Of a stretch of 64,000 bases of DNA, positions 1 through 64,000 are shown in pieces. Under the pieces are notes generated by a model that worked only from the letters and a program-made list of their open reading frames with translations, had not been told where the DNA came from and did not search any database. Source of the DNA: Gammaproteobacteria bacterium (GTDB lineage: Bacteria; Pseudomonadota; Gammaproteobacteria; Natronospirales; REEB76); NCBI GenBank assembly GCA_035279405.1, contig DATEHU010000026.1:258147-322146 (forward strand). Direction: 5' to 3'. Made by a program: the position numbers and the translations under genes. Every line of letters begins with the position of its first letter. Within the stretch, counting starts at the first letter, position 1.

Positions 1-829
1 AAAAGCGCACCGTGCGGATCATGTCGCCGCCGCCCTGCCACGGGGGCATCTCCTCCAGCAGCGGCTGTTTTCCGTACAGCACGCCGATGCCGGTGGGACC
101 GAACATCTTGTGGGAGGAAAAAGCATAGAAATCGCAATCCAGTTCCTGCACGTCCACGGGCAAGTGCGGCACGGCTTGCGCGCCGTCGAGCACCACGAGT
201 GCGTGGTGACGATGCGCGAGCGCCGTCATCTCCCGTACCGGGTTGACGGTGCCAAGTGCGTTGGAGACGTGCGCAAGCGCGACCAGCCGTGTGCGCGGGC
301 TGAACAGATGCTCGTAGGCGCCCGGGACCAGGGTTCCCTCATCGGTAATCGGAATCACTTTGATATCCAGGCGCAACTGTTCCGCCAGCAGTTGCCAGGG
401 CACGATGTTGGAGTGGTGCTCCATGTGCGACACGATGATTTCATCGCCCGCGCGCAAGTGGCTGCGGCCGTAGCTCTGGGCCACCAAGTTGAGCGATTCC
501 GTGGTGCCGCGCGTAAATATGATGTCACGCACCGAGGCCGCGTGGATGAAGGCGCGAACCTTTTCGCGTGCCGCTTCGTATTGCACTGTGGCAAGTTCAC
601 TGAGCGCGTGCACACCGCGGTGCACGTTGGCGTTGGTCTCGCGGTAATAACGTGCGACCGCGTCTATGACGCTTTGCGGCTTTTGCGCGGTGGCGGCACT
701 GTCGAGATACACCAGTGGCTTGCCGTGCACGCTCTGCTGCAGAATCGGGAAATCCCTGCGCCAGCGGAGCGGATCAAGGCCCGTGGTTGTCTGGCGGGGG
801 GCGGCGCGCGGAGTGCGGACCGTGCTCAT
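1..829 (-). CDS. sufS: Cysteine desulfurase SufS (3' end outside window)
   Basis: PLP-dependent cysteine desulfurase that delivers persulfide sulfur to the SUF Fe-S scaffold. The minus-strand reading frame is open from an ATG at 829 to the left edge (about 276 residues). It shows the SufS N-terminal block (YLDSAAT), the PLP-contact histidine region (EHHSNIVPW), the LDGAQ aspartate motif and the PLP lysine in SSHKMFGPTG near residue 241. The catalytic cysteine lies beyond the window. The start overlaps the sufD stop as ATGA, so translation is probably coupled. It is the last gene of the suf operon visible here. SufS rather than IscS is favoured by the motifs and the operon. Confidence 0.95.
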   Translation of the reverse strand, partial: MSTVRTPRAAPRQTTTGLDPLRWRRDFPILQQSVHGKPLVYLDSAATAQKPQSVIDAVARYYRETNANVHRGVHALSELATVQYEAAREKVRAFIHAASVRDIIFTRGTTESLNLVAQSYGRSHLRAGDEIIVSHMEHHSNIVPWQLLAEQLRLDIKVIPITDEGTLVPGAYEHLFSPRTRLVALAHVSNALGTVNPVREMTALAHRHHALVVLDGAQAVPHLPVDVQELDCDFYAFSSHKMFGPTGIGVLYGKQPLLEEMPPWQGGGDMIRTVRF

Positions 830-2154
830 GCGCATTCTTCGGCTGCCTGAGGCAGCGCAGTGGCGAGTTGCGCCTGCGCAAAGCTGCGCAGTGCGGGTGG
901 GGCGATGCGCTCAGCGACCACGCGGGCGAATGCGCCGGTCAGCATTTCGCGCGCGGTTACGAGGTCCAGTCCGCGCGAGCGCAGGTAGAATAGCGCCTGC
1001 TCATCCAGTTGCCCTATGGTGGCGCCGTGACTGCATTTCACGTCGTCGGCGTAAATCTCGAGTTCCGGCTTGGTGTCGATCTCGCCGTTGCGCGTCAACA
1101 GGAGATTGTTGTTGGTCTGGGTGGCGTCGGTCTTGACGGCCGCTTCGGCCACGACCACCTTGCCGTTGAATACCGCGTGGCCGCGGTCGCTGATGATGCC
1201 GCGGTACAGCTCATCGCTGGCGGTGTGCGCCGCCAGGTGATCAATGCGCGTGTGATTGTCCACGTGCCGGCGCCGGTTTGCGAGATACAGGCCGCTCATG
1301 TGCACCGACGCTCCGGGGGCTTCCAGGCGCACGCGCAGGTCGTTGCGCACCCATTGGCCGCCCAGATTGTAGATCTGCGAGACCAGGCGGCTGTTCTCCT
1401 GTTGTGACACGTACACGCGGCTGACGTGAAAGTCATCCGGCGCTTCACGCTGCACCGCGAGATAGTCGAGCTGCGCTCCGGGACCGAGCATGATCTGCGT
1501 GCAGCTGTTGGCGAAATTGGCGGCACCGGTCAGGCCAAAATGACTTTCGACGAGGGTCAGGCGCGCGTTCTCGCCGAGCGCGAGGATCACGCGCGGATGG
1601 CTGGCGCAAGGCTTGGCAAGCGGCGTGGAGAGGAATATCAATTGCAGCGCAGCGGGAACTTGTGTGCCTGCGGATACCTCAATCAGGGTGCCATGGGCGA
1701 GAAACGCCGTGTTCAGCGCCGTGAACGGATCGTTGTCCCAGAGCGCCTGGGGTAGAAGCAGGTCGCGAATGCGCGTGTCCCGCTCCCGCAGCGCGACGTC
1801 CAGGGACGTGATCCGCAATCCTTCGACATCCGGCGCCCCGGCGTTGAGTGCGGGTGCCGGCACGCCATTCACGAACACCAGTCGCGTCGCACTGGCCTGG
1901 GGCAGCACCACCGGCGCGAGTGACTCTGGCTGTACGTTCACTGGCTGCGTGGCCGCCGGACTGAAGCGCAGTTTCTGCAGCGCGCGCGTATTGCTGTACT
2001 TCCAGTCCTCGTGTCGCTCCGGTGGGAAGCCGCGTTCGGCAAACTGCGCAAACGCGTTGCGGCGCAGCGCTGCCAACCAGTCCGGTGCCGGTCGGCCTTG
2101 CAGCGCCTCGAAGCTGTCGGCATACGCCTGCACGGGTTCGGCCACGGCGTTCAT
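826..2154 (-). CDS. sufD: Fe-S cluster assembly protein SufD
   Basis: Scaffold partner of SufB in the SufBC2D complex, which builds Fe-S clusters in the cytosol. The protein is about 442 residues, as usual for SufD. The C-terminal half carries the SufB/SufD beta-helix core, and the SHGATIGQLD segment places the conserved histidine near residue 376, matching the cluster-assembly histidine of E. coli SufD (His360). A longer reading from 2178 is possible, but the ATG at 2154 overlaps the sufC stop as ATGA and begins MNAVAEP, so it is preferred. Genes on both sides overlap by 4 bases, indicating one transcript. Confidence 0.95.
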   Translation of the reverse strand: MNAVAEPVQAYADSFEALQGRPAPDWLAALRRNAFAQFAERGFPPERHEDWKYSNTRALQKLRFSPAATQPVNVQPESLAPVVLPQASATRLVFVNGVPAPALNAGAPDVEGLRITSLDVALRERDTRIRDLLLPQALWDNDPFTALNTAFLAHGTLIEVSAGTQVPAALQLIFLSTPLAKPCASHPRVILALGENARLTLVESHFGLTGAANFANSCTQIMLGPGAQLDYLAVQREAPDDFHVSRVYVSQQENSRLVSQIYNLGGQWVRNDLRVRLEAPGASVHMSGLYLANRRRHVDNHTRIDHLAAHTASDELYRGIISDRGHAVFNGKVVVAEAAVKTDATQTNNNLLLTRNGEIDTKPELEIYADDVKCSHGATIGQLDEQALFYLRSRGLDLVTAREMLTGAFARVVAERIAPPALRSFAQAQLATALPQAAEECA

Positions 2155-2903
2155 GCAACGGCCTCGGCCGTCACCCACTCGTAACCGCGCTGTTCAAGTT
2201 CGCTGGCGAGGGTCTTGTCGCCGGATTTGACGATGCGGCCGTTGGCCAGCACGTGCACATAGTCGGGCACCACGTAATCGAGCAGGCGCTGATAGTGAGT
2301 GACCAGCAGCATGGCGTGCTCGGGGCTGCGCAAGGCATTGATGCCCTGTGCCACGACCTTGAGCGCATCGATGTCCAGCCCGGAATCCGTTTCGTCGAGC
2401 AGTGCCAGCCTGGGCTCGAGCACCAGCATCTGCAGAATCTCGTTGCGCTTCTTTTCGCCGCCGGAGAACCCTTCGTTGACCGCCCGGTTCAGGAACGCCG
2501 CATCAATATCCACCAGTTTCATCTTGGCCTTGACCAGCGACAGGAACTTCACTGCGTCCACTTGTTCCTCGCCGCGGTGTTTGCGGATGGAGTTGTAGGC
2601 GGTCTTTAAAAGGTAAACGTTGTTGACGCCCGGGATTTCCACCGGATATTGCAGCGCCAGGAATACACCTTCACGCGCGCGCATTTCCGGGTCCAGTGCG
2701 AGCAGGTCCTTGCCCTGGTAACTGACGCTGCCCGCAGTAACGGTATAACCGTCGCGCCCGGCGAGAATGTTCGCGAGCGTGCTCTTGCCGGAGCCGTTGG
2801 GGCCCATGATTGCATGCACTTCACCGGCCTTCACCTCGAGGTCTATGCCCTTGAGGATTTCCTTGTCTGCGACCTGGGCATGTAAATTCTTTATGACCAG
2901 CAT
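2151..2903 (-). CDS. sufC: Fe-S assembly ATPase SufC
   Basis: ABC-type ATPase that drives conformational change in SufBC2D. The protein is 250 residues. It has a Walker A motif GPNGSGKST at residues 34-42, the family signature SGGEKKRNEI in mid-protein, and a Walker B followed by the D-loop in LALLDETDSGLD, all in the SufC-specific form. An AAGG sequence lies about 10 bases before the ATG. It is separated from sufB by 105 bp and overlaps sufD by 4 bases. Confidence 0.97.
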   Translation of the reverse strand: MLVIKNLHAQVADKEILKGIDLEVKAGEVHAIMGPNGSGKSTLANILAGRDGYTVTAGSVSYQGKDLLALDPEMRAREGVFLALQYPVEIPGVNNVYLLKTAYNSIRKHRGEEQVDAVKFLSLVKAKMKLVDIDAAFLNRAVNEGFSGGEKKRNEILQMLVLEPRLALLDETDSGLDIDALKVVAQGINALRSPEHAMLLVTHYQRLLDYVVPDYVHVLANGRIVKSGDKTLASELEQRGYEWVTAEAVA

Positions 2904-3008
2904 GTTTCAACCTTGCTTACGTTAACCGTCCCTGGTGTACTAACCGGCCATGACTTCCAGAGCATGGCGTTCGCGGGGGCGAAGCACAGTGCCTCGCCTG
3001 ATTCCCGC

Positions 3009-4463
3009 TCACCCCACCGCGCCTTCCAGCGAGACCGCGAGCAGGCCCTGGGCCTCCACCGCGAATTCCATCGGTAATTCCTTGAACACGTCCTTGCAGA
3101 AACCGCTTACCACCATGTTCACCGCATCCTCGGCGGAAATGCCGCGGCTGCGGCAGTAGAACAACTGGTCGTCGTCAATCTTCGAGGTGGTGGCTTCGTG
3201 CTCCACCTTGGCGGTGGGATTCCTGACCTCCATGTACGGAAAAGTGTGCGCACCACAGCGGTTGCTGAGCAGCAAGGCGTCGCACTGGGTGAAATTGCGC
3301 GCGTTGTCGGCGCCGCCCAGCACTTTCACCAACCCGCGGTAACTGTTCTGCGAACGACCGGCGGAAATACCCTTGGACACGATGGTGCTGCGGGTGTTCT
3401 TGCCGATATGCAACATCTTGGTGCCGGTATCGGCCTGCTGGAAGTTGTTGGTGACCGCGACCGAGTAAAACTCGCCGATCGAGTTATCGCCGCGCAGGAT
3501 CACGCTCGGATACTTCCAGGTGATGGCCGATCCGGTCTCCACCTGGGTCCAGGCGATGTGTGAATTGGCGCCGCGGCATTCGCCGCGTTTGGTGACGAAA
3601 TTGTAGATGCCGCCTTGGCCGTTGGCGTCGCCCGGATACCAGTTCTGCACCGTGGAATACTTGATGTGCGCGCCTTCGAGTGCGATCAATTCCACCACCG
3701 CGGCGTGCAGCTGGTTGTTGTCGCGCATCGGCGCGGTGCAGCCTTCGAGATAGCTCACGTAGGCGCCGTCTTCCGCGATGATGAGCGTGCGCTCGAACTG
3801 GCCGGTGTTGGCGGCATTCATGCGGAAATAGGTGGACAGCTCCATGGGGCAGCGCACTCCCTTGGGCACGAACACGAACGAGCCGTCGCTGAATACCGCG
3901 GAGTTGAGGCTGGCGAAGAAGTTGTCGGAATAGGGCACCACCGAACCGAGATACTGTTCCACCAGCTGCGGGTGATGCTGCACGGCATGCGAGAACGAGC
4001 AGAAAATGATGCCAACCTCCGCCAGCTTCTTGCGGAAAGTGGTAGCGACCGAAACCGAATCAAACACCGCGTCCACGGCCACGCCCGCCAACTTGGCGCG
4101 CTCGTGCAGCGGCACGCCCAGTTTCTCGTAGGTTTCCAGCAGCTTGGGATCCACGTCCGCAAGGCTTTTCGGACCCTCTTCTTTTTTTTGCGTCTTGGGC
4201 GCCGAGTAATAGGAGATCGCCTGATAGTCAATCGGCGCATGCTGGACGTGCGCCCACTGCGGCTCACGCATACTGATCCAGTGACGGTAGGCCTTGAGGC
4301 GCCACGCGAGCATGAATTCCGGCTCGGCTTTTTTGGCCGAGATCAGCCGGATCACGTCCTCGTTCAGGCCGGGCGGCACCGTATCGGCTTCGATGTCGGT
4401 GACGAAGCCGTGGCGGTACTCGCTGCGCATCAGCTTTTCCAGGTCAGTTGCGCGTTTGGCCAT
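3009..4463 (-). CDS. sufB: Fe-S cluster assembly scaffold SufB
   Basis: Main scaffold subunit of the SUF machinery. The chosen ATG gives 484 residues and has GAGG seven bases upstream. A start 54 bases further upstream would overlap the regulator gene and adds a low-complexity, basic tail, so it is rejected. The C-terminal core contains [10 protein letters not shown] with the sulfur-accepting cysteine at about residue 403 (Cys405 in E. coli SufB) and the strongly conserved [10 protein letters not shown] segment. It follows the Rrf2 regulator by 13 bp and is the first structural gene of the operon. Confidence 0.96.
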
Positions 4464-4476
4464 GCGCTTGCCTCGT

Positions 4477-4944
4477 TCAGGTGCGGGAGTGGCGCGCGTG
4501 CGTGAGTAGCGCGCCAAAATCCATGTGCAGCGGTACCGCGGCGGTCGGCCGCGCGAGCTGCGCCAGCGTTACGGTACGCAGCGCTTCGCGGATCGCCATG
4601 CTGATGCGCTGCCAGTTGTGACCGACGCCGCATACCGCTTCCAGGTTGCAGCGGTCGTGCCCGAGGCTGCACTGCGTGATGGCGACCCGGCCTTCGACGG
4701 CGTCGATGATCTCCACCGCGGTAATGCGCTCCGGCGCGCGCGCCAGGCTGTATCCGCCGCGTGCGCCGCGCTGCGAGGTCACCAGGCCGGCGCGCGTGAA
4801 ACACTTGAGCAATTTGCTCACCGTGGGCACGGTCAGGTGCGTTCCGGCGGCCACGTCGGAGGCGGCAAACACGGCTTCCGGCTTGAGCGCCATGTGCGCC
4901 AGCACCACGGTGCCGTAATCGGTCAGTTTGCTTACACGCAGCAT
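4477..4944 (-). CDS. Rrf2-family Fe-S regulator of the suf operon
   Basis: Winged-helix transcription regulator that probably senses Fe-S status and controls the operon it heads. The 155 residues start with the Rrf2 N-terminus ([11 protein letters not shown]) and include the helix-turn-helix ([11 protein letters not shown]) and wing ([10 protein letters not shown]). Three cysteines (C-x6-C-x5-C, around residues 92-105) sit where IscR binds [2Fe-2S]. The size and N-terminus match the SUF-specific Rrf2 group rather than IscR itself. An inverted repeat 26 bp upstream is the likely operator, implying autoregulation. Confidence 0.93.
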
Positions 4945-4969
4945 CGGCCTTGGACTCGTAAACGATATG

Positions 4970-4984
4970 GGACTATTCTAGTCC
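4970..4984. promoter_or_regulatory. Probable Rrf2/IscR-type operator of the suf operon
   Basis: A perfect inverted repeat GGACTA-TTC-TAGTCC lies between the suf regulator and the divergent gene at 5030. Its core GACTATTCTAGTC fits the published IscR type 1 core GACTRWWWYAGTC except for one of the W positions. The assignment to the adjacent Rrf2 protein is an inference from position and sequence. Confidence 0.75.
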
Positions 4985-5029
4985 TGTAAGCAGCAATAAC
5001 CAAATTCAACCCTCCCATGGAGACCCTGC

Positions 5030-5419
5030 GTGTTTTATGAAGTCCGGCTGGCCCACATGATTTTCGCGGGCGGCAGCATTGTGCTATTCGTGTTGCGCGG
5101 CGGGTTTACCGTGCAGGGCGCCCGGCCGCTGCCTCAGCGCATCTGGAAGGTGCTGCCCCACATCGTGGACAGCCTGCTGCTCGCCATGGGCATCTGGCTT
5201 GCGGTGATGCTCAGGCTCAATCCCTTCCACGTCACCTGGCTGGGCGTGAAGATCCTGTGCGTGATCGGCTACATCGTGCTCGGCGTGTTGGCGTTTCGTC
5301 TGCAGCGGCCACGCTGGCTGCGGTTTACCCTGTTCGCCGCTGCCATCCTGCTGTTCGCGTTTATCGTGAGCATTGCGATTTTCCGGGATGCACGCGGTAT
5401 ATTTGTGCTTATGGCTTGA
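5030..5419 (+). CDS. SirB2-family membrane protein
   Basis: Small integral membrane protein of 129 residues with four hydrophobic helices (roughly 5-25, 45-65, 75-95 and 103-125). The order (VLPHIVDSLLL, then LGVKILCVIGYIVLGVLAFR) is typical of the SirB2/SirB family, whose biochemical role is not established. The start is GTG at 5030 with GGAG seven bases upstream. It is transcribed divergently from the suf operon, so the operator at 4970 could also affect it. The next gene begins 14 bp downstream. Confidence 0.8.
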   Translation: MFYEVRLAHMIFAGGSIVLFVLRGGFTVQGARPLPQRIWKVLPHIVDSLLLAMGIWLAVMLRLNPFHVTWLGVKILCVIGYIVLGVLAFRLQRPRWLRFTLFAAAILLFAFIVSIAIFRDARGIFVLMA

Positions 5420-5433
5420 CCCAGGAGCGCGCC

Positions 5434-5739
5434 ATGGCACAGGAATTCGCCGACTTCCGCACGTTTTACGGGTTCTATCTGAGCGAGCATCGCAATCGCA
5501 GCAACCGGCGGTTGCATTTCATCGGCAGCTGGCTAGTTCTGCTTACCTTGATCGGCGTGTTGGTCAGTCAATGGTGGTGGGGTTTCATATTGATGCCGGT
5601 TTTCGGCTATGGCTTTGCCTGGGTCGGGCACTTCTTCTTCGAAAAGAATCGTCCTGCCACTTTCAAGTATCCATTGCGCAGCCTCGCGGGCGATTGGGTA
5701 ATGTTCCGCGACATTTTGTTGCGCCGCATTCCGTTCTAG
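5434..5739 (+). CDS. DUF962 / Mpo1-like membrane protein
   Basis: Protein of 101 residues. It opens with FRTFYGFYLSEH and continues with RLHFIGSWLV, a hydrophobic pair of helices and GHFFFEKNRPATFKYP, the histidine-rich pattern of the DUF962/Mpo1-like family. Yeast Mpo1 is an iron-dependent dioxygenase acting on 2-hydroxy fatty acids; whether this bacterial homologue shares that activity is unknown. AGGAG lies seven bases before the ATG. It probably forms a two-gene unit with the SirB2-like gene. Confidence 0.82.
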   Translation: MAQEFADFRTFYGFYLSEHRNRSNRRLHFIGSWLVLLTLIGVLVSQWWWGFILMPVFGYGFAWVGHFFFEKNRPATFKYPLRSLAGDWVMFRDILLRRIPF

Positions 5740-5823
5740 ACTGATTCTCAAACTTCGCTTACTTAAGTAAAATACCCGCCCTCCGATAACAAGGAATCCC
5801 GCGGCTCAGGGGAGAGTGTGCGC

Positions 5824-6447
5824 ATGCATCCGTGGTACGCAAGCTGGCTGTTGTGGCTGGCGATCGCAGTGCTGGCCTGCCTGTTGGCGGCCGTTATTGC
5901 CCTTTTCATCTGGCTGCGCCTCACGGCGGCGCGCCGCAACATGCTCGGGACCTTGCGCAATATTGCCGACCGGCTGATGCGCGACGTGGTGTTGCCGGAC
6001 GGTGTCGGCGGCCACATCGGAGTGGACGCGCTGCTGCTGCGCGACGGCAAGCTCTACCTGCTGTTGCTGCGCCACGCCGATGGCGCCGTGTTTGCCGGCA
6101 GCAAAATGGACCAGTGGAGTGCCGTGGGACGGCGGCGTTTCGTGTTCCGCAATCCGTTGCACGCATTGCAGGATCGCAGCATTGCGCTGCGCGCATTGGC
6201 CCCGGAACTGGACATCGTGCCGCGCGTGCTGTTCACGGGCAAGTGTCAATTCCCCAAAGGCTGCCCAGCCGAAGTGCAGTTATTCGACGATTTTGCCCGC
6301 CCACTGCGGCGCAAGAAACAGCCGGCCGTTGCGCTGGACGCCAAGCTCAAGGCTGCGTGGACGAAGCTGTGTACAGCCGCTGGTGTTCATGCCGACGAGG
6401 AATTGCCGGCAGTCAAGACCCAATCGTCCGATGCGCCGATGGTCTGA
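5824..6447 (+). CDS. Membrane-anchored NERD-domain protein
   Basis: Protein of 207 residues with a single N-terminal membrane helix (about 7-30). A soluble domain follows in which IGVDALLLRDGKLYLL, DQWSA and FRNPLHALQDRSIALRAL recall the nuclease-related NERD domain. The tail is basic and of low complexity. AGGGGAGAG seven bases upstream supports the ATG at 5824 over the GTG at 5818. The NERD assignment is by pattern only. Catalytic residues are not all obvious, so nuclease activity should not be assumed. Confidence 0.55.
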   Translation: MHPWYASWLLWLAIAVLACLLAAVIALFIWLRLTAARRNMLGTLRNIADRLMRDVVLPDGVGGHIGVDALLLRDGKLYLLLLRHADGAVFAGSKMDQWSAVGRRRFVFRNPLHALQDRSIALRALAPELDIVPRVLFTGKCQFPKGCPAEVQLFDDFARPLRRKKQPAVALDAKLKAAWTKLCTAAGVHADEELPAVKTQSSDAPMV

Positions 6448-6534
6448 CAGCGCCACCCATCAGCATCGCCGCAATATCCATCTGCGATCTTCATGGCTAC
6501 GGCGACTACACGCGCCGCCCGTTCATCATGCACA

Positions 6535-7953
6535 TCACCCGGGATTGTGCACCCGGTGGTCAGCCAGCACTTGCGCCACGCAGGCAGTGAGTTTCTTGGC
6601 CGTGGGAATGTGCAGGAATTCGTTCGGGCCGTGCGCATTGGCATGCGGACCGAGGAGACCGGTCACCAGGAATTGGGCCTTGGGGAATTTCTTGCCGAGC
6701 ATGCCCATGAACGGAATGCTGCCGCCGGTACCCATGTACATGGCGTCCTTGCCGAAAAATGCTTTCGAGGCGGCCTGCATGGAACGCTCCAGCCAGGGAG
6801 ACACGGGCGAAGCATTCCAGCCACCCATGGCTGCTGGATCGGATGTGAATTTAACGCGCGCGCCATAAGGCGGATTTTTTTCCAGCAAGCTTTTGACTTC
6901 GGCCATCACTTTGCGCGCGTCCGCCGTCGGAGGAAGACGGAAAGACAACTTCACCGCTGTACCCGGACGCAGCACGTTGCCGGCGTTATCAATCGCTGGC
7001 AGTCCCTCGGCGCCGGTAACGGAAAGGGTTGCGCCCCAGGTGTTTTCCGCGAGCAGCTTGGCCGGATTCGTGGAGGTCGGCCGCATGCCTTTCACGAACG
7101 GGAATTTACCGTAAACGCTTTTGCCGAGCACTTTCGCGGCGCGCTGCATCTGGGTGCGGCGTTGCGCGGGAATCACAAGTTTCAGGCTTTTGAGTTTGCT
7201 GGCGCCAGTGGCGCTGTTCTCGACGCGGTCCAGCAGAGTGCGCAAAATCCGGAAACTTGAGGGCACGATCGGGCTCGCGGCGCCGGAATGCACGCCCTGG
7301 GTGAGCACGTCCACGGCCAGAGTGCCGGTCAGATTGCCGCGCAGCGAGGTGGTGCACCAGAGCTGGTCGTAGTTGCCGCACTCGGCATCGAGACACACCA
7401 CCAGACTCACTTTGCCGAGACGCTCGCCCAATTGGGAAATGTAGAACGGCAGATCCAGACTGCCGGATTCCTCGCAGCACTCGATGACCACCACGCAGCG
7501 CGCGTGCGCAAGGTTCTGATCGTGCAAGGCGCGGATCGCAGTGAGCGAGGCAAATACCGCGTAGCCGTCGTCGGCGCCGCCACGGCCGTAAAGCTTGTCG
7601 TCGCGGCGCACCGGCGTCCACGGATCCAGACCCTCGGCCCAGCCGGTGAATTCCGGCTGCTTGTCGAGATGGCCATAGAGCAGCACGGTGTCCGTGCCTG
7701 CGCCGGGAATTTCAATGAACAACAGCGGGGTGCGGCCTTCAGCCCGCAGGATTTCAAGCTGCATGCCCGGAACTGCATTACGGCGGCACCACTCGGCTGC
7801 GAGTTGCACGGCGCGCTCCATGTGGCCGTGCTGCTGCCAGTCGCGGTCAAAGGCGACCGACTTGTTGGGAATGCGGATGTAATCCTGAATCGTAGGCAGT
7901 ATGGAATCGTCCCAGTTGCGGCCGACGAACTGCTGGATTTTTTCTTGATTCAC
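6535..7953 (-). CDS. M20-family metallopeptidase (dipeptidase-like)
   Basis: Cytosolic zinc-dependent dipeptidase or deacylase of the M20 family. The 472 residues are in the range of the CNDP/carnosinase-like subgroup. Metal-binding motifs seen are YGHLDKQPE (first His and Asp), GRGGADDGYA (bridging Asp) and CCEESGSLD (catalytic Glu pair). Further histidines appear in GVHSGAAS and in the C-terminal NAHGPNE. The last 87 bp to the NERD gene contain no gene. The substrate cannot be deduced from the sequence. Confidence 0.9.
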   Translation of the reverse strand: MNQEKIQQFVGRNWDDSILPTIQDYIRIPNKSVAFDRDWQQHGHMERAVQLAAEWCRRNAVPGMQLEILRAEGRTPLLFIEIPGAGTDTVLLYGHLDKQPEFTGWAEGLDPWTPVRRDDKLYGRGGADDGYAVFASLTAIRALHDQNLAHARCVVVIECCEESGSLDLPFYISQLGERLGKVSLVVCLDAECGNYDQLWCTTSLRGNLTGTLAVDVLTQGVHSGAASPIVPSSFRILRTLLDRVENSATGASKLKSLKLVIPAQRRTQMQRAAKVLGKSVYGKFPFVKGMRPTSTNPAKLLAENTWGATLSVTGAEGLPAIDNAGNVLRPGTAVKLSFRLPPTADARKVMAEVKSLLEKNPPYGARVKFTSDPAAMGGWNASPVSPWLERSMQAASKAFFGKDAMYMGTGGSIPFMGMLGKKFPKAQFLVTGLLGPHANAHGPNEFLHIPTAKKLTACVAQVLADHRVHNPG

Positions 7954-7987
7954 TGTGATCTCCGGACGGGTAGAGCGATGCGTGTAC

Positions 7988-8794
7988 TCATTTTAACAGG
8001 ATGTTGAAAAAACGCCTGGCGTTGGCTGTGGTTTCATCGGCAACCTGCGCGCGGGGTTTACCCACGCACTCCGCCACAGTCTCGCATATATGTGCGAGAT
8101 ACATCGGCTCGTTGCGATGCGTGTGTGGTTTGGGTTTGAGGTCACGCGGCAGCAGATAGGGCGCATCGGTCTCCAGCATGAGCCGGTCGCCGGGAATCAG
8201 TTTGACCAGTGCGCGCAGATGCGCACCACGGCGCTCATCGCAGATCCAGCCGGTGATGCCGATGTGGCAGTCGAGTTCCAGGTAATCCTGCAGTTCCCGC
8301 TCGCCATCGGTGAAACAATGTACGACCGCGGCGGACAAGCGCGGCCGCCAACGCCGTAACATCGTGGTGAAATCCGCGTGCGCGTCGCGCTGGTGCAGGA
8401 ATACCGGCTTGTGGGTTTCCGCCGCCAGTTCCAGTTGCGCTTCGAACACCCGGCGCTGCTGGTCCTGAGGGGAGAAATTGCGGAAATAATCCAGGCCGCA
8501 TTCGCCTACCGCCAAGACTTCTGGTTCGGAAAGCAGTGCGCGTAGTGCAGCTGGCGCGCCTAGATCAAAATCTTTAGCCTGATGTGGATGCGTGCCGGCG
8601 GTGGCAAACAATGTGCCCGGCCATTGGCGGCACAGTTCGAGCGCCTTGCGGCTGTGCTCCGCGTCACTGCCGGTGACAATGAATTGTTGGACGCCGACTG
8701 TTTGTGCGCGGCCGATCACCGCTTCGCGGTCAGCGTTGAAGCTGTCGTGCGTCAGATTGGCGCCGATATCTAACAGTGCGTGGTGCGCGTTCAC
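7988..8794 (-). CDS. tatD: TatD-family metal-dependent hydrolase (DNase)
   Basis: TIM-barrel metal-dependent hydrolase of the TatD family, whose members are 3'-5' exonucleases or D-amino-acyl-tRNA deacylases. Seen are the N-terminal LLDIGANLTHDSF, AVGECGLDYFRNFSPQ, VFLHQRDAH, VVHCFTDG and LMLETDAPYLLPRD, which supply the metal and catalytic residues. The start is taken as GTG at 8794, overlapping the mtfA stop as GTGA. Another GTG at 8827 would only lengthen the N-terminus by 11 residues. The protein is 268 residues, close to E. coli TatD. Confidence 0.9.
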   Translation of the reverse strand: MNAHHALLDIGANLTHDSFNADREAVIGRAQTVGVQQFIVTGSDAEHSRKALELCRQWPGTLFATAGTHPHQAKDFDLGAPAALRALLSEPEVLAVGECGLDYFRNFSPQDQQRRVFEAQLELAAETHKPVFLHQRDAHADFTTMLRRWRPRLSAAVVHCFTDGERELQDYLELDCHIGITGWICDERRGAHLRALVKLIPGDRLMLETDAPYLLPRDLKPKPHTHRNEPMYLAHICETVAECVGKPRAQVADETTANARRFFNILLK

Positions 8795-9552
8795 AAGCTG
8801 CTGGGATCCTGACGGTAGAAGAGACACAGTTGCCGATAAAGCTCGGGCAGACGCGTGCGCAATATAACCGGTGTTTCAAAAAATGCTTCACTCGCCACGG
8901 CGAAAAATTCGCCGGGGTTTCCCAAACCGTAAGGATCGAGTGGCGTGGGTTCGCCGGTTTGCCAGCGGCGCCGCAACTCGGCGTAGGCCTGTTTGAAGGC
9001 GCGCGTCCATTCGCCGCGGCGCATGTTTCGGTGCAGGGGTGGAAAGCCGTTGGCTTCGCCGTTCAACATGTCGAGCTTGTGTGCGAATTCGTGGATCACC
9101 ACGTTGTGTCCGGGCGGCGTGCCGGCTTGCATCACCGATTCCCAGGACAGGATCAGCGGGCCTTGTTGCCAGGATTCGCCGGCCATGACGCGCTGATCGT
9201 GGTGCACCACGCCGGCCGCGTCCACAAACTGGCGATTGGGAATGAACAGACCGGGATAGAGCACCACGCCGTGCCAACCGCGATACCATCTGAGACCGAG
9301 ATTCAGGATCGGAATGCAGGCATGCGCCGCGAGCAGCGTGCGCATGCCATCGTCAAGCTGCAATCCCCGTACCGGCTCCAGTGACTTTTCCGCCAGGAAC
9401 AGCGTAGCCAGCACGCGCAGACGGGCTTGCGCATCGGCGCTGAGGCGGCGCGCTGGCGCGCAATGGTCGAGCGCCTGCCGCCAGGCACGCTCGCCGATCG
9501 GCCGGCGTTTGAGAATGGAACGTTCACGCCATTGGCGGAGAAGGGTCAGCAT
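8791..9552 (-). CDS. mtfA: MtfA-family zinc peptidase
   Basis: Soluble zinc metallopeptidase. In E. coli, MtfA (YeeI) binds the repressor Mlc and so affects glucose PTS expression. The 253 residues contain the HEFAH zinc motif at residues 154-158 followed by KLDMLNGEANG, and a downstream SEAFFE segment with the third ligand, all typical of MtfA. No mlc or ptsG is nearby, so the regulatory role is not supported by context. It overlaps tatD by 4 bases and the two are probably cotranscribed. Confidence 0.9.
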   Translation of the reverse strand: MLTLLRQWRERSILKRRPIGERAWRQALDHCAPARRLSADAQARLRVLATLFLAEKSLEPVRGLQLDDGMRTLLAAHACIPILNLGLRWYRGWHGVVLYPGLFIPNRQFVDAAGVVHHDQRVMAGESWQQGPLILSWESVMQAGTPPGHNVVIHEFAHKLDMLNGEANGFPPLHRNMRRGEWTRAFKQAYAELRRRWQTGEPTPLDPYGLGNPGEFFAVASEAFFETPVILRTRLPELYRQLCLFYRQDPSSL

Positions 9553-9650
9553 GGGTGTACAGTGCCGAGCGTCAATCCATTATCCAATGGTGCCCGCGAT
9601 TGCCCGCTGTCGGCATCAGGTCCGGCACACTGTACGCGAGGAGGTGGAGC

Positions 9651-10055
9651 ATGTCTCCGGAGATGACAGTTTTGGCGGTAGTCACCTTGTTCTACCTGTT
9701 TTCCTGGTTGCCGCCACTGATCGCCCAATCCCAAACGTACGGGTTTCCGTGGAACGCAGGCAAGCGCGTGGGCGAAGTGCGGCCGGCGTTGCCGGCAACC
9801 GCCGAACGTGCGCTGCATGCGCACGACAACCTGCGGGAAAATTATCCGCCGTTTGCCATCGCCGTCCTGCTGCTCGCTTTCACCGGCGGCTTTACCCAAT
9901 ATACGGCCTGGGCCAGTCTGGCCTTCCTGGCTGCGCGGCTGGTGCATATGCCGGCCGGTATTTTGGGTGCGTCCTGGTTGCGCAGTTCCAGCTGGCTGGT
10001 GGGCCTGGCCGCCACCCTGTACCTGCTGATTATGGCCCTGGTGGCGCTGGTCTAG
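9651..10055 (+). CDS. MAPEG-family membrane protein
   Basis: Membrane protein of 134 residues with four hydrophobic segments. The block ERALHAHDNLRENYPPF followed later by ARLVH is the MAPEG signature (membrane-associated proteins in eicosanoid and glutathione metabolism). Bacterial members often have glutathione transferase or peroxidase activity or remain uncharacterised. A GAGGTGGAG sequence directly precedes the ATG. The gene stands alone between mtfA (divergent) and the metallopeptidase-like gene at 10252. Confidence 0.85.
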   Translation: MSPEMTVLAVVTLFYLFSWLPPLIAQSQTYGFPWNAGKRVGEVRPALPATAERALHAHDNLRENYPPFAIAVLLLAFTGGFTQYTAWASLAFLAARLVHMPAGILGASWLRSSSWLVGLAATLYLLIMALVALV

Positions 10056-10251
10056 CCCAGCCATGGGCGATGCCCATAGAATCATGGGGTCCCGCAATTT
10101 ATCGTTTCGCTGACCCGTGAAGCAGGCTTGGTGCGTGCGCCGTGCGCGGAATGCGGCGACAGTTTTTCCGCGGGGCTGCGCTTGCTGTTACTGGCGACAC
10201 GCGTGAATCGAATAGCGCTACCGAGCTGAAATCCGGAAAGTGGAACAACCA

Positions 10252-10962
10252 ATGGGCATGTTGGAATCGATGGAATACCGCTGGCGCCGCAGTACGCGCG
10301 CGAAGCAGTTGCAGGTGCGCATCACGCCTTGGCAGGGGATCGAGGTGGTGATTCCCACGCACACCAGCAAGGAGCGGGTGCGCGCATTTCTTGCCAGGCA
10401 GCGGCAGTGGATACGCAGCACCTGGTCGGAGATGCAGTCACAGCTCACGGACGCGGACCGGGAGTTGCCCAGCGAGCTGAACCTGCTGGCGCTTGGGGAA
10501 CATTGGCAGGTGCATTACCGCAAACAGACGGCGGCCGCTGTCCGCTTGCACACCGCAGCGGGTAGCCTGACTGTGCTGCATACCGATGCCGATGACGCGC
10601 GATGCCGTGCCGCGCTGCGCCGCTGGTTGACGCGGCGTGCGCGTGTCAGTCTGGAGCCCCAGGCCTTGCGACTGTGCGCGCTCATGCAGGCCAGCTACCG
10701 CCGATTGCAGATACGTGGCCAGAGCAGCCGCTGGGGCAGCTGTTCTTCCAATGGCACGCTCAGCCTGAATTACAAATTGCTGTTTCTCGAGCCGCGGTTG
10801 GTGCGTTATCTACTGGTGCACGAACTGGCACACACGCGCGTGCTCAGTCACTCGCCGCGGTTCTGGAAACTGGTGGCGCGCTACGAGCCGCACTGGCGCG
10901 AGCTGGATCGGGAATTGGGCGAGGCCTGGCGCGATGTGCCGGCGTGGGTGGAGTTGAAGTAA
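10252..10962 (+). CDS. SprT/YgjP-like zinc metalloprotease (DUF45)
   Basis: Protein of about 236 residues of the YgjP/DUF45 group. The C-terminal half carries GQSSRWGSCSSNGTLSLN and the zinc motif HELAH near residues 190-194, followed by HSPRFWKLVARYEP. These are the invariant features of the family, which are predicted metal-dependent peptidases. The start could also be the GTG at 10240 or the ATG at 10258. The 196 bp before it hold no other gene. Confidence 0.88.
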   Translation: MGMLESMEYRWRRSTRAKQLQVRITPWQGIEVVIPTHTSKERVRAFLARQRQWIRSTWSEMQSQLTDADRELPSELNLLALGEHWQVHYRKQTAAAVRLHTAAGSLTVLHTDADDARCRAALRRWLTRRARVSLEPQALRLCALMQASYRRLQIRGQSSRWGSCSSNGTLSLNYKLLFLEPRLVRYLLVHELAHTRVLSHSPRFWKLVARYEPHWRELDRELGEAWRDVPAWVELK

Positions 10963-11049
10963 CGAGGTGCACCGGTCGAGAGCTTTGCTGATTTCTTCCT
11001 GACCCATAGTGGCATCGCGCTTCCGAGACAGCCTGAGTGAAGCGAGAGC

Positions 11050-11871
11050 TCAGTCGAGAAACAGGTCAGGCGTCAAGGGGCTGCCGGGTCTGACAGCATA
11101 CTTGTCCAGTTCGGTTACGCCTTCCTCGCGCAGCACTTCGTCATCAATGAAAAAATTACCTGAACAGGTCCGGGCATCCCGCGTAAGGATGGCATGCGCG
11201 GCATCGGCGACGATTTCCGGTGTACGGCATTGCTCCGCCGCCACGCGCCCGCCAAGCATGGCGATGGCTGCCGTGGCGATCACGGTGCGCGGCCAGAGCG
11301 CGTTAACCGCCACGCGTCCGGCAAATTCCGTGGCCATGCCGAGCGTGCACAGGCTCATGCCGTACTTGGAAATGGTGTAGGCGGTGTGTCTCGCGAACCA
11401 TTTGGGCGCGAGATTGGGCGGTGGCGCAAGATTGAGAATATGCGGATTCGCGGCCTGCAACAACTGTGGCAATGCGGTTTGTGAACACAGGAAGGTTCCG
11501 CGCAGATTCACCGCTATCATCAGATCGAAGCGCTTCATGGGCGTATCGGCGGTACCCGCGAGCCAGATGGCGCTGGCGTTGTTCACCAGGATGTCAATGC
11601 CGCCGAAGTGTTTCGCCGCCTGGGCGACCGCCGCATGCACGGATTCCTCGTTGCGCACGTCGGTCTGAATGGCCAGCGCGCGTCCGCCGGCCTTTTCCAC
11701 TTCGGCCGCCATCGTGTGGATGGTGCCGGGCAGCTTGGGATTGGGCTGTGCGGATTTGGCGGCAATCACGATGTTGGCGCCGTCGGCCGCCGCACGCAGT
11801 GCAATGGCTGCGCCGATGCCGCGGCTCGCGCCGGTGATGAACAGGGTTTTGCCCTTAAGCGTGTGTTCCAT
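11050..11871 (-). CDS. Short-chain dehydrogenase/reductase (HSDL2-like)
   Basis: NAD(P)-dependent oxidoreductase of 273 residues related to hydroxysteroid dehydrogenase-like protein 2. The Rossmann glycine motif TGASRGIG, the NNAS motif and the catalytic YTISK are present, as is the family-typical KYGMSLCTLGMA-EF segment. The position that carries the catalytic serine in related proteins (ILNxSPP) is alanine here (ILNLAPPP). The AVNALWPRT segment points to the HSDL2 subgroup. It is divergent from the sulfurtransferase gene, with 63 bp between them. Confidence 0.88.
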   Translation of the reverse strand: MEHTLKGKTLFITGASRGIGAAIALRAAADGANIVIAAKSAQPNPKLPGTIHTMAAEVEKAGGRALAIQTDVRNEESVHAAVAQAAKHFGGIDILVNNASAIWLAGTADTPMKRFDLMIAVNLRGTFLCSQTALPQLLQAANPHILNLAPPPNLAPKWFARHTAYTISKYGMSLCTLGMATEFAGRVAVNALWPRTVIATAAIAMLGGRVAAEQCRTPEIVADAAHAILTRDARTCSGNFFIDDEVLREEGVTELDKYAVRPGSPLTPDLFLD

Positions 11872-11934
11872 GAATGCGCTCCTTGCGGGTGCCCGGAATT
11901 ATACTTTTCCGCGACGCATTTATGAGGAAACGAC

Positions 11935-12786
11935 ATGCGATACACCACGCTGATTGATGCGAAAACCCTGGCACGGCAGCTCAATTCCGGCTGGTGCATC
12001 TTTGATTGCCGTTTTGCGCTCAGTGATCCATCCGCCGGTGAGCGCGCGTATGCCGCCGGACACATTCCGGGTGCGCGCTATCTGCACCTGGATCGGGACC
12101 TGGCTTCCCCAGTGACGCCTGCGAGCGGGCGTCATCCCTTGCCCGATGCGGAGATTCTGGCAGCGAAACTTGCGGGTGCTGGCGTGGGGGCCGACACCCA
12201 GGTGGTGGCCTACGACGATGCGGCCGGAGCTTTTGCTGCGCGGCTCTGGTGGCTGTTGCGCTGGCTGGGTCATCCGCAAGTCGCGGTGCTTGACGGCGGC
12301 TGGGCCGAGTGGCTCAGGGAAGGTCGGCCGGTCAGTCACGAGCCACCGCCAGAGTCGGCACGGGGGAACTTCCGGGCCAGACCGGATGACCGTAAGTGGC
12401 TCAGTTCCGGGTCCGTGCTGCGACGCGTGCATGCCGGCATCGGCCGGCTGCTGGACGCGCGCGCCGCCGAGCGCTTTCGCGGTGAGCAGGAACCGATTGA
12501 CGCAGTGGCCGGCCATGTACCGAGCGCCGTCAACCTGCCGTATTTGGGGAACATTTCGGGGAATGGACGATTCCAATCAGCCGAGACGCTACGTACGCGC
12601 TTCTTGGCGGCCTTCGCCGGCGCGGCATCCGGCGAGACAGTCTGTATGTGTGGTTCCGGCGTCACCGCCTGCCACAACCTGCTGGCCATGGAGGTGGCGG
12701 GACTGAGTGGCGGCAGGCTGTATGCGGGTTCCTGGAGTGAGTGGATTCGTGACCCATCACGACCGGTGGCGCGGGGTCCGTGGTGA
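11935..12786 (+). CDS. sseA: 3-mercaptopyruvate sulfurtransferase / rhodanese
   Basis: Two-domain rhodanese of 283 residues. The N-terminal inactive domain includes HIPGARYLHLDRDLA and VVAYDD. The C-terminal domain ends in the active-site loop CGSGVTACHN with the catalytic cysteine at residue 239. CGSG[VT]TA loops are typical of 3-mercaptopyruvate sulfurtransferases, whereas thiosulfate sulfurtransferases usually have CRKGVT, so the former is favoured. It is monocistronic, with 63 bp to the divergent SDR. Confidence 0.9.
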   Translation: MRYTTLIDAKTLARQLNSGWCIFDCRFALSDPSAGERAYAAGHIPGARYLHLDRDLASPVTPASGRHPLPDAEILAAKLAGAGVGADTQVVAYDDAAGAFAARLWWLLRWLGHPQVAVLDGGWAEWLREGRPVSHEPPPESARGNFRARPDDRKWLSSGSVLRRVHAGIGRLLDARAAERFRGEQEPIDAVAGHVPSAVNLPYLGNISGNGRFQSAETLRTRFLAAFAGAASGETVCMCGSGVTACHNLLAMEVAGLSGGRLYAGSWSEWIRDPSRPVARGPW

Positions 12787-12867
12787 CTTTACTGTAACAA
12801 CGTAATTCTTCGTATTTTTGAGCTATACTTTGAGTGTGTTCCGGGTTTGGCCCGGAGGAGGTGGACG

Positions 12868-13293
12868 ATGAATGCTCGATTCAGTGCATGGGTGCTCGGC
12901 TTGGTACTGGCAGCCGTAGGCGTGACGGCCACGGCGGCTTCGCCGTTTGTGGGTTCGCGCAGCGAGCCCCATGGCGTGCTGTATCTCAATGTGAACCAGA
13001 CCGCGAAGCAGATCTGGCCGGTAAAAATCTGGGCGGTGGATGGCGAGCTGACCAACCGTTCCGACCAGGGCGTGTTGTGGGTCAAACCCGGCGACTACAC
13101 GTTCAATATCAAGCTGGGCGCAGTCAACATCGCCGATGTTCCGGGCCTCTCGCGCAATGCCGCGTATGGACAGAAGGCGCATGAACTGAAGCTGAATGTG
13201 CAGGCCGGCACCGCCTATTACATCGGCGCCAAATTTGCGGCTTCGGGCAAATGGCAGCCCGTAGTGTGGAAGACGGAAGCCGCCAAGTATTAG
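12868..13293 (+). CDS. Secreted protein, tandem paralogue 1
   Basis: Exported protein of 141 residues with a signal peptide (about residues 1-24, ending ATAA). The mature part has SRSEPHGVLYLNVN, a tryptophan- and glycine-rich middle (KPGDYTFNIKL) and a C-terminal AYYIGAKF-ASGKWQPVVWKTE block. The beta-strand-like pattern suggests a small beta-sandwich in the periplasm, but I recognise no named family. GGAGGAGGTGG precedes the ATG. It is followed after 41 bp by a clear paralogue. Function unknown. Confidence 0.8.
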   Translation: MNARFSAWVLGLVLAAVGVTATAASPFVGSRSEPHGVLYLNVNQTAKQIWPVKIWAVDGELTNRSDQGVLWVKPGDYTFNIKLGAVNIADVPGLSRNAAYGQKAHELKLNVQAGTAYYIGAKFAASGKWQPVVWKTEAAKY

Positions 13294-13334
13294 GTTTTTG
13301 CTTGCGGGTTTCACCTGCGCGCAGGAGGCAATCC

Positions 13335-13775
13335 ATGAATATCGCAATTCGCAATTCGCTAGCCTGGTGTGCGGGTGTGCTGTGTGCGGCGATCTGCGTC
13401 ACGGCGTTTGCCGCAGTTTCGTCCGCGTTCGTGAACTCGCGCAGCGAGCCGCATGCCGCTCTGTATCTGAATTACAAGATGGTGCCCCAGCAGATATATC
13501 CGGTGCGCATCTGGATGGTGGATGGCACGCTCACCAACCGTTCGGACCAAGCCGTGGTGTGGATGAAGCCGGGCGACTACACGCTGCGCATCAAACTCAC
13601 CAAGGTCGTGAATCTCGACTACGTGCCGGGTCTCAAACAGAAACTGCCCGATGCCCGCCAGATGCAGGACCTAAAACTCGCCCTGCAGGCCGGCAAGGCC
13701 TACTACATCGGCGCCAAATTCGATGCTTCCGGCAATTGGGAACCGGTGGTGTGGAAAACCGAAGAGCTCAAGTAA
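13335..13775 (+). CDS. Secreted protein, tandem paralogue 2
   Basis: Exported protein of 146 residues with a signal peptide (about 1-27) and the same architecture as the gene upstream: SRSEPHAALYLN, DGTLTNRSDQ, KPGDYTLRIKL and AYYIGAKFDASGNWEPVVWKTE are shared nearly residue for residue. It arose by tandem duplication. AGGAGG lies before the ATG, and a strong terminator follows, so the pair forms a closed two-gene unit. Function unknown. Confidence 0.8.
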   Translation: MNIAIRNSLAWCAGVLCAAICVTAFAAVSSAFVNSRSEPHAALYLNYKMVPQQIYPVRIWMVDGTLTNRSDQAVVWMKPGDYTLRIKLTKVVNLDYVPGLKQKLPDARQMQDLKLALQAGKAYYIGAKFDASGNWEPVVWKTEELK

Positions 13776-13797
13776 GCGCGCGACCCGTTGCATTCAG

Positions 13798-13831
13798 CCG
13801 CTGTTATCAGTCAGGATAACGGCGGTTTTTT
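13798..13831 (+). terminator. Rho-independent terminator after the paralogue pair
   Basis: An 11-bp stem (CCGCTGTTATC with GATAACGGCGG, one G-T pair) and a 6-base loop are followed by six T residues. It closes the two-gene secreted-protein unit. Confidence 0.85.
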
Positions 13832-13868
13832 ATGCGTGGTCAATGGGGTTTGACGAGAGAGGCTTGTC

Positions 13869-14357
13869 ATGCAGGACACCGCCAACGCACTCACCGACGG
13901 CATGCTCGATTCGCTACGCCGCACCCGGCCGTGGGTGATTTTTCTGGCCATACTGGGTTTTATTCTCACCGCCTTCATGATCATCGGCGGAATCTGGATG
14001 TTCGCGGCGTTCAGTCTCATCGGCGCCATGCCTGGGCAACAGCCCCTGCCGCGGGTTTTCAGCCCCGCGCTTGGCTTCGGTATCGGCGCGGTGGAAATCG
14101 TGGCAGCGGTATTCATGTATCTGCTGCCCTGCATCATACTGTTCCGCTACGGCTCGGCCATCGGGCGCATGGCACCGGGGAACATCCAAGTGGCTGTGGA
14201 AGACGCGCTGGCGCGGCAGAAATCCTTCTGGAAGTACCTCGGTATGCTCATGATCGTGCTGCTTGTCGTGTATGTGCTGCTGATCGCTGGAATGATTGTC
14301 GGCTTTGGAATCCTGGCGGTACACGGCGTGCATGCGGTACCCGCCACGACCGCCTGA
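13869..14357 (+). CDS. Four-helix membrane protein (DUF5362-like)
   Basis: Membrane protein of 162 residues with four hydrophobic segments at about 22-50, 70-95, 115-125 and 128-155. The start RRTRPWVIFLAILGFI and the mid-region RYGSAIGRMAPGN are reminiscent of DUF5362-type proteins, but this is recalled by pattern and not certain. No catalytic motif is visible. It lies between two terminators and is therefore probably a single-gene unit. Function unknown. Confidence 0.7.
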   Translation: MQDTANALTDGMLDSLRRTRPWVIFLAILGFILTAFMIIGGIWMFAAFSLIGAMPGQQPLPRVFSPALGFGIGAVEIVAAVFMYLLPCIILFRYGSAIGRMAPGNIQVAVEDALARQKSFWKYLGMLMIVLLVVYVLLIAGMIVGFGILAVHGVHAVPATTA

Positions 14358-14362
14358 GCGCA

Positions 14363-14391
14363 TAAAAAACCCCCGCCGGTGGCGGGGTTTT
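14363..14391. terminator. Bidirectional terminator between the membrane protein gene and acnA
   Basis: The hairpin AAACCCCCGCC-GGT-GGCGGGGTTT has A and T tracts on both sides, so it can serve the plus-strand membrane-protein gene and the minus-strand acnA, which converge here. Confidence 0.85.
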
Positions 14392-14459
14392 GCACATCAG
14401 AACGGAGCTTTGACCCCCGCTGAACTGGAATTGCGTTCTGTGTCGCGCCGTGGGACGGA

Positions 14460-17198
<2,739 letters not shown>

Positions 17199-17289
17199 GA
17201 CGACTCCGGCGGGGACGCAGCTCCGCAATCACGTTGCAGGCAGAGCAAAAACAGATGGTCTACGTGCGCATTATAAAGGATGGCTGCCT

Positions 17290-17928
17290 TCAGGCGTAAC
17301 GTCCGCGCTCGCCAAGCAGGCGCGTGGCTTCCCGGTGCAAATGCGCGCGCGTGAACAACAGCATCCAGCGCGAACCGCCGCATTGCCGCCACAGTACCGC
17401 GGCACGCAATCCGCCGAGCAGCAGACTGCGTACCAGATTGATGATGCGCGGGTTCTGGAGCTGCGCGGCGTCTCCGGTCACCATGATGCGCGGTTGAATG
17501 GTGCCCGCGCTGCGCGCATAGGTGTCGGCGAGACTGGCGAGCACGTTGGGGTGCAGTGGACCGAAATGCTGGAATTGGCCGTGGGCTCTGCGGATGCCTT
17601 CTTCCAGCACCTGGCGCAGCGCGCGACGGCGTATCACCTTGGCCTGCAACTGCATCAGACTGAGCGTGTAGCGCAGTACCACCAGATCACTTTGCTGATC
17701 GTGCGTTCCTAGCAAGGCCGCCAGGCGCCGCAGACCGAGCCCCAGGCCGCGCAAGCCGCCAAACACCTCCGGCACGTCGCGGGTTTCGGTTTTGATGATG
17801 CTGCCGAGGGTGGCGTGCAAAGCCAGTTCGTCGGATTGTTGCGCACCGGTGGCCACGTCGTTCACCAACGCGCTGGCCTGGACCACGCCGGCCAGTGCCA
17901 GCACCCGGTCCGACAATGATCGGCTCAT
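17290..17928 (-). CDS. hflD: High-frequency lysogenization protein HflD homologue
   Basis: All-helical peripheral membrane protein of 212 residues. In E. coli, HflD binds phage lambda CII and its cellular role is uncertain. Seen are [16 protein letters not shown] at the N-terminus and [14 protein letters not shown] in the middle, both typical of HflD. The ATG at 17928 overlaps the mnmA stop as ATGA. The order nudJ-mnmA-hflD matches enterobacteria, which strengthens the call. Confidence 0.93.
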
Positions 17929-19055
17929 GCGGCGTGCCGCGTACGTGTGCCGGCAAAGGCTGTCGTTTCCACGGCGCGAATCGCGCCGCCGCCCAGACAC
18001 TCTTCACCGCGGTAAAGCACGACATACTGGCCCGGCGTCAGCGCCCGCTGCGGCTCGTTGAAGTTCACGCGCGCCGTGCCGTCCTGCAAACTTACATGGC
18101 AGAGTTGGTCCGGCTGGCGGTAACGACTCTTGGCGCTGCAGTCGAACTCTGTCGCCGGGGGAGTGCCCGCGATCCAGTGGAGTTGTTCCGCCACCAGCCA
18201 GTGCTGCGTGAGTGCTTTGTGCTCCGGTCCCTGTACGACCACCAGTACGTTGCGCGCTCGATCCTTGGCGGCCACGTACCAGGCCGCATCGACGGCATCC
18301 TGCCGGCCGCCGATGCCGAGGCCGCGGCGCTGGCCGAGCGTGTAGTACATGAGTCCCTGATGCCGGCCGATGATTTCCCCTTCCGGCGTTTCGATGTCAC
18401 CCGGTTGTGCCGGCAAATAGTGCGCCAGGAACTCGGCAAAACGGCGCTCACCAATGAAGCAGATGCCGGTGCTGTCGGGTTTGGCGTGATTGGCGAACCC
18501 CGCGGCGCGCGCCAGCGCGCGCACTTCGCGTTTGTGCATCTCGCCGAGTGGAAACTGCGCGCGCGCCAGCGCCGTCTGCGGCACCGCGTGCAGGAAATAA
18601 CTCTGGTCCTTGGCGGCGTCACGGGCTTTCAGCAACCGTGCCTGCTGGCCGTCGCGGGTGAGGCGCGCGTAATGTCCGGTGGCGATGGACTCCGCGCCCA
18701 TACGCAGCGCGTAGTCCAGAAACACCTTGAACTTGATCTCACGGTTGCAGACTACATCCGGATTGGGTGTGCGGCCGGCGGCGTATTCGTCAAGGAACAG
18801 GCGGAACACGCGCTCGCGGTAATCAGCCGCGAAATTGACCTTGTGCAGCGGGATACCGAGCGTGTCGCATACCTGGCGGGCGTCCTGGAAGTCCTCGGCG
18901 GCCGTGCAGTAGGTCTGCTCCTCGCCGTCCTCCCAGTTGTCCATGAACAGACCTTCCACGGCATGGCCCTGCTGTTTGAGCAGCAGGGCGGCGACCGCGG
19001 AATCTACACCGCCGGACAGGCCGACCAGCACGCGAGATCCAGTGCTCCCATTCAT
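17925..19055 (-). CDS. mnmA: tRNA 2-thiouridylase MnmA
   Basis: Makes 2-thiouridine at the wobble position of tRNA-Lys, tRNA-Glu and tRNA-Gln. The 376 residues include the PP-loop [10 protein letters not shown] (residues 14-23), the catalytic cysteine in CNREIKF (residue 103) and the second cysteine in [12 protein letters not shown] (residue 199). FEDWEDGEEQ-type and [16 protein letters not shown] segments are also present in family form. Sulfur reaches MnmA through desulfurase relays in other bacteria; the desulfurase visible in this window is SufS. Translation of hflD is coupled to it. Confidence 0.97.
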
Positions 19056-19084
19056 GAGCCTATTTTACCTGCCGGAAACACCGC

Positions 19085-19564
19085 TCAACTGCGCGCCTGG
19101 GTAGCGTGTGGCGTGACGGAGTCCAGCGAGGCGAGCATATCCAGGGGAAAACGCCGGCCGCCGAGATAGTCGTCAATGCAGCGCAGCACCAGCGGGCTGC
19201 GCAGTCGCACGCTGCGCGCACCAAGTTCCGCGCGTGTCATCCACCTGGGAGCGACAATTCCCGTATCCAGCGTGCGCTCGGGATGTTGGCGGAGGCAACG
19301 GCCGCAAAAGGTAATGCGCAGAAAGGTAGTGTGAATGTCAGCATTCGTCCACAGATAAATGCCGGTAATAGCGTCGGGCTCGAACTCCCAGCCGGTTTCC
19401 TCCAGGGTTTCACGCCGCACCGCGGTAGTGAAACTTTCGCCGGCCTCCAGGTGGCCAGCGGGATTGTTCAGCACCAGGCGGCCGCGCACGTTCTCTTCCA
19501 CTACCAGGAAGCGCTGGTTCTGCTCGGCGATCGCAGCCACGGTGACGTGTGGCGACCAGGTCAT
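19085..19564 (-). CDS. nudJ: NUDIX phosphatase NudJ
   Basis: NUDIX hydrolase of 159 residues. In E. coli, NudJ hydrolyses thiamine (pyro)phosphate precursors and nucleoside triphosphates. The N-terminus PHVTVAAIAEQNQRFLVVEE and the NUDIX box starting GHLEAGESF with RRETLEETG agree with NudJ, as does the C-terminal LRSPLVLRCIDDYLGGRRFPL. The ATG at 19564 is chosen because upstream sequence reads as low-complexity. It sits directly upstream of mnmA, 29 bp apart, as in E. coli. Confidence 0.92.
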   Translation of the reverse strand: MTWSPHVTVAAIAEQNQRFLVVEENVRGRLVLNNPAGHLEAGESFTTAVRRETLEETGWEFEPDAITGIYLWTNADIHTTFLRITFCGRCLRQHPERTLDTGIVAPRWMTRAELGARSVRLRSPLVLRCIDDYLGGRRFPLDMLASLDSVTPHATQARS

Positions 19565-19628
19565 GCTTTCACCGTGGTGCCCGACAGATGGCTGTGGCAA
19601 ACACACATCCGGCATGGCGTGACTGGAT

Positions 19629-20120
19629 TCACAGGCCCAGGCGGCGGAATTCCTGCTCGGGCTCCGCCGCCTCCCAAATCTCATCGAATTGCCGCAGACG
19701 GTTGCGGGCCTGGAACGGATCATCTAGATCGGCGAAGCCCTCAAAGCGGCTGGCCAGTGGCCGGAACATCAGGCCGGTATCGTCACTGATCAGGAACGCT
19801 TCAGCGATTTTCGCGTGGTCCTCCGCAGGCCGGCGGATTTCCATGTAACTGCTGAGCCGCCGCGTCAGCTCGATGAGGCGGTGGCCGTCGCTGACCGCGA
19901 GTTGCGGATCAATCACCGCCATGCGAATGCGCGTATACCGGCTGCGCAGCGCCAGCTGTTGTACGGCAGCGATAAAATCCGCGGTGTCGTAAATCACCGG
20001 TTCCAGATCACGCGAGAACAGCGCCAGACTGCGGCGCGCCTGAGTGGCCAGTTGCAATGCGGCCTGATGACAGTCACCGGAGGTTGCGAGAATTCGATAG
20101 GTGGGTGGACGGTCAGTCAT
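19629..20120 (-). CDS. Conserved hypothetical protein, 163 residues
   Basis: Soluble protein with no membrane segment or signal peptide. It has an alternating helix/strand look (SLALFSRDLEPVIYDTADFIAAV, then RIRMAVIDPQLAV and LIELTRRLSSYMEIRR) that resembles one half of a phospholipase-D-like fold, but the HxK catalytic motif is absent. The family DUF7931 comes to mind without certainty. It is placed between nudJ and purB, interrupting the enterobacterial order. Function unknown. Confidence 0.75.
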   Translation of the reverse strand: MTDRPPTYRILATSGDCHQAALQLATQARRSLALFSRDLEPVIYDTADFIAAVQQLALRSRYTRIRMAVIDPQLAVSDGHRLIELTRRLSSYMEIRRPAEDHAKIAEAFLISDDTGLMFRPLASRFEGFADLDDPFQARNRLRQFDEIWEAAEPEQEFRRLGL

Positions 20121-20254
20121 GTTCCGGCACTCGGCTCAGGCGCTGTTGCCCGGTATTGTAACGAGCCATCAGACGAAAGCCGCAGCTGCAGTAATACCTG
20201 GCACGGTCTGAAGGCGTATTGTGTCAGCTCACTGATCGGAACGACGCCGGGCAT

Positions 20255-21670
<1,416 letters not shown>

Positions 21671-21745
21671 TTACGACGTTTTCGCAGGCACCGAGTAATC
21701 TGTATCTTTGAAAAGAATTATATCATCAGATCATGACGTTACGAT

Positions 21746-21758
21746 ATATATATGAGCT
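21746..21758 (+). repeat. 13-bp direct repeat, copy upstream of fumC
   Basis: ATATATATGAGCT lies 20 bp before the fumC start and recurs exactly at 23214-23226, just after fumC and inside the first codons of nudL. Both copies sit in locally AT-rich DNA. Confidence 0.6.
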
Positions 21759-21777
21759 CACTTCTTGGAGAAAAATC

Positions 21778-23166
21778 ATGGCCGACACTGGATTCCGGCT
21801 AGAACACGACAGCATGGGCGAACTCAAGGTGCCGGCCAAAGCCATGTGGGGCGCCCAAACCCAGCGCGCGGTGCAGAACTTCCCCATCAGCGGCCTGACT
21901 TTGCCACGTGCCTTTATTCGTGCGCTTGGCCTCATCAAGGCTTGCGCGGCAGGCGTCAACCAGGAACTCGGCATGCTCGACGCCGGGCGCGCCCATGCCA
22001 TAGAGGTGGCCGCACTGGAGGTGGCCGAGGGGCAGCACGACCGCCAGTTCCCGATCGACGTGTTCCAGACGGGCTCCGGCACCAGTACCAACATGAATGC
22101 CAACGAGGTGATTGCGCATTTGGCGGCACGTGCGCTGGGTCAGCCGGTACACCCGAACGATCACGTCAACATGGGTCAGAGCAGCAACGACACCATCCCC
22201 ACGGCCATACATGTAAGCGCCGCGCTGGAGCTGAAGGAGAAACTTCTGCCGGCTCTGGTGCACCTCGCCGAGGTTATTGAATCCAAATCGCGTGAGACCG
22301 CCGATATCGTGACTACCGGGCGCACGCACCTTATGGATGCGATGCCAGTCACCGTGGGGCAGGAGATGTCCGGCTGGGCTGTGCAGATTCGCCGTGCCGT
22401 TGAACGGCTCAATGCCGTGACGCCGCGTCTCTACGCGCTGGCTCAAGGTGGCACGGCGGTCGGTACCGGCATCAATGCCCACCCGGAATTCGGCCGGCGC
22501 ATGGCTGCGGAGCTGGTCCGGCGCAGCGGCGTGGCTTTCAAAGCCAGCGCGAACTATTTTGAGTCCCTGAGTTGCCAGGACACAGCCGTGGAGCTTTCGG
22601 GTCAATTGAGGACGCTGGCGGTCAGCCTCATGAAGATTTCCAACGACTTGCGCTGGATGAATAGCGGGCCGCTGGCAGGACTTGGAGAACTCGTGCTGCC
22701 GGCGCTGCAACCCGGATCCAGCATCATGCCCGGCAAGGTGAACCCGGTGATTCCGGAGGCGGTAACCATGGTCGCGGCCCAAGTCATCGGCAATGATGTG
22801 ACCATAACGGTGGCGGGACAATCCGGCAATTTCCAGTTGAACGTGATGCTGCCGGTGATTGCCTACAACCTTCTGCAAACCATTGAATTGCTGGCGAATG
22901 CAACTCGCTTGCTTGCGGACCAGGCCATCAGGGGATTCAGCGTGAATCGGGAGCATATCGAGGCGGCACTGGCCAAGAACCCAATCCTGGTAACCGCGCT
23001 CAATCCGGTCATCGGCTATGAAAAGGGCGCCGAAATTGCCAAGCAAGCCTATAAGGAGAAGCGGTCTGTCCTGGAAGTGGCCAAGCGCTTAACGTCATTG
23101 TCTGAGGCGCATCTGCGCGAGCTGCTGGATCCAGCAGCCCTCACCCGCGGGGGCATAAAGAAGTAG
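21778..23166 (+). CDS. fumC: Fumarate hydratase class II
   Basis: Iron-independent fumarase of the TCA cycle, 462 residues. The start at 21778 has GGAG eight bases upstream; the longer reading from 21733 has no ribosome site and contains repeat sequence. Family motifs include FQTGSGTSTNMNANEV, NMGQSSND, GRTHLMDAMPVT (catalytic histidine) and the loop PGSSIMPGKVNP. It lacks the Fe-S cluster of class I fumarases. It is flanked by 13-bp direct repeats, and it is the only gene between purB and nudL. Confidence 0.97.
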   Translation: MADTGFRLEHDSMGELKVPAKAMWGAQTQRAVQNFPISGLTLPRAFIRALGLIKACAAGVNQELGMLDAGRAHAIEVAALEVAEGQHDRQFPIDVFQTGSGTSTNMNANEVIAHLAARALGQPVHPNDHVNMGQSSNDTIPTAIHVSAALELKEKLLPALVHLAEVIESKSRETADIVTTGRTHLMDAMPVTVGQEMSGWAVQIRRAVERLNAVTPRLYALAQGGTAVGTGINAHPEFGRRMAAELVRRSGVAFKASANYFESLSCQDTAVELSGQLRTLAVSLMKISNDLRWMNSGPLAGLGELVLPALQPGSSIMPGKVNPVIPEAVTMVAAQVIGNDVTITVAGQSGNFQLNVMLPVIAYNLLQTIELLANATRLLADQAIRGFSVNREHIEAALAKNPILVTALNPVIGYEKGAEIAKQAYKEKRSVLEVAKRLTSLSEAHLRELLDPAALTRGGIKK

Positions 23167-23209
23167 TTAGAATTAACAGTATATATAGATTATTAATACT
23201 TGATAAATA

Positions 23210-23827
23210 ATGGATATATATGAGCTTATCCGGATCAGTCTGAAGGATTCCAGGCCGCCGCGCAATTTCAGTCCCCGGCGCGTGATGGGTGACCTGCCTG
23301 CTGACATGCTCCCGCGTAAACCATGGAAGCCGGCAGCAGTGCTGGTTCCCCTGGTTATGCACCGGCTTGAGCCGACCATCCTTCTCACCGAGCGTACCCA
23401 AGGTTTGCTGGATCACGCCGGGCAGGTGAGCTTTCCGGGAGGCAGCCACGAGGACCGGGATGCGGATGCGGTACAAACGGCGTTGCGCGAGACCGAGGAG
23501 GAGACTGGCCTGAGTCATCAGCTGGTGGAGCCGGTCGGCTATCTGGACGGCTACCTGACGATCACCGGCTATGCGGTGACTCCGGTGGTGGGACTGGTCA
23601 GTGCGGGTTTTGAACTCAAGCCCGACCCCTTGGAGGTGGCCGAAGTTTTCGAGGTGCCACTGACATTCCTGCGCGACCCGGCCAACCGTCAGGTGCGCCA
23701 GCGGCGGGTCGGAGAGCGTGAACTTGGGTACTACCTGTTTGAGTACCACCACCACAGCATCTGGGGAGCAACGGCGGCCATGCTGGTGAATTTCCTGCAG
23801 AAACTCGATCGCGCGGAAGCCGCATGA
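23210..23827 (+). CDS. nudL: CoA pyrophosphatase (NUDIX, NudL)
   Basis: NUDIX hydrolase of 205 residues that splits coenzyme A and its derivatives. The CoA-specific NuCoA motif LLTERTQGLLDHAGQVSFPG precedes and merges with the NUDIX box, whose catalytic part reads RETEEETGL. The start codon region overlaps a repeat also found before fumC, and no Shine-Dalgarno sequence is obvious, so the start is less certain than the family. The stop overlaps the next gene as ATGA. Confidence 0.92.
   Translation: MDIYELIRISLKDSRPPRNFSPRRVMGDLPADMLPRKPWKPAAVLVPLVMHRLEPTILLTERTQGLLDHAGQVSFPGGSHEDRDADAVQTALRETEEETGLSHQLVEPVGYLDGYLTITGYAVTPVVGLVSAGFELKPDPLEVAEVFEVPLTFLRDPANRQVRQRRVGERELGYYLFEYHHHSIWGATAAMLVNFLQKLDRAEAA
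23214..23226 (+). repeat. 13-bp direct repeat, copy downstream of fumC
   Basis: ATATATATGAGCT, identical to the copy at 21746-21758. Here it forms codons 2-6 of nudL. The pair flanks the fumC gene. Confidence 0.6.
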
Positions 23828-24237
23828 CTACACCGCGCGCCGGTTTGCTGGACGGCGTCCCCACGGATCAGCCCGAGCTGGCGTGTGCGCTGGAACTGCA
23901 GCAACGTGCCGCACAGGTGGGTTTTGACTGGAATTCGCTGCCTCCGGTGCTGGCCAAGGTGCGCGAGGAGCTAGGTGAACTGGAAGCCGAGGTTACGCGT
24001 GGAGCCCGGCGGGAGCGCATGCTGGACGAGCTTGGTGACCTGCTGTTTGCGGTCGCCAATCTGGCGCGCAAACTTGGCCTTGATCCTCAGGCCGCGTTGC
24101 ACAGTACCAATGCTAAATTCCGCCGACGTTTCGCGGTGGTGGAACAACAGCTTGCGCAGCAGGGCCGGCGACCTCAGGACGCCAGTCTCGCCGAAATGGA
24201 CGCTATCTGGGAGCGGGCCAAGCACGAGCAGCGCTGA
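23824..24237 (+). CDS. Single-domain MazG-like nucleotide pyrophosphohydrolase
   Basis: Protein of 137 residues that matches only the C-terminal catalytic domain of E. coli-type MazG (263 residues, two domains). Seen are LELQQRAAQVGFDW, the metal-binding helix KVREELGELEAEV with its E-x-x-E pattern, the DELGDLLFAVANLAR helix, and the C-terminal ASLAEMDAIWERAK. The ATG overlaps the nudL stop as ATGA, so this short form is real rather than a frameshift remnant. It would hydrolyse nucleoside triphosphates. The start is fixed by the overlap. Confidence 0.88.
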   Translation: MTTPRAGLLDGVPTDQPELACALELQQRAAQVGFDWNSLPPVLAKVREELGELEAEVTRGARRERMLDELGDLLFAVANLARKLGLDPQAALHSTNAKFRRRFAVVEQQLAQQGRRPQDASLAEMDAIWERAKHEQR

Positions 24238-24591
24238 GCCCGGGATTACGCATTGCAGGGTCTTTGGGTTTTTCAATGACGGCAAGGCCTTGTGTTGGCT
24301 ACCGGGCTGGCAGACCGGTCGGCGCCAGCCGGGGGGGATTAACATTACATATTCCAGCTTGGTACTCTAACGCCCAGTGACCACCAAGTCATGACGGACG
24401 GGCAAGGGGATGGGGCCGGAAAGACTCATGCAAAATCTCGTGCGCTAGCTCAAATAATCCCGCCAAGCTCAGGAAAAACAGGAAGAAATTTGCTGTATTA
24501 CAGTCGGTTGCGCTATGCTTTGCCGCCCGCGGGATCCGCGAAAACCGGCGGGTAGAGCTGGGCATGCCCAGACAGTCGCTCGGGAGCACTT
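24238..24591. other. Intergenic region before the DegV gene
   Basis: These 354 bp contain no convincing gene. A possible promoter is given separately. No terminator hairpin was found after mazG. Confidence 0.6.
24490..24519 (+). promoter_or_regulatory. Possible sigma-70 promoter of the DegV gene
   Basis: TTGCTG at 24490-24495 and TATGCT at 24514-24519 are separated by 18 bp, about 70 bp before the DegV start. Assigned by eye only. Confidence 0.4.
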
Positions 24592-25530
24592 ATGCCACAG
24601 AAGATCGGCCTGGTCGTTGATTCCAGCTGCGATTTGCCGCGCTCCTTCATCGAGCAGCACGGCGTTGAAATCATGCCGGTACTGATGCGTTTCGGGCATA
24701 TGAGCTTTAAGGACCTGCGCGACCCTGAACAGACCATGGACTTTTACCGCCGGTTTGTGGCGGACAAGAACCTGGAAATCACCACCACGCCACTGTCTGC
24801 CAAGGCGATTCGCGACCTGTTTCTGGATCAGCTGGTACTCAAATACGACCGGGCATTGGTCGTCACGGTCTCCAGCAACCGCAGCGCCACCTTTGAGAAC
24901 GCCACGCAGGCGTCCTTCATGATCCTCTCAGGTTACAAGGAACGCCGTCGCGCCGCCGGCCTGGACGAACAGTTCGGCCTGCGTGTGATTGACAGCAAGA
25001 CCCTGTTTACCGGTCCCGCGGTGATCGTCTACGAGGCGCTGCGGGCAATCCAAGGCCAGGAGGAGTTCCTGTTCGACAAATTGCGCCAGCACGTCGAATC
25101 TTTTTCGCAGCACGTGCAGGCGTATGTGGTTCCGCAGGACCTGTTTTACGTGCGCAGCCGTGCGCACCAGAAAGGTGACAAAAGCGTGGGCTGGTTCAAA
25201 TACCAGATGGGCAGCATGCTGGACATTAAGCCGATCCTGAGGGCCTATCGCGGTGAGACCGAATCGGTGGCCAATGTGCGTGGCTACGAACACGCGGTCG
25301 AGAAGTTGTTTGGCATGGCTATCGAGGCCATTGAGCGTGGACTGCTCAGCAAAGTAGTGTGCATGAGCTACGCGGGTAATCCGGACGCGGTGAAATCGCT
25401 GCCTGGCTACGATGCGTTCATTCAGTGCGCCACGAGCAACAAGGTCGAAACCCTGTTGTCGGTGATGAGCACGTCGGCGGGCATCCACGTCGGACCCGGT
25501 GCCTTCAGCCTTGCTTACGCCGCGCGCTAG
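24592..25530 (+). CDS. DegV-family fatty-acid-binding protein
   Basis: Protein of 312 residues. The N-terminus IGLVVDSSCDLPRSFIEQHGVEIMPV is the DegV signature, followed by TTPLSAKAIRDLF and the VVTVSSNRSATFENA loop in which serines contact the fatty acid carboxylate. The C-terminus GIHVGPGAFSLAY is typical as well. In Gram-positives DegV/FakB presents fatty acids to the kinase FakA; no fakA-like gene is seen here. It appears to stand alone, preceded by a plausible promoter. Confidence 0.9.
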   Translation: MPQKIGLVVDSSCDLPRSFIEQHGVEIMPVLMRFGHMSFKDLRDPEQTMDFYRRFVADKNLEITTTPLSAKAIRDLFLDQLVLKYDRALVVTVSSNRSATFENATQASFMILSGYKERRRAAGLDEQFGLRVIDSKTLFTGPAVIVYEALRAIQGQEEFLFDKLRQHVESFSQHVQAYVVPQDLFYVRSRAHQKGDKSVGWFKYQMGSMLDIKPILRAYRGETESVANVRGYEHAVEKLFGMAIEAIERGLLSKVVCMSYAGNPDAVKSLPGYDAFIQCATSNKVETLLSVMSTSAGIHVGPGAFSLAYAAR

Positions 25531-25631
25531 GCGCGGTGCAGGTATTCAAGCCTGCTCATCAAGCGCGGCGGTTCATCCTGCTGCACTTGTCATAGCGCCC
25601 GTCAGGTCCAGATGCAACAGCGCGGTTAACT

Positions 25632-26384
25632 TCAATTCTTTTTTAACTTGGCTAGCAGCGGCTCCACCAGGTCCATGGGCAGCGGGAACAGGATGGTGTT
25701 GCTCTTGTCGCCGGCGATCTCCACCAGTGTTTGCAGATAGCGCAGCTGAATCGCCTGGGGTTGCTGCATCAGCGTTTGCGCCGCCTCCATGAGTTTCTGC
25801 GAGGCTTGCAGTTCGCCTTCTGCATTAATCACCTTGGCGCGGCGCTGACGTTCGGCTTCCGCCTGTTTGGCGATGGCGCGCACCATGTTTTCATCCAGGT
25901 CCACCTGCTTGATTTCCACATTCGTGACTTTCATGCCCCAGGCGTCGGTGTGCTGGTCGAGGATGGTTTGGATGTCGGAGTTGAGTTTGTCGCGTGCGGC
26001 GAGCATGTCATCCAATTCGTGCTGGCCGAGTACCGAGCGCAGCGTGGTCTGGGCCAGCTGGCTGCTGGCCTCGAATACGTCCGCAACCTGGATTATGGCT
26101 TTTTCCGGATCGATGATGCGCACGTAAATAACGGCGTTGACCTTCACGGATACGTTATCGCGCGAGATCACGTCTTGGGGCGGCACCTCCATGACCACCA
26201 CGCGCAGGTCCACCTTGCTCATTTGCTGGATGAGCGGCCATACCACCACGATGCCCGGGCCGCAGACACGCCGGAAGCGTCCGAAGTGGAATATCACGCC
26301 GCGCTGATATTCCTTCAGGACCTTGAGCGAGCTGATGACAACGAGTGCCAGTATGATGATGATGACGAGGATCGCGATGGCCAT
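25632..26384 (-). CDS. Slipin / SPFH-domain membrane protein
   Basis: Stomatin-like protein of 250 residues with an N-terminal membrane hairpin (about 2-22), then an SPFH/band 7 domain ([49 protein letters not shown]) and a helical C-terminus rich in E, A, Q and R. It abuts the NfeD gene, whose stop is directly followed by this ATG. Slipin-NfeD pairs are widespread, and NfeD proteases cut the C-terminal tail of the partner. It acts at the inner membrane. Confidence 0.93.
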
Positions 26385-27728
26385 TCAGATCTCCTTGCGA
26401 GTTGTCTGTTCCAGAGGTTCGACGATCAATTTTAATCCTTCGCGGCGCACTACCTTGATGCTGTCGCCGGCCTGCAGCGGCCGGGAGCTGTGTGCGTTCC
26501 AGAGTTCGCCGTGCACACGCACGCTACCGTCGCCCGCCGGCGAGAAATCGCTTACCGCCGACCCGTTGCTGTTGAGCAGTTCTTCAGCTCCGCTGACCAC
26601 CGGGCGCCGGTGGGTTTGCAATGTCAGCCATACGGTGCCGGCAATGATCAGCGCAGCCGCCACGCTGATGCCACCGATGAGACCGCGGGAGACCTGAAAG
26701 CCCGGGACATTGGTATCCATGAGTATGATGGACCCAAACACGAATGCAGCCAACCCGCCGATGCTGAGGGTGCCATACGCATGCACGAAAGTCTCGGTCA
26801 CAAACAGGATAATGCCGAGGATTATCAGCGCCAATCCGGTGAAATTCACCGGCAATACGTGGAACGCGTACAGCGCGAGCAGCAGCGCGATGGCGCCGAC
26901 CACGCCCGGCAGCACACCACCCGGGTTATAGCCTTCAAATACCAGGCCGAAGATTCCGATCAGCAGCAGCAGATAAGCCACGGTCGGATCGGTAATTACC
27001 TCGAGGAATTTGACGCGCGGCCCGCGTTCATACTCACGTACCACGATACCGGTGGTATGCAGGGTCACGGTGCCGGCCGCGGTAGTCACTCTGCGACCAT
27101 TCAATTTTGCCAACAGGTGCGGCACATTGGCGGCCATGAGGTCAATCACATGTTGCTGCAGGGCTTCCTCCGCCGTGAGGCTTGCGGCATTGCGCACCGC
27201 CTGCTCGGCCCATTGCGCATTGCGGCCACGCTGTATGGCCAGGCCACGGATATACGCCAGAGCATCATTCAGGATCTTGCGCTGTTCCGCGGTTTCTGGC
27301 TTGACCGGCGTGGACGAACTGCCACCCGCGAGCTCCACCGGCGTGGCCGCCCCCATGTTGGTGGCCGGCGCCATGGCCGCGATGTGGCTGGCGTAGAGAA
27401 TGTAGGTGCCGGCACTCGCTGCGCGCGAACCGCTCGGAGCCACGTACGCCACCACCGGCACCGGCGAGGCCAGGATCGCTTTGATGATGCTGCGCATGGA
27501 GCTGTCCAGCCCGCCGGGCGTGTCCATTTCCAGGATTACCAACTCGGCATGTTGCTGGTGCGCCGCGTCGAGACCGTGCACCACGTAATCACTCATGGCG
27601 GGGCTGATGGCGCCGTCCACGTGCAAAACCAATGCGCTGCTGGCCGCGTCACTGGCGGCAAGCGCCGCACTGGGACCGAGCAGCAGTGCCACCAGCGGAA
27701 GAATCAGCATGCTCGGCGCGCGCCACAT
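26385..27728 (-). CDS. nfeD: NfeD-family membrane serine protease
   Basis: Membrane protease of 447 residues (long, class 1b NfeD). After a signal sequence (about 1-25), a ClpP-like domain includes EMDTPGGLDSSMR and PSGSRAASAGTYIL, where the second serine (ASAGT) is the nucleophile. Four membrane helices follow at about 240-350. The C-terminal OB-fold NfeD domain is seen as GDGSVRVHGELWNAHS and SIKVVRREGLKLIVEPL. It is cotranscribed with the slipin it probably processes. A start at 27710 is also possible. Confidence 0.92.
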   Translation of the reverse strand: MWRAPSMLILPLVALLLGPSAALAASDAASSALVLHVDGAISPAMSDYVVHGLDAAHQQHAELVILEMDTPGGLDSSMRSIIKAILASPVPVVAYVAPSGSRAASAGTYILYASHIAAMAPATNMGAATPVELAGGSSSTPVKPETAEQRKILNDALAYIRGLAIQRGRNAQWAEQAVRNAASLTAEEALQQHVIDLMAANVPHLLAKLNGRRVTTAAGTVTLHTTGIVVREYERGPRVKFLEVITDPTVAYLLLLIGIFGLVFEGYNPGGVLPGVVGAIALLLALYAFHVLPVNFTGLALIILGIILFVTETFVHAYGTLSIGGLAAFVFGSIILMDTNVPGFQVSRGLIGGISVAAALIIAGTVWLTLQTHRRPVVSGAEELLNSNGSAVSDFSPAGDGSVRVHGELWNAHSSRPLQAGDSIKVVRREGLKLIVEPLEQTTRKEI

Positions 27729-27845
27729 GCCAACATGTAATCAGAGGCGCGGTCCAAAGGCAACCGGCAGCAAACTGTTCCGCTCCCCGAGCCATCCGGT
27801 AACATGGCGTGCATTGGCAATCACCATTTTTTCCGTCTCGCGACC

Positions 27846-30092
27846 ATGGCAAAAATTCCTTCCAGCTGGGTAGCGGGCCTATTTCTTGGTATCGGCATGT
27901 GCGGATCTGCGCTGGCGCAAGCGGATCCCGCACAGGTGCCAACCCCGAACACCGGGTCGCGGCCACGCATTTGCCTGGCGCTCGGCGGTGGCGGCGCGCG
28001 CGGCGCTGCGCACGTAGGCGTACTCGAAGCCCTGCAGCAGCTGCGCATTCCGGTCGATTGCATCGCAGGCACGAGCGGTGGGGCCATCGTCGGCGGTCTG
28101 TACGCTTCCGGGTTCACCGCGCAGGAGCTGCAAGCGACATTGGAACGCCCGGACCTGCAGGCCAGCATGGCCGGCCAGCAGCCGCGCAGCCTGTTGTCCT
28201 ACCCCGACAAGCAGTATCAGCTCGAGTATCTGCTGCACGTGGAGTTTGGCTATGCTCGCGGCCGGTTCTTTTTTCCGGAGGGCATCATCGCCGGCGGTGA
28301 TCCGGAACGCATACTCAACGTGTTGACGCTTACCACGCAGCCGAATACAGATTTCAGCAAACTGCCCATTCCGTTCCGCGCCGTGGCCACCGACATCGAC
28401 ACCGGCGCCGAGGTGGTGCTGGATCACGGCAGCCTGGCCGAGGTCATGCGCGCCAGCATGTCGGTGCCCGGTGTGTATCCGCCCGTGCAGATGGACGGGC
28501 GCCTGCTTGTGGACGGCGGGCTGGTGGACAACTTGCCGGTGGACGTGGCCCGTCAGATGGGCGCGGACGTGGTGATCGCGGTCAACGTGAGCACGCCGCT
28601 CGCCAAGCCCGACAGCTTGAACAACGTCGTCGGGGTTTCCCTGCAGGTCATCATTCTGATGGGGAACCAAAACGTCACCCGTTCGATCGCCAGTCTGAAA
28701 GAAGGAGATGTCCTGATTCAGCCGGACCTGGGTGACATCAGCGCGGTGGATTTCAAGCGTGCCGCCGATGCCATCCGCATCGGGCGCGAAGCCGCGCTCA
28801 AGGCGCTTGCACCGCTGCACGACCTGCAGCTGTCTCCCCAGGCCTATGCGCAGTATCAGACGCAGCACCACCATGTACCGGAGGCGCTCGGCAACGTGGA
28901 TTTTATCGAGATCCGCGGCAATCATTACATACCCACAGACATGATCCGCGCACGCATGGTGACGCAGGTGGGTGAACGCTGGGACTTCAAGCGCATTAAC
29001 CGTGATCTGGAGCACGTATATCGCCTGAATTATTTCACCAAGGTGACGGCTTCCATCGGTCACCAGGGCGGCCGCACCGGTCTGGTCATCACGGTGGAAG
29101 AGAAGCCGTGGCAGCCAAACTACCTGTATTTCGGCCTGCGGATCGCGGATGATTTTGAAGGCGGTAGCGAGTACGGGTTGTTGTTTGGCTGGACGCGCAC
29201 CGAGCTCAACGAGTTTGGCGGCGAATGGCGCAACCAGTTCCAGATTGGCACCGCGCGGCGCGTGTACACCGAACTTTACCAGCCGCTGGATTATTCGGGC
29301 GAGGTATTCGCCGCCCCACATGCCGAGTATCTGAATACGCTTTCTTACCTATACAGCGGTGAGGACTTGGTGGCGCAATACGGTACGCGTGTGATTCGCG
29401 GCGGATTCGATTTTGGCGGTGAATTCGGCAATCTTGCGGAACTGCGGTTCGGGCCATCCTATGGCCACGTGATATCCCAACCGCACGTGGGTGCATCCAC
29501 GCTGCCGAATTACCACGACACCCTGGGAGGGCTGCGGCTGCGCTTCGGTTTGGACAGCCTGCAAGGCGACACCGGATTTCCGATGTCGGGTTCTTACCTG
29601 ACGCTCAACGGGTTTTGGGCACGCGATTGGCTGGGAAGCGATGTCAACTACGACAAGCTGGAATTGACCGGCGTCCAGGCCTTCGGCGATGGCACCCACA
29701 GCCTGGTGCTGACCACCGACATCGGCACCTCCATGCATACCCAGATGCCGTTCTACGATGAATTCACTTTGGGCGGATTCCTGTCGCTCTCGGGTTTGCG
29801 CAACCAGCAACTGCGTGGCCAGCAGGTTTTTTCCATGCACATGATTTATCTGCAGCGCGTCGGCAACCTGCCGAGCGTGCTGGGCAACGGCTGGTATGTG
29901 GGCGTGAGCCTCGAAGGCGGCAACGTCTGGGACAGTACCCAGAACATCAGTGCCCACGGCCTGCAATACGGTTCCGCACTGTTCGTGGGCGCCGATACCG
30001 CGCTCGGCCCGGTGTATCTGGGCACCGGCTTTTCGCAATCCGGTCATCAGACCTTTTACCTGTACATCGGCTTGCCGTTCAACCTGAATTGA
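27846..30092 (+). CDS. Patatin-like phospholipase with Omp85-type barrel (PlpD-like)
   Basis: Probable type Vd autotransporter of 748 residues. Order: signal peptide (about 1-25, ending ALAQ), patatin domain (LALGGGGARGAAHVG oxyanion loop, GTSGG with Ser77, VDGGLVDN with Asp223), a POTRA-like segment (VDFIEIRGNHYIPTDMI), then a C-terminal 16-strand-like outer-membrane barrel that ends in an aromatic-rich strand (FYLYIGLPFNLN). The Ser-Asp dyad is intact, so lipase activity is expected on the cell surface. The ATG at 27846 gives a normal signal peptide; a longer start at 27804 is possible. Confidence 0.93.
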   Translation: MAKIPSSWVAGLFLGIGMCGSALAQADPAQVPTPNTGSRPRICLALGGGGARGAAHVGVLEALQQLRIPVDCIAGTSGGAIVGGLYASGFTAQELQATLERPDLQASMAGQQPRSLLSYPDKQYQLEYLLHVEFGYARGRFFFPEGIIAGGDPERILNVLTLTTQPNTDFSKLPIPFRAVATDIDTGAEVVLDHGSLAEVMRASMSVPGVYPPVQMDGRLLVDGGLVDNLPVDVARQMGADVVIAVNVSTPLAKPDSLNNVVGVSLQVIILMGNQNVTRSIASLKEGDVLIQPDLGDISAVDFKRAADAIRIGREAALKALAPLHDLQLSPQAYAQYQTQHHHVPEALGNVDFIEIRGNHYIPTDMIRARMVTQVGERWDFKRINRDLEHVYRLNYFTKVTASIGHQGGRTGLVITVEEKPWQPNYLYFGLRIADDFEGGSEYGLLFGWTRTELNEFGGEWRNQFQIGTARRVYTELYQPLDYSGEVFAAPHAEYLNTLSYLYSGEDLVAQYGTRVIRGGFDFGGEFGNLAELRFGPSYGHVISQPHVGASTLPNYHDTLGGLRLRFGLDSLQGDTGFPMSGSYLTLNGFWARDWLGSDVNYDKLELTGVQAFGDGTHSLVLTTDIGTSMHTQMPFYDEFTLGGFLSLSGLRNQQLRGQQVFSMHMIYLQRVGNLPSVLGNGWYVGVSLEGGNVWDSTQNISAHGLQYGSALFVGADTALGPVYLGTGFSQSGHQTFYLYIGLPFNLN

Positions 30093-30103
30093 GGACCGTG
30101 AGC

Positions 30104-30592
30104 ATGCAGGCGTTGCGCATCTTTACCACCGGGGGAACCATAGACAAGATTTACTTCGATGCCCAAAGCGAATACGAAGTGGGTGAGCCGCAGATCGGCG
30201 AAATCCTGCGCGAGATGAATGTGCTGTTGCGCTTCGAGATCACGCCGCTGATGCGCAAGGACAGCCTGGATATGAACGACGCGGATCGCGCGCGCATACG
30301 CAGTGCGGTGGCGACTGCCGGCGAGCAGCGCATCGTCATTACCCACGGCACCGACACCATGACCCAAACTGCCGCAGCGCTGGCCGGCATTCCCGACAAG
30401 ACCATCGTACTGACCGGCGCGCTCAATCCGGCGCGCTTCCGCAGCAGCGACGCGATGTTCAACATCGGCGGTGCGCTCGCGGCGGCGCAAATTGCGCCGC
30501 CCGGCGTGTACATCTACATGAACGGGCGGGTGTTTGACGCGCGCAAGGTCAGGAAGAACCGTGACCGGAATCGGTTTGAAGACACGGCTTGA
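30104..30592 (+). CDS. Small asparaginase-domain protein
   Basis: Protein of 162 residues corresponding to the N-terminal domain of type I/II L-asparaginases. Both catalytic threonine regions are present (FTTGGTIDK near the start, and HGTDTM in the middle), along with KTIVLTGALNPARF. The C-terminal domain is absent. Short asparaginase-domain proteins of this size are known in Proteobacteria. GAGG precedes the ATG, and the gene begins 11 bp after the patatin gene. Activity on asparagine is not certain for this short form. Confidence 0.85.
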   Translation: MQALRIFTTGGTIDKIYFDAQSEYEVGEPQIGEILREMNVLLRFEITPLMRKDSLDMNDADRARIRSAVATAGEQRIVITHGTDTMTQTAAALAGIPDKTIVLTGALNPARFRSSDAMFNIGGALAAAQIAPPGVYIYMNGRVFDARKVRKNRDRNRFEDTA

Positions 30593-30615
30593 TGCTGATC
30601 AACGAGGATCCGCGG

Positions 30616-32385
30616 CTAGCGGTGCTTGAGGCCGTAGCGGGACACCAGTGCCTGAAATTGCAGATCGGCGTGCAGTGTCGTGTAGTGATTGTCCACCGCG
30701 ATGTCGTTGCAGGAATCGGGAGTGCTGCTGCAAAACTGTGCGATCTGCTCGATGGCGAGCTGGTTTTCCCCTAACACAATGTATGCGGTGGCTACATAAT
30801 AGTGAAAGAACGCACTGTTCTTTTCACTGCCAAGCTTCTTCAACGTGGTGAGCGCCTGTTTCCTCAAGGCGGGATCCTGCAAAGTTTCGTAGGCCAGCAG
30901 TGACGCATCCACGATGCGCGCGTCACCTTTGTTACTTGGCTTTACCGCGCGCAGTGTATTCACCGCATCGGCATGTTTGGCTTGGGTGTGATACAGGAAG
31001 GCGATTTCCAAGGGCGATTCGATATTATCGGGCGATAGACTCTGGGCGGCCTGGAAGGCCTGTAAGGCTTGTTGGGGTTTACCGAGTTCTGCGTAGGTTG
31101 TGCCCAGATTCTGCTGGGCCGCCCAACTATCCGGATCCAGCAGCGCGGCCTGCTGATACTGATAGAGCGCCTCGGACAGCGGCAGCATGACTCCATAGCT
31201 GTAGTGGGCGGAGGCATTGTTGGGGTCCAGTGCCAAGGTTCGTAACAATTCCGCTTTGGCTTGGTCCAGTTTCTGCTCCGACGTGTAAATGTTGGCCAAT
31301 ACCGCATGCGCGGCCGCCAGGTTCGGGTTGATGGCCAGCGCTTGCTTCACGGCCTGCATGGCCTTGTCATTGGCTTCTTGCAGCGGAATGTAAGTCACCT
31401 CGGGCAGCGTGTTGTACACACCTGCGAGCTGTGCGTAAGCTTCGGCAAATTGCGGATCCAGTTTGATGGCACGCTGAAATTGTTTGATGGCTTCGCGCAG
31501 ACCTGCGGCCGTGCGTAGTCCGAAAGCGGCTTTACCTCTCAAATACGCGTCGTGTGCCCTGGGATTTTGAGTGGCGGGGGCGACCAGTTGACTGCTGCCC
31601 GCGATTTTCAGTTGCATGACGCTAGCGATGGCCTTGGAGATGCTGTCCTGCATGGCAAACACGTCTTTGAAGTCCTGGTCATAACGCGACGACCACACCT
31701 GGTTTCCGCTGGTGGTGCTGGCGAGCGCAGCAGACGCGCGTAGCTGGTCACCATTGCGCATCACGCTGCCGCTAAGGATGTAGGCGACGTTGAGGCGCTT
31801 GCCGATTTCCTCCACCGACAAATTGCTGTCGCGGTAGCCGTTCATGGTCTGCCAGGCAATGACCTGCATGCCGGGGAACTGGCTGAAGTCGTCGGTAAGC
31901 TCCTGCGTCAGCCCGTCGCTCACATACTGCTGCTTGGGATCACTACTCAGGTTGCGGAACGGGAGAATCGCGATGGTGTTCGGCGGCGGTGAAAATGTCG
32001 GTACGGAAGCAATCGTCGGGGCTTGCGCGGCTTGAAATGCATTCTGCGAAGTGACCTGCCAGATGTATGCGCCGGAGACGCCGACAAACGCAACGACGAT
32101 TGCTGTCAACAGCAGACCGAGTCGCCAGCGGCGTTTCTGCCAACGCATCAGTTTCTCGGGATCCACCGGCTTGATCAGCAGCCAGGCGAACATCAACACT
32201 ACCGGGAGACCGAGCAGCAGCACCACGATCACCAGGCGCACACTGGTGCGCGGTACTCCAAAGTCGGGGAACACGCTATTAGCGAGCTGGATGATGATCC
32301 AGGCAGCGACCGCGTAAATCGTCGCCACCCGGTAGATGTGATGCCGTTTGAAGCGCGCCAGCAGACTCAGGGACTCTTCAGCCAT
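30616..32385 (-). CDS. Membrane protein with TolB-like and TPR domains
   Basis: Protein of about 589 residues. It has two N-terminal membrane segments (about 20-38 and 45-70) and a third at about 90-110. A periplasmic TolB-like domain follows (TIAILPFRNLSSDPKQQYVSDGLTQEL, as in the N-terminal regions of CadC-like and adenylate-cyclase-associated proteins). The C-terminal half has tetratricopeptide repeats (for example AIKLDPQFAEAYAQLAGVY and QALAINPNLAAAHAVLANIY). No kinase, cyclase or DNA-binding domain is present. It converges with the asparaginase gene. Role unknown; protein interaction is likely. Confidence 0.82.
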   Translation of the reverse strand: MAEESLSLLARFKRHHIYRVATIYAVAAWIIIQLANSVFPDFGVPRTSVRLVIVVLLLGLPVVLMFAWLLIKPVDPEKLMRWQKRRWRLGLLLTAIVVAFVGVSGAYIWQVTSQNAFQAAQAPTIASVPTFSPPPNTIAILPFRNLSSDPKQQYVSDGLTQELTDDFSQFPGMQVIAWQTMNGYRDSNLSVEEIGKRLNVAYILSGSVMRNGDQLRASAALASTTSGNQVWSSRYDQDFKDVFAMQDSISKAIASVMQLKIAGSSQLVAPATQNPRAHDAYLRGKAAFGLRTAAGLREAIKQFQRAIKLDPQFAEAYAQLAGVYNTLPEVTYIPLQEANDKAMQAVKQALAINPNLAAAHAVLANIYTSEQKLDQAKAELLRTLALDPNNASAHYSYGVMLPLSEALYQYQQAALLDPDSWAAQQNLGTTYAELGKPQQALQAFQAAQSLSPDNIESPLEIAFLYHTQAKHADAVNTLRAVKPSNKGDARIVDASLLAYETLQDPALRKQALTTLKKLGSEKNSAFFHYYVATAYIVLGENQLAIEQIAQFCSSTPDSCNDIAVDNHYTTLHADLQFQALVSRYGLKHR

Positions 32386-32496
32386 TGCCACACCGTGAGG
32401 GTGAAATCCCTCCTGGATTTGGCCTCATCATACTGGCGTTATACGCCATGGCAACGACAGTTGAAGGTGCCGAGCCCGGGCGGCCTGGGAGCGTAG

Positions 32497-33333
32497 TCAG
32501 GCAAAGTGCAGGAGCAAAGCCACCGCGCCGGCCGCAAGACAATAAATGCCGAAGGGCCGCAAGGCCGTGACTTCGGTTTTGCCGAGGTATTTCATCAGTA
32601 CCCAGGTGCTGAGCCAAGCGAACACGCCGGCCAGGATGCCGCCCGCGACGATAGTCAGCATCAGGCCTTCCGGCAGCCGCGCGCGGTGCATCACCAGTCT
32701 TGGTACTTCCAGCAGCCCGGCTGCACCGATGACGGGCGTGGCGAGGAGAAACGAAAAGCGCGCGGACGAGGCGTAATCCAGTCCCGACCACGCGCCGGCG
32801 ACCAGGGTGACGCCGGAGCGTGAAATGCCGGGAATCAGGGCCAGCGCCTGTGCGATGCCGATGCCGAACGCACGCGCCCAGCCCATGGTGGTGAGTTCAT
32901 GGCGCGCGGCGCGCTTTTTGAGTGCGTCGCCGATGAACAGGATCACGCCGTTGACCATGAGAAACACCGCGGCGACGGTGAATTCGCTAAACAGCAGGCG
33001 GATCTTGTGTTCCAGCGCCAAACCGATGAAGCCGGCGGGAATCGTGCCCACGACCAGCAGCCAGAATAGCCGGGCATTCGGATCACTCGGCCGGCCGCGG
33101 GCCTTCCATGCGCCGCCCAGCAGCGCAAACCAGTCGCGCCAGAAATAGATGAACAGCGCCGCCGCCGTTCCCAGATGCAGCACCACTATATAAGGTAGAA
33201 ACCAGGGCGCCTGCCGGTCGATGGGCCAGTGCAACACCGCCGGCACCAGGATGCTGTGACCCAGGCTGCTGATCGGGAACAGCTCGGTGACGCCCTGGAT
33301 AATGGCGAGGATCAGTAGATGCAGCGCCAGCAC
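32497..33333 (-). CDS. uppP: Undecaprenyl-diphosphatase UppP (BacA)
   Basis: Integral membrane phosphatase that recycles undecaprenyl pyrophosphate for cell-wall synthesis and confers bacitracin tolerance. The 278 residues show the two BacA signatures: the N-terminal IIQGVTELFPISSLGHSILVPAVL with the E-x-x-x-E-type/PISSxGH motif, and the central ALIPGISRSGVTLVAG. About eight membrane helices are visible. It is followed by 100 bp and then the TolB/TPR gene on the same strand. Confidence 0.95.
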   Translation of the reverse strand: MLALHLLILAIIQGVTELFPISSLGHSILVPAVLHWPIDRQAPWFLPYIVVLHLGTAAALFIYFWRDWFALLGGAWKARGRPSDPNARLFWLLVVGTIPAGFIGLALEHKIRLLFSEFTVAAVFLMVNGVILFIGDALKKRAARHELTTMGWARAFGIGIAQALALIPGISRSGVTLVAGAWSGLDYASSARFSFLLATPVIGAAGLLEVPRLVMHRARLPEGLMLTIVAGGILAGVFAWLSTWVLMKYLGKTEVTALRPFGIYCLAAGAVALLLHFA

Positions 33334-33426
33334 GAATTGCTCCTTTGTCCCGTCACTGCCGTGCGCGCGGGGCGCCAGGAATTAACGTACCCGGATGCCC
33401 GCATGCACGGAAACGACGATGCAACA

Positions 33427-33461
33427 AAATACAACGCCGCGCTGGACGCGGCGGCGTATTT
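33427..33461 (-). terminator. Hairpin after the aldehyde dehydrogenase gene
   Basis: A 15-bp imperfect stem (AAATAC-aa-CGCCGCG type, two mismatches) with a 5-base loop ends in A/T runs on both sides. It lies 23 bp after the stop of the minus-strand aldehyde dehydrogenase. Confidence 0.65.
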
Positions 33462-33483
33462 GTACTGATTACCTGCAAATTTC

Positions 33484-35016
33484 TCAACCCAGGTCGAACT
33501 TGATGCCCTGGGCCAGCGGCAACTGATCCGACCAGTTGACGGTGTTGGTCTGGCGCCGCATGTAAGTTTTCCAGGCGTCGGAACCGGCTTCGCGCCCGCC
33601 GCCGGTTTCCTTTTCGCCGCCGAAGGCACCGCCGATTTCCGCACCCGAGGTACCGATGTTGACGTTTGCGATGCCGCAGTCGCTGCCCAGGTGCGAGACG
33701 AAGTACTCGGCGTTCTTGAGGCTGGTTGTGAAGATCGCGGATGCCAGGCCCTGCGGCACGTCGTTGTGCAGGCGCACGGCCTCATCCAGCGTCTGGTAGC
33801 TGATCAGGTACAGAATCGGCGCAAAGGTTTCGGACTTGACGATGGGCCAGTCGTTGTGGGCGCGCACGATGGTAGGCTCTACGAAAAATCCCGCGCGCTC
33901 CAATACCTTGCCACCGCACAGGATCTTGCCGCCGGCCTTCTGCACTTCGGTCAGCGCGGACTTGTAACCTTTGACCGCGTCGGCGCTGCACAGCGGTCCC
34001 ATCAGCGTGCCGGGGGCGAGCGGGTCGCCAATCCTGACTTGCGCGTAGGCATTGACGAGCCGCTTGCTGAGCTCTTCAGCGATGCTCTCGTGCACTATCA
34101 GGCGGCGGGTGGTGGTGCAGCGCTGACCGGCCGTGCCCACCGAGCCGAACACGATGGCCGGCACCGCGAGTTTCAGGTCGGCGGTTTTGTCCACGATGAT
34201 GGCATTGTTGCCGCCCAGTTCCAGCAGCGACTTGCCGAGGCGTGCGGCAACCGCTTCACCCACTTTGCGACCCACAACTGTTGAGCCGGTAAAGGAAACC
34301 AGCGCGACGCGTTCATCCCGAACGAAGCGTTCCGCCAATGCGTGGCCAGTGTCCACGAACATGGAAAAGATCGCCGGATAGCTGTGCTCGGTGAGCACGC
34401 GGTTAAGTATGCGCTGCACGGCAATGGCGCACAGCGGCGTGCGCGGCGAAGGCTTCCACACCGTGATGTTGCCGCACACCGCCGAGATGAACGCGTTCCA
34501 CGACCACACCGCGACCGGAAAATTGAAGGCGGAAATCACGCCCACGATTCCGAGCGGATGCCATTGTTCGTACATGCGGTGCTGCGGGCGCTCGGATTGC
34601 ATGCTGCGGCCGTAGAGCATGCGCGCCTGGCCGACCGCAAAGTCGGCGACGTCGATCATTTCCTGTACTTCACCATCGCCTTCGGCCTTGATCTTGCCCA
34701 TCTCGAGCGACACCAGACTGCCGAGTGCATCTTTGTGTGCGCGCAGCGCCATGCCGATCAGACGTACGGCCTCGCCACGTTTCGGCGCCGGCACGTCGCG
34801 CCACTGTTTGAAGGCCGCTTGGGCGTCGCTGATGACCTGCTCGTAATCGGCGGGTGTGGCGCAGCGTACTTTGGCCAGAACCTTGCCGGTGGCTGGATTG
34901 ATGGATTCCAGCACTGGAGCCGCGTCACTCTTGCGCCAACCGCCGGTCGGCGTCCACACGCCGGCATTGTCCGGTTCCAGTCCCAGCGCTTTCAGAATCT
35001 GGTTCAAGTCCGCCAT
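33484..35016 (-). CDS. Aminoadipate-semialdehyde dehydrogenase (ALDH7-like)
   Basis: NAD(P)-dependent aldehyde dehydrogenase of 510 residues resembling antiquitin/ALDH7A1 and bacterial piperideine-6-carboxylate dehydrogenases. Seen are the active-site cysteine in [10 protein letters not shown], the general base glutamate in ELGGNNA, the cofactor loop [11 protein letters not shown] and [21 protein letters not shown]. The close gene partner (9 bp upstream) is a saccharopine dehydrogenase, so a role in lysine degradation to aminoadipate is likely. The substrate assignment is by family and context. Confidence 0.88.
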
Positions 35017-35025
35017 GAATGTGTC

Positions 35026-36183
35026 TCAGGCCACGAATTGTTTGCCGGCGGCGCCAGTGCGTACCCAGCGGGCCGAGAGTTCCGCGCTGTCCGCCTGCGC
35101 ATAGGCCTTGCCGAAGCGGTTGGCGAGTATGTCGGCAAGCCGGAATTGTTCCTGCTTGATCAGGCCGTGGTAAGCGCCGGGGGTTTTCAGCACCAGGTCC
35201 ACCACCGCGCACACGCCCGAGGCTGTGGTCACCTGAATCGCGGCCCACAGCTTGTCGGCGATTTCCTGCGGATACACAGCGTTCACGTAGTTTTCTTCCA
35301 TGAACTTGCCGTGCTGCAAGCCGGTGACCGACACGTACACCAGCACCACGTCCTGCACAGTGCGCGGCACGGCGCGTTCCAAAATGAGTTTGAGTTCGTC
35401 GCGGTGCTCGTTCATGCGCAGGTCGGTCATGAGCACGCGCATGATTTCGCAGTGGCCCGGATAGCGTATGGTCTTGTAGGTGAGATTACGCACTTTGCCG
35501 GCCCAGGTTTCGGCGAGCGTGCCGAGTCCGCCCGAGGTGTTGAACGCCTCGTATAACCGGCCTTCGAGCTGGATGGTCTCCAAACCTTCGAGCGGCATCA
35601 AAGCCGCGGGCTTGCCGTTGGCGATGCCGTAACAGAGGTTGCCGTACTCGTTGATCACACCGTCCGAGGACCAGGTGAGCGCATACTTGCTCATGTTACC
35701 GGGGTTCTGCGGCAGCGCGCCGACCCGCAGTTTGACGTCGTGCAGCTCGTCAAAATGACGCATGATTTCATGCGCGGCGATGCTGATGAATCCCGGCGCC
35801 AGTCCGCACTGCGGCGCGAATGCCGTGCTGGCTTCTGCAGCGGTTTTGGTCACTGCGCGTGTGACTTCCACGTCCTCTGTAAGGTCGAAATAGTGCAACT
35901 TGAGTTTGCGCGCCAGCTCCGCAACCGGCGGGTTGCAGAAGTAGGGCAGACTGGAGATCACGGCAGCCGCGGGCTGCGCCTTGCAGTGCGCTTCGAGCGC
36001 CCGCGCATCGCGCGCATCCACCTGGTAAGCCTTGATTCCCGGCAGCCCGTGGGCGCTGACCACGGATTGTGCGGCGTGACCGTTTACGTCCGCGAGGTCC
36101 ACCTGGTAATCGCCGGAGGCTACCAGTAGTCCGGAGAGCAGCGAGCCGATCTTGCCGGCGCCCAGTACCAGAACACGATGCAT
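35026..36183 (-). CDS. Saccharopine dehydrogenase family protein
   Basis: Rossmann-fold dehydrogenase of 385 residues: VLVLGAGKIGSLLSGLL at the N-terminus, ISSLPYFCNPPVAELA, and the C-terminal catalytic region with GLAPGFISIAAHEI and TIRYPGHCEIMRVLM. The organisation fits saccharopine dehydrogenases of the lysine-catabolic branch (glutamate-forming) or lysine 6-dehydrogenase-like enzymes. It is cotranscribed with the aldehyde dehydrogenase, giving a two-step route from saccharopine or lysine to aminoadipate. Confidence 0.85.
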   Translation of the reverse strand: MHRVLVLGAGKIGSLLSGLLVASGDYQVDLADVNGHAAQSVVSAHGLPGIKAYQVDARDARALEAHCKAQPAAAVISSLPYFCNPPVAELARKLKLHYFDLTEDVEVTRAVTKTAAEASTAFAPQCGLAPGFISIAAHEIMRHFDELHDVKLRVGALPQNPGNMSKYALTWSSDGVINEYGNLCYGIANGKPAALMPLEGLETIQLEGRLYEAFNTSGGLGTLAETWAGKVRNLTYKTIRYPGHCEIMRVLMTDLRMNEHRDELKLILERAVPRTVQDVVLVYVSVTGLQHGKFMEENYVNAVYPQEIADKLWAAIQVTTASGVCAVVDLVLKTPGAYHGLIKQEQFRLADILANRFGKAYAQADSAELSARWVRTGAAGKQFVA

Positions 36184-36375
36184 GTAGGTAGCTCCTGTCA
36201 GTGGTCGCGCTCGCGCCCGGGGATGCGCGCATGCGCTGGTCAGCGAGACGAGAATGGTATGCGGGCGGGAAAGAAACTGGCCGCAGCCGCGGAGGCGTTA
36301 TTTTAGCGTTGTGCCGCGTTTCGTGCCAGGCGAGCTTTTCCGGAACTCGCTGCACGTGTAGCATGGCGCGCGCTT

Positions 36376-37728
36376 ATGGACCGTCAACTCATGAAAAAAT
36401 GGCAGCCGGACAGCTGGCAGTCGCATGCGGCTGGTCAGCAGCCACTGTACGCGGACCCGGCGGCGGTTACGCGCGTACTGGATGCTATCCGCCGGCTGCC
36501 GCCGCTGGTCACCTGCGGCGAGGTGGACAAGCTGCGCCGCCAACTGGCCGAAGCCGGGCGCGGCGAACGCTTTGTATTGCAGGGCGGTGATTGCGCGGAA
36601 AGTTTCGACGCCTGCACCGCCGAACCAATTGCCAACAAGCTCAAGATCCTGCTGCAGATGAGCCTGGTGCTGGTGCACGGCTTGAAGAAGCGCGTGGTGC
36701 GCGTCGGCCGCATCGCCGGCCAGTACGCCAAGCCGCGCTCGGCCGACCTGGAAACCCGCAATGGCATTACCCTGCCGAGTTACCGCGGCGACATCATCAA
36801 TCACGCGGGATTCTCCGCGGCGGAACGCCGGGCGGATCCGGCGCTGCTGTTGCGCGGTTACGAGTACGCCGCGCTCACCTTGAACTACGTGCGCGCCCTG
36901 GTGGACGGCGGCTTTGCCGATCTGCACCATGCGGAGCTGTGGGACCTGGAATTCGTGCGCCACTCGCCTCTGGAAGCGGAGTACCGGCGCATCGTGCAAT
37001 CCATAACCGATGCCATGAGTTTCATGGAAACGATTTCCGGTCAGTCGCTGTCGGACAGCTCCAGCGTGGATTTCTTCACCAGCCACGAAGGGCTGCATCT
37101 GCTGTATGAGCAGGCCCAGACCCAATTGGTCACCGAGGCCGGGCGCTGGTACAACCTGGCGACACATTTTCCCTGGATCGGCATGCGCACCGCCGATGTG
37201 GACGGCGCGCATGTGGAATACTTTCGCGGTATCGCCAATCCGATCGCGGTCAAAGTCGGTCCGGACATGACGCCGGAACACCTGCTGGCGCTGTGCGCCG
37301 CGCTCAATCCTGACAACGAGCTGGGACGGCTGACGCTGATCCACCGTTTTGGCGCCGCGCGCATCGAGGAAAAACTGCCGCCACTCGTGGAGGCGGTGCG
37401 CAAGGGCCGTAAACAGGTGCTGTGGATCTGCGACCCGATGCACGGCAATACCGAGCTCACCGCCAGCGGACTCAAGACGCGGCGCTTCGAGAATATTCTG
37501 GGAGAACTGGAATCGGCGTTCGCGCTGCACGCACGACTGGGCAGCATTCTCGCCGGCGTGCATTTCGAGCTCACCGGCGATGACGTGACCGAATGCACCG
37601 GCGGAGCGCGTGGCCTCACGGAAGGCGATCTGGAGCGTGCGTATAAATCCCAGGTGGATCCGCGGCTCAATTACGAGCAGGCGCTGGAAATGGCGATGCG
37701 CATCGTGGCGCGCAAAGCCGGAAAATGA
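36376..37728 (+). CDS. Class II DAHP synthase
   Basis: 3-Deoxy-D-arabino-heptulosonate 7-phosphate synthase, the first step of aromatic biosynthesis. The 450 residues are of the plant-like/type II class. Seen are VLQGGDCAESFDAC, KKRVVRVGRIAGQYAKPRS, LPSYRGDIIN, WIGMRTADVDGAHVEYFRG, ICDPMHGNTELT and VHFELTGDDVTECTGGA. A start at 36391 is also possible. It lies divergently from the saccharopine dehydrogenase, with a 192-bp gap that shows no other gene. Confidence 0.95.
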   Translation: MDRQLMKKWQPDSWQSHAAGQQPLYADPAAVTRVLDAIRRLPPLVTCGEVDKLRRQLAEAGRGERFVLQGGDCAESFDACTAEPIANKLKILLQMSLVLVHGLKKRVVRVGRIAGQYAKPRSADLETRNGITLPSYRGDIINHAGFSAAERRADPALLLRGYEYAALTLNYVRALVDGGFADLHHAELWDLEFVRHSPLEAEYRRIVQSITDAMSFMETISGQSLSDSSSVDFFTSHEGLHLLYEQAQTQLVTEAGRWYNLATHFPWIGMRTADVDGAHVEYFRGIANPIAVKVGPDMTPEHLLALCAALNPDNELGRLTLIHRFGAARIEEKLPPLVEAVRKGRKQVLWICDPMHGNTELTASGLKTRRFENILGELESAFALHARLGSILAGVHFELTGDDVTECTGGARGLTEGDLERAYKSQVDPRLNYEQALEMAMRIVARKAGK

Positions 37729-37796
37729 AATTTGATCTTCCGCCCGGATGAGCGGGTGACGGGCGCAGCCGTGCAACTTTAACCAGACTGTAAATC

Positions 37797-39128
<1,332 letters not shown>

Positions 39129-39206
39129 ACCCCGGAGTGCACTGGGCAATCGCGGGGATTTGCCGTAATCTTTCCGTATCGCTCGAGCAAGGGGTACGGT
39201 GGTCAC

Positions 39207-39869
39207 ATGATCCGGGTACTGCTGGTAGATGACCACAAGCTGGTGCGCACCGGCATACGCCTGATCCTCGAAGACACGCCGGACATACGCGTGGCGGGCG
39301 AGGGCGAATCCGGTGAAGCCGCCCTCGAGCTCAGCCGTTCCCTGGCTATCGATCTGGTGCTGATGGATGTCAGCATGCCCGGGGTCGGCGGCCTCGAAGC
39401 CACGCGCCGGTTGCTGGCGCGCAATCCCGCGCTCAAGGTGATCGTGGTGTCGGTGCATGCCACCGAGCCGTATCCGTTGCAGCTCATGGAAGCCGGAGCG
39501 CACGGCTATCTCACCAAGGATTGCGCTGCCGAGGAAATCGTGGCCGCTATCCGCCAGGTGCATGCCGGTAAGCGCTACATCACGGCTAGCATTGCGCAAC
39601 AACTGGCGCTCGCCAAAGTGGATGCCAACCCCGGCTCGCCCTTCGCGCAGTTGTCGCAACGCGAAATGCAGGTGATGCTGATGATCACCGGCGGCCAGCC
39701 GTCACAGGCCATCGCCGGCAGGTTGCATTTGAGCCCCAAGACGGTCAGCACTTACCGCGCACGTCTGTTCGCCAAACTCGGCGTCACCAATGCCGTCGAA
39801 TTGACGCGGCTCGCACTGCGTTACGGCGTAATCGAGGAGAAGCCGCAGCACTCAGGCATGCACGAGTGA
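39207..39869 (+). CDS. gacA: Response regulator of the GacA/UvrY type
   Basis: NarL/FixJ-type response regulator of 220 residues. The receiver domain has DD at residues 8-9 and the phosphorylation site Asp54 in LVLMDVSMPG. The C-terminal LuxR-type helix-turn-helix (LSQREMQVMLMI, AIAGRLHLSPKTVSTYRARLFAKLG) follows. It is directly upstream of uvrC, the classical gacA/uvrY-uvrC arrangement. In relatives it is phosphorylated by GacS/BarA and activates the Csr/Rsm small RNAs. Confidence 0.95.
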   Translation: MIRVLLVDDHKLVRTGIRLILEDTPDIRVAGEGESGEAALELSRSLAIDLVLMDVSMPGVGGLEATRRLLARNPALKVIVVSVHATEPYPLQLMEAGAHGYLTKDCAAEEIVAAIRQVHAGKRYITASIAQQLALAKVDANPGSPFAQLSQREMQVMLMITGGQPSQAIAGRLHLSPKTVSTYRARLFAKLGVTNAVELTRLALRYGVIEEKPQHSGMHE

Positions 39870-39922
39870 CGCTCGCAACACCCGATTGACATGTGCACTT
39901 TTCGGCCTGACATCCCGCATCC

Positions 39923-41749
39923 ATGACGGACAAGCGCGTTTTTGACAGCCAACGCTTTCTCGCCCATGTCACTCAGTCACCGGGCGTATATCACATGCTC
40001 GATGCGCGCGGGGAGATTCTGTATGTGGGCAAGGCGGGAAATCTCAAGAAGCGCCTGAGCAGTTACTTCCGCAAGACCGGCCAATCGCCGAAGACCCGGG
40101 CGATGCTGGCACATCTGGCTGCCATCGAGGTGAGCGTCACACACACCGAAACCGAAGCGCTGCTGCTCGAGAACAATCTCATCAAGGCACAGCGCCCGCG
40201 CTACAACGTTGTGTTGCGCGACGACAAGAGCTATCCCTACATCCGCATCGAGACCGGCATGCCATTCCCGCGCATGAGCGTGTATCGCGGGCCGCAACGC
40301 CCTGGCAGCCGTTATTTCGGCCCGTACCCGAGCGCGCACGCGGCGCGTGAAACCGTGGTGTTGCTGCAGAAGCTCTTCAGGTTGCGGCAGTGCAACGACG
40401 TATTCTTCCGCAACCGTACCCGACCCTGTCTGCAATATCAGATCCAGCGCTGCACCGCGCCGTGTGTGAAGCTCGTCAGTGCGGATGATTATGCCGAAGA
40501 CGTGCAACACGCCATCATGTTTCTGGAAGGCCGTACGCGTGAAGTCATGGATACCATGGTCAGGCGCATGGAAGCGGCGTCCGCCGCGCAGAACTACGAG
40601 CTGGCGGCGCGCTATCGCGACCAGATTGCGAGTTTGCGCCGCACCGCGGAGCGCCAGCATATCGATTCCGCGCGCGGCGATTGCGACGTGATCGCCGCCA
40701 GCTCGCGCGCGGGCCTGCATTGCGTGGCCGTGATGCTGGTGCGCGGCGGTCACAGCCTCGGCAGCCGGGCGTTCTATCCCAAGACCGTGGGTGAGACTTC
40801 CGCGCAGGAAGTGTTGGCCGCGTTTTTGCCCCAGTATTATCTCGGGCGCGACATCCCGCGCGCGATCCTGGTATCGGAAAAATTCTCCGATGCGGCGTTG
40901 CTCGCTGAAGCCCTGGCATCGCAATCCGGGCACCGGGTCGCCATCCGCCGTCCGCAGCGTGGCGAGGGCGTGAAGCTCCTGAAGCTGGCGCGTGCCAATG
41001 CCCTGGAGTCGCTGAATCTGCGCCTGGCCATGGACGCGGGTTTGCGCGAGCGTTACGAAGCGTTGCGCGAAACCCTCAATTTGGACCAGTTACCCGCGCG
41101 CCTCGAGTGCTTCGACATCAGTCACACCATGGGCGAAGGGACAGTGGCTTCCTGCGTGGTGTTCAATGCCGAGGGCCCGGCGAAGGCGCAATACCGGCGC
41201 TTCAATATAGAAGGAGTGGCGCCGGGCGATGACTACGGCGCCATGCATCAGGCGCTCATGCGGCGCTATACGCGCCTCAAGCAGGGTGAGGGCGAGATAC
41301 CCGACGTGTTGTTGATTGACGGCGGCAAGGGCCAGTTGCATGAGGCCGAGAAGGTGCTGGAAGAGCTGCAGGTCGAAGGCGTCACGCTCGTGGCGGTCGC
41401 CAAGGGGCCCGCGCGCCGGCCGGGGCTGGAGCAGCTTTTCTTGTCGGCCCGGGGAGCGCCACTTATACTGCCGCCCGATTCGCCGGCGCTGCATCTGATA
41501 CAGCAGATCCGCGACGAAGCGCACCGCTTTGCCATTGCCGGGCATCGTTTGCGGCGGGCCCGGGCGCGCAGGACTTCCATCCTGGAAAGCGTCGCGGGCC
41601 TGGGGCCCAAGCGGCGGCAACTGCTGCTCAAGCAATTCGGCGGGCTGCAGGGCATCACGCGCGCCGGGGTTGAGGATTTGACCAGTGTGCGGGGCATAGG
41701 CCGGGAGCTGGCGGCTGAGATTTATGCCCTGTTCCACGACAACCAATGA
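39923..41749 (+). CDS. uvrC: Excinuclease ABC subunit C
   Basis: Makes both incisions in nucleotide excision repair. The 608 residues contain the N-terminal GIY-YIG nuclease (GVYHMLDARGEILYVGKAG), a four-cysteine cluster (C-x(9-10)-C-x6-C-x3-C around residues 156-178), a UVR motif region, the RNase H-like C-terminal nuclease (CFDISHTMGEG, LLIDGGKGQLHEA), and tandem helix-hairpin-helix motifs at the end (LESVAGLGPKRRQLLLK, DLTSVRGIG). It lies 53 bp after gacA and 9 bp before pgsA. Confidence 0.97.
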   Translation: MTDKRVFDSQRFLAHVTQSPGVYHMLDARGEILYVGKAGNLKKRLSSYFRKTGQSPKTRAMLAHLAAIEVSVTHTETEALLLENNLIKAQRPRYNVVLRDDKSYPYIRIETGMPFPRMSVYRGPQRPGSRYFGPYPSAHAARETVVLLQKLFRLRQCNDVFFRNRTRPCLQYQIQRCTAPCVKLVSADDYAEDVQHAIMFLEGRTREVMDTMVRRMEAASAAQNYELAARYRDQIASLRRTAERQHIDSARGDCDVIAASSRAGLHCVAVMLVRGGHSLGSRAFYPKTVGETSAQEVLAAFLPQYYLGRDIPRAILVSEKFSDAALLAEALASQSGHRVAIRRPQRGEGVKLLKLARANALESLNLRLAMDAGLRERYEALRETLNLDQLPARLECFDISHTMGEGTVASCVVFNAEGPAKAQYRRFNIEGVAPGDDYGAMHQALMRRYTRLKQGEGEIPDVLLIDGGKGQLHEAEKVLEELQVEGVTLVAVAKGPARRPGLEQLFLSARGAPLILPPDSPALHLIQQIRDEAHRFAIAGHRLRRARARRTSILESVAGLGPKRRQLLLKQFGGLQGITRAGVEDLTSVRGIGRELAAEIYALFHDNQ

Positions 41750-41758
41750 GCACCACGC

Positions 41759-42328
41759 TTGAAGTTCAACTCGCCAAATGTCCTGACGCTGCTGCGCATC
41801 GCGTTGATCCCGGTGTTCGTGGTGGTGTTTTACCTGACGTTCACCTGGGCCCCGCCGGCGAGCGCACTGGTATTTGCGCTGGCGGCCGTGACCGACTGGT
41901 TCGACGGCTGGCTGGCACGCCGCTGGAACGAGACTTCGGCCTTCGGCGCGTTCATGGATCCGGTAGCCGACAAGCTCATGGTGGTGGCGGCACTGGTGCT
42001 GATTCTGCAGGCCGATCCGCGCGTGGCCATGGCCATCCCGGTCATGATCATCATCGGACGCGAACTCACGATCTCGGCCTTGCGCGAATGGATGGCCGAA
42101 CTCGGTTCGCGCAAGCGCGTGCCGGTGAGCTGGCTGGGCAAGATCAAGACCGCAGCGCAGATGGTAGCCATCGTGCTGCTGCTGTACCGCTTTCCAATTG
42201 GACGCGTGCCGATCTACGACATCGGTGTGGGTCTGCTGGTGATCGCCGCGGCGTTGACGCTGTGGTCCATGTCCCTGTATCTGCTCGCCGCCTGGCCGGA
42301 GTTGAAGAGGGACCGGAGCGCGCCTTGA
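41759..42328 (+). CDS. pgsA: Phosphatidylglycerophosphate synthase
   Basis: Membrane CDP-alcohol phosphatidyltransferase that condenses CDP-diacylglycerol and glycerol-3-phosphate. The 189 residues begin NSPNVLTLLRIALIPVFV and contain the CDP-AP motif D-G-x2-A-R-x8-G-x3-D-x3-D in WFDGWLARRW to MDPVADKLM. Four to six helices are visible. The start is TTG at 41759, the only position that gives the family N-terminus. It is part of the gacA-uvrC-pgsA-tRNA block. Confidence 0.93.
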   Translation: MKFNSPNVLTLLRIALIPVFVVVFYLTFTWAPPASALVFALAAVTDWFDGWLARRWNETSAFGAFMDPVADKLMVVAALVLILQADPRVAMAIPVMIIIGRELTISALREWMAELGSRKRVPVSWLGKIKTAAQMVAIVLLLYRFPIGRVPIYDIGVGLLVIAAALTLWSMSLYLLAAWPELKRDRSAP

Positions 42329-42365
42329 CAGGCCCGGGGGCGAGCCTGCAATATCGCGCCCCTGC

Positions 42366-42441
42366 GCGGGAATAGCTCAGTTGGTAGAGCGCAACCTTGC
42401 CAAGGTTGAGGTCGCGAGTTCGAGCCTCGTTTCCCGCTCCA
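42366..42441 (+). tRNA. tRNA-Gly (GCC)
   Basis: Acceptor stem GCGGGAA/TTCCCGC, D-loop AGCTCAGTTGGTAGAGC, anticodon loop TTGCCAA (GCC), T-loop GTTCGAG, and a genomic CCA end (42439-42441). It sits 37 bp after pgsA. Confidence 0.97.
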
Positions 42442-42447
42442 GATTCA

Positions 42448-42472
42448 AACCTCGGTCGTTCCGGGGTTTTTT
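42448..42472 (+). terminator. Terminator after tRNA-Gly
   Basis: Stem AACCTCGG with CCGGGGTT (one G-T pair), a 5-base loop and a T tract lie 6 bp after the tRNA end. Confidence 0.8.
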
Positions 42473-42559
42473 GTTGCTTTACCCGCATACCGGTCGCGCC
42501 TGCGCTGAAAGTGCAGGGCCGTGTATGGTAAATTTCTTCGGCTTTTCCGTTTCAGGAAT

Positions 42560-42630
42560 GGCTAGGTGGCAGAGTGGTCATGCAGCGGCCTGCAAAGCCG
42601 TGTACGCCGGTTCAATTCCGACCCTAGCCT
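42560..42630 (+). tRNA. tRNA-Cys (GCA)
   Basis: Acceptor stem GGCTAGG/CCTAGCC, anticodon loop with GCA (CTGCAAA), T-loop GTTCAAT. The 3' CCA is not encoded (CGT follows the discriminator), unlike the two neighbouring tRNAs, so CCA would have to be added by the nucleotidyltransferase. Confidence 0.95.
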
Positions 42631-42652
42631 CGTTTTGATGTTTGACCTGCCC

Positions 42653-42741
42653 GCCCGGGTGGCGGAACTGGTAGACGCAAGGGACTTAAAATCCCTTGGC
42701 TGGCAACGGCCGTGCCGGTTCGAATCCGGCCCCGGGCACCA
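42653..42741 (+). tRNA. tRNA-Leu (TAA)
   Basis: Class II tRNA with a long variable arm. Acceptor stem GCCCGGG/CCCGGGC, anticodon loop CTTAAAA (TAA), and an encoded CCA. Its last 16 bases are repeated 133 bp downstream. Confidence 0.96.
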
Positions 42742-42742
42742 A
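42726..42742 (+). repeat. 17-bp tRNA-Leu 3'-end repeat, copy 1 (within the tRNA)
   Basis: ccggccccgggcaccaa covers the end of tRNA-Leu including CCA and is repeated exactly at 42859-42875. Confidence 0.8.
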
Positions 42743-42810
42743 CTCGATCACGCGTCATATGGTGTGAAACCATCCCTGGTGCGAAGTCCAGCCCCGACAT
42801 TCATGTCGGG

Positions 42811-42853
42811 GCGTTCGGGCCGATGCGAGCTGGGCTCGCATGCAAGCACGGCC
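42811..42853 (+). repeat. 43-bp hairpin element, copy 1
   Basis: Begins gcgttcgggccgatgcga and ends ctcgcatgcaagc-cggcc. It aligns without gaps to 43021-43063, with most differences in a 6-base centre. Confidence 0.75.
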
Positions 42854-42858
42854 CTCAC

Positions 42859-42875
42859 CCGGCCCCGGGCACCAA
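42859..42875 (+). repeat. 17-bp tRNA-Leu 3'-end repeat, copy 2
   Basis: Exact copy of 42726-42742, including the CCA, but with no tRNA body in front of it. Confidence 0.8.
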
Positions 42876-43020
42876 TTTGGCGATGCACGTCACGCGCAAA
42901 GAGCCATGCATGGCATGAAGTCCAGCCTCGACTGCAGTGCTGCGCAATCCTGCTTCGCGCGCGGTCCAGGGCGCACATCCCTGTGCGCCCGCTCGAAGCT
43001 TCGCTTCTCGCCCTATTGGC

Positions 43021-43063
43021 GCGTTCGGGCCGATGCGAACGATGCTCGCATGCAAGCGCGGCC
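43021..43063 (+). repeat. 43-bp hairpin element, copy 2
   Basis: Second copy of the element at 42811, exactly 210 bp downstream. Its flanks (gaagtccagcc upstream and cccgg-ccacc downstream) are also partly conserved, so the repeat unit is longer than 43 bp. Confidence 0.75.
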
Positions 43064-43113
43064 TCCGTGCCCGGACCACCGCTACGACGGCCGCATTGCA
43101 GGCGTTGCACAGG

Positions 43114-45138
43114 TCAGTGCAAGGTTCCGCCTCCGGAGCTGTGGGAGCGTACGGCTTTCACGTCGTTGGCGGTGACCGGCTTGCCGTGATTACCCCACGA
43201 CGTGCGTTCGTGATTGATGATGTCGGCGATTTGCGTGTCATTGAGCACGCTGGCGAAGGGTGGCATTGGAGTTGGATAAGTCCGACCGCCGATGTTACGA
43301 CCGTGTGCACCACGCAGAATCGTTTTGATCTGCTCCTCCGGATCCGGGTTCAGCACGACGGGGTCGTCCTTGAGTGGCGGGAACGCCCCCGGCAAACCCA
43401 TGCCGGTGGCTTGATGGCAGGCGGCACAGTTGGCTGAGTAGAGTGAAGCACCTTGGGTCGCATCGTATTTGTAGGGACCGGCAGGTTCGAGAGCGGCCGC
43501 GGGCGCGCTGGCGACGGTTTGTGGGGTAACGGGCGAGGCTACGCTCACCGGGGCTGGCAGCGGGGCGGCGCCGGGTGCATGCACTTCAAAAACACCTATT
43601 GCGCCAATCATGGCGTGCGCCATATCGTGGTCCACGAAGGCATACTTGCCCGGTTCCGGGATCACCAGATCGAAAACGGCGCCCGCGCCCGGCCCTACGC
43701 TGTAGGTGGACACGCCGCTCAAGGCGTGCGCGGCATCACCGTCTGGATAGATCTTGTCGAACATCGCGCCGATCACGTGGAATGAGCTCCACAAGTCTGG
43801 GCCGGCGTCCACGAAATAGATGCGCACGCGCTCACCCGCTGTGACTGGCAGCGGATGATCTTTATATTGAAACGCCGCGCCGTTGAACACCACTTCGTCG
43901 GGGCGTTCCTGCAGCATCTTCTCGTAATCCGGACCCATAAGGTGGCCGGAAACCTGCTGGGTGTACCACTCGCTCTGTACGATCACGTAACTTTCGGCAG
44001 CCGGTGGCAACGGCGTGGCCGGATCCACGACGATGGCGCCGTACATGCCACTGCCGATGTGCAACAACACGGGCGGTGTGCCGCAGTGGTACAGGAACAC
44101 ACCGGGGGTGTTCGCCACGAACGAGAACTTGATGCTTTTGCCCGGATCCACGTCCACGTAGTGCAGGCTGGGCGGCGTGATCGCGGCGTGAAAATCTATG
44201 GAGTGCGGCATCGTGCCATGGTTGGTGAAAGTCACGTCGACCGTCTGGCCCTGGCGCACGTGGATGACGGGGCCGGGAACAGTACCACCGTAAGTCCATG
44301 CCATATAGGCAACGCCGCTGGCAATGGCAACCTTGTCGTCGGTCGTCACCAAATCAACATTGACGCTGTCGCCGGTAGCGTAGAGCGATGGCAGGCGGGC
44401 ATCGCGCGTGGTGGCAATCGGCGTGCTCGATGCGAGCGCCAGCGGTGAAACCGCCGCCGCAGCCGCCGCAGGCGAGGGCGACTTGACGTTGAACGCGCTA
44501 TGCAATCCGAGAAGCAGGAGTACAAGCAGCACTACAATCCCGGCCATAGCCGGGACCTGCACACGCCACGGGAGTGCCATGCGCGCACGTGGGCGGGTCG
44601 TGTCACGGCTCCACTCGGTAACCAGTTGCCACTTTGGCCAGCGACGTTCGATAAGGTAATCGAGGCTATAGGGAATAAACCCCGCTCGGTAGTCGAGGCC
44701 AATTAAAGCCACGAAGATCAGTACGTAGCTGATCGCCGTACCCATGTTGGCCGCGCCTACTATGTAAGGGCCGCCAAATCCTTCGGCCGTGCTCCACACC
44801 GCCAAACTGAACAGCGCCCCCAGCACGTAAAGGGTTCGGCGCCCAAAACCGACCAGCAGCGCGAACGCCAGCAAAGTCTCGATGATGCGTGTGGCCCAAA
44901 TAAACAAGCCTGCATTGGGCGTGACCACGGCAATCCACAGGTGGAACCAGCCGGCCGACCAGCCCGGCTGTCCCTGGGCTGCGTTGTGCAAGTAACCGAC
45001 GTAGTGAAGTGCGAAGTCGGGCGACCAGGTGAGCGCTGCGCCCAATGCCCAAATGATGCCAAAGGCGACGCGCAGCGCCGTAGTGGCTATGGCCGGCCAG
45101 GTTGCGATGAAGCGGTCGTGAGGATCTGTATCCGACAT
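43114..45138 (-). CDS. nirK: Copper nitrite reductase fused to DoxX-like and cytochrome c domains
   Basis: Predicted membrane-bound nitrite reductase (nitrite to NO), 674 residues in three parts. Residues 15-165 are a four-helix DoxX/DoxD-like membrane domain, followed by another helix near 197-215. Residues 245-520 are the two cupredoxin domains of NirK. Type 1 copper ligands are His312, Cys352, His360 and Met365; type 2 ligands are His317, His351 and His504; the catalytic pair is Asp315 and His454. Residues 555-665 are a class I cytochrome c with CAACH at 571-575 and a likely Met ligand at 625. GGAG eight bases upstream supports the ATG at 45138. The pseudoazurin at 48166 or the fused haem could deliver electrons. 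Confidence 0.9.
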   Translation of the reverse strand: MSDTDPHDRFIATWPAIATTALRVAFGIIWALGAALTWSPDFALHYVGYLHNAAQGQPGWSAGWFHLWIAVVTPNAGLFIWATRIIETLLAFALLVGFGRRTLYVLGALFSLAVWSTAEGFGGPYIVGAANMGTAISYVLIFVALIGLDYRAGFIPYSLDYLIERRWPKWQLVTEWSRDTTRPRARMALPWRVQVPAMAGIVVLLVLLLLGLHSAFNVKSPSPAAAAAAVSPLALASSTPIATTRDARLPSLYATGDSVNVDLVTTDDKVAIASGVAYMAWTYGGTVPGPVIHVRQGQTVDVTFTNHGTMPHSIDFHAAITPPSLHYVDVDPGKSIKFSFVANTPGVFLYHCGTPPVLLHIGSGMYGAIVVDPATPLPPAAESYVIVQSEWYTQQVSGHLMGPDYEKMLQERPDEVVFNGAAFQYKDHPLPVTAGERVRIYFVDAGPDLWSSFHVIGAMFDKIYPDGDAAHALSGVSTYSVGPGAGAVFDLVIPEPGKYAFVDHDMAHAMIGAIGVFEVHAPGAAPLPAPVSVASPVTPQTVASAPAAALEPAGPYKYDATQGASLYSANCAACHQATGMGLPGAFPPLKDDPVVLNPDPEEQIKTILRGAHGRNIGGRTYPTPMPPFASVLNDTQIADIINHERTSWGNHGKPVTANDVKAVRSHSSGGGTLH

Positions 45139-45388
45139 GAAAAATCTCCGATTTGAAGCTGCGTAGTTTATCCGCGGTGACCGTGGTAAGGCATCTCCAG
45201 AGCCAAGCACCTACCGAGGCCGACTGGCGCCAGCGATACGGCATGCCCACCGCGGGTGCCAGTAAACAGCCGTGGGCCGAGTCGCGCTCGCGTGCGGAAC
45301 CCCGCGCCTCCGCCGCGCGCATTGTTGACGGCATGGAGAATATCGTGATTCATGCGGCTGATGTTCCGGTTTTTGAAACCCCGGCGCG

Positions 45389-45402
45389 CTGATTTGGATC
45401 AA
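45389..45402. promoter_or_regulatory. FNR/Dnr-type box, one mismatch
   Basis: CTGAT-TTGG-ATCAA differs from TTGAT-N4-ATCAA by one base. It lies 251 bp upstream of the nirK fusion and is its only candidate site on that side. Confidence 0.5.
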
Positions 45403-45543
45403 TAAAAACGTCGGCTGATCCCCGGACCGGCGATGTCGTCCGTGCGCGCAGGAGCAAAGGCAGCGGTGGGCGGTGTTGGATCAGGTATCCGGACGTCGGC
45501 ATGGTACGAAACCTCGGCGGCACCCGCAGCGGTTGGCATGAGC

Positions 45544-45557
45544 TTGATATAGATCAA
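45544..45557. promoter_or_regulatory. FNR/Dnr-type box upstream of the CopD-like gene
   Basis: Perfect TTGAT-ATAG-ATCAA. Its centre is 57 bp upstream of the ATG at 45608, which leaves room for a class II promoter with a short leader. Confidence 0.75.
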
Positions 45558-45607
45558 TGCGGTTCCCCGGCGCGACGCGGCAGACTCCCGATGCAAGGAG
45601 CGTTGAG

Positions 45608-46072
45608 ATGGCCGATGTTGCGGTTGCCCTGGTTGTGCACGTGCTGTCCGTGGTGTGGTGGATTGGGAGCCTGGCGTTCATCACGGCGGTGTTTCTGCCT
45701 TTGCTGCACAAGGCCCAGCTTGGGGATGCACAGACGGCTTTTCACGTGGTCGAAGGCCGCTTCGAACCGCAGGCGCGCATTGCCGTGGTGTTGGTGGGCC
45801 TGTCCGGCATTTACCTGTTGTTCCGCCTGAATCTCTGGTCCATGTTCCTGCAGGCCCGATTCTGGTGGCTGGACGCCATGGCCCTGTACTGGCTGCTGTT
45901 CATGCTGCTGTTGTTCGTGCTTGGACCCACAGGCTTGCTGCGACACATCATGCGCCGTGGCGGCGATGACGTGGCGCGCTGGCGCCGCATGCAGCGCGTG
46001 CATCTGGGGTTGCTGGTGATCGCGCTGGTAATCATCGCCGGCGCGGTGTCCGGCAGTCACGGCTTCGGATGA
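45608..46072 (+). CDS. CopD-like four-helix membrane protein
   Basis: Membrane protein of 154 residues with four hydrophobic helices (about 5-27, 56-75, 83-108 and 130-150). The pattern HVLSVVWWIGSLAFITAVFLPLL with a histidine in helix 1 and a later RxHLGLLVIA resembles CopD/YcnJ-type and related haem- or copper-binding membrane proteins. AAGGAG lies seven bases before the ATG. It overlaps the hemerythrin gene by 4 bases and is preceded by a perfect TTGAT box, so it probably belongs to the anaerobic regulon. Confidence 0.75.
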   Translation: MADVAVALVVHVLSVVWWIGSLAFITAVFLPLLHKAQLGDAQTAFHVVEGRFEPQARIAVVLVGLSGIYLLFRLNLWSMFLQARFWWLDAMALYWLLFMLLLFVLGPTGLLRHIMRRGGDDVARWRRMQRVHLGLLVIALVIIAGAVSGSHGFG

Positions 46073-46572
46073 GAGACATGCTGGATTTCGATCCCTTCAG
46101 CGCGTTGGTCGACGAGCACGAGATGCTCACCCAGCTGTTCGCGCGCCACCAGGTCGCGCTCATTGCGCGCGCGTGGGCACGCGCAGCACGCCTGCTGGAT
46201 TCGCACCAGAAACGGCTGGCGCAGCATATCGAACTGGAAGAACGATACCTCTTGCCCTATTGCCCGCAGGACAAACTGCCGAATCAGTGGCCGGCACGGG
46301 TTTATTCCGTGGAACATCAGCGCATTCAGGAGCTGGCGAGCAAGCTGAATGCGCGCTTTGCCAAACTGCGCCGCCGCGGCGTCACCAGCGCAGCGCTGAT
46401 TGCGCTGCTCGATGAGGAAAAGACTCTGAAACATATCCTCGAACATCATCACGCACGCGAGGAGATGGCATTGTTCGCGACCTTGCCTCAGATGCTGTCC
46501 GAGCCGCAGCGCGACGCGCTGGCGCATGCGCCCAGACAATTCCCCGGCTTGCAGGCCAACGGCGCCCGCTAG
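46069..46572 (+). CDS. Hemerythrin-like domain protein
   Basis: Protein of 167 residues predicted to be a four-helix di-iron protein. Candidate ligands are in DEHEML, HQKRLAQHIELEERYL, SVEHQRIQE and ILEHHHAREEMALF, spaced as in hemerythrin cation-binding domains. Relatives (YtfE/DnrN-like or bacterio-hemerythrin) take part in NO or oxygen handling and Fe-S repair, but the N-terminal domain of YtfE is absent. The ATG overlaps the upstream stop (ATGA). It converges with the regulator gene, with a 4-bp overlap. Confidence 0.85.
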   Translation: MRDMLDFDPFSALVDEHEMLTQLFARHQVALIARAWARAARLLDSHQKRLAQHIELEERYLLPYCPQDKLPNQWPARVYSVEHQRIQELASKLNARFAKLRRRGVTSAALIALLDEEKTLKHILEHHHAREEMALFATLPQMLSEPQRDALAHAPRQFPGLQANGAR

Positions 46573-47255
46573 TGCACGTGCCGGCGTAATGCCTCGGTGT
46601 CCGGGATCGTGACACGATCCTCGGCAATTTCGATCAAGCCTTCGTCGTTGAGCGCACGCAGCGTGCGTGACAGGGTTTCCGGCGTGACCGCCACGTGCGC
46701 GGCGATCAGCATCTTGCGCGCCGGCAAGGTCACGCTGACGCGGCCGTGCTCGCCGCGCGGCACGAGGCCCAGCAGGTAATGCACCACGCGATACCGGCTG
46801 TTTTCGAGCGTCAAAGCCTCGATCTCGTCCCAATGCGCCTGGATACGCTGGGTCATCTGCGCCATCACCGCCCGGCAGGTGGCGAACGATTCCTGCAGGA
46901 TGTCAAGAAAGGCAGCGCATTCGAACGCCACAAGTTCGCCGGCTTCGACGCCGGCGCCGTGCACCGGATAGCGCGGCGTGTCCATGAACATCACACTCTC
47001 GGCGAAAGTCTGCGGCGGGCGGATGAAACGCATGATTTTTTCGTGGCCGCCCGGTGACAGCCGGTAGAGCTTGACGCTGCCCTGGCGCAGCAAGAAGAAG
47101 CTCGCCGCTTCGTCGCCGTGGCTGAACAGCTGCTCGCCGGCCGCAAACGGACGCAGTGCGGCATGCGCAAGCACACGCGCACGCTGCACGTCGCTCAGCG
47201 CCGAGAACAGATAATGGTGGCGAAGTTCGCGCGCCAGTGTGTCATCGGATTGCAT
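46569..47255 (-). CDS. dnr: Crp/Fnr regulator of the Dnr type
   Basis: Transcription regulator of 228 residues. A cyclic-nucleotide-binding-like sensor domain (AGEQLFSHGDEAASFFLLRQGSVKLYRLS) and a long dimer helix precede the helix-turn-helix. The recognition helix TPETLSRTLRAL keeps the Glu, Ser and Arg that FNR uses to read TTGAT. The N-terminal cysteine cluster of FNR is missing, so it is more like Dnr/NnrR NO-sensing proteins. The ATG at 47255 is chosen; 103 extra residues upstream are not protein-like. Likely controller of the boxes listed in this region. Confidence 0.9.
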   Translation of the reverse strand: MQSDDTLARELRHHYLFSALSDVQRARVLAHAALRPFAAGEQLFSHGDEAASFFLLRQGSVKLYRLSPGGHEKIMRFIRPPQTFAESVMFMDTPRYPVHGAGVEAGELVAFECAAFLDILQESFATCRAVMAQMTQRIQAHWDEIEALTLENSRYRVVHYLLGLVPRGEHGRVSVTLPARKMLIAAHVAVTPETLSRTLRALNDEGLIEIAEDRVTIPDTEALRRHVH

Positions 47256-47294
47256 GCGATTCCCGCAGTAATTTCGTGTGCCGCCATGCCAGCC

Positions 47295-47308
47295 TTGATT
47301 TGCATCAA
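47295..47308. promoter_or_regulatory. FNR/Dnr-type box between dnr and fdxA
   Basis: Perfect TTGAT-TTGC-ATCAA. Its centre is about 75 bp before the fdxA ATG, with CATTAT at 47334-47339 as possible -10. On the other strand it is only 46 bp from the dnr ATG, compatible with autoregulation. Confidence 0.8.
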
Positions 47309-47376
47309 GGCGCACGTCCACCGCCAAGCGCAGCATTATCCGCGCTCCGGCGGAAACGGGGCAAGGAGGCAAGTCC

Positions 47377-47700
47377 ATGACGCATGTAGTGACCGAACAG
47401 TGCATCAAGTGCAAGTACACCGATTGCGTGGAAGTCTGCCCGGTGGACTGCTTCCATGCCGGCCCCAACATGCTGGTCATCGATCCGGAAGAGTGCATTG
47501 ACTGCACGCTGTGCGTGGCGGAATGCCCCGTCGAGGCAATCTTCGCGGACAGTGACGTACCCAATGGCCAGGAGCATTTCCTGGCGCTGAATGCCGAGTT
47601 GTCGCCGCAATGGCCGGTGCTGGATCACAAAGTGGATGCTCCGTCCGACGCCAAGCAGTGGGATGGCGTGCCGAACAAGCTTCCATTGCTTACGCGCTGA
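47377..47700 (+). CDS. fdxA: 7Fe-8S ferredoxin FdxA
   Basis: Soluble electron carrier of 107 residues with one [3Fe-4S] and one [4Fe-4S] cluster. Cysteines occur as [19 protein letters not shown] and [17 protein letters not shown], where the first cluster pattern C-x7-C (with an extra C) is typical of FdxA. The C-terminal extension (about 50 residues) is also typical. GGAGG lies before the ATG. It is preceded by a perfect TTGAT box, so it is likely induced anaerobically or by NO. Confidence 0.95.
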
Positions 47701-47715
47701 GCGCAAGATAACGCC

Positions 47716-47994
47716 ATGGCGGCGCCGCAAATTCCCAATGCGCAAAAGATTTACCACGTGAGCTGGCAAGACCTGCCGTTGTCCTGCCCCATGCCCGCCA
47801 TGAGCTTGTGGAATTCGCATCAGCGGGTGTATCTGGACATTCAGGAAGGCGGCGTGGCGCAGTGTCCCTACTGTGGTGCCGTGTACATCCTCGAGGAGCA
47901 GGCTGCGCCGAACGAAGAACTTGCGCAGCCGAATATCGAGATTGAAGGACTGCAACACCGGGCTCGTGAACATACGCGCCGGCACGCGAAGTGA
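47716..47994 (+). CDS. CHCC zinc-finger domain protein
   Basis: Protein of 92 residues with a CHCC-type zinc-binding site: LSCPMP, a following LWNSH and AQCPYCGAVYIL. Small proteins with this domain relate to the NDUFS6 subunit of complex I, but bacterial stand-alone forms are of unknown role. It begins 15 bp after fdxA and is probably cotranscribed with it. Confidence 0.85.
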   Translation: MAAPQIPNAQKIYHVSWQDLPLSCPMPAMSLWNSHQRVYLDIQEGGVAQCPYCGAVYILEEQAAPNEELAQPNIEIEGLQHRAREHTRRHAK

Positions 47995-48165
47995 CCCCGC
48001 GGTATTTGAGCGGTGTATGGTTCAATCTTGCTTTGGCTGCGGATCCGGTGCCGCCTGCACCGCCATGCCGAATCGAGTCTTGTCAACATGCGCATGAAAC
48101 CTCGTGTGCGCAGCTTGCAGTTAGCGAAAATCATTCCGTAAAACCTTGAACAGTCGGAGCCTGTC

Positions 48166-48609
48166 ATGAACAGCAAAATTGCTTTGGGCATATTGCTGGC
48201 TACATCCCTGATCGCGGTCAACGCCCATGCCAAGGACTATACGGTGAAGGAATTGAACAACGGCGCGGACGGGACCTTCGTTTTTGAACCGGACTTCCTG
48301 CACCTCCAGCCGGGAGATTCCGTGCATTTCGTGGCCGCGGATGCCGGTCACGACAGCCAGTCCTACCTGGTGCCCAAGGGTGCTGCGGGCTGGAAGAGCG
48401 AGGTCAGCCAGGACATCAGCGTGAAATTCACGCATCCGGGTGTGTACCTTTACGAGTGTAACCCCCACCATTTGTTCGGCATGCTGGGCGTGATAGAGGT
48501 AGGCAAGGCGACCAACAAAGAGGCAGCCGAGAAGGTCGCCGCGGCCATGGAGGCGCAGCAACTGATGAACAAGGGCCGGCTTGAGAAGCTGATGAAAGAC
48601 GTGAGATAA
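48166..48609 (+). CDS. Pseudoazurin-type cupredoxin
   Basis: Periplasmic type 1 copper protein of 147 residues with a signal peptide (1-22, ending AHA). Copper ligands are His in AGHDSQS and the cluster YECNPHHLFGMLGVI (Cys, His, Met), the arrangement of pseudoazurins. Pseudoazurins donate electrons to NirK-type nitrite reductases, and one is encoded 3 kb away. A C-terminal helical extension (about 25 residues) is longer than usual. It precedes the cbb3-like oxidase genes by 35 bp and could be transcribed with them. Confidence 0.92.
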   Translation: MNSKIALGILLATSLIAVNAHAKDYTVKELNNGADGTFVFEPDFLHLQPGDSVHFVAADAGHDSQSYLVPKGAAGWKSEVSQDISVKFTHPGVYLYECNPHHLFGMLGVIEVGKATNKEAAEKVAAAMEAQQLMNKGRLEKLMKDVR

Positions 48610-48644
48610 ATTCGCGCATCCAACGGCACACCCGGGGAGCTGAT

Positions 48645-50054
48645 ATGCAAGCGATGGTCACGTCTTCGTCGTCGGGGCTGACGGCGGCGGATGAAGGGGC
48701 GCTGCGTACCGTTTTCAACGTGTACACCTTGTGCGCGGCGCTGTGGCTGGTGTTTGCCACTTTCATCGGCATCGTGCTGGCGTTCAAGTTCGTGTATCCG
48801 GAGTTCTGGGCGCACGCGGGCTGGCTTACCTTCGGGCGGCTGCGGCCGATTCACACCAATGACACGTTTTATGCCTGGGCGAGCATCGGGCTCGTGGGCC
48901 TGGCCTATTACATTGCGGCGCGCAGCTCGAGGGCGCGCCTGTACAGCGCCAAGCTCGCCTGGGTGGGACTCGCGCTGTTCAACATTGCCGCCATTGCCGG
49001 TACGGTGACGCTGGATCTGGGCATCAACGACGGCACGCTCGAATACCGCGAGTGGGTGTGGCCGATCCGCCTGGTGTTCCTGGCGGCGCTGGTGGTGACC
49101 GCGTGGAATCTCATCGCGACCGTGGCGCGACGCAATACCAAGGACATTTATCTTTCCAACTGGTACACCATCGGCGGGGTGCTGTGGACCTGCATCATTG
49201 CCATCGTGGTCATCATTCCCTGGTACCAGTACGGGCTCGGGCAGGTAGCGGTCTCCGGCTTTTTCATGCACAACGCCGTGGGCTTGTGGTTCACGCCCAT
49301 GGCGCTCGGGGTTTTGTATTACGCCATTCCCAAGCTCTTCAGCCGCCCGATTTATTCCTACGCACTTGGAGTGTTCGCGTTCTGGACCAATCTGATTTTC
49401 TATCCGATCATCGGCTCGCATCATTTCCTGTTCAGCCCGCTGCCGTGGTGGTTGCAGACCATCGCCATCGTGTTCTCGGTGGCGATGCTGGTGCCGGTGT
49501 GGGCGGGCAGCGCGAATTACCTGCTCACCATGCGCGGGCGCCCGCAACGCCTGTACCGCTCGCCCGCGATGTTCGTGCTGGTGGGCGTGCTCGGCTATTT
49601 CATCGGCTCGAGTCAGGGCACGGCCGAGGCCTTCCGCTCGCTGCAGGAAGTCTGGCATCTCACCAACTTCACCGTCGGTCATTCGCACCTCACGATGTAC
49701 GGGTTCATCACCTTCGTCATCTGGGGCGGGGTGTACGGGCTTCTGCCGCGCATCACCGGCAAGCAGGCCAACAACCTGCTCATGGGCATCCATTTCTGGT
49801 GGGCCACGATCGGCATGATCATCTATGTGCTGGCGCTCTCGATCGGAGGCACGATTCAGGGACTCGATTGGATACACGGCCTGCCGTTCATTGATTCGGT
49901 GGTGAACATGGGGCCGTACTGGATGTGGCGCGCCATCGGCGGCAGCATGATGTTTGCGAGCCATTTGCTGTTCCTGTGGAACGTCTGGGTCATGACCTAT
50001 GGGAAGCGACAACCCAAGGCGTTCGCCGTGGCGACTACCGAGGCGGCTGCATGA
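48645..50054 (+). CDS. ccoN: cbb3-type cytochrome oxidase subunit I (CcoN)
   Basis: Haem-copper oxidase catalytic subunit of 469 residues with about 12 helices. Ligands read from the sequence are His70 (low-spin haem, RPIHTN), His209 (CuB, MHNAVGLW), His259-His260 (CuB, IGSHH) and His346/His348 (haems, VGHSHLT). Tyr253 is six residues before His259, where cbb3 oxidases have the cross-linked tyrosine, so oxygen reduction rather than NO reduction is favoured. GGGGAG supports the ATG. Its stop overlaps the next gene as ATGA. Confidence 0.93.
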   Translation: MQAMVTSSSSGLTAADEGALRTVFNVYTLCAALWLVFATFIGIVLAFKFVYPEFWAHAGWLTFGRLRPIHTNDTFYAWASIGLVGLAYYIAARSSRARLYSAKLAWVGLALFNIAAIAGTVTLDLGINDGTLEYREWVWPIRLVFLAALVVTAWNLIATVARRNTKDIYLSNWYTIGGVLWTCIIAIVVIIPWYQYGLGQVAVSGFFMHNAVGLWFTPMALGVLYYAIPKLFSRPIYSYALGVFAFWTNLIFYPIIGSHHFLFSPLPWWLQTIAIVFSVAMLVPVWAGSANYLLTMRGRPQRLYRSPAMFVLVGVLGYFIGSSQGTAEAFRSLQEVWHLTNFTVGHSHLTMYGFITFVIWGGVYGLLPRITGKQANNLLMGIHFWWATIGMIIYVLALSIGGTIQGLDWIHGLPFIDSVVNMGPYWMWRAIGGSMMFASHLLFLWNVWVMTYGKRQPKAFAVATTEAAA

Positions 50055-51001
50055 AAGCGCTCATCCTGATCGCCGGCGGCTCGACGCTGGTGTACGCGAT
50101 ACTCGCGGTACTGATGGGCGTGCTGCCGGGCATCGAGCTGTCGAAGACTCCGCCTGGCCCGGGCGTGGAACCCCTGACCGCGCTCGAAGCCGAAGGCCGC
50201 GATGTGTATGTCGCCAACGGTTGCAGCTACTGTCACACGCAGCAGGTGCGGCCGCTGGCCGAGGACCGGGTGTTCGGCCGGCCGATCTCGGCCGGCGATT
50301 TGGCCTATCAGACGCCGGAGTTGCTCGGTTCGGAACGCAACGGTCCGGATCTTTCCAACATCGGCAACCGCCAGCCGAGCAAGGTCTGGCAGTACATGCA
50401 TCTGTACGATCCGCGCTCGGTGCAGCCGCTGTCCATCATGCCGGATTTCAGTTTTCTGTTTCGCGTGGTGTCCGAGGCGCCATCCGGCGTCACCACGATC
50501 CCGGTGCCCAAGCCCTATGCTCCGGCGCAGGGCCTCGTGATTCCCACGCACAAGGCGGTCGCGCTGGTGGCCTATCTCCTGTCGCTCAAGCAGCCGCCGA
50601 TTCCCGGTTATGTACCGCCGGCCGCACCGGCCGCGGGCGGTGCGCCGGCAGCCGCGCCAGCGTTTGATGCAACCGAAGGCGCGCAACTGTTCTCGCAAAA
50701 CTGCGCGGTCTGCCATCAGGCGAACGGCGAGGGCATTGCCGGTGTGTTCCCGCCCCTCAAGGGTAACGCGGTGGTGCTGGCGGCCGATCCCACGCAGCAG
50801 ATTCACGTGATTCTGGAAGGCCTGCAAGGCGCCAATGTGGGTGGCACCGTGTATCCGGGCCAGATGCCGTCCTTCAAATCAGTACTGAGTGACAGCCAGA
50901 TCGCCAACATCATTGACCACGAACGTACTTCGTGGGGGAATAACGCACCGCTCGCCACGCCGACCGAAGTCGCGGCGCAGCGTGCCAAACTGAAACACTA
51001 G
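50051..51001 (+). CDS. CcoO fused to a cytochrome c domain
   Basis: Membrane-anchored dihaem protein of 316 residues. An N-terminal anchor (about 4-27) and the CcoO domain follow: NGCSYCHTQQVRPL with CSYCH at 58-62, NGPDLSNIGNR, and Met130 as possible axial ligand. A proline/alanine linker (183-203) leads to a second class I cytochrome c with CAVCH at 218-222 and Met272. The second domain closely resembles the C-terminal cytochrome of the nitrite reductase fusion. No separate CcoP was found, so this protein may serve as both subunits. Translation is coupled to ccoN. Confidence 0.9.
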   Translation: MKALILIAGGSTLVYAILAVLMGVLPGIELSKTPPGPGVEPLTALEAEGRDVYVANGCSYCHTQQVRPLAEDRVFGRPISAGDLAYQTPELLGSERNGPDLSNIGNRQPSKVWQYMHLYDPRSVQPLSIMPDFSFLFRVVSEAPSGVTTIPVPKPYAPAQGLVIPTHKAVALVAYLLSLKQPPIPGYVPPAAPAAGGAPAAAPAFDATEGAQLFSQNCAVCHQANGEGIAGVFPPLKGNAVVLAADPTQQIHVILEGLQGANVGGTVYPGQMPSFKSVLSDSQIANIIDHERTSWGNNAPLATPTEVAAQRAKLKH

Positions 51002-51010
51002 GAGCCGCGC

Positions 51011-51172
51011 ATGGAACATCATCTGATGGGACCGCTGATCGGCAATATAATTATTCTGGCCGGGGGCGGGTTGATTACCCTGGGTTGTTACGTGTATGCC
51101 ATCTGGCTCCTGATCCGCCCGGGCGAACGTGACAGTCATCACCCCAAGTACGGAGTACTCGACGATGACTGA
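51011..51172 (+). CDS. Small single-helix membrane protein (CcoQ-like position)
   Basis: A 53-residue frame beginning MEHHLMGPLIGN with one membrane helix (about 8-33), then a short charged tail (RPGERDSHHPKYG). GGAG lies before the ATG, and the stop overlaps the next gene by 8 bases. It occupies the place of CcoQ in cbb3 operons, but no CcoQ-specific motif is visible, so the name is by position only. Confidence 0.75.
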   Translation: MEHHLMGPLIGNIIILAGGGLITLGCYVYAIWLLIRPGERDSHHPKYGVLDDD

Positions 51173-51656
51173 TGAACCATTACGCGAGCGCCGGCGCGCA
51201 CAGGTCCAGATTTACGTGGACGACAATCCGGTGCCGATTGCCGAGCAGCCCTTGCCGACACGCGTGCGGCTCAACACCTATACACTGGTGGACGGCAATC
51301 ATCGCATCACGGTCCGGGTCAGCGATGTCACCGGCAAAGTATCGGTGCGCGAGATTCCGTTCAAGGTGGACAACGGTCCGGGCCTTGCGGTGACCGGGCT
51401 GGCACCAAACAGCATCCATCACGGCATCATCGAACTCGGCGTGAATGCCTTCAGCGCCGACGAGCCCTTCGAGCCGGAGCGCGCCGAGACCCATTCCTCC
51501 ATTCCCGTGTGGGTGTGGGTGATGCTGCTCATCATCGTGGGCTGGGCCGGGTGGTACGGTCAGCTCATGTGGCACCCGCCGGCGCAATTTGCCCAAAGCC
51601 CCACCTACCACGTTTACAGCGCAGCATCGGCCAGCAGCGGCCAGGCAGGCAATTGA
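51165..51656 (+). CDS. Oxidase-associated protein with a C-terminal membrane helix
   Basis: Protein of 163 residues. The N-terminal two thirds are beta-rich (QIYVDDNPVPIAEQPLPTRVRLNT, then NHRITVRVSDVTGKVSVREIPF), suggesting an Ig-like or FixH-like fold. One membrane helix follows near 124-142 (SIPVWVWVMLLIIVGWAGWY). The start overlaps the small membrane gene by 8 bases, completing a four-gene run with ccoN. It may assist assembly or stability of the oxidase. No family is firmly recognised. Confidence 0.75.
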   Translation: MTDEPLRERRRAQVQIYVDDNPVPIAEQPLPTRVRLNTYTLVDGNHRITVRVSDVTGKVSVREIPFKVDNGPGLAVTGLAPNSIHHGIIELGVNAFSADEPFEPERAETHSSIPVWVWVMLLIIVGWAGWYGQLMWHPPAQFAQSPTYHVYSAASASSGQAGN

Positions 51657-51705
51657 CCCCCTTGGGTCCGATGGCGGTCAGCCGTCGTCGCGCCATGTTC
51701 CCCAA

Positions 51706-52377
51706 TCAGCCTGAAGCGCGTTTGAGCTTGCCGCAGTCAATCGGCAGGGTCACGTGTGCCGGAACGGCTCCGAGCGACGCCACCGTAGACGGTAGCCGGG
51801 TGTCGGCCGGCACGCCGTGCACGTACACCACTAGGCGATCGAGGTCCAGGCTGGCACCGTTGAATGACTTGGCAAACGCGGCCTGCAGGGCTTTCAGCGA
51901 CAGCGTCTCCTTGTAGGTATAGGTGCCATGGGCCGACGCCTGCGGATATGTGTTGGCCGCGATGTCCATGGTCACTGGTTTGGCGTTGAGCGGCACCAGG
52001 GTGGTGCCTGAACCGGGCATGGTCTCGATGAGATCTATGATGCCGTCATGGTTGGTATCCACGTTTGCGAGCCCGGCCGGGCCTATCGGACAGCTCGCGG
52101 CACGACTGTCCGTGAACCCGTGCAAGTGTTGCCAGTGTTCGATGCGGGACGGCACACCCTGCAACACGATACGGATGGTGAGCTTGTCACCGCGGACCCT
52201 GAAATGTGCGATGCCGGTTGCGGCCGTACCGGCGATTTCACTGTTGAGTGTACGCAGTTGGGCGGCGTAAATCGTTTCCGACGGAGCTTCAGGCTCAGCG
52301 GCCGGTGCGCCGATGGGCATGATTGCCAGGCACGCGAGTGCGCCCGATGTGGCGATTACAAGCGCTGTGGTTTTCAT
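51706..52377 (-). CDS. Secreted CHRD-like domain protein
   Basis: Exported protein of 223 residues with a signal peptide (about 1-27, ending APAA). The mature part has the CHRD-like sequence AAQLRTLN...TGIAHFRVRGDKLTIRIVLQGVP, a histidine-containing EHWQHLHGF, and a calcium-like loop NVDTNHDGIIDLIE. An internal region keeps VVYVHGVPADTRLP. Function unknown. It converges with the oxidase genes with a 49-bp gap and is 97 bp downstream of nothing but nnrS on its own strand. Confidence 0.75.
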   Translation of the reverse strand: MKTTALVIATSGALACLAIMPIGAPAAEPEAPSETIYAAQLRTLNSEIAGTAATGIAHFRVRGDKLTIRIVLQGVPSRIEHWQHLHGFTDSRAASCPIGPAGLANVDTNHDGIIDLIETMPGSGTTLVPLNAKPVTMDIAANTYPQASAHGTYTYKETLSLKALQAAFAKSFNGASLDLDRLVVYVHGVPADTRLPSTVASLGAVPAHVTLPIDCGKLKRASG

Positions 52378-52474
52378 GCTGACTCTCCATGTCATGCTCA
52401 GGTGGCAATCAGATAATAGGCTTCTCGCTGCAGCTTATCCACCGCGCAGGGACGGCGCGAAGGTCGCGGAGCGC

Positions 52475-53635
52475 CTAGTTCAGCCGCGGTGCGAACATCA
52501 CCGGCAGAAAACGCAGGAAATAAATCGCAAAGGCCAATGCCCAGAGCACGCCCGCGATGGGTAACAGCCCGGGCGTGTTGATCAGGCGCAGTATCGCCGC
52601 CACGCTCACCAGCGCGAACGCCGTAGCCATGAACGGGCCGGCGGCCATTGCATGTCCGGTGTGGCCGAGCGCCACGCGCGTCATCATGCCGATGGAGAGC
52701 GAGCCGAGCGCGCCTACGGTGATGGCGTGCAACGCGGTGATTTCGGGAAGTGCGGAGGAGAGCAGTGCGACGCCGCGCAACGCAAGTCCCGCCGCCAGCC
52801 ATAAATAACCCAGGTGAAGTACCCACAGCATCGGCTCGCGCCAGGTTTTCCACGGTTGCCACAGCCACCCGCGCAGCAATACCAGCAGTGCCATTGCCAC
52901 CGATACTGCACCCAGCGTCATGGAAGCTGGCAGCAAAATATCGAGCAATACCAGTACCGCCGCGCCGGCATTCACGCTCCAGTCCAGCCAGCGGTAACGC
53001 CGCACCGTAGTGTTGCTCAAGCGCCGTGACGTGAAGAACGGAATCACGCGTCCACCGATGCTGAGCATCAATACCGTGAACAGGTCGATCACCCAGTACA
53101 GCACGCTGCGTTCCGCCACGTGGATCATGTCGGCGACGCTGAGATGAAACGTCACGTCCGCGAGCGTGAACGCCGACAGCAGCCCGATCACGAAATAATT
53201 GCGGCGGTTGCGGCTCTTGAGGATCGGTCGCGCCACCATGAGCAGCAGCAGGCCGAAGAACGCGCAGTCCAGGAATGCCGTGAGCGCGTAAGGTACGCGT
53301 GCGGGCAGCAGGAACAGCACGCGTGCCGCGATCCATACCGCTACCAGCAACAGCAGTGACTTGGGCGTGAACGTCGGCAGTTTGGTCCATTCGGCCACGG
53401 CCGTGAGCAGGAACCCCGCCACCAGCGCACCCGCGAAACCGAACAGCAATTCGTGACCGTGCCACGCGAGCGGCGGCAGGGAACTGGCCGGCAACCATCC
53501 GAGGTGCAGGAACAGCGCCCAGGTGAAAATGCCGAGCGAAGCCGCGAGCGCGGCACACAGGAACAGCGGCCGGAACGGTTGCTGCAGGATGGGCTTTGCG
53601 CTCACGCTGCGCGCGGCAGGGGCGGGGATACTCAC
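52475..53635 (-). CDS. nnrS: NnrS-family haem-copper membrane protein
   Basis: Integral membrane protein of 386 residues with about 12 helices. NnrS proteins hold haem and copper and protect cells during NO stress. Seen are the N-terminal QPFRPLFLCAALAA, WHGHELLFGFAGALVAGFLLTAV and ALHAITVGALGSLSIGMMTRVALGHTGH, all NnrS signatures with their histidines. The GTG at 53635 overlaps the pncB stop as GTGA, and AGGAAGG lies upstream. A shadow frame (52398-53663) is not coding. Confidence 0.93.
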   Translation of the reverse strand: MSIPAPAARSVSAKPILQQPFRPLFLCAALAASLGIFTWALFLHLGWLPASSLPPLAWHGHELLFGFAGALVAGFLLTAVAEWTKLPTFTPKSLLLLVAVWIAARVLFLLPARVPYALTAFLDCAFFGLLLLMVARPILKSRNRRNYFVIGLLSAFTLADVTFHLSVADMIHVAERSVLYWVIDLFTVLMLSIGGRVIPFFTSRRLSNTTVRRYRWLDWSVNAGAAVLVLLDILLPASMTLGAVSVAMALLVLLRGWLWQPWKTWREPMLWVLHLGYLWLAAGLALRGVALLSSALPEITALHAITVGALGSLSIGMMTRVALGHTGHAMAAGPFMATAFALVSVAAILRLINTPGLLPIAGVLWALAFAIYFLRFLPVMFAPRLN

Positions 53636-54792
53636 GCGGCGAAAACCTTCCTGAGATAGGCAAGATAACCGGGGTCGGTGCACAGGGTCTTGGCGGGATC
53701 GTCGCTGATCTTGGCCACGGCCTGCCCGTTGCAGCGCGTCATTTTAATGATCATGTCGGGCGGCGCAAAGCCCATGTCATTGCTGAGGTGCGTGCCGATC
53801 CCGAAGCCCAGGCGCACGCGGGCGTGAAAACGTTCGAAGATGCGCAGTGCCTTGGCGAAGTCCAGCGCATCGGTGAATACCAACATCCTGGTCAACGGGT
53901 CAACGCGCATTGCGTGGTAATGCTCCAGCATCTTTTCACCCCACGCAAATGGGTCGCCGGAATCGTGACGCACACCGTCGAACAGCTCGCAGAAGTACAG
54001 GTCGAAGTCCCGCAGGAAAGCCGCCAGTCCGATGACGTCGCTGAGCGCGATGCCGAGATCTCCGCGGTACTCCTGCTCCCAGCTTTCGAGCGCGAAGCGC
54101 TTGCTGTCAACGAGCCGCGGTCCCAGCGCCTGGCAGGCCTGCAGGAACTCGTGGCCCATGGTACCAATGGGAGTCAGGCCCAGCTCTTTGGCCAGCAGCA
54201 CGTTGCTGGTACCGGCGAGATTTACGGGCAGCGCGGCGGCCAGGCGCTGCACCACGCTGCGCTGCCAGTCGCGCGCGTAGCGCCGGCGGGTGCCGAACTC
54301 GCTGAAGCGGAATGCCGCATGCCCGGGATGAGCGCGCAGCAGCGCGATCTTCGCCTCCAGGCGGGCGCGGCCTTCCTCCAGGGTGTGCGCGTCACGCCGG
54401 GACTCGGCGTACACCTCGCTCAGGATCGCGAGCACCGGCACTTCGAACAGGATGGTGTGCAGCCACGGACCGCGGATCACGATTTCCAGAGCACCGTTCT
54501 CGATGCTCACGCTGACGTGGTCCTGCTGCAGCTGGAAGATGCGCAGGATGTCGACGAAATCCTTTTTCATGTAGCGCAGGTTGCGCAGGTAGGCGAGCTC
54601 CTGCGGCGTGAACCGCAGGCGACAGAGCGCGACGATCTCGTCACGGATGCGCGCCGCGTGTGCGGCGAGCTTGCCGGGTGCGTTGCGGCAGCGGAAGCGG
54701 TATTCGACTTCGGCGGCCGGAAAGCGGTGCAACACCGCCTGCATCATCGTGAGCTTGTAGAGATCGGTGTCGAGCAGCGATTCGATGATCAT
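53632..54792 (-). CDS. pncB: Nicotinate phosphoribosyltransferase
   Basis: NAD salvage enzyme that joins nicotinate to PRPP, 386 residues. Features are LLDTDLYKLTMMQAVLHRFPAAEVEYRFRCRN at the N-terminus (shown in part by the family pattern), the phosphorylated-His region in TPIGTMGHEFLQ, and TDALDFAKAL and RLGFGIGTHLSND near the C-terminus. Its stop overlaps the nnrS start, so the two are translationally coupled. A TTGAT box lies 27 bp before its ATG, too close for class II activation of pncB itself. Confidence 0.95.
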   Translation of the reverse strand: MIIESLLDTDLYKLTMMQAVLHRFPAAEVEYRFRCRNAPGKLAAHAARIRDEIVALCRLRFTPQELAYLRNLRYMKKDFVDILRIFQLQQDHVSVSIENGALEIVIRGPWLHTILFEVPVLAILSEVYAESRRDAHTLEEGRARLEAKIALLRAHPGHAAFRFSEFGTRRRYARDWQRSVVQRLAAALPVNLAGTSNVLLAKELGLTPIGTMGHEFLQACQALGPRLVDSKRFALESWEQEYRGDLGIALSDVIGLAAFLRDFDLYFCELFDGVRHDSGDPFAWGEKMLEHYHAMRVDPLTRMLVFTDALDFAKALRIFERFHARVRLGFGIGTHLSNDMGFAPPDMIIKMTRCNGQAVAKISDDPAKTLCTDPGYLAYLRKVFAA

Positions 54793-54818
54793 GCGTGCAT
54801 AGTGCGGGGGAGAGCGGC

Positions 54819-54832
54819 TTGATGCAAATCAA
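54819..54832. promoter_or_regulatory. FNR/Dnr-type box between pncB and the FmdE gene
   Basis: Perfect TTGAT-GCAA-ATCAA. Spacing fits activation of the rightward FmdE gene (centre 83 bp before its ATG; CCTACA near 54853-54858 as possible -10). For pncB it would act from inside the promoter, perhaps as repressor site. Confidence 0.78.
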
Positions 54833-54908
54833 TGCGCACGGCGCTGCTGTGGCCTACAAGGAGCTTCCCACAGTTTGATGTGCCCCGGTGCGGGCAGGAG
54901 TCGGGCCG

Positions 54909-55520
54909 ATGATGCGCTATCCCGAATTTTTCGATGCTGCGCCGGTAATCACGATGCGCGATCCGCTGGCCAAGTTCCTCGGCGCCATGCAGGGCGGTCT
55001 CATGGAATATCGTTACGCAAACGTGGTCGCGCTGGCCGGACATTCCTGCCCGACGGTCGCGGCGGCGTTCCTCATGACGCGCGCTGCGCTTAACGCACTC
55101 TATGCGGACGAGGTGCCGATGCGCGGTGACATCCGGGTTGCGGTCAGCGGCGCGCAGTACCAGGGCACGGTCGGCGTCACGGCCAACGTGGCCAGCCTGA
55201 TTACCGGCGCGGCCGGAGATGGAGGATTCAAGGGCATCGGCGGCCGGTTCAAGCGCTGCGAGCTTCTGGCCTTCGATGCGGAACCGAACGCGGAAATGAG
55301 TTTCACGCGTGCCGACGGCGGTGCGTGCGTGGAGGTGTCCGCGGACCTGTCGCCGGTGCCCATGGATGCGCGCGTGCGGGAATTGCTGCCGCTGTGTCTG
55401 GGTGGAAGCGCTGATCCGTCGGAGATCGGCGAATTCCGCCGCCTGTGGCAGGAGCGCGTGCGTCGTCTGATGCTGGATCACAAGGATGATCCGGCGGTGA
55501 TCCGCGTGCGCCTGCATTGA
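54909..55520 (+). CDS. FmdE-domain protein
   Basis: Protein of 203 residues related to subunit E of formylmethanofuran dehydrogenase. The key segment is LAGHSCPTVAAAFLMTRAAL with the metal-binding cysteine, followed by RGDIRVAVSG and a glycine-rich middle. The C-terminal zinc-finger of archaeal FmdE is absent. Bacterial FmdE-like proteins are uncharacterised, though they occur near molybdoenzyme or anaerobic genes. AGGAG lies eight bases upstream of the ATG. A perfect TTGAT box is well placed to drive it. Confidence 0.82.
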   Translation: MMRYPEFFDAAPVITMRDPLAKFLGAMQGGLMEYRYANVVALAGHSCPTVAAAFLMTRAALNALYADEVPMRGDIRVAVSGAQYQGTVGVTANVASLITGAAGDGGFKGIGGRFKRCELLAFDAEPNAEMSFTRADGGACVEVSADLSPVPMDARVRELLPLCLGGSADPSEIGEFRRLWQERVRRLMLDHKDDPAVIRVRLH

Positions 55521-55729
55521 GACCGGCAACACCTTGTTGCAGCACGCGCGCGCTGGTGCATGCGCCGACGTGGCAAGCAGGCCGTGGCTGACCGCCGGCG
55601 TATCCCGCGCGGTGATCAGCTTTGTACGGCCGCAGGTCGGTTCATTCACGCCATCGTCCAGCATGGCGCTGGCCTCCTCGTGCAAACGTGCAACGCGCGC
55701 CAGCCTAGGCGCAGTGCGGGTTGTGAGCC

Positions 55730-55743
55730 TTGATGCACATCAA
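55730..55743. promoter_or_regulatory. FNR/Dnr-type box upstream of the Rieske operon
   Basis: Perfect TTGAT-GCAC-ATCAA. A CTTAAA at 55764-55769 lies about 31 bp from its centre, as expected for a -10 in a class II promoter, and the Rieske ATG follows at 55803. The rest of the 282-bp gap holds no gene. Confidence 0.82.
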
Positions 55744-55802
55744 GGCAGGCGCGTGCAGCGGCGCTTAAAGTGCCTGGCAACCGCAGCACAGGAGGGGTTG
55801 GC

Positions 55803-56120
55803 ATGTCACAGTGGATCGCGGCCGCGCAGCTCGGCGAAATTCCCGACCACAAATCCAAAGTCATCACGCTCAACGGTTCCGATGTCGCGGTGTTCAACCT
55901 GAGCGGCGAGTACTTTGCCATCGAAGACATCTGCACGCATGACGGCGGCGACATTTCGGGCGGCTGGGTGGAAGGCGAGCGTGCGGTGTGCCCGCGGCAT
56001 CTCGCGGAATTCTCCATCCGTACCGGCGCGGCGCTCAAGGCGCCGGCCCACGAGGGCGTGCACAGCTTTCCGGTGCGCGTGCGCGGCGAAGTCATTGAAG
56101 TCTGCGATGACCGCGAGTGA
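55803..56120 (+). CDS. Rieske [2Fe-2S] ferredoxin-like protein
   Basis: Soluble protein of 105 residues. The Rieske ligands are complete: CTHDGGDISGG and CPRHLAEFSI. Size and motifs match the ferredoxin components of non-haem oxygenases and NirD-like proteins. No oxygenase or nitrite reductase (NirB) subunit is adjacent, so the partner is unknown. It leads a five-gene operon (membrane protein, DUF2249, DUF59 and DUF2249) behind a TTGAT box, which suggests electron transfer under anaerobic conditions. Confidence 0.9.
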   Translation: MSQWIAAAQLGEIPDHKSKVITLNGSDVAVFNLSGEYFAIEDICTHDGGDISGGWVEGERAVCPRHLAEFSIRTGAALKAPAHEGVHSFPVRVRGEVIEVCDDRE

Positions 56121-56141
56121 GGCGTGCGGGGACGGCGAGTA

Positions 56142-57572
56142 ATGATAAGCAACCGTCTGTCACGCTGGACACTGGTGTTCTTTGCCTGTGCATTGGTGAA
56201 TTTCCTGGCCGCGCAGGGCGTGATTCTTTCCGGTGCAAGCTGGCCTATGCAGCCGGTATCCGCGCCCGGCACGCTGGTGGCGGTGCACTTGCTCACCATC
56301 GGCTGGCTGCTGCTGCTGATGTTGGGTGCGTTGTTCCAGTTCATCCCGGTAATTACATCGAATGTGTTGCCGAGCCAGCACCTGGAGCTGGCGACGCTGG
56401 GCGCCATCGAAGCCGGTTTGTTGCTCATGATCTGCGGATTCATCGGCATGGGTTTGGGTGCGGCGCCGATCGTCCGTTGCCTGCCGGTCGGCGGCGCTCT
56501 GGTCATCGCCGGCGTGCTGCTGGCCTGTTACGACCTCGGCGTGCCGCTCCTCAAGGCGCGACCGCTGACCTTGCCGGGCCGCATGGTACTCACCGGCCTG
56601 GTGTTTCTGCTTGCCACGATCACACTCGGGCTGCTGTTTGCGCTCGCCATCAGCGTTCCGGCGTTGTCGGGGCGCTTGGGCGTGCTGCTGGCTAATGGCG
56701 TCAGCTTGCATGCGCTCGCGGGCCTGGGTGGCTGGTTCACGCTCACGGCCATGGGGGTGACCTACAAGCTCGTGCCGATGTTCACGCTCGCACCCGAGGA
56801 GCGCGGCTTGGCCGGCGAACTGGTGCATGACCTCGCGGCCGTGGGGTTTGCCTTGGCGCTGATTTTCGGCCTGCTGCACATCTGGTTGCCATCGCGCGTA
56901 CTGCAGGGCGTGGAATACGCCGGATACCTGCTGGTTGCAGCGGGCATCGGCATTTATCTCTGGGACATGGCGCGTATTTATCGCACGCGCCGGCGCACGG
57001 TGCTCGAGCTGCACAACAAGGCAGCAGTGGGCGCGTTCGCACTGCTCGGAGCCTGCGTGGTGATGGCGCTGGTGCTGGCCGGATTGGGGAGGTTGGCCAG
57101 CGATGCGGCGGTCTTCGTGTTCCTGGCGGTATTCGGCTGGCTGAGCGGACTGGGGCTCACGCAGCTTTACAAGATTGTGCCGTTTCTGGCCTGGCTTGGC
57201 CGCTTCGGCCAGAAGCTCGGGCGCGGGCCGGTGCCGCGCGTGCAGGATCTCGTGAACGAAGGCCGCGGCTATCCGTGGTTCATCATTTATTTCATCGGCA
57301 TATCGCTGGCCGTACTCGCGGCCTTCAGCGGCGAGTTCTATGTTTTCCGCGCCGGTATCGGGCTGGGCGTGATCGCCACGCTCGGGCTGATGCTCGAGTA
57401 CTGGCGCGCCTGGCGCGGCTATTACGCGGCGCGCAAGCCGCAGGTTGCGCCGAAGCTGCCGCCTTTCATGACCGGAATACCGGCGGTCGCCAATCCGCAC
57501 GCGGCCAAAGGACCGGCCATGATCTCCCCCATTACAGACAAATATGGAGCCTCACACGATGAGCATCCTTGA
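56142..57572 (+). CDS. 12-helix membrane protein, haem-copper oxidase I-like
   Basis: Integral membrane protein of 476 residues with about 12 helices and a cytosolic C-terminal tail. Histidines lie within helices in positions reminiscent of the haem-copper oxidase subunit I and NnrS families (LVAVHLLTIGWLL, VSLHALAGLGGWFTLTAMG, LLHIWLP). A CuB-type HH pair is not visible, so it is unlikely to be an oxidase. Its neighbours are a Rieske protein and DUF2249 proteins. A role in NO or haem chemistry is a guess from context. Confidence 0.75.
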   Translation: MISNRLSRWTLVFFACALVNFLAAQGVILSGASWPMQPVSAPGTLVAVHLLTIGWLLLLMLGALFQFIPVITSNVLPSQHLELATLGAIEAGLLLMICGFIGMGLGAAPIVRCLPVGGALVIAGVLLACYDLGVPLLKARPLTLPGRMVLTGLVFLLATITLGLLFALAISVPALSGRLGVLLANGVSLHALAGLGGWFTLTAMGVTYKLVPMFTLAPEERGLAGELVHDLAAVGFALALIFGLLHIWLPSRVLQGVEYAGYLLVAAGIGIYLWDMARIYRTRRRTVLELHNKAAVGAFALLGACVVMALVLAGLGRLASDAAVFVFLAVFGWLSGLGLTQLYKIVPFLAWLGRFGQKLGRGPVPRVQDLVNEGRGYPWFIIYFIGISLAVLAAFSGEFYVFRAGIGLGVIATLGLMLEYWRAWRGYYAARKPQVAPKLPPFMTGIPAVANPHAAKGPAMISPITDKYGASHDEHP

Positions 57573-58080
57573 ACCTTTGTTGCTGGACGTACGCGACGAA
57601 TTGTGCTGCGGCGGCGAGCCGCTGCCGCACATTCTCGAGGCCGTGGACAAGCTCAGCCCGGGACAGGCCTTGCGTCTGCTTGCGACCTTTGAGCCGTTGC
57701 CGCTGTACGCAGTGCTCGCGCGCAAAGGCTTCGGGCACAGCGCCAAGCGCCTGAGCGCGGGAGATTGGGAAATGCTGTTTACCCCGGGTGCCGCCAAACC
57801 CAAAACCAAGACGAATAAACCCAAATCCACCACCGCCGTCACCAGCACCGAAGGTTGGCCGGCACCGTGCACGCATCTCGACAACCGCGGTCTGCAACCG
57901 CCGGAGCCGCTGGTGCGCATACTCGACGCGCTCGAGCATCTGGCTCCGGGCGCCGTGTTGGAAGCCATCAACGAACGCGACCCGGTATTCCTGTATCCGG
58001 AACTTGAGGCGCGCGGCGCGCTGATCCACACGGACAAGCAGGCGGATTTTGTGCGCCTGCTGATCCGGCGTGCGGGTTGA
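57559..58080 (+). CDS. Tandem DUF2249-domain protein
   Basis: Soluble protein of 173 residues containing two DUF2249 units: LDVRDELCCGGEPLPHILEAVDKLSPGQALRLLATFEP-type (residues 8-75) and LDNRGLQPPEPLVRILDALEHLAPGAVLEAINERDP (about 107-165), joined by a lysine/threonine linker. DUF2249 proteins relate to the TusA/SirA fold and are frequent in denitrification loci. It overlaps the previous gene by 14 bases. Function unknown. Confidence 0.85.
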   Translation: MSILEPLLLDVRDELCCGGEPLPHILEAVDKLSPGQALRLLATFEPLPLYAVLARKGFGHSAKRLSAGDWEMLFTPGAAKPKTKTNKPKSTTAVTSTEGWPAPCTHLDNRGLQPPEPLVRILDALEHLAPGAVLEAINERDPVFLYPELEARGALIHTDKQADFVRLLIRRAG

Positions 58081-58083
58081 AAT

Positions 58084-58422
58084 GTGACCGACGAGCAAAC
58101 GCCCGCAGGCCCGAGCCGCGAAAGCGTGCTCGATGCCATGCACGATGTCATTGACCCGGAACTCGGCTACAACATCGTGGACATCGGCCTGATTTACGGC
58201 CTGGAAGTGGTGGATCACAGCGTTCAGGTCACCATGACCATGACCACGCCGGGTTGTCCGGCACAGGATTACATCATGGCGGGCGTCAAAGACCGCGGTC
58301 AGCGCATTCCCGGCGTCGAGAACGTGGACATCACGCTCGTCTGGGAGCCGCCGTGGTCGCCGAAGAAAATGACGCCGGTCGCCAAGGCGTATTTCGAGAT
58401 CGCGGACGACGGCGATGACTGA
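58084..58422 (+). CDS. Metal-sulfur cluster assembly factor (DUF59)
   Basis: MIP18/PaaD-type protein of 112 residues with the signature DAMHDVIDPELGYNIVDIGLIYGLEV and the conserved cysteine in TTPGCPAQDYI. Family members (SufT, PaaD) help insert Fe-S clusters into target proteins. The start is GTG at 58084. It sits between two DUF2249 genes and downstream of a Rieske protein, so a maturation role for this operon is plausible. Confidence 0.9.
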   Translation: MTDEQTPAGPSRESVLDAMHDVIDPELGYNIVDIGLIYGLEVVDHSVQVTMTMTTPGCPAQDYIMAGVKDRGQRIPGVENVDITLVWEPPWSPKKMTPVAKAYFEIADDGDD

Positions 58423-58891
58423 TCCGGAGCCGGGCGATCATGCCGCGCTGCAGGCGCTCAATCGCCAGTTGCTGCGCGCGCTGCTGGCACTCGGCGAATG
58501 CGGCGTGCCGCAGCGCAACACGGCCTGCAATATTGCGGCGGCCGCGTGGTCAGTCCTGCGCCATACGCATGCGCGTGAAGCCGAACGCCTGAACGGCGTG
58601 TTGCACGCACTTACCCAATCCACTCACCCCAAAGTCAACGAGGAGACCACGATGTCCGAAGCCAAGATTCTCGATGTGCGCAGCCTGATTCCGATGGAGC
58701 GTCACCGCAAGATTTTCGAAACCTACGACCATCTCGGCACCGGCGACCGGTTCGTGCTGGTGAACGATCACGATCCCAAGCCCCTGTACTACCAGTTCGA
58801 AGCCGAACACACCGGCAAGTTCTCCTGGAAATACCTGGAGCAGGGCCCGACGGCCTGGCGCGTGGAAATCGGGCGTACCGCGGCCGAATAA
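58415..58891 (+). CDS. DUF2249 protein with N-terminal helical region
   Basis: 158 residues. The first 79 are helical and of unknown type (LQALNRQLLRALLALGECG, then AAAAWSVLRHTH). The second part is a DUF2249 domain: LDVRSLIPMERHRKIFETYDHLGTGDRFVLVNDHDPKPLYYQF. The ATG at 58415 overlaps the preceding gene by 8 bases, but an internal ATG at 58652 has a very strong GAGGAG six bases upstream, so a shorter DUF2249 protein may also be made. Confidence 0.82.
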   Translation: MTDPEPGDHAALQALNRQLLRALLALGECGVPQRNTACNIAAAAWSVLRHTHAREAERLNGVLHALTQSTHPKVNEETTMSEAKILDVRSLIPMERHRKIFETYDHLGTGDRFVLVNDHDPKPLYYQFEAEHTGKFSWKYLEQGPTAWRVEIGRTAAE

Positions 58892-58905
58892 GCCGCGCCC
58901 GTACT

Positions 58906-59247
58906 TCAGGCGTGAGCCGCCGCGTGGGCCATTTCGTCTATCGCCAGTGCCGAGTGTGCGTAGGCGGCTCCGGCGCGCATTTCGGATGCCACCCAGATGG
59001 CTTCCATGATCTCTTCTTGCGTGGCGCCCGTGCGCAGAGCGGCGCGCGTGTGTCCGTGGATGCAATAGGGGCACTGCGTGGTGTGGGCTACGGCCACGGC
59101 GATGAGCTGCTTGGTTTTCTCCGGCAACGCGCCGGCGGCAAACACCGCCTTGCTGAATGCGTGGAAAGCTTCCAACTGCTTTGGCGCGAGTGCCTTGCGT
59201 TTGGCAGCGATGTCGGGAGTGGATTCTGGGTACAGAGATTGGGACAT
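58906..59247 (-). CDS. Carboxymuconolactone decarboxylase / AhpD-like protein
   Basis: Protein of 113 residues with the CMD signature and the redox pair CPYCIHGHT, followed by AALRTGATQEEIMEAIWVA. The CxxCxxxH motif is as in AhpD, so a peroxidase-reducing role is more likely than a decarboxylase. The ATG at 59247 is chosen because it has GGAG upstream. It is the last gene of the minus-strand sdhB operon and converges with the DUF2249 gene. Confidence 0.9.
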   Translation of the reverse strand: MSQSLYPESTPDIAAKRKALAPKQLEAFHAFSKAVFAAGALPEKTKQLIAVAVAHTTQCPYCIHGHTRAALRTGATQEEIMEAIWVASEMRAGAAYAHSALAIDEMAHAAAHA

Positions 59248-59276
59248 AAGATTCTCCTTGCAATGAATTAACGGGC

Positions 59277-59639
59277 TCAACGCCCGAGGCGGCGCTTCAG
59301 GTAAATGGCCAGCACCACCGCCTGGTTGCATGCCTCGTCGTGCGCGCCGAACAGGATCGTGAAATTGGGATGCGCCTTGATCGCGTCCACGAGTTTTTGC
59401 GTGGCTTCACGGTTGGCGCCGATTTCTTTCAGGTAGCGGCGCTTGAATTCCGGCCATCTTTCGCGGTCGTGGCCGAACCACTTGCGCAGCGCGTCACTGG
59501 GCGCCACGTCGCGCAGCCATTCGTCCACCCTGGCTTTGGTCTTGGTGACGCCGCGTGGCCAGACGCGATCCACGAGAATGCGATAACCGTCGGTGCGCGC
59601 GGCCGGCAGGTACACGCGCTTGAGTTTGATATCTGGCAT
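59277..59639 (-). CDS. DUF488-family protein
   Basis: Protein of 120 residues. RILVDRVWPRGVTKTKARVDEWLRDVAPSDALRKWFGHD and the C-terminal TILFGAHDEACNQAVVLA are the standard DUF488/YeaO pattern. The family is uncharacterised; the Cys in EACNQA and its His neighbour are conserved. It lies 33 bp after sdhB and 29 bp before the AhpD-like gene in the same operon. Confidence 0.9.
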   Translation of the reverse strand: MPDIKLKRVYLPAARTDGYRILVDRVWPRGVTKTKARVDEWLRDVAPSDALRKWFGHDRERWPEFKRRYLKEIGANREATQKLVDAIKAHPNFTILFGAHDEACNQAVVLAIYLKRRLGR

Positions 59640-59672
59640 GGTCGGCCTCCTCCGGGCGGAGCCCGTGTTGCG

Positions 59673-60473
59673 TCAGTGCTCGCGTTCCACCATCAGCTTC
59701 TTGAGCTCCGCGATCGCGTGCCCTGGGTTCAAGCCCTTGGGGCAGGTGCGCGTGCAGTTCAGGATCGTGTGGCAACGGTAAAGCTTGAAAGGGTCCTGCA
59801 AATAATCGAGGCGTTCCCCGCTGGCTTCGTCGCGGCTGTCCACGAATGCACGGTAGGCCTGCAGCAGCACCGCCGGACCCATGAAGCGGTCGCCGTTCCA
59901 CCACCAGCTCGGACAGCCGCCGGTGCAGCAGAAACACAGGATGCACTCGTAGTAGCCGTCGAGCCGCGCGCGCTCCTCGGGTGACTGCAGGCGTTCGCGA
60001 TCCGGTGGCGGCGTGCTGGTCTTGAGCCAGGGTTCGATGGATTCGTACTGCGCGAAGGCGTGCGTCTGATCCGGCACCAGGTCCTTGATCACCGGCATGC
60101 TGTTCAGCGGGTAGATCTCCACCGCGTCCGGGATATCGCGGATCGCGCGCGTGCAGGCCAGCCAGTTGGTGCCGTGCATGTTCATGGCGCAGCTGCCGCA
60201 CACGCCTTCGCGGCAGGAACGGCGGAAGGTGAGCGTGCTGTCGATTTCATTCTTGATCTTGATGAGCGCGTCGAGCACCATCGGCCCGCACTTGTCCAGG
60301 TCCACGAAATAGGTGTCGAGGCGCGGCGGTTCGCCGTTGTCCGGATCGTAGCGGTAGATGTGGAATTCCTTGACGTGCGTCGCGCCTTCGGGCCGGGGCC
60401 ACACTTTCCCCGGGTGCACGCGCGAATTCGGATTCATGCCGAGGTTGCGCGGAATGACGTCGTTGATGTTCAA
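59673..60473 (-). CDS. sdhB: Succinate dehydrogenase iron-sulfur subunit, isolated
   Basis: Fe-S subunit of 266 residues. It has the [2Fe-2S] site CREGVCGSC...C, the [4Fe-4S] site [13 protein letters not shown] and the [3Fe-4S] site [14 protein letters not shown], in the order typical of SdhB/FrdB. An N-terminal extension (about 35 residues, before [10 protein letters not shown]) is longer than in E. coli. SdhA, SdhC and SdhD are not in the window. Its operon neighbours are a cysteine-synthase-like gene (12 bp upstream) and DUF488. Confidence 0.93.
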
Positions 60474-60485
60474 GTGTGGGCTCCT

Positions 60486-61436
60486 TCAGGTGAAATGCGC
60501 GGGCGTGACGGGCTTGGCGTCCGGCTGCATGAAATATTCGTTCAGGTATTTTTCGCCCTTGTCACAGAACAGCGTGACGACGGTCTTGAGTTCGGGGTAT
60601 TGCTTGCGTACGCGTTTGGCGGCGAGCAGGTGCGCCCCCGAACTCGGTCCGCAGAACAGGCCGTGCTCGCAGGCCAGCTTGCGCATCGCGTCCACCGCCT
60701 CGCTGCTGGAAATGCTCAGCACTTCGTTCACGAGTTCGCGATGGCGCGCGAAGATGCCCGGCACGAAGCCGTCGGAAATGCCCTCGATCTGGTGTGCGCC
60801 GATCTCGCCGCACAGCAGGGTGCGCGATTCGGTCGGTTCCATGGCGAACAGCCGTACCTTGGGATTGACCGCGCGCAACGCCTGGCCGACGCCCACCAGC
60901 GTGCCGCCGGTGCCTACGCCCATGACCAGCGCATCCGGCACGGTGCCCTGGGGCAATTGGGCGAGAATCTCCGGACCCAGAAGCACGCGGTTTTCCTCCA
61001 CGTTCCATTCCGATTCGAACTGGTGCGGGCAGAAATAGCCCGGCTGCTTCCCGAGTTCGCCAGCGCGTTTCAGGGCATCGTTCACGTGGAAATGGCCGCT
61101 GAACAGGATTTCGGCGCCATAGGCGCGCGAAATCGCCACGCGTTCGCTCGACATGCCTTCCGGCATGACCACGAGCATGCGATAGCCCTTGACCGCCGCC
61201 ACCAGCGACAGGGCATTGCCGGTGTTGCCGCTGGTGGCCTCGACGATGGTGTCGCCCGGGTGCAGCAGACCGTCGCGCTCGGCTTTCTCGATCATGTACT
61301 TGGCGATGCGCGCCTTGATCGAGCCCGAGGGGTTCAGGAATTCAATCTTGCAGTAGATGCCGTCAATTTTGAGCAGCGGCGTGTCGCCAATCGCGTCGAG
61401 AATGTTGTCGGAGACCGAGGGAAAACGTGCGGACAT
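60486..61436 (-). CDS. Cysteine synthase-like PLP enzyme
   Basis: Fold-type II PLP enzyme of 316 residues, close to O-acetylserine sulfhydrylase and cystathionine beta-synthase. Seen are the PLP lysine in SGSIKARIA (Lys41; Val-Lys-Asp-Arg is usual), the substrate loop EATSGNTGNALS, the phosphate-binding GVGTGGTLVG, and CGPSSGAHL near the C-terminus. The unusual SIKAR and lack of a cys regulon neighbour leave the substrate open. It is coupled to sdhB by a 12-bp gap. Confidence 0.88.
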   Translation of the reverse strand: MSARFPSVSDNILDAIGDTPLLKIDGIYCKIEFLNPSGSIKARIAKYMIEKAERDGLLHPGDTIVEATSGNTGNALSLVAAVKGYRMLVVMPEGMSSERVAISRAYGAEILFSGHFHVNDALKRAGELGKQPGYFCPHQFESEWNVEENRVLLGPEILAQLPQGTVPDALVMGVGTGGTLVGVGQALRAVNPKVRLFAMEPTESRTLLCGEIGAHQIEGISDGFVPGIFARHRELVNEVLSISSSEAVDAMRKLACEHGLFCGPSSGAHLLAAKRVRKQYPELKTVVTLFCDKGEKYLNEYFMQPDAKPVTPAHFT

Positions 61437-61446
61437 GCTTGGTGTC

Positions 61447-61833
61447 TCAATGTGGCCGGTGGGTGCTGGCGACCGAGCCGCCGAGTGTCCAGGAGGGGGG
61501 ATCGCTGGCGGGAAACGAGCCGGCCAGCTGCTCGTCAATCATGCGCTCGCATTCCTCGATGCTGGGTTTGCGCGTGGGCGGGATCGCCGGGGAGGAAGGC
61601 CGTGCCTTGGGTGTTCCGCCGCCGCGGCCCGGCAGCGCGGGACTGCGCAGATAATGCTTGTAGAACAGGTATGACACGATGAATGCCCTCCGGTACTGCG
61701 GGGTCGAGGCAAAGTGCCTCGGGTTCAGGACCGCACGGCGGTAAATCCTCAGCGTCTGCTGCGCATATTGGTGTGCGGCTTCCGGTCCGCGCCGCTCGAT
61801 GAGCCCGCGGATGATGTCTTCATCCGTACTCAT
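61447..61833 (-). CDS. Hypothetical protein with SFPASDPPSW motif
   Basis: Protein of 128 residues. The N-terminal half is helical and basic (DEDIIRGLIERRGPEAAHQYAQQTLRIYRRA); the C-terminal half is proline-rich and ends in EQLAGSFPASDPPSWTLGG, a motif that recurs in many otherwise unrelated bacterial proteins. It heads the cysteine-synthase/sdhB operon, 10 bp upstream. A perfect TTGAT box lies 127 bp before its start. No function known. Confidence 0.7.
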   Translation of the reverse strand: MSTDEDIIRGLIERRGPEAAHQYAQQTLRIYRRAVLNPRHFASTPQYRRAFIVSYLFYKHYLRSPALPGRGGGTPKARPSSPAIPPTRKPSIEECERMIDEQLAGSFPASDPPSWTLGGSVASTHRPH

Positions 61834-61959
61834 ATTCTTCGTTGCACTTATTGTACGCCGTCAGTGCAGCGCCGGGAAATCGCAACGCCATGGTGGTATG
61901 ACGCGCCCTTACGGATTGACCGTCGGACGGCAATCTGTTCCGGCCCGGTGCCCGAAGCC

Positions 61960-61973
61960 TTGATCTACATCAA
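61960..61973. promoter_or_regulatory. FNR/Dnr-type box between the sdhB operon and ccmA
   Basis: Perfect TTGAT-CTAC-ATCAA. It is 127 bp from the leftward operon start and 370 bp from ccmA, so the leftward operon is the likelier target. No good -10 is visible on either strand. Confidence 0.75.
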
Positions 61974-62316
61974 GCCGAATTTTGGTAGCGGCGACGTGCC
62001 TGTGTGCCTGTTGCCCGTGACTGCATCAGACTAGCGAACCCGTCGTACGCCGGATTGGCAAGCAAGTCCGGCAGTCGCCGGGGTACAATTTCGACATCGG
62101 AAATAAAGCCCTGCCACCCGCATCCAATGTGGTTGTTCTCCAACAATGGCTTCCCAGAATGACGCGGGCAGCTCACGGGCTGCATTGGGTTACCGAAGGC
62201 GCGGGTGGACGCAACCTCCTGGCACAAATTGGCGGATTGGGACTGGCAAATTGAGCCATAATGAGCCCGCTCTCATTGACCCAAGTTGCTAATTCGCATG
62301 CAAATTGTTGACACGC

Positions 62317-62332
62317 TGGCGCCCGGGCGCCA
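62317..62332. repeat. 16-bp perfect palindrome upstream of ccmA
   Basis: TGGCGCCCGGGCGCCA ends 10 bp before the ccmA ATG, where the ribosome site should be. It could be an operator or an RNA structure affecting translation. No Shine-Dalgarno sequence is obvious. Confidence 0.6.
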
Positions 62333-62342
62333 CTGAGTTCCC

Positions 62343-62990
62343 ATGTCCGGACCGACGACCACACCGCTCACACTGTCGGCATGCGGCGTCGCCGTCTGGC
62401 GCGGCGATCGCTGTCTGTGCCGCGACCTGAGTTTCGAATTGCATGCCGGCGAGGCGCTGCACGTGCAGGGATCGAACGGTGCGGGCAAGACCAGTCTGAT
62501 TCGCGTGCTCGCCGGTCTCGGCCGCTGTGACGCCGGCGAGGTGTTGTGGCAAGGCGAGCCCCTGCGTCGCAGCGGGGCGACCTACCGCGCGGCCATCGGC
62601 TATCTTGGGCACAGCAACGGCGTGAAACTGGGGCTGAGTCCACGCGAGAATCTGGCTGCGGCGTGCGCGCTGCGGCATGCACCGCCGAGTGCCGACATAG
62701 ACAGCACGCTGGCGCAAGTGAATTTGCACGCCTGCGCGGACATGCCGTGTGGCGCACTGTCCATGGGGCAGCGGCGGCGCGCGGCGCTGGCGCGTCTGCT
62801 TTTGGCGCAAGTGCCTTTGTGGTTTCTGGATGAGCCGCTTGCCAGCCTGGACATCGCCGGCACGGGATTGTTGCATGCGATGCTCGACCGACATCTGTCC
62901 ATGGGCGGCCTGGCGGTGTTTGCCACGCATCAGCCTCTGCAGCTGGCGCCGAGGCCTGTGCAGACCCTGACCTTGGACGGGTCGGCATGA
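62343..62990 (+). CDS. ccmA: Haem exporter ATP-binding protein CcmA
   Basis: ATPase of the CcmABCD complex, which releases holo-CcmE for cytochrome c maturation. 215 residues with Walker A GSNGAGKTS (about 45-53), signature LSMGQRRRAALARLLL and Walker B LWFLDEPLASLD, plus the CcmA-specific GHSNGVKLGLSPRENL. The start ATG is preceded by a palindrome rather than a clear ribosome site. The stop overlaps ccmB as ATGA. The many c-type cytochromes in this region depend on this system. Confidence 0.95.
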   Translation: MSGPTTTPLTLSACGVAVWRGDRCLCRDLSFELHAGEALHVQGSNGAGKTSLIRVLAGLGRCDAGEVLWQGEPLRRSGATYRAAIGYLGHSNGVKLGLSPRENLAAACALRHAPPSADIDSTLAQVNLHACADMPCGALSMGQRRRAALARLLLAQVPLWFLDEPLASLDIAGTGLLHAMLDRHLSMGGLAVFATHQPLQLAPRPVQTLTLDGSA

Positions 62991-63652
62991 ATGTCGCAGC
63001 GCTGGTGCAGCGGGATCTGCGTCTGGCCTATCGGCGCCGCGGCGAACTCGCGACGCCGGCCATCTTCTTTATAATTGTCACCGCGCTGTTTCCGCTGGCA
63101 GTGGGATCCGAGCCGGCACTGCTGTGTCGCCTGGCACCCGGAGTGATCTGGGTGGCGGCATTGCTGGCGAGCCTGATTGGCCAGGATAGTTTGTTCAAGA
63201 ACGATTACGAGGATAGCAGCCTTGAACAAACGCTGCTGAGTCCCGCCCCGCTCGAAGGACTGGTATTACTGCGCGTATTCACCCACTGGCTGGTCACCGG
63301 TCTGCCGCTGGTGATTTTGGCCGCGCTGCTGGCGCTCATGCTGGGCTATCCGACCGGCGCCCTGGGAACTCTGGTGCTGGGTTTATTGCTGGGCACACCG
63401 GTGCTGAGTTTTCTGGGTGCGATCGGCGCTGCACTCACGGTGGGCTTGCGGCGCAGCGGCATGCTGTTGCCGATTCTGGTGTTGCCGCTCACCGTGCCGG
63501 TGTTGATTTTTGGCGCCGCCGCCGGCGAGCGTGCGGCGCTGGGTGAACCGGCTGCCGCACCACTGTATTTTCTCGCCGCCATGCTGGTGCTGGCGGTGAC
63601 ACTGGCACCGTTTGCCATCGCCGGTGGATTGCGCATCAGTCTCGAATCCTGA
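62987..63652 (+). CDS. ccmB: Haem exporter membrane protein CcmB
   Basis: Membrane subunit of the CcmABCD complex, 221 residues with six helices. Typical segments are VQRDLRLAYRRRGELATPAIFFIIVTALFPLAVG at the start and SLIGQDSLFKNDYEDSSLEQTLLSP. The ATG overlaps the ccmA stop. Confidence 0.95.
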   Translation: MNVAALVQRDLRLAYRRRGELATPAIFFIIVTALFPLAVGSEPALLCRLAPGVIWVAALLASLIGQDSLFKNDYEDSSLEQTLLSPAPLEGLVLLRVFTHWLVTGLPLVILAALLALMLGYPTGALGTLVLGLLLGTPVLSFLGAIGAALTVGLRRSGMLLPILVLPLTVPVLIFGAAAGERAALGEPAAAPLYFLAAMLVLAVTLAPFAIAGGLRISLES

Positions 63653-63665
63653 CCGGGAAATTTGC

Positions 63666-64000
63666 ATGTTTGTCTGGTTTCACAAATTGGCGTCACCGCC
63701 GTACTTTTACCGTCTCGCCGGGCGCGTGGCGCCCTGGTGCGGCTGGCTGAGCCTGATCGTCATTCTCGCCGGACTCTACGGCGGATTGTGGCTGGCACCG
63801 CCGGATTACCAGCAGGGCGACGGCTTCCGCATCATGTACGTGCATGTGCCGAGTGCCTGGATGTCGCTATTCATATATATGGTGATGGCGGTGGCGGCGG
63901 CCATCGGTCTTGTCTGGCGCATGAAACTGGCGCACGCAGTGTCGGCAGCGGCTGCGCCGTTGGGCGTCTCATTCACGTTTCTCGCGCTCGTCACCGGCTC
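63666..64000 (+). CDS. ccmC: Haem exporter protein CcmC (3' end outside window)
   Basis: First 111 residues of CcmC, the WWD-domain protein that hands haem to CcmE. Recognised by SPPYFYRLAGRVAPWCGWLS and by FRIMYVHVPSAWMS, where the histidine is a haem ligand. Helices are at about 22-45 and 65-85. The frame is open to the right edge. Confidence 0.93.
   Translation, partial: MFVWFHKLASPPYFYRLAGRVAPWCGWLSLIVILAGLYGGLWLAPPDYQQGDGFRIMYVHVPSAWMSLFIYMVMAVAAAIGLVWRMKLAHAVSAAAAPLGVSFTFLALVTG

Follow-up and report, generated by a model that had tools for sequence, protein, structure and literature searches.

A single gammaproteobacterial gene joins a polytopic membrane domain to a complete copper nitrite reductase (NirK) and a cytochrome c, and the recurrence of this arrangement in other genomes points to an apparently undescribed design of the enzyme. 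The gene lies within a 64-kb stretch of DNA, here called the window. Its product opens with a four-helix membrane domain (the N-domain) and a further, fifth helix; a complete NirK core follows, and the chain closes with a cytochrome c that carries the haem motif CAACH (Table 1). NirKs with cytochrome or cupredoxin extensions are well known (PMC13324648), and a NirS nitrite reductase with extra domains has been described from Chloroflexi (PMC8756737). Among the extended NirKs that we found described, the additions are soluble domains or a lipid anchor (PMC13324648; PMC3475470), from which the polytopic module differs. A first-pass annotation of this DNA knew of no described enzyme with a DoxX-like membrane part, and in our own search of the open-access literature we likewise found no description of a NirK whose extra domain is polytopic or DoxX-like. 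The fusion makes direct electron supply from the membrane to NirK testable with one protein, and it provides a first functional setting for an unnamed family of DoxX-like domains.

Table 1. The fusion gene, its parts and neighbouring features, with positions in the 64-kb window.
Feature	Position	Strand	Basis
DoxX-like/NirK/cytochrome c fusion gene, 674 aa	43114..45138	-	Open frame; full-length homologues at 92% and 71%
C-terminal monohaem cytochrome c (CAACH), residues 556-648	43195..43473	-	PF00034/PF13442; identity; tree
NirK core, residues 258-520, all type 1 and type 2 copper ligands	43579..44367	-	TIGR02376; PDB alignment; tree
Fifth transmembrane helix, residues 191-216, after K/R-rich loop	44491..44568	-	Hydropathy; positive-inside pattern
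Four-helix DoxX-superfamily-like N-domain, residues 14-150	44689..45099	-	Hydropathy; PF07681 matches of family; hhalign
Fnr/Dnr-type box with one mismatch, 264 bases before nirK (-264 in L039 too)	45389..45402	+	
Perfect Fnr/Dnr-type box between nirK and CopD-like gene	45544..45557	+	Exact-palindrome count
Weakly CopD-like membrane protein, divergent neighbour	45557..46072	+	PF05425 3.9e-5, below cut-off
Hemerythrin-domain protein	46069..46572	+	PF01814 1.6e-9
Crp/Fnr-family regulator, candidate NO/anoxia regulator of cluster	46569..47261	-	PF00027, PF13545
Pseudoazurin, candidate electron donor	48166..48609	+	TIGR02375 4.4e-32, above cut-off
CcoN-like haem-copper oxidase subunit I	48645..50054	+	PF00115 6.6e-78; sequence
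CcoO-like subunit fused to cytochrome c related to nirK tail	50036..51001	+	PF02433 1.4e-33; tree
NnrS, protein of NO-responsive denitrification clusters	52475..53683	-	PF05940 9.7e-102
Six exact Fnr/Dnr-type boxes	30589, 45544, 47295, 54819, 55730, 61960		Five between 45 and 62 kb

The gene is a single frame from ATG to stop with zero internal stops, and several stops occur on the opposite (plus) strand across the same interval. The same three-part protein is encoded in a second MAG of the Gammaproteobacteria (REEB188, locus L039), with 92% identity, and in a Beijerinckiaceae MAG (FW106-10 bin 28, locus L040), with 71% identity over residues 1-665. A fourth case, found with the N-domain as query in a genome of another gammaproteobacterial family (G276), has the membrane domain and NirK without the cytochrome. 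This gene is cut at the end of its contig, and contig C94 begins with the remainder; from their overlap of 55 exact bases we infer that they are one gene. The joined protein has 523 residues and ends directly after the NirK core, and this version is therefore without a cytochrome. The fusion thus extends over four genomes from at least three families and two classes, among about 1,470 genomes searched in total with differing queries; all four are multi-contig drafts, two of them MAGs by record. These searches bear out the single three-part protein proposed by the first-pass annotation, the full domain order being present in two other genomes and the membrane domain with NirK in a fourth. That separate genes were joined by misassembly or a frameshift found no support and can be dismissed even for a window genome in 59 contigs, since the full-length protein is conserved in independent assemblies and all of its folded parts are under purifying selection. 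The recurrence of the same fusion in four genomes argues in the same way for a real design.

Rates of change along the protein indicate where selection acts. For the genes of the window and L039, dN/dS comes to 0.07 in the N-domain, 0.09 in NirK, 0.17 in the cytochrome, and 0.26-0.41 in the linkers; values for the N-domain range over 0.07-0.10, similar to those of the NirK core, and those for the folded domains overall over 0.07-0.18. Identities with L040 are 77% in the N-domain, 82% in NirK, 62% in the cytochrome, and 56% in the loop and fifth helix, and with G276 the N-domain (73%) exceeds NirK (67%). Across the L040 and G276 comparisons the loop and fifth helix reach 50-56%, below the N-domain. 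Because the N-domain is conserved like the core and the linkers are less so, the four-helix part is constrained as a functional domain, beyond a role in anchoring.

The flanks of the gene in L040 are wholly different, with a dxs-like gene, an FAD-linked oxidase, and a molybdopterin gene of the nitrate-reductase type, and the fusion gene has therefore probably moved between proteobacterial classes, unless the L040 contig is misbinned. No N-domain relatives were found in viral contigs. Among plasmids, 568 records match the fusion query, none of them over >80% of its length, and in the plasmid matches listed every best place begins at residue 240 or later. Within the genus of the window genome, the DoxX-like fusion is present in 2 of the 11 genomes searched, and four congener loci (L014, L015, L017, and L018) encode another kind of NirK, extended at the N-terminus by a cupredoxin domain; on this basis, one type of NirK seems to take another's place among members of the genus. 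These Hyphomicrobium-type enzymes are extended NirKs too, but their extra domain is a soluble cupredoxin and not a membrane domain, and they belong to a separate clade.

The NirK core matches TIGR02376 at 1.3e-58, and its 198.9 bits do not reach the equivalog cut-off of 296.3, a threshold that assigns names and is not a functional feature. Its best solved relative is the Ralstonia-type haem-CuNiR, matched over residues 259-666 (2e-75). Alignment with PDB 6qpv places the type 1 copper ligands at H312, C352, H360, and M365 and the type 2 ligands at H317, H351, and H504, and the catalytic D315 and H454 are also present. All of these residues are invariant in the homologues, and the G276 protein has them too. 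The complete ligand set read in the first-pass annotation is confirmed in this way, and the fusion protein is predicted to be a dissimilatory copper nitrite reductase. A phylogeny of 42 NirK cores places the four DoxX-like fusions in a single clade on a long stem (support 100/99), to which neither the cytochrome fusions of Ralstonia type nor the NirKs with N-terminal cupredoxin domains belong; within this clade G276, without the cytochrome, branches first.

The C-terminal part is also as first described, a cytochrome c (PF00034 at 2.6e-10 over residues 560-643) with CAACH at 571-575 and an invariant M625 that is the likely axial ligand. The comparison first made, with NirKs of the Ralstonia pickettii type, did not hold for the tail. 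The tail has 57% identity to the CcoO-fused cytochrome encoded 5 kb away, against 33-38% to Ralstonia-type tails, and the fusion tails also join this neighbour in a cytochrome tree (support 92/91), which rules out a Ralstonia-type origin. The layout is nonetheless comparable: RpNiR of Ralstonia pickettii and PhNiR of Pseudoalteromonas likewise carry a monohaem cytochrome c at the C-terminus, joined to the NirK core by a linker of ~35 residues (PMC13324648), and the window protein keeps all of the copper ligands of these three-domain haem-CuNiRs. RpNiR and PhNiR differ in having no membrane domain, a core in another clade, and a cytochrome tail of different origin. The simplest history would be that the DoxX-like domain and NirK were joined first and that the tail was added later from the oxidase-fused cytochrome family; alternatively, G276 may have lost its tail.

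Hydropathy places hydrophobic segments of the N-terminal region at about residues 14-37, 76-96, 102-121, 128-148, and 193-213, and the loop between the fourth and fifth (149-192) is rich in K and R, with nine such residues. This agrees with the four helices of the DoxX-type fold predicted for the N-domain. By the positive-inside rule, the N-terminus and loop would be cytoplasmic and the NirK and cytochrome c parts periplasmic. AlphaFold models made with three-row alignments (pLDDT 34 for the full chain and 48 for residues 1-225) were too poor for fold assignment, probably because so few sequences went into them, and the zero matches at E < 0.001 that Foldseek returned for this 1-225 model are evidence neither way.

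The first-pass annotation described the N-terminus as DoxX/DoxD-like. DoxX (PF07681) and DoxD (PF04173) are themselves four-helix membrane domains. The N-domain on its own gave nothing convincing in Pfam (neither DoxX nor DoxD/TQO), NCBIfam, or the PDB, and compared directly with PF07681 it had no match at E up to 10, nor at 1. Its family, however, provides evidence of a remote kinship. The family is rare (present in 8 of 369 genomes sampled from the class and in 4 of 398 from the phylum) and elsewhere consists mostly of standalone proteins of ~320-330 residues with two tandem copies, which are also carried by congeners of the window genome; a single-copy protein in G600 has 168 residues. When scanned singly, 5 of 15 members match PF07681, with a best E of 2e-4, and this is the sole recurrent match. 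In hhalign comparisons with DoxX proteins of related genomes, the family scored 56% over 44 columns, a larger alignment from the 31 members gathered reached 50% (108 collinear columns), and the fusion rows by themselves 51% (107 collinear columns); profiles that were reversed or shuffled by column stayed at 2% or less, as did five unrelated membrane proteins or families. The core shared with DoxX is the E-rich motif E-x6-LL-x-G of helices 2 and 3, which in the window protein runs from E87 to G97. With DoxD of thiosulfate:quinone oxidoreductase (TQO) the family scored 1-6%, compared with 98% for DoxD against DoxX, and no PF04173 match was found in the fusion gene by a search that detects DoxD in congeners. 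DoxDA-like genes were not found in the window genome and are present in several congeners. From the PF07681 matches and profile comparisons we regard the N-domain, with moderate confidence, as a remote member of the DoxX superfamily, and membership of DoxD/TQO is ruled out. The DoxX-like reading therefore stands as a distant relationship seen through the family, and the appeal to DoxD as quinone-linked kin falls away. The domain matches neither Pfam entry, and it is joined to NirK, whereas DoxD of TQO is joined to DoxA.

NnrS and Fnr/Dnr boxes are known marks of clusters for NO-responsive nitrite respiration, and by analogy the window locus has the layout of such a cluster. Exact TTGAT-N4-ATCAA palindromes occur six times in the 64 kb, compared with 0.01 expected, and the five boxes between 45 and 62 kb appear to mark a regulon around the nitrite and NO genes. 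Further genes of the cluster encode a ferredoxin and DUF2249 proteins, and farther out ccmB stands beside an ABC ATPase. In the CcoN-like protein a Tyr is retained six positions ahead of the His-His pair, the cbb3 pattern. Three haem-copper oxidase subunits I are clearly recognisable in the genome: one is aa3-like, one is that of the window, and the third lacks the active-site Tyr. This third subunit (G000:C21:2012-3340, L119) has Asn where B-type oxidases have Tyr and its gene overlaps a SCO1/SenC gene; by analogy, it is a candidate sNOR-type NO reductase. The genome also encodes the cytochrome b of a bc1 complex.

Together, these observations lead us to favour, on balance and with some reserve, a membrane-tethered NirK that would be fed by pseudoazurin or a cytochrome c through its haem and copper and whose DoxX-like part would serve to dock or assemble the trimer. 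The fifth helix would export the rest of the chain, and a NirK trimer, as in other NirKs, would stand on the outer face of the inner membrane. Electrons would pass from the bc1 branch to pseudoazurin or a cytochrome c, to the haem of the tail, and to the type 1 copper, and nitrite would be reduced to NO at the type 2 copper. Most likely, the DoxX-like part would dock or assemble the trimer beside membrane partners, for instance a donor complex or an NO-consuming enzyme, and expression would probably be switched by the neighbouring Crp/Fnr regulator. A docking or assembly role is suggested because one helix suffices for anchoring and yet the four-helix domain is strongly conserved, too much so for a mere anchor, as if a specific function were required of it. 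The copper ligands and haem motif, the occurrence in four genomes, the four helices plus one, the NO cluster, bc1, and the NO-reductase-like oxidase with SCO1 are all in favour of this tethered enzyme; the position of the fusion gene apart from an NO cluster in L040 and the poor structure predictions for the N-domain speak against it, as does the strength with which the four-helix domain is conserved, since the specific function that this calls for is named here but not explained.

A different role for the membrane part, which develops the suggestion in the first-pass annotation of electrons taken straight from the quinone pool, would make the protein a quinol:nitrite oxidoreductase. The DoxX-like domain would bind quinol in the membrane and bypass bc1 by feeding the type 1 copper or the haem of the tail; this is possible though unlikely. 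The N-domain is the constant partner of the fusion NirK clade, even in G276 where the cytochrome is absent, and along with its strong conservation, H45, E87, R84, R100, and several W and Y residues are invariant among the four fusions. However, no ligand set for haem, Fe-S, or flavin is visible in its sequence, which has no Cys and few His, of which H45 alone is invariant across the family alignment, and the genome has the ordinary donor route of bc1 and pseudoazurin. To our knowledge, DoxX proteins in general are not quinone enzymes. TQO, which contains the DoxX-superfamily subunit DoxD, is quinone-linked and reduces decylubiquinone (PMC6335251), but kinship of the N-domain with DoxD was not detectable. 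Menaquinol and cytochrome c are discussed as donors for other NirKs held at the membrane, namely that of Bacillus azotoformans and further putative lipoproteins, and direct or indirect use of menaquinol as well as cytochrome c has been proposed for the B. azotoformans enzyme (PMC3475470); its anchor is a predicted lipid, and that of the window NirK a polytopic domain. If extended to a self-contained quinol:nitrite oxidoreductase for bc1-independent, membrane-bound nitrite respiration, with the cytochrome as a later, optional addition, the proposal would be slightly less likely.

Instead of docking or electron transfer, the N-domain might serve in copper loading or folding, or in membrane handling of the NO product. 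The weakly CopD-like gene adjoins nirK, and one two-copy relative, L070, shares an operon-like run of genes with a multicopper oxidase and is near a gene with heavy-metal-associated domains. This role is distinctly improbable, given that no Cys/Met/His-rich metal site is seen in the N-domain and that other two-copy relatives adjoin unrelated genes.

Several minor observations concern the family and the locus. The family loci L035, L036, L037, L038, L066-L071, and L112-L114 encode mostly two tandem copies in ~325 aa, and L037 sits after a PQQ-like beta-propeller gene. The CcoN- and CcoO-like genes at 48645-51001, with pseudoazurin just before them, encode an unusual cbb3-like oxidase inside the NO cluster; its CcoN-like protein scores 250.9 bits, far below the ccoN cut-off of 583, and keeps the active-site Tyr pattern. 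Adjoining the DUF2249 genes of the cluster, positions 56124-57572 encode a polytopic membrane protein of 482 aa that has no Pfam match and, by eye, vaguely resembles a haem-copper oxidase or an NnrS-type protein.
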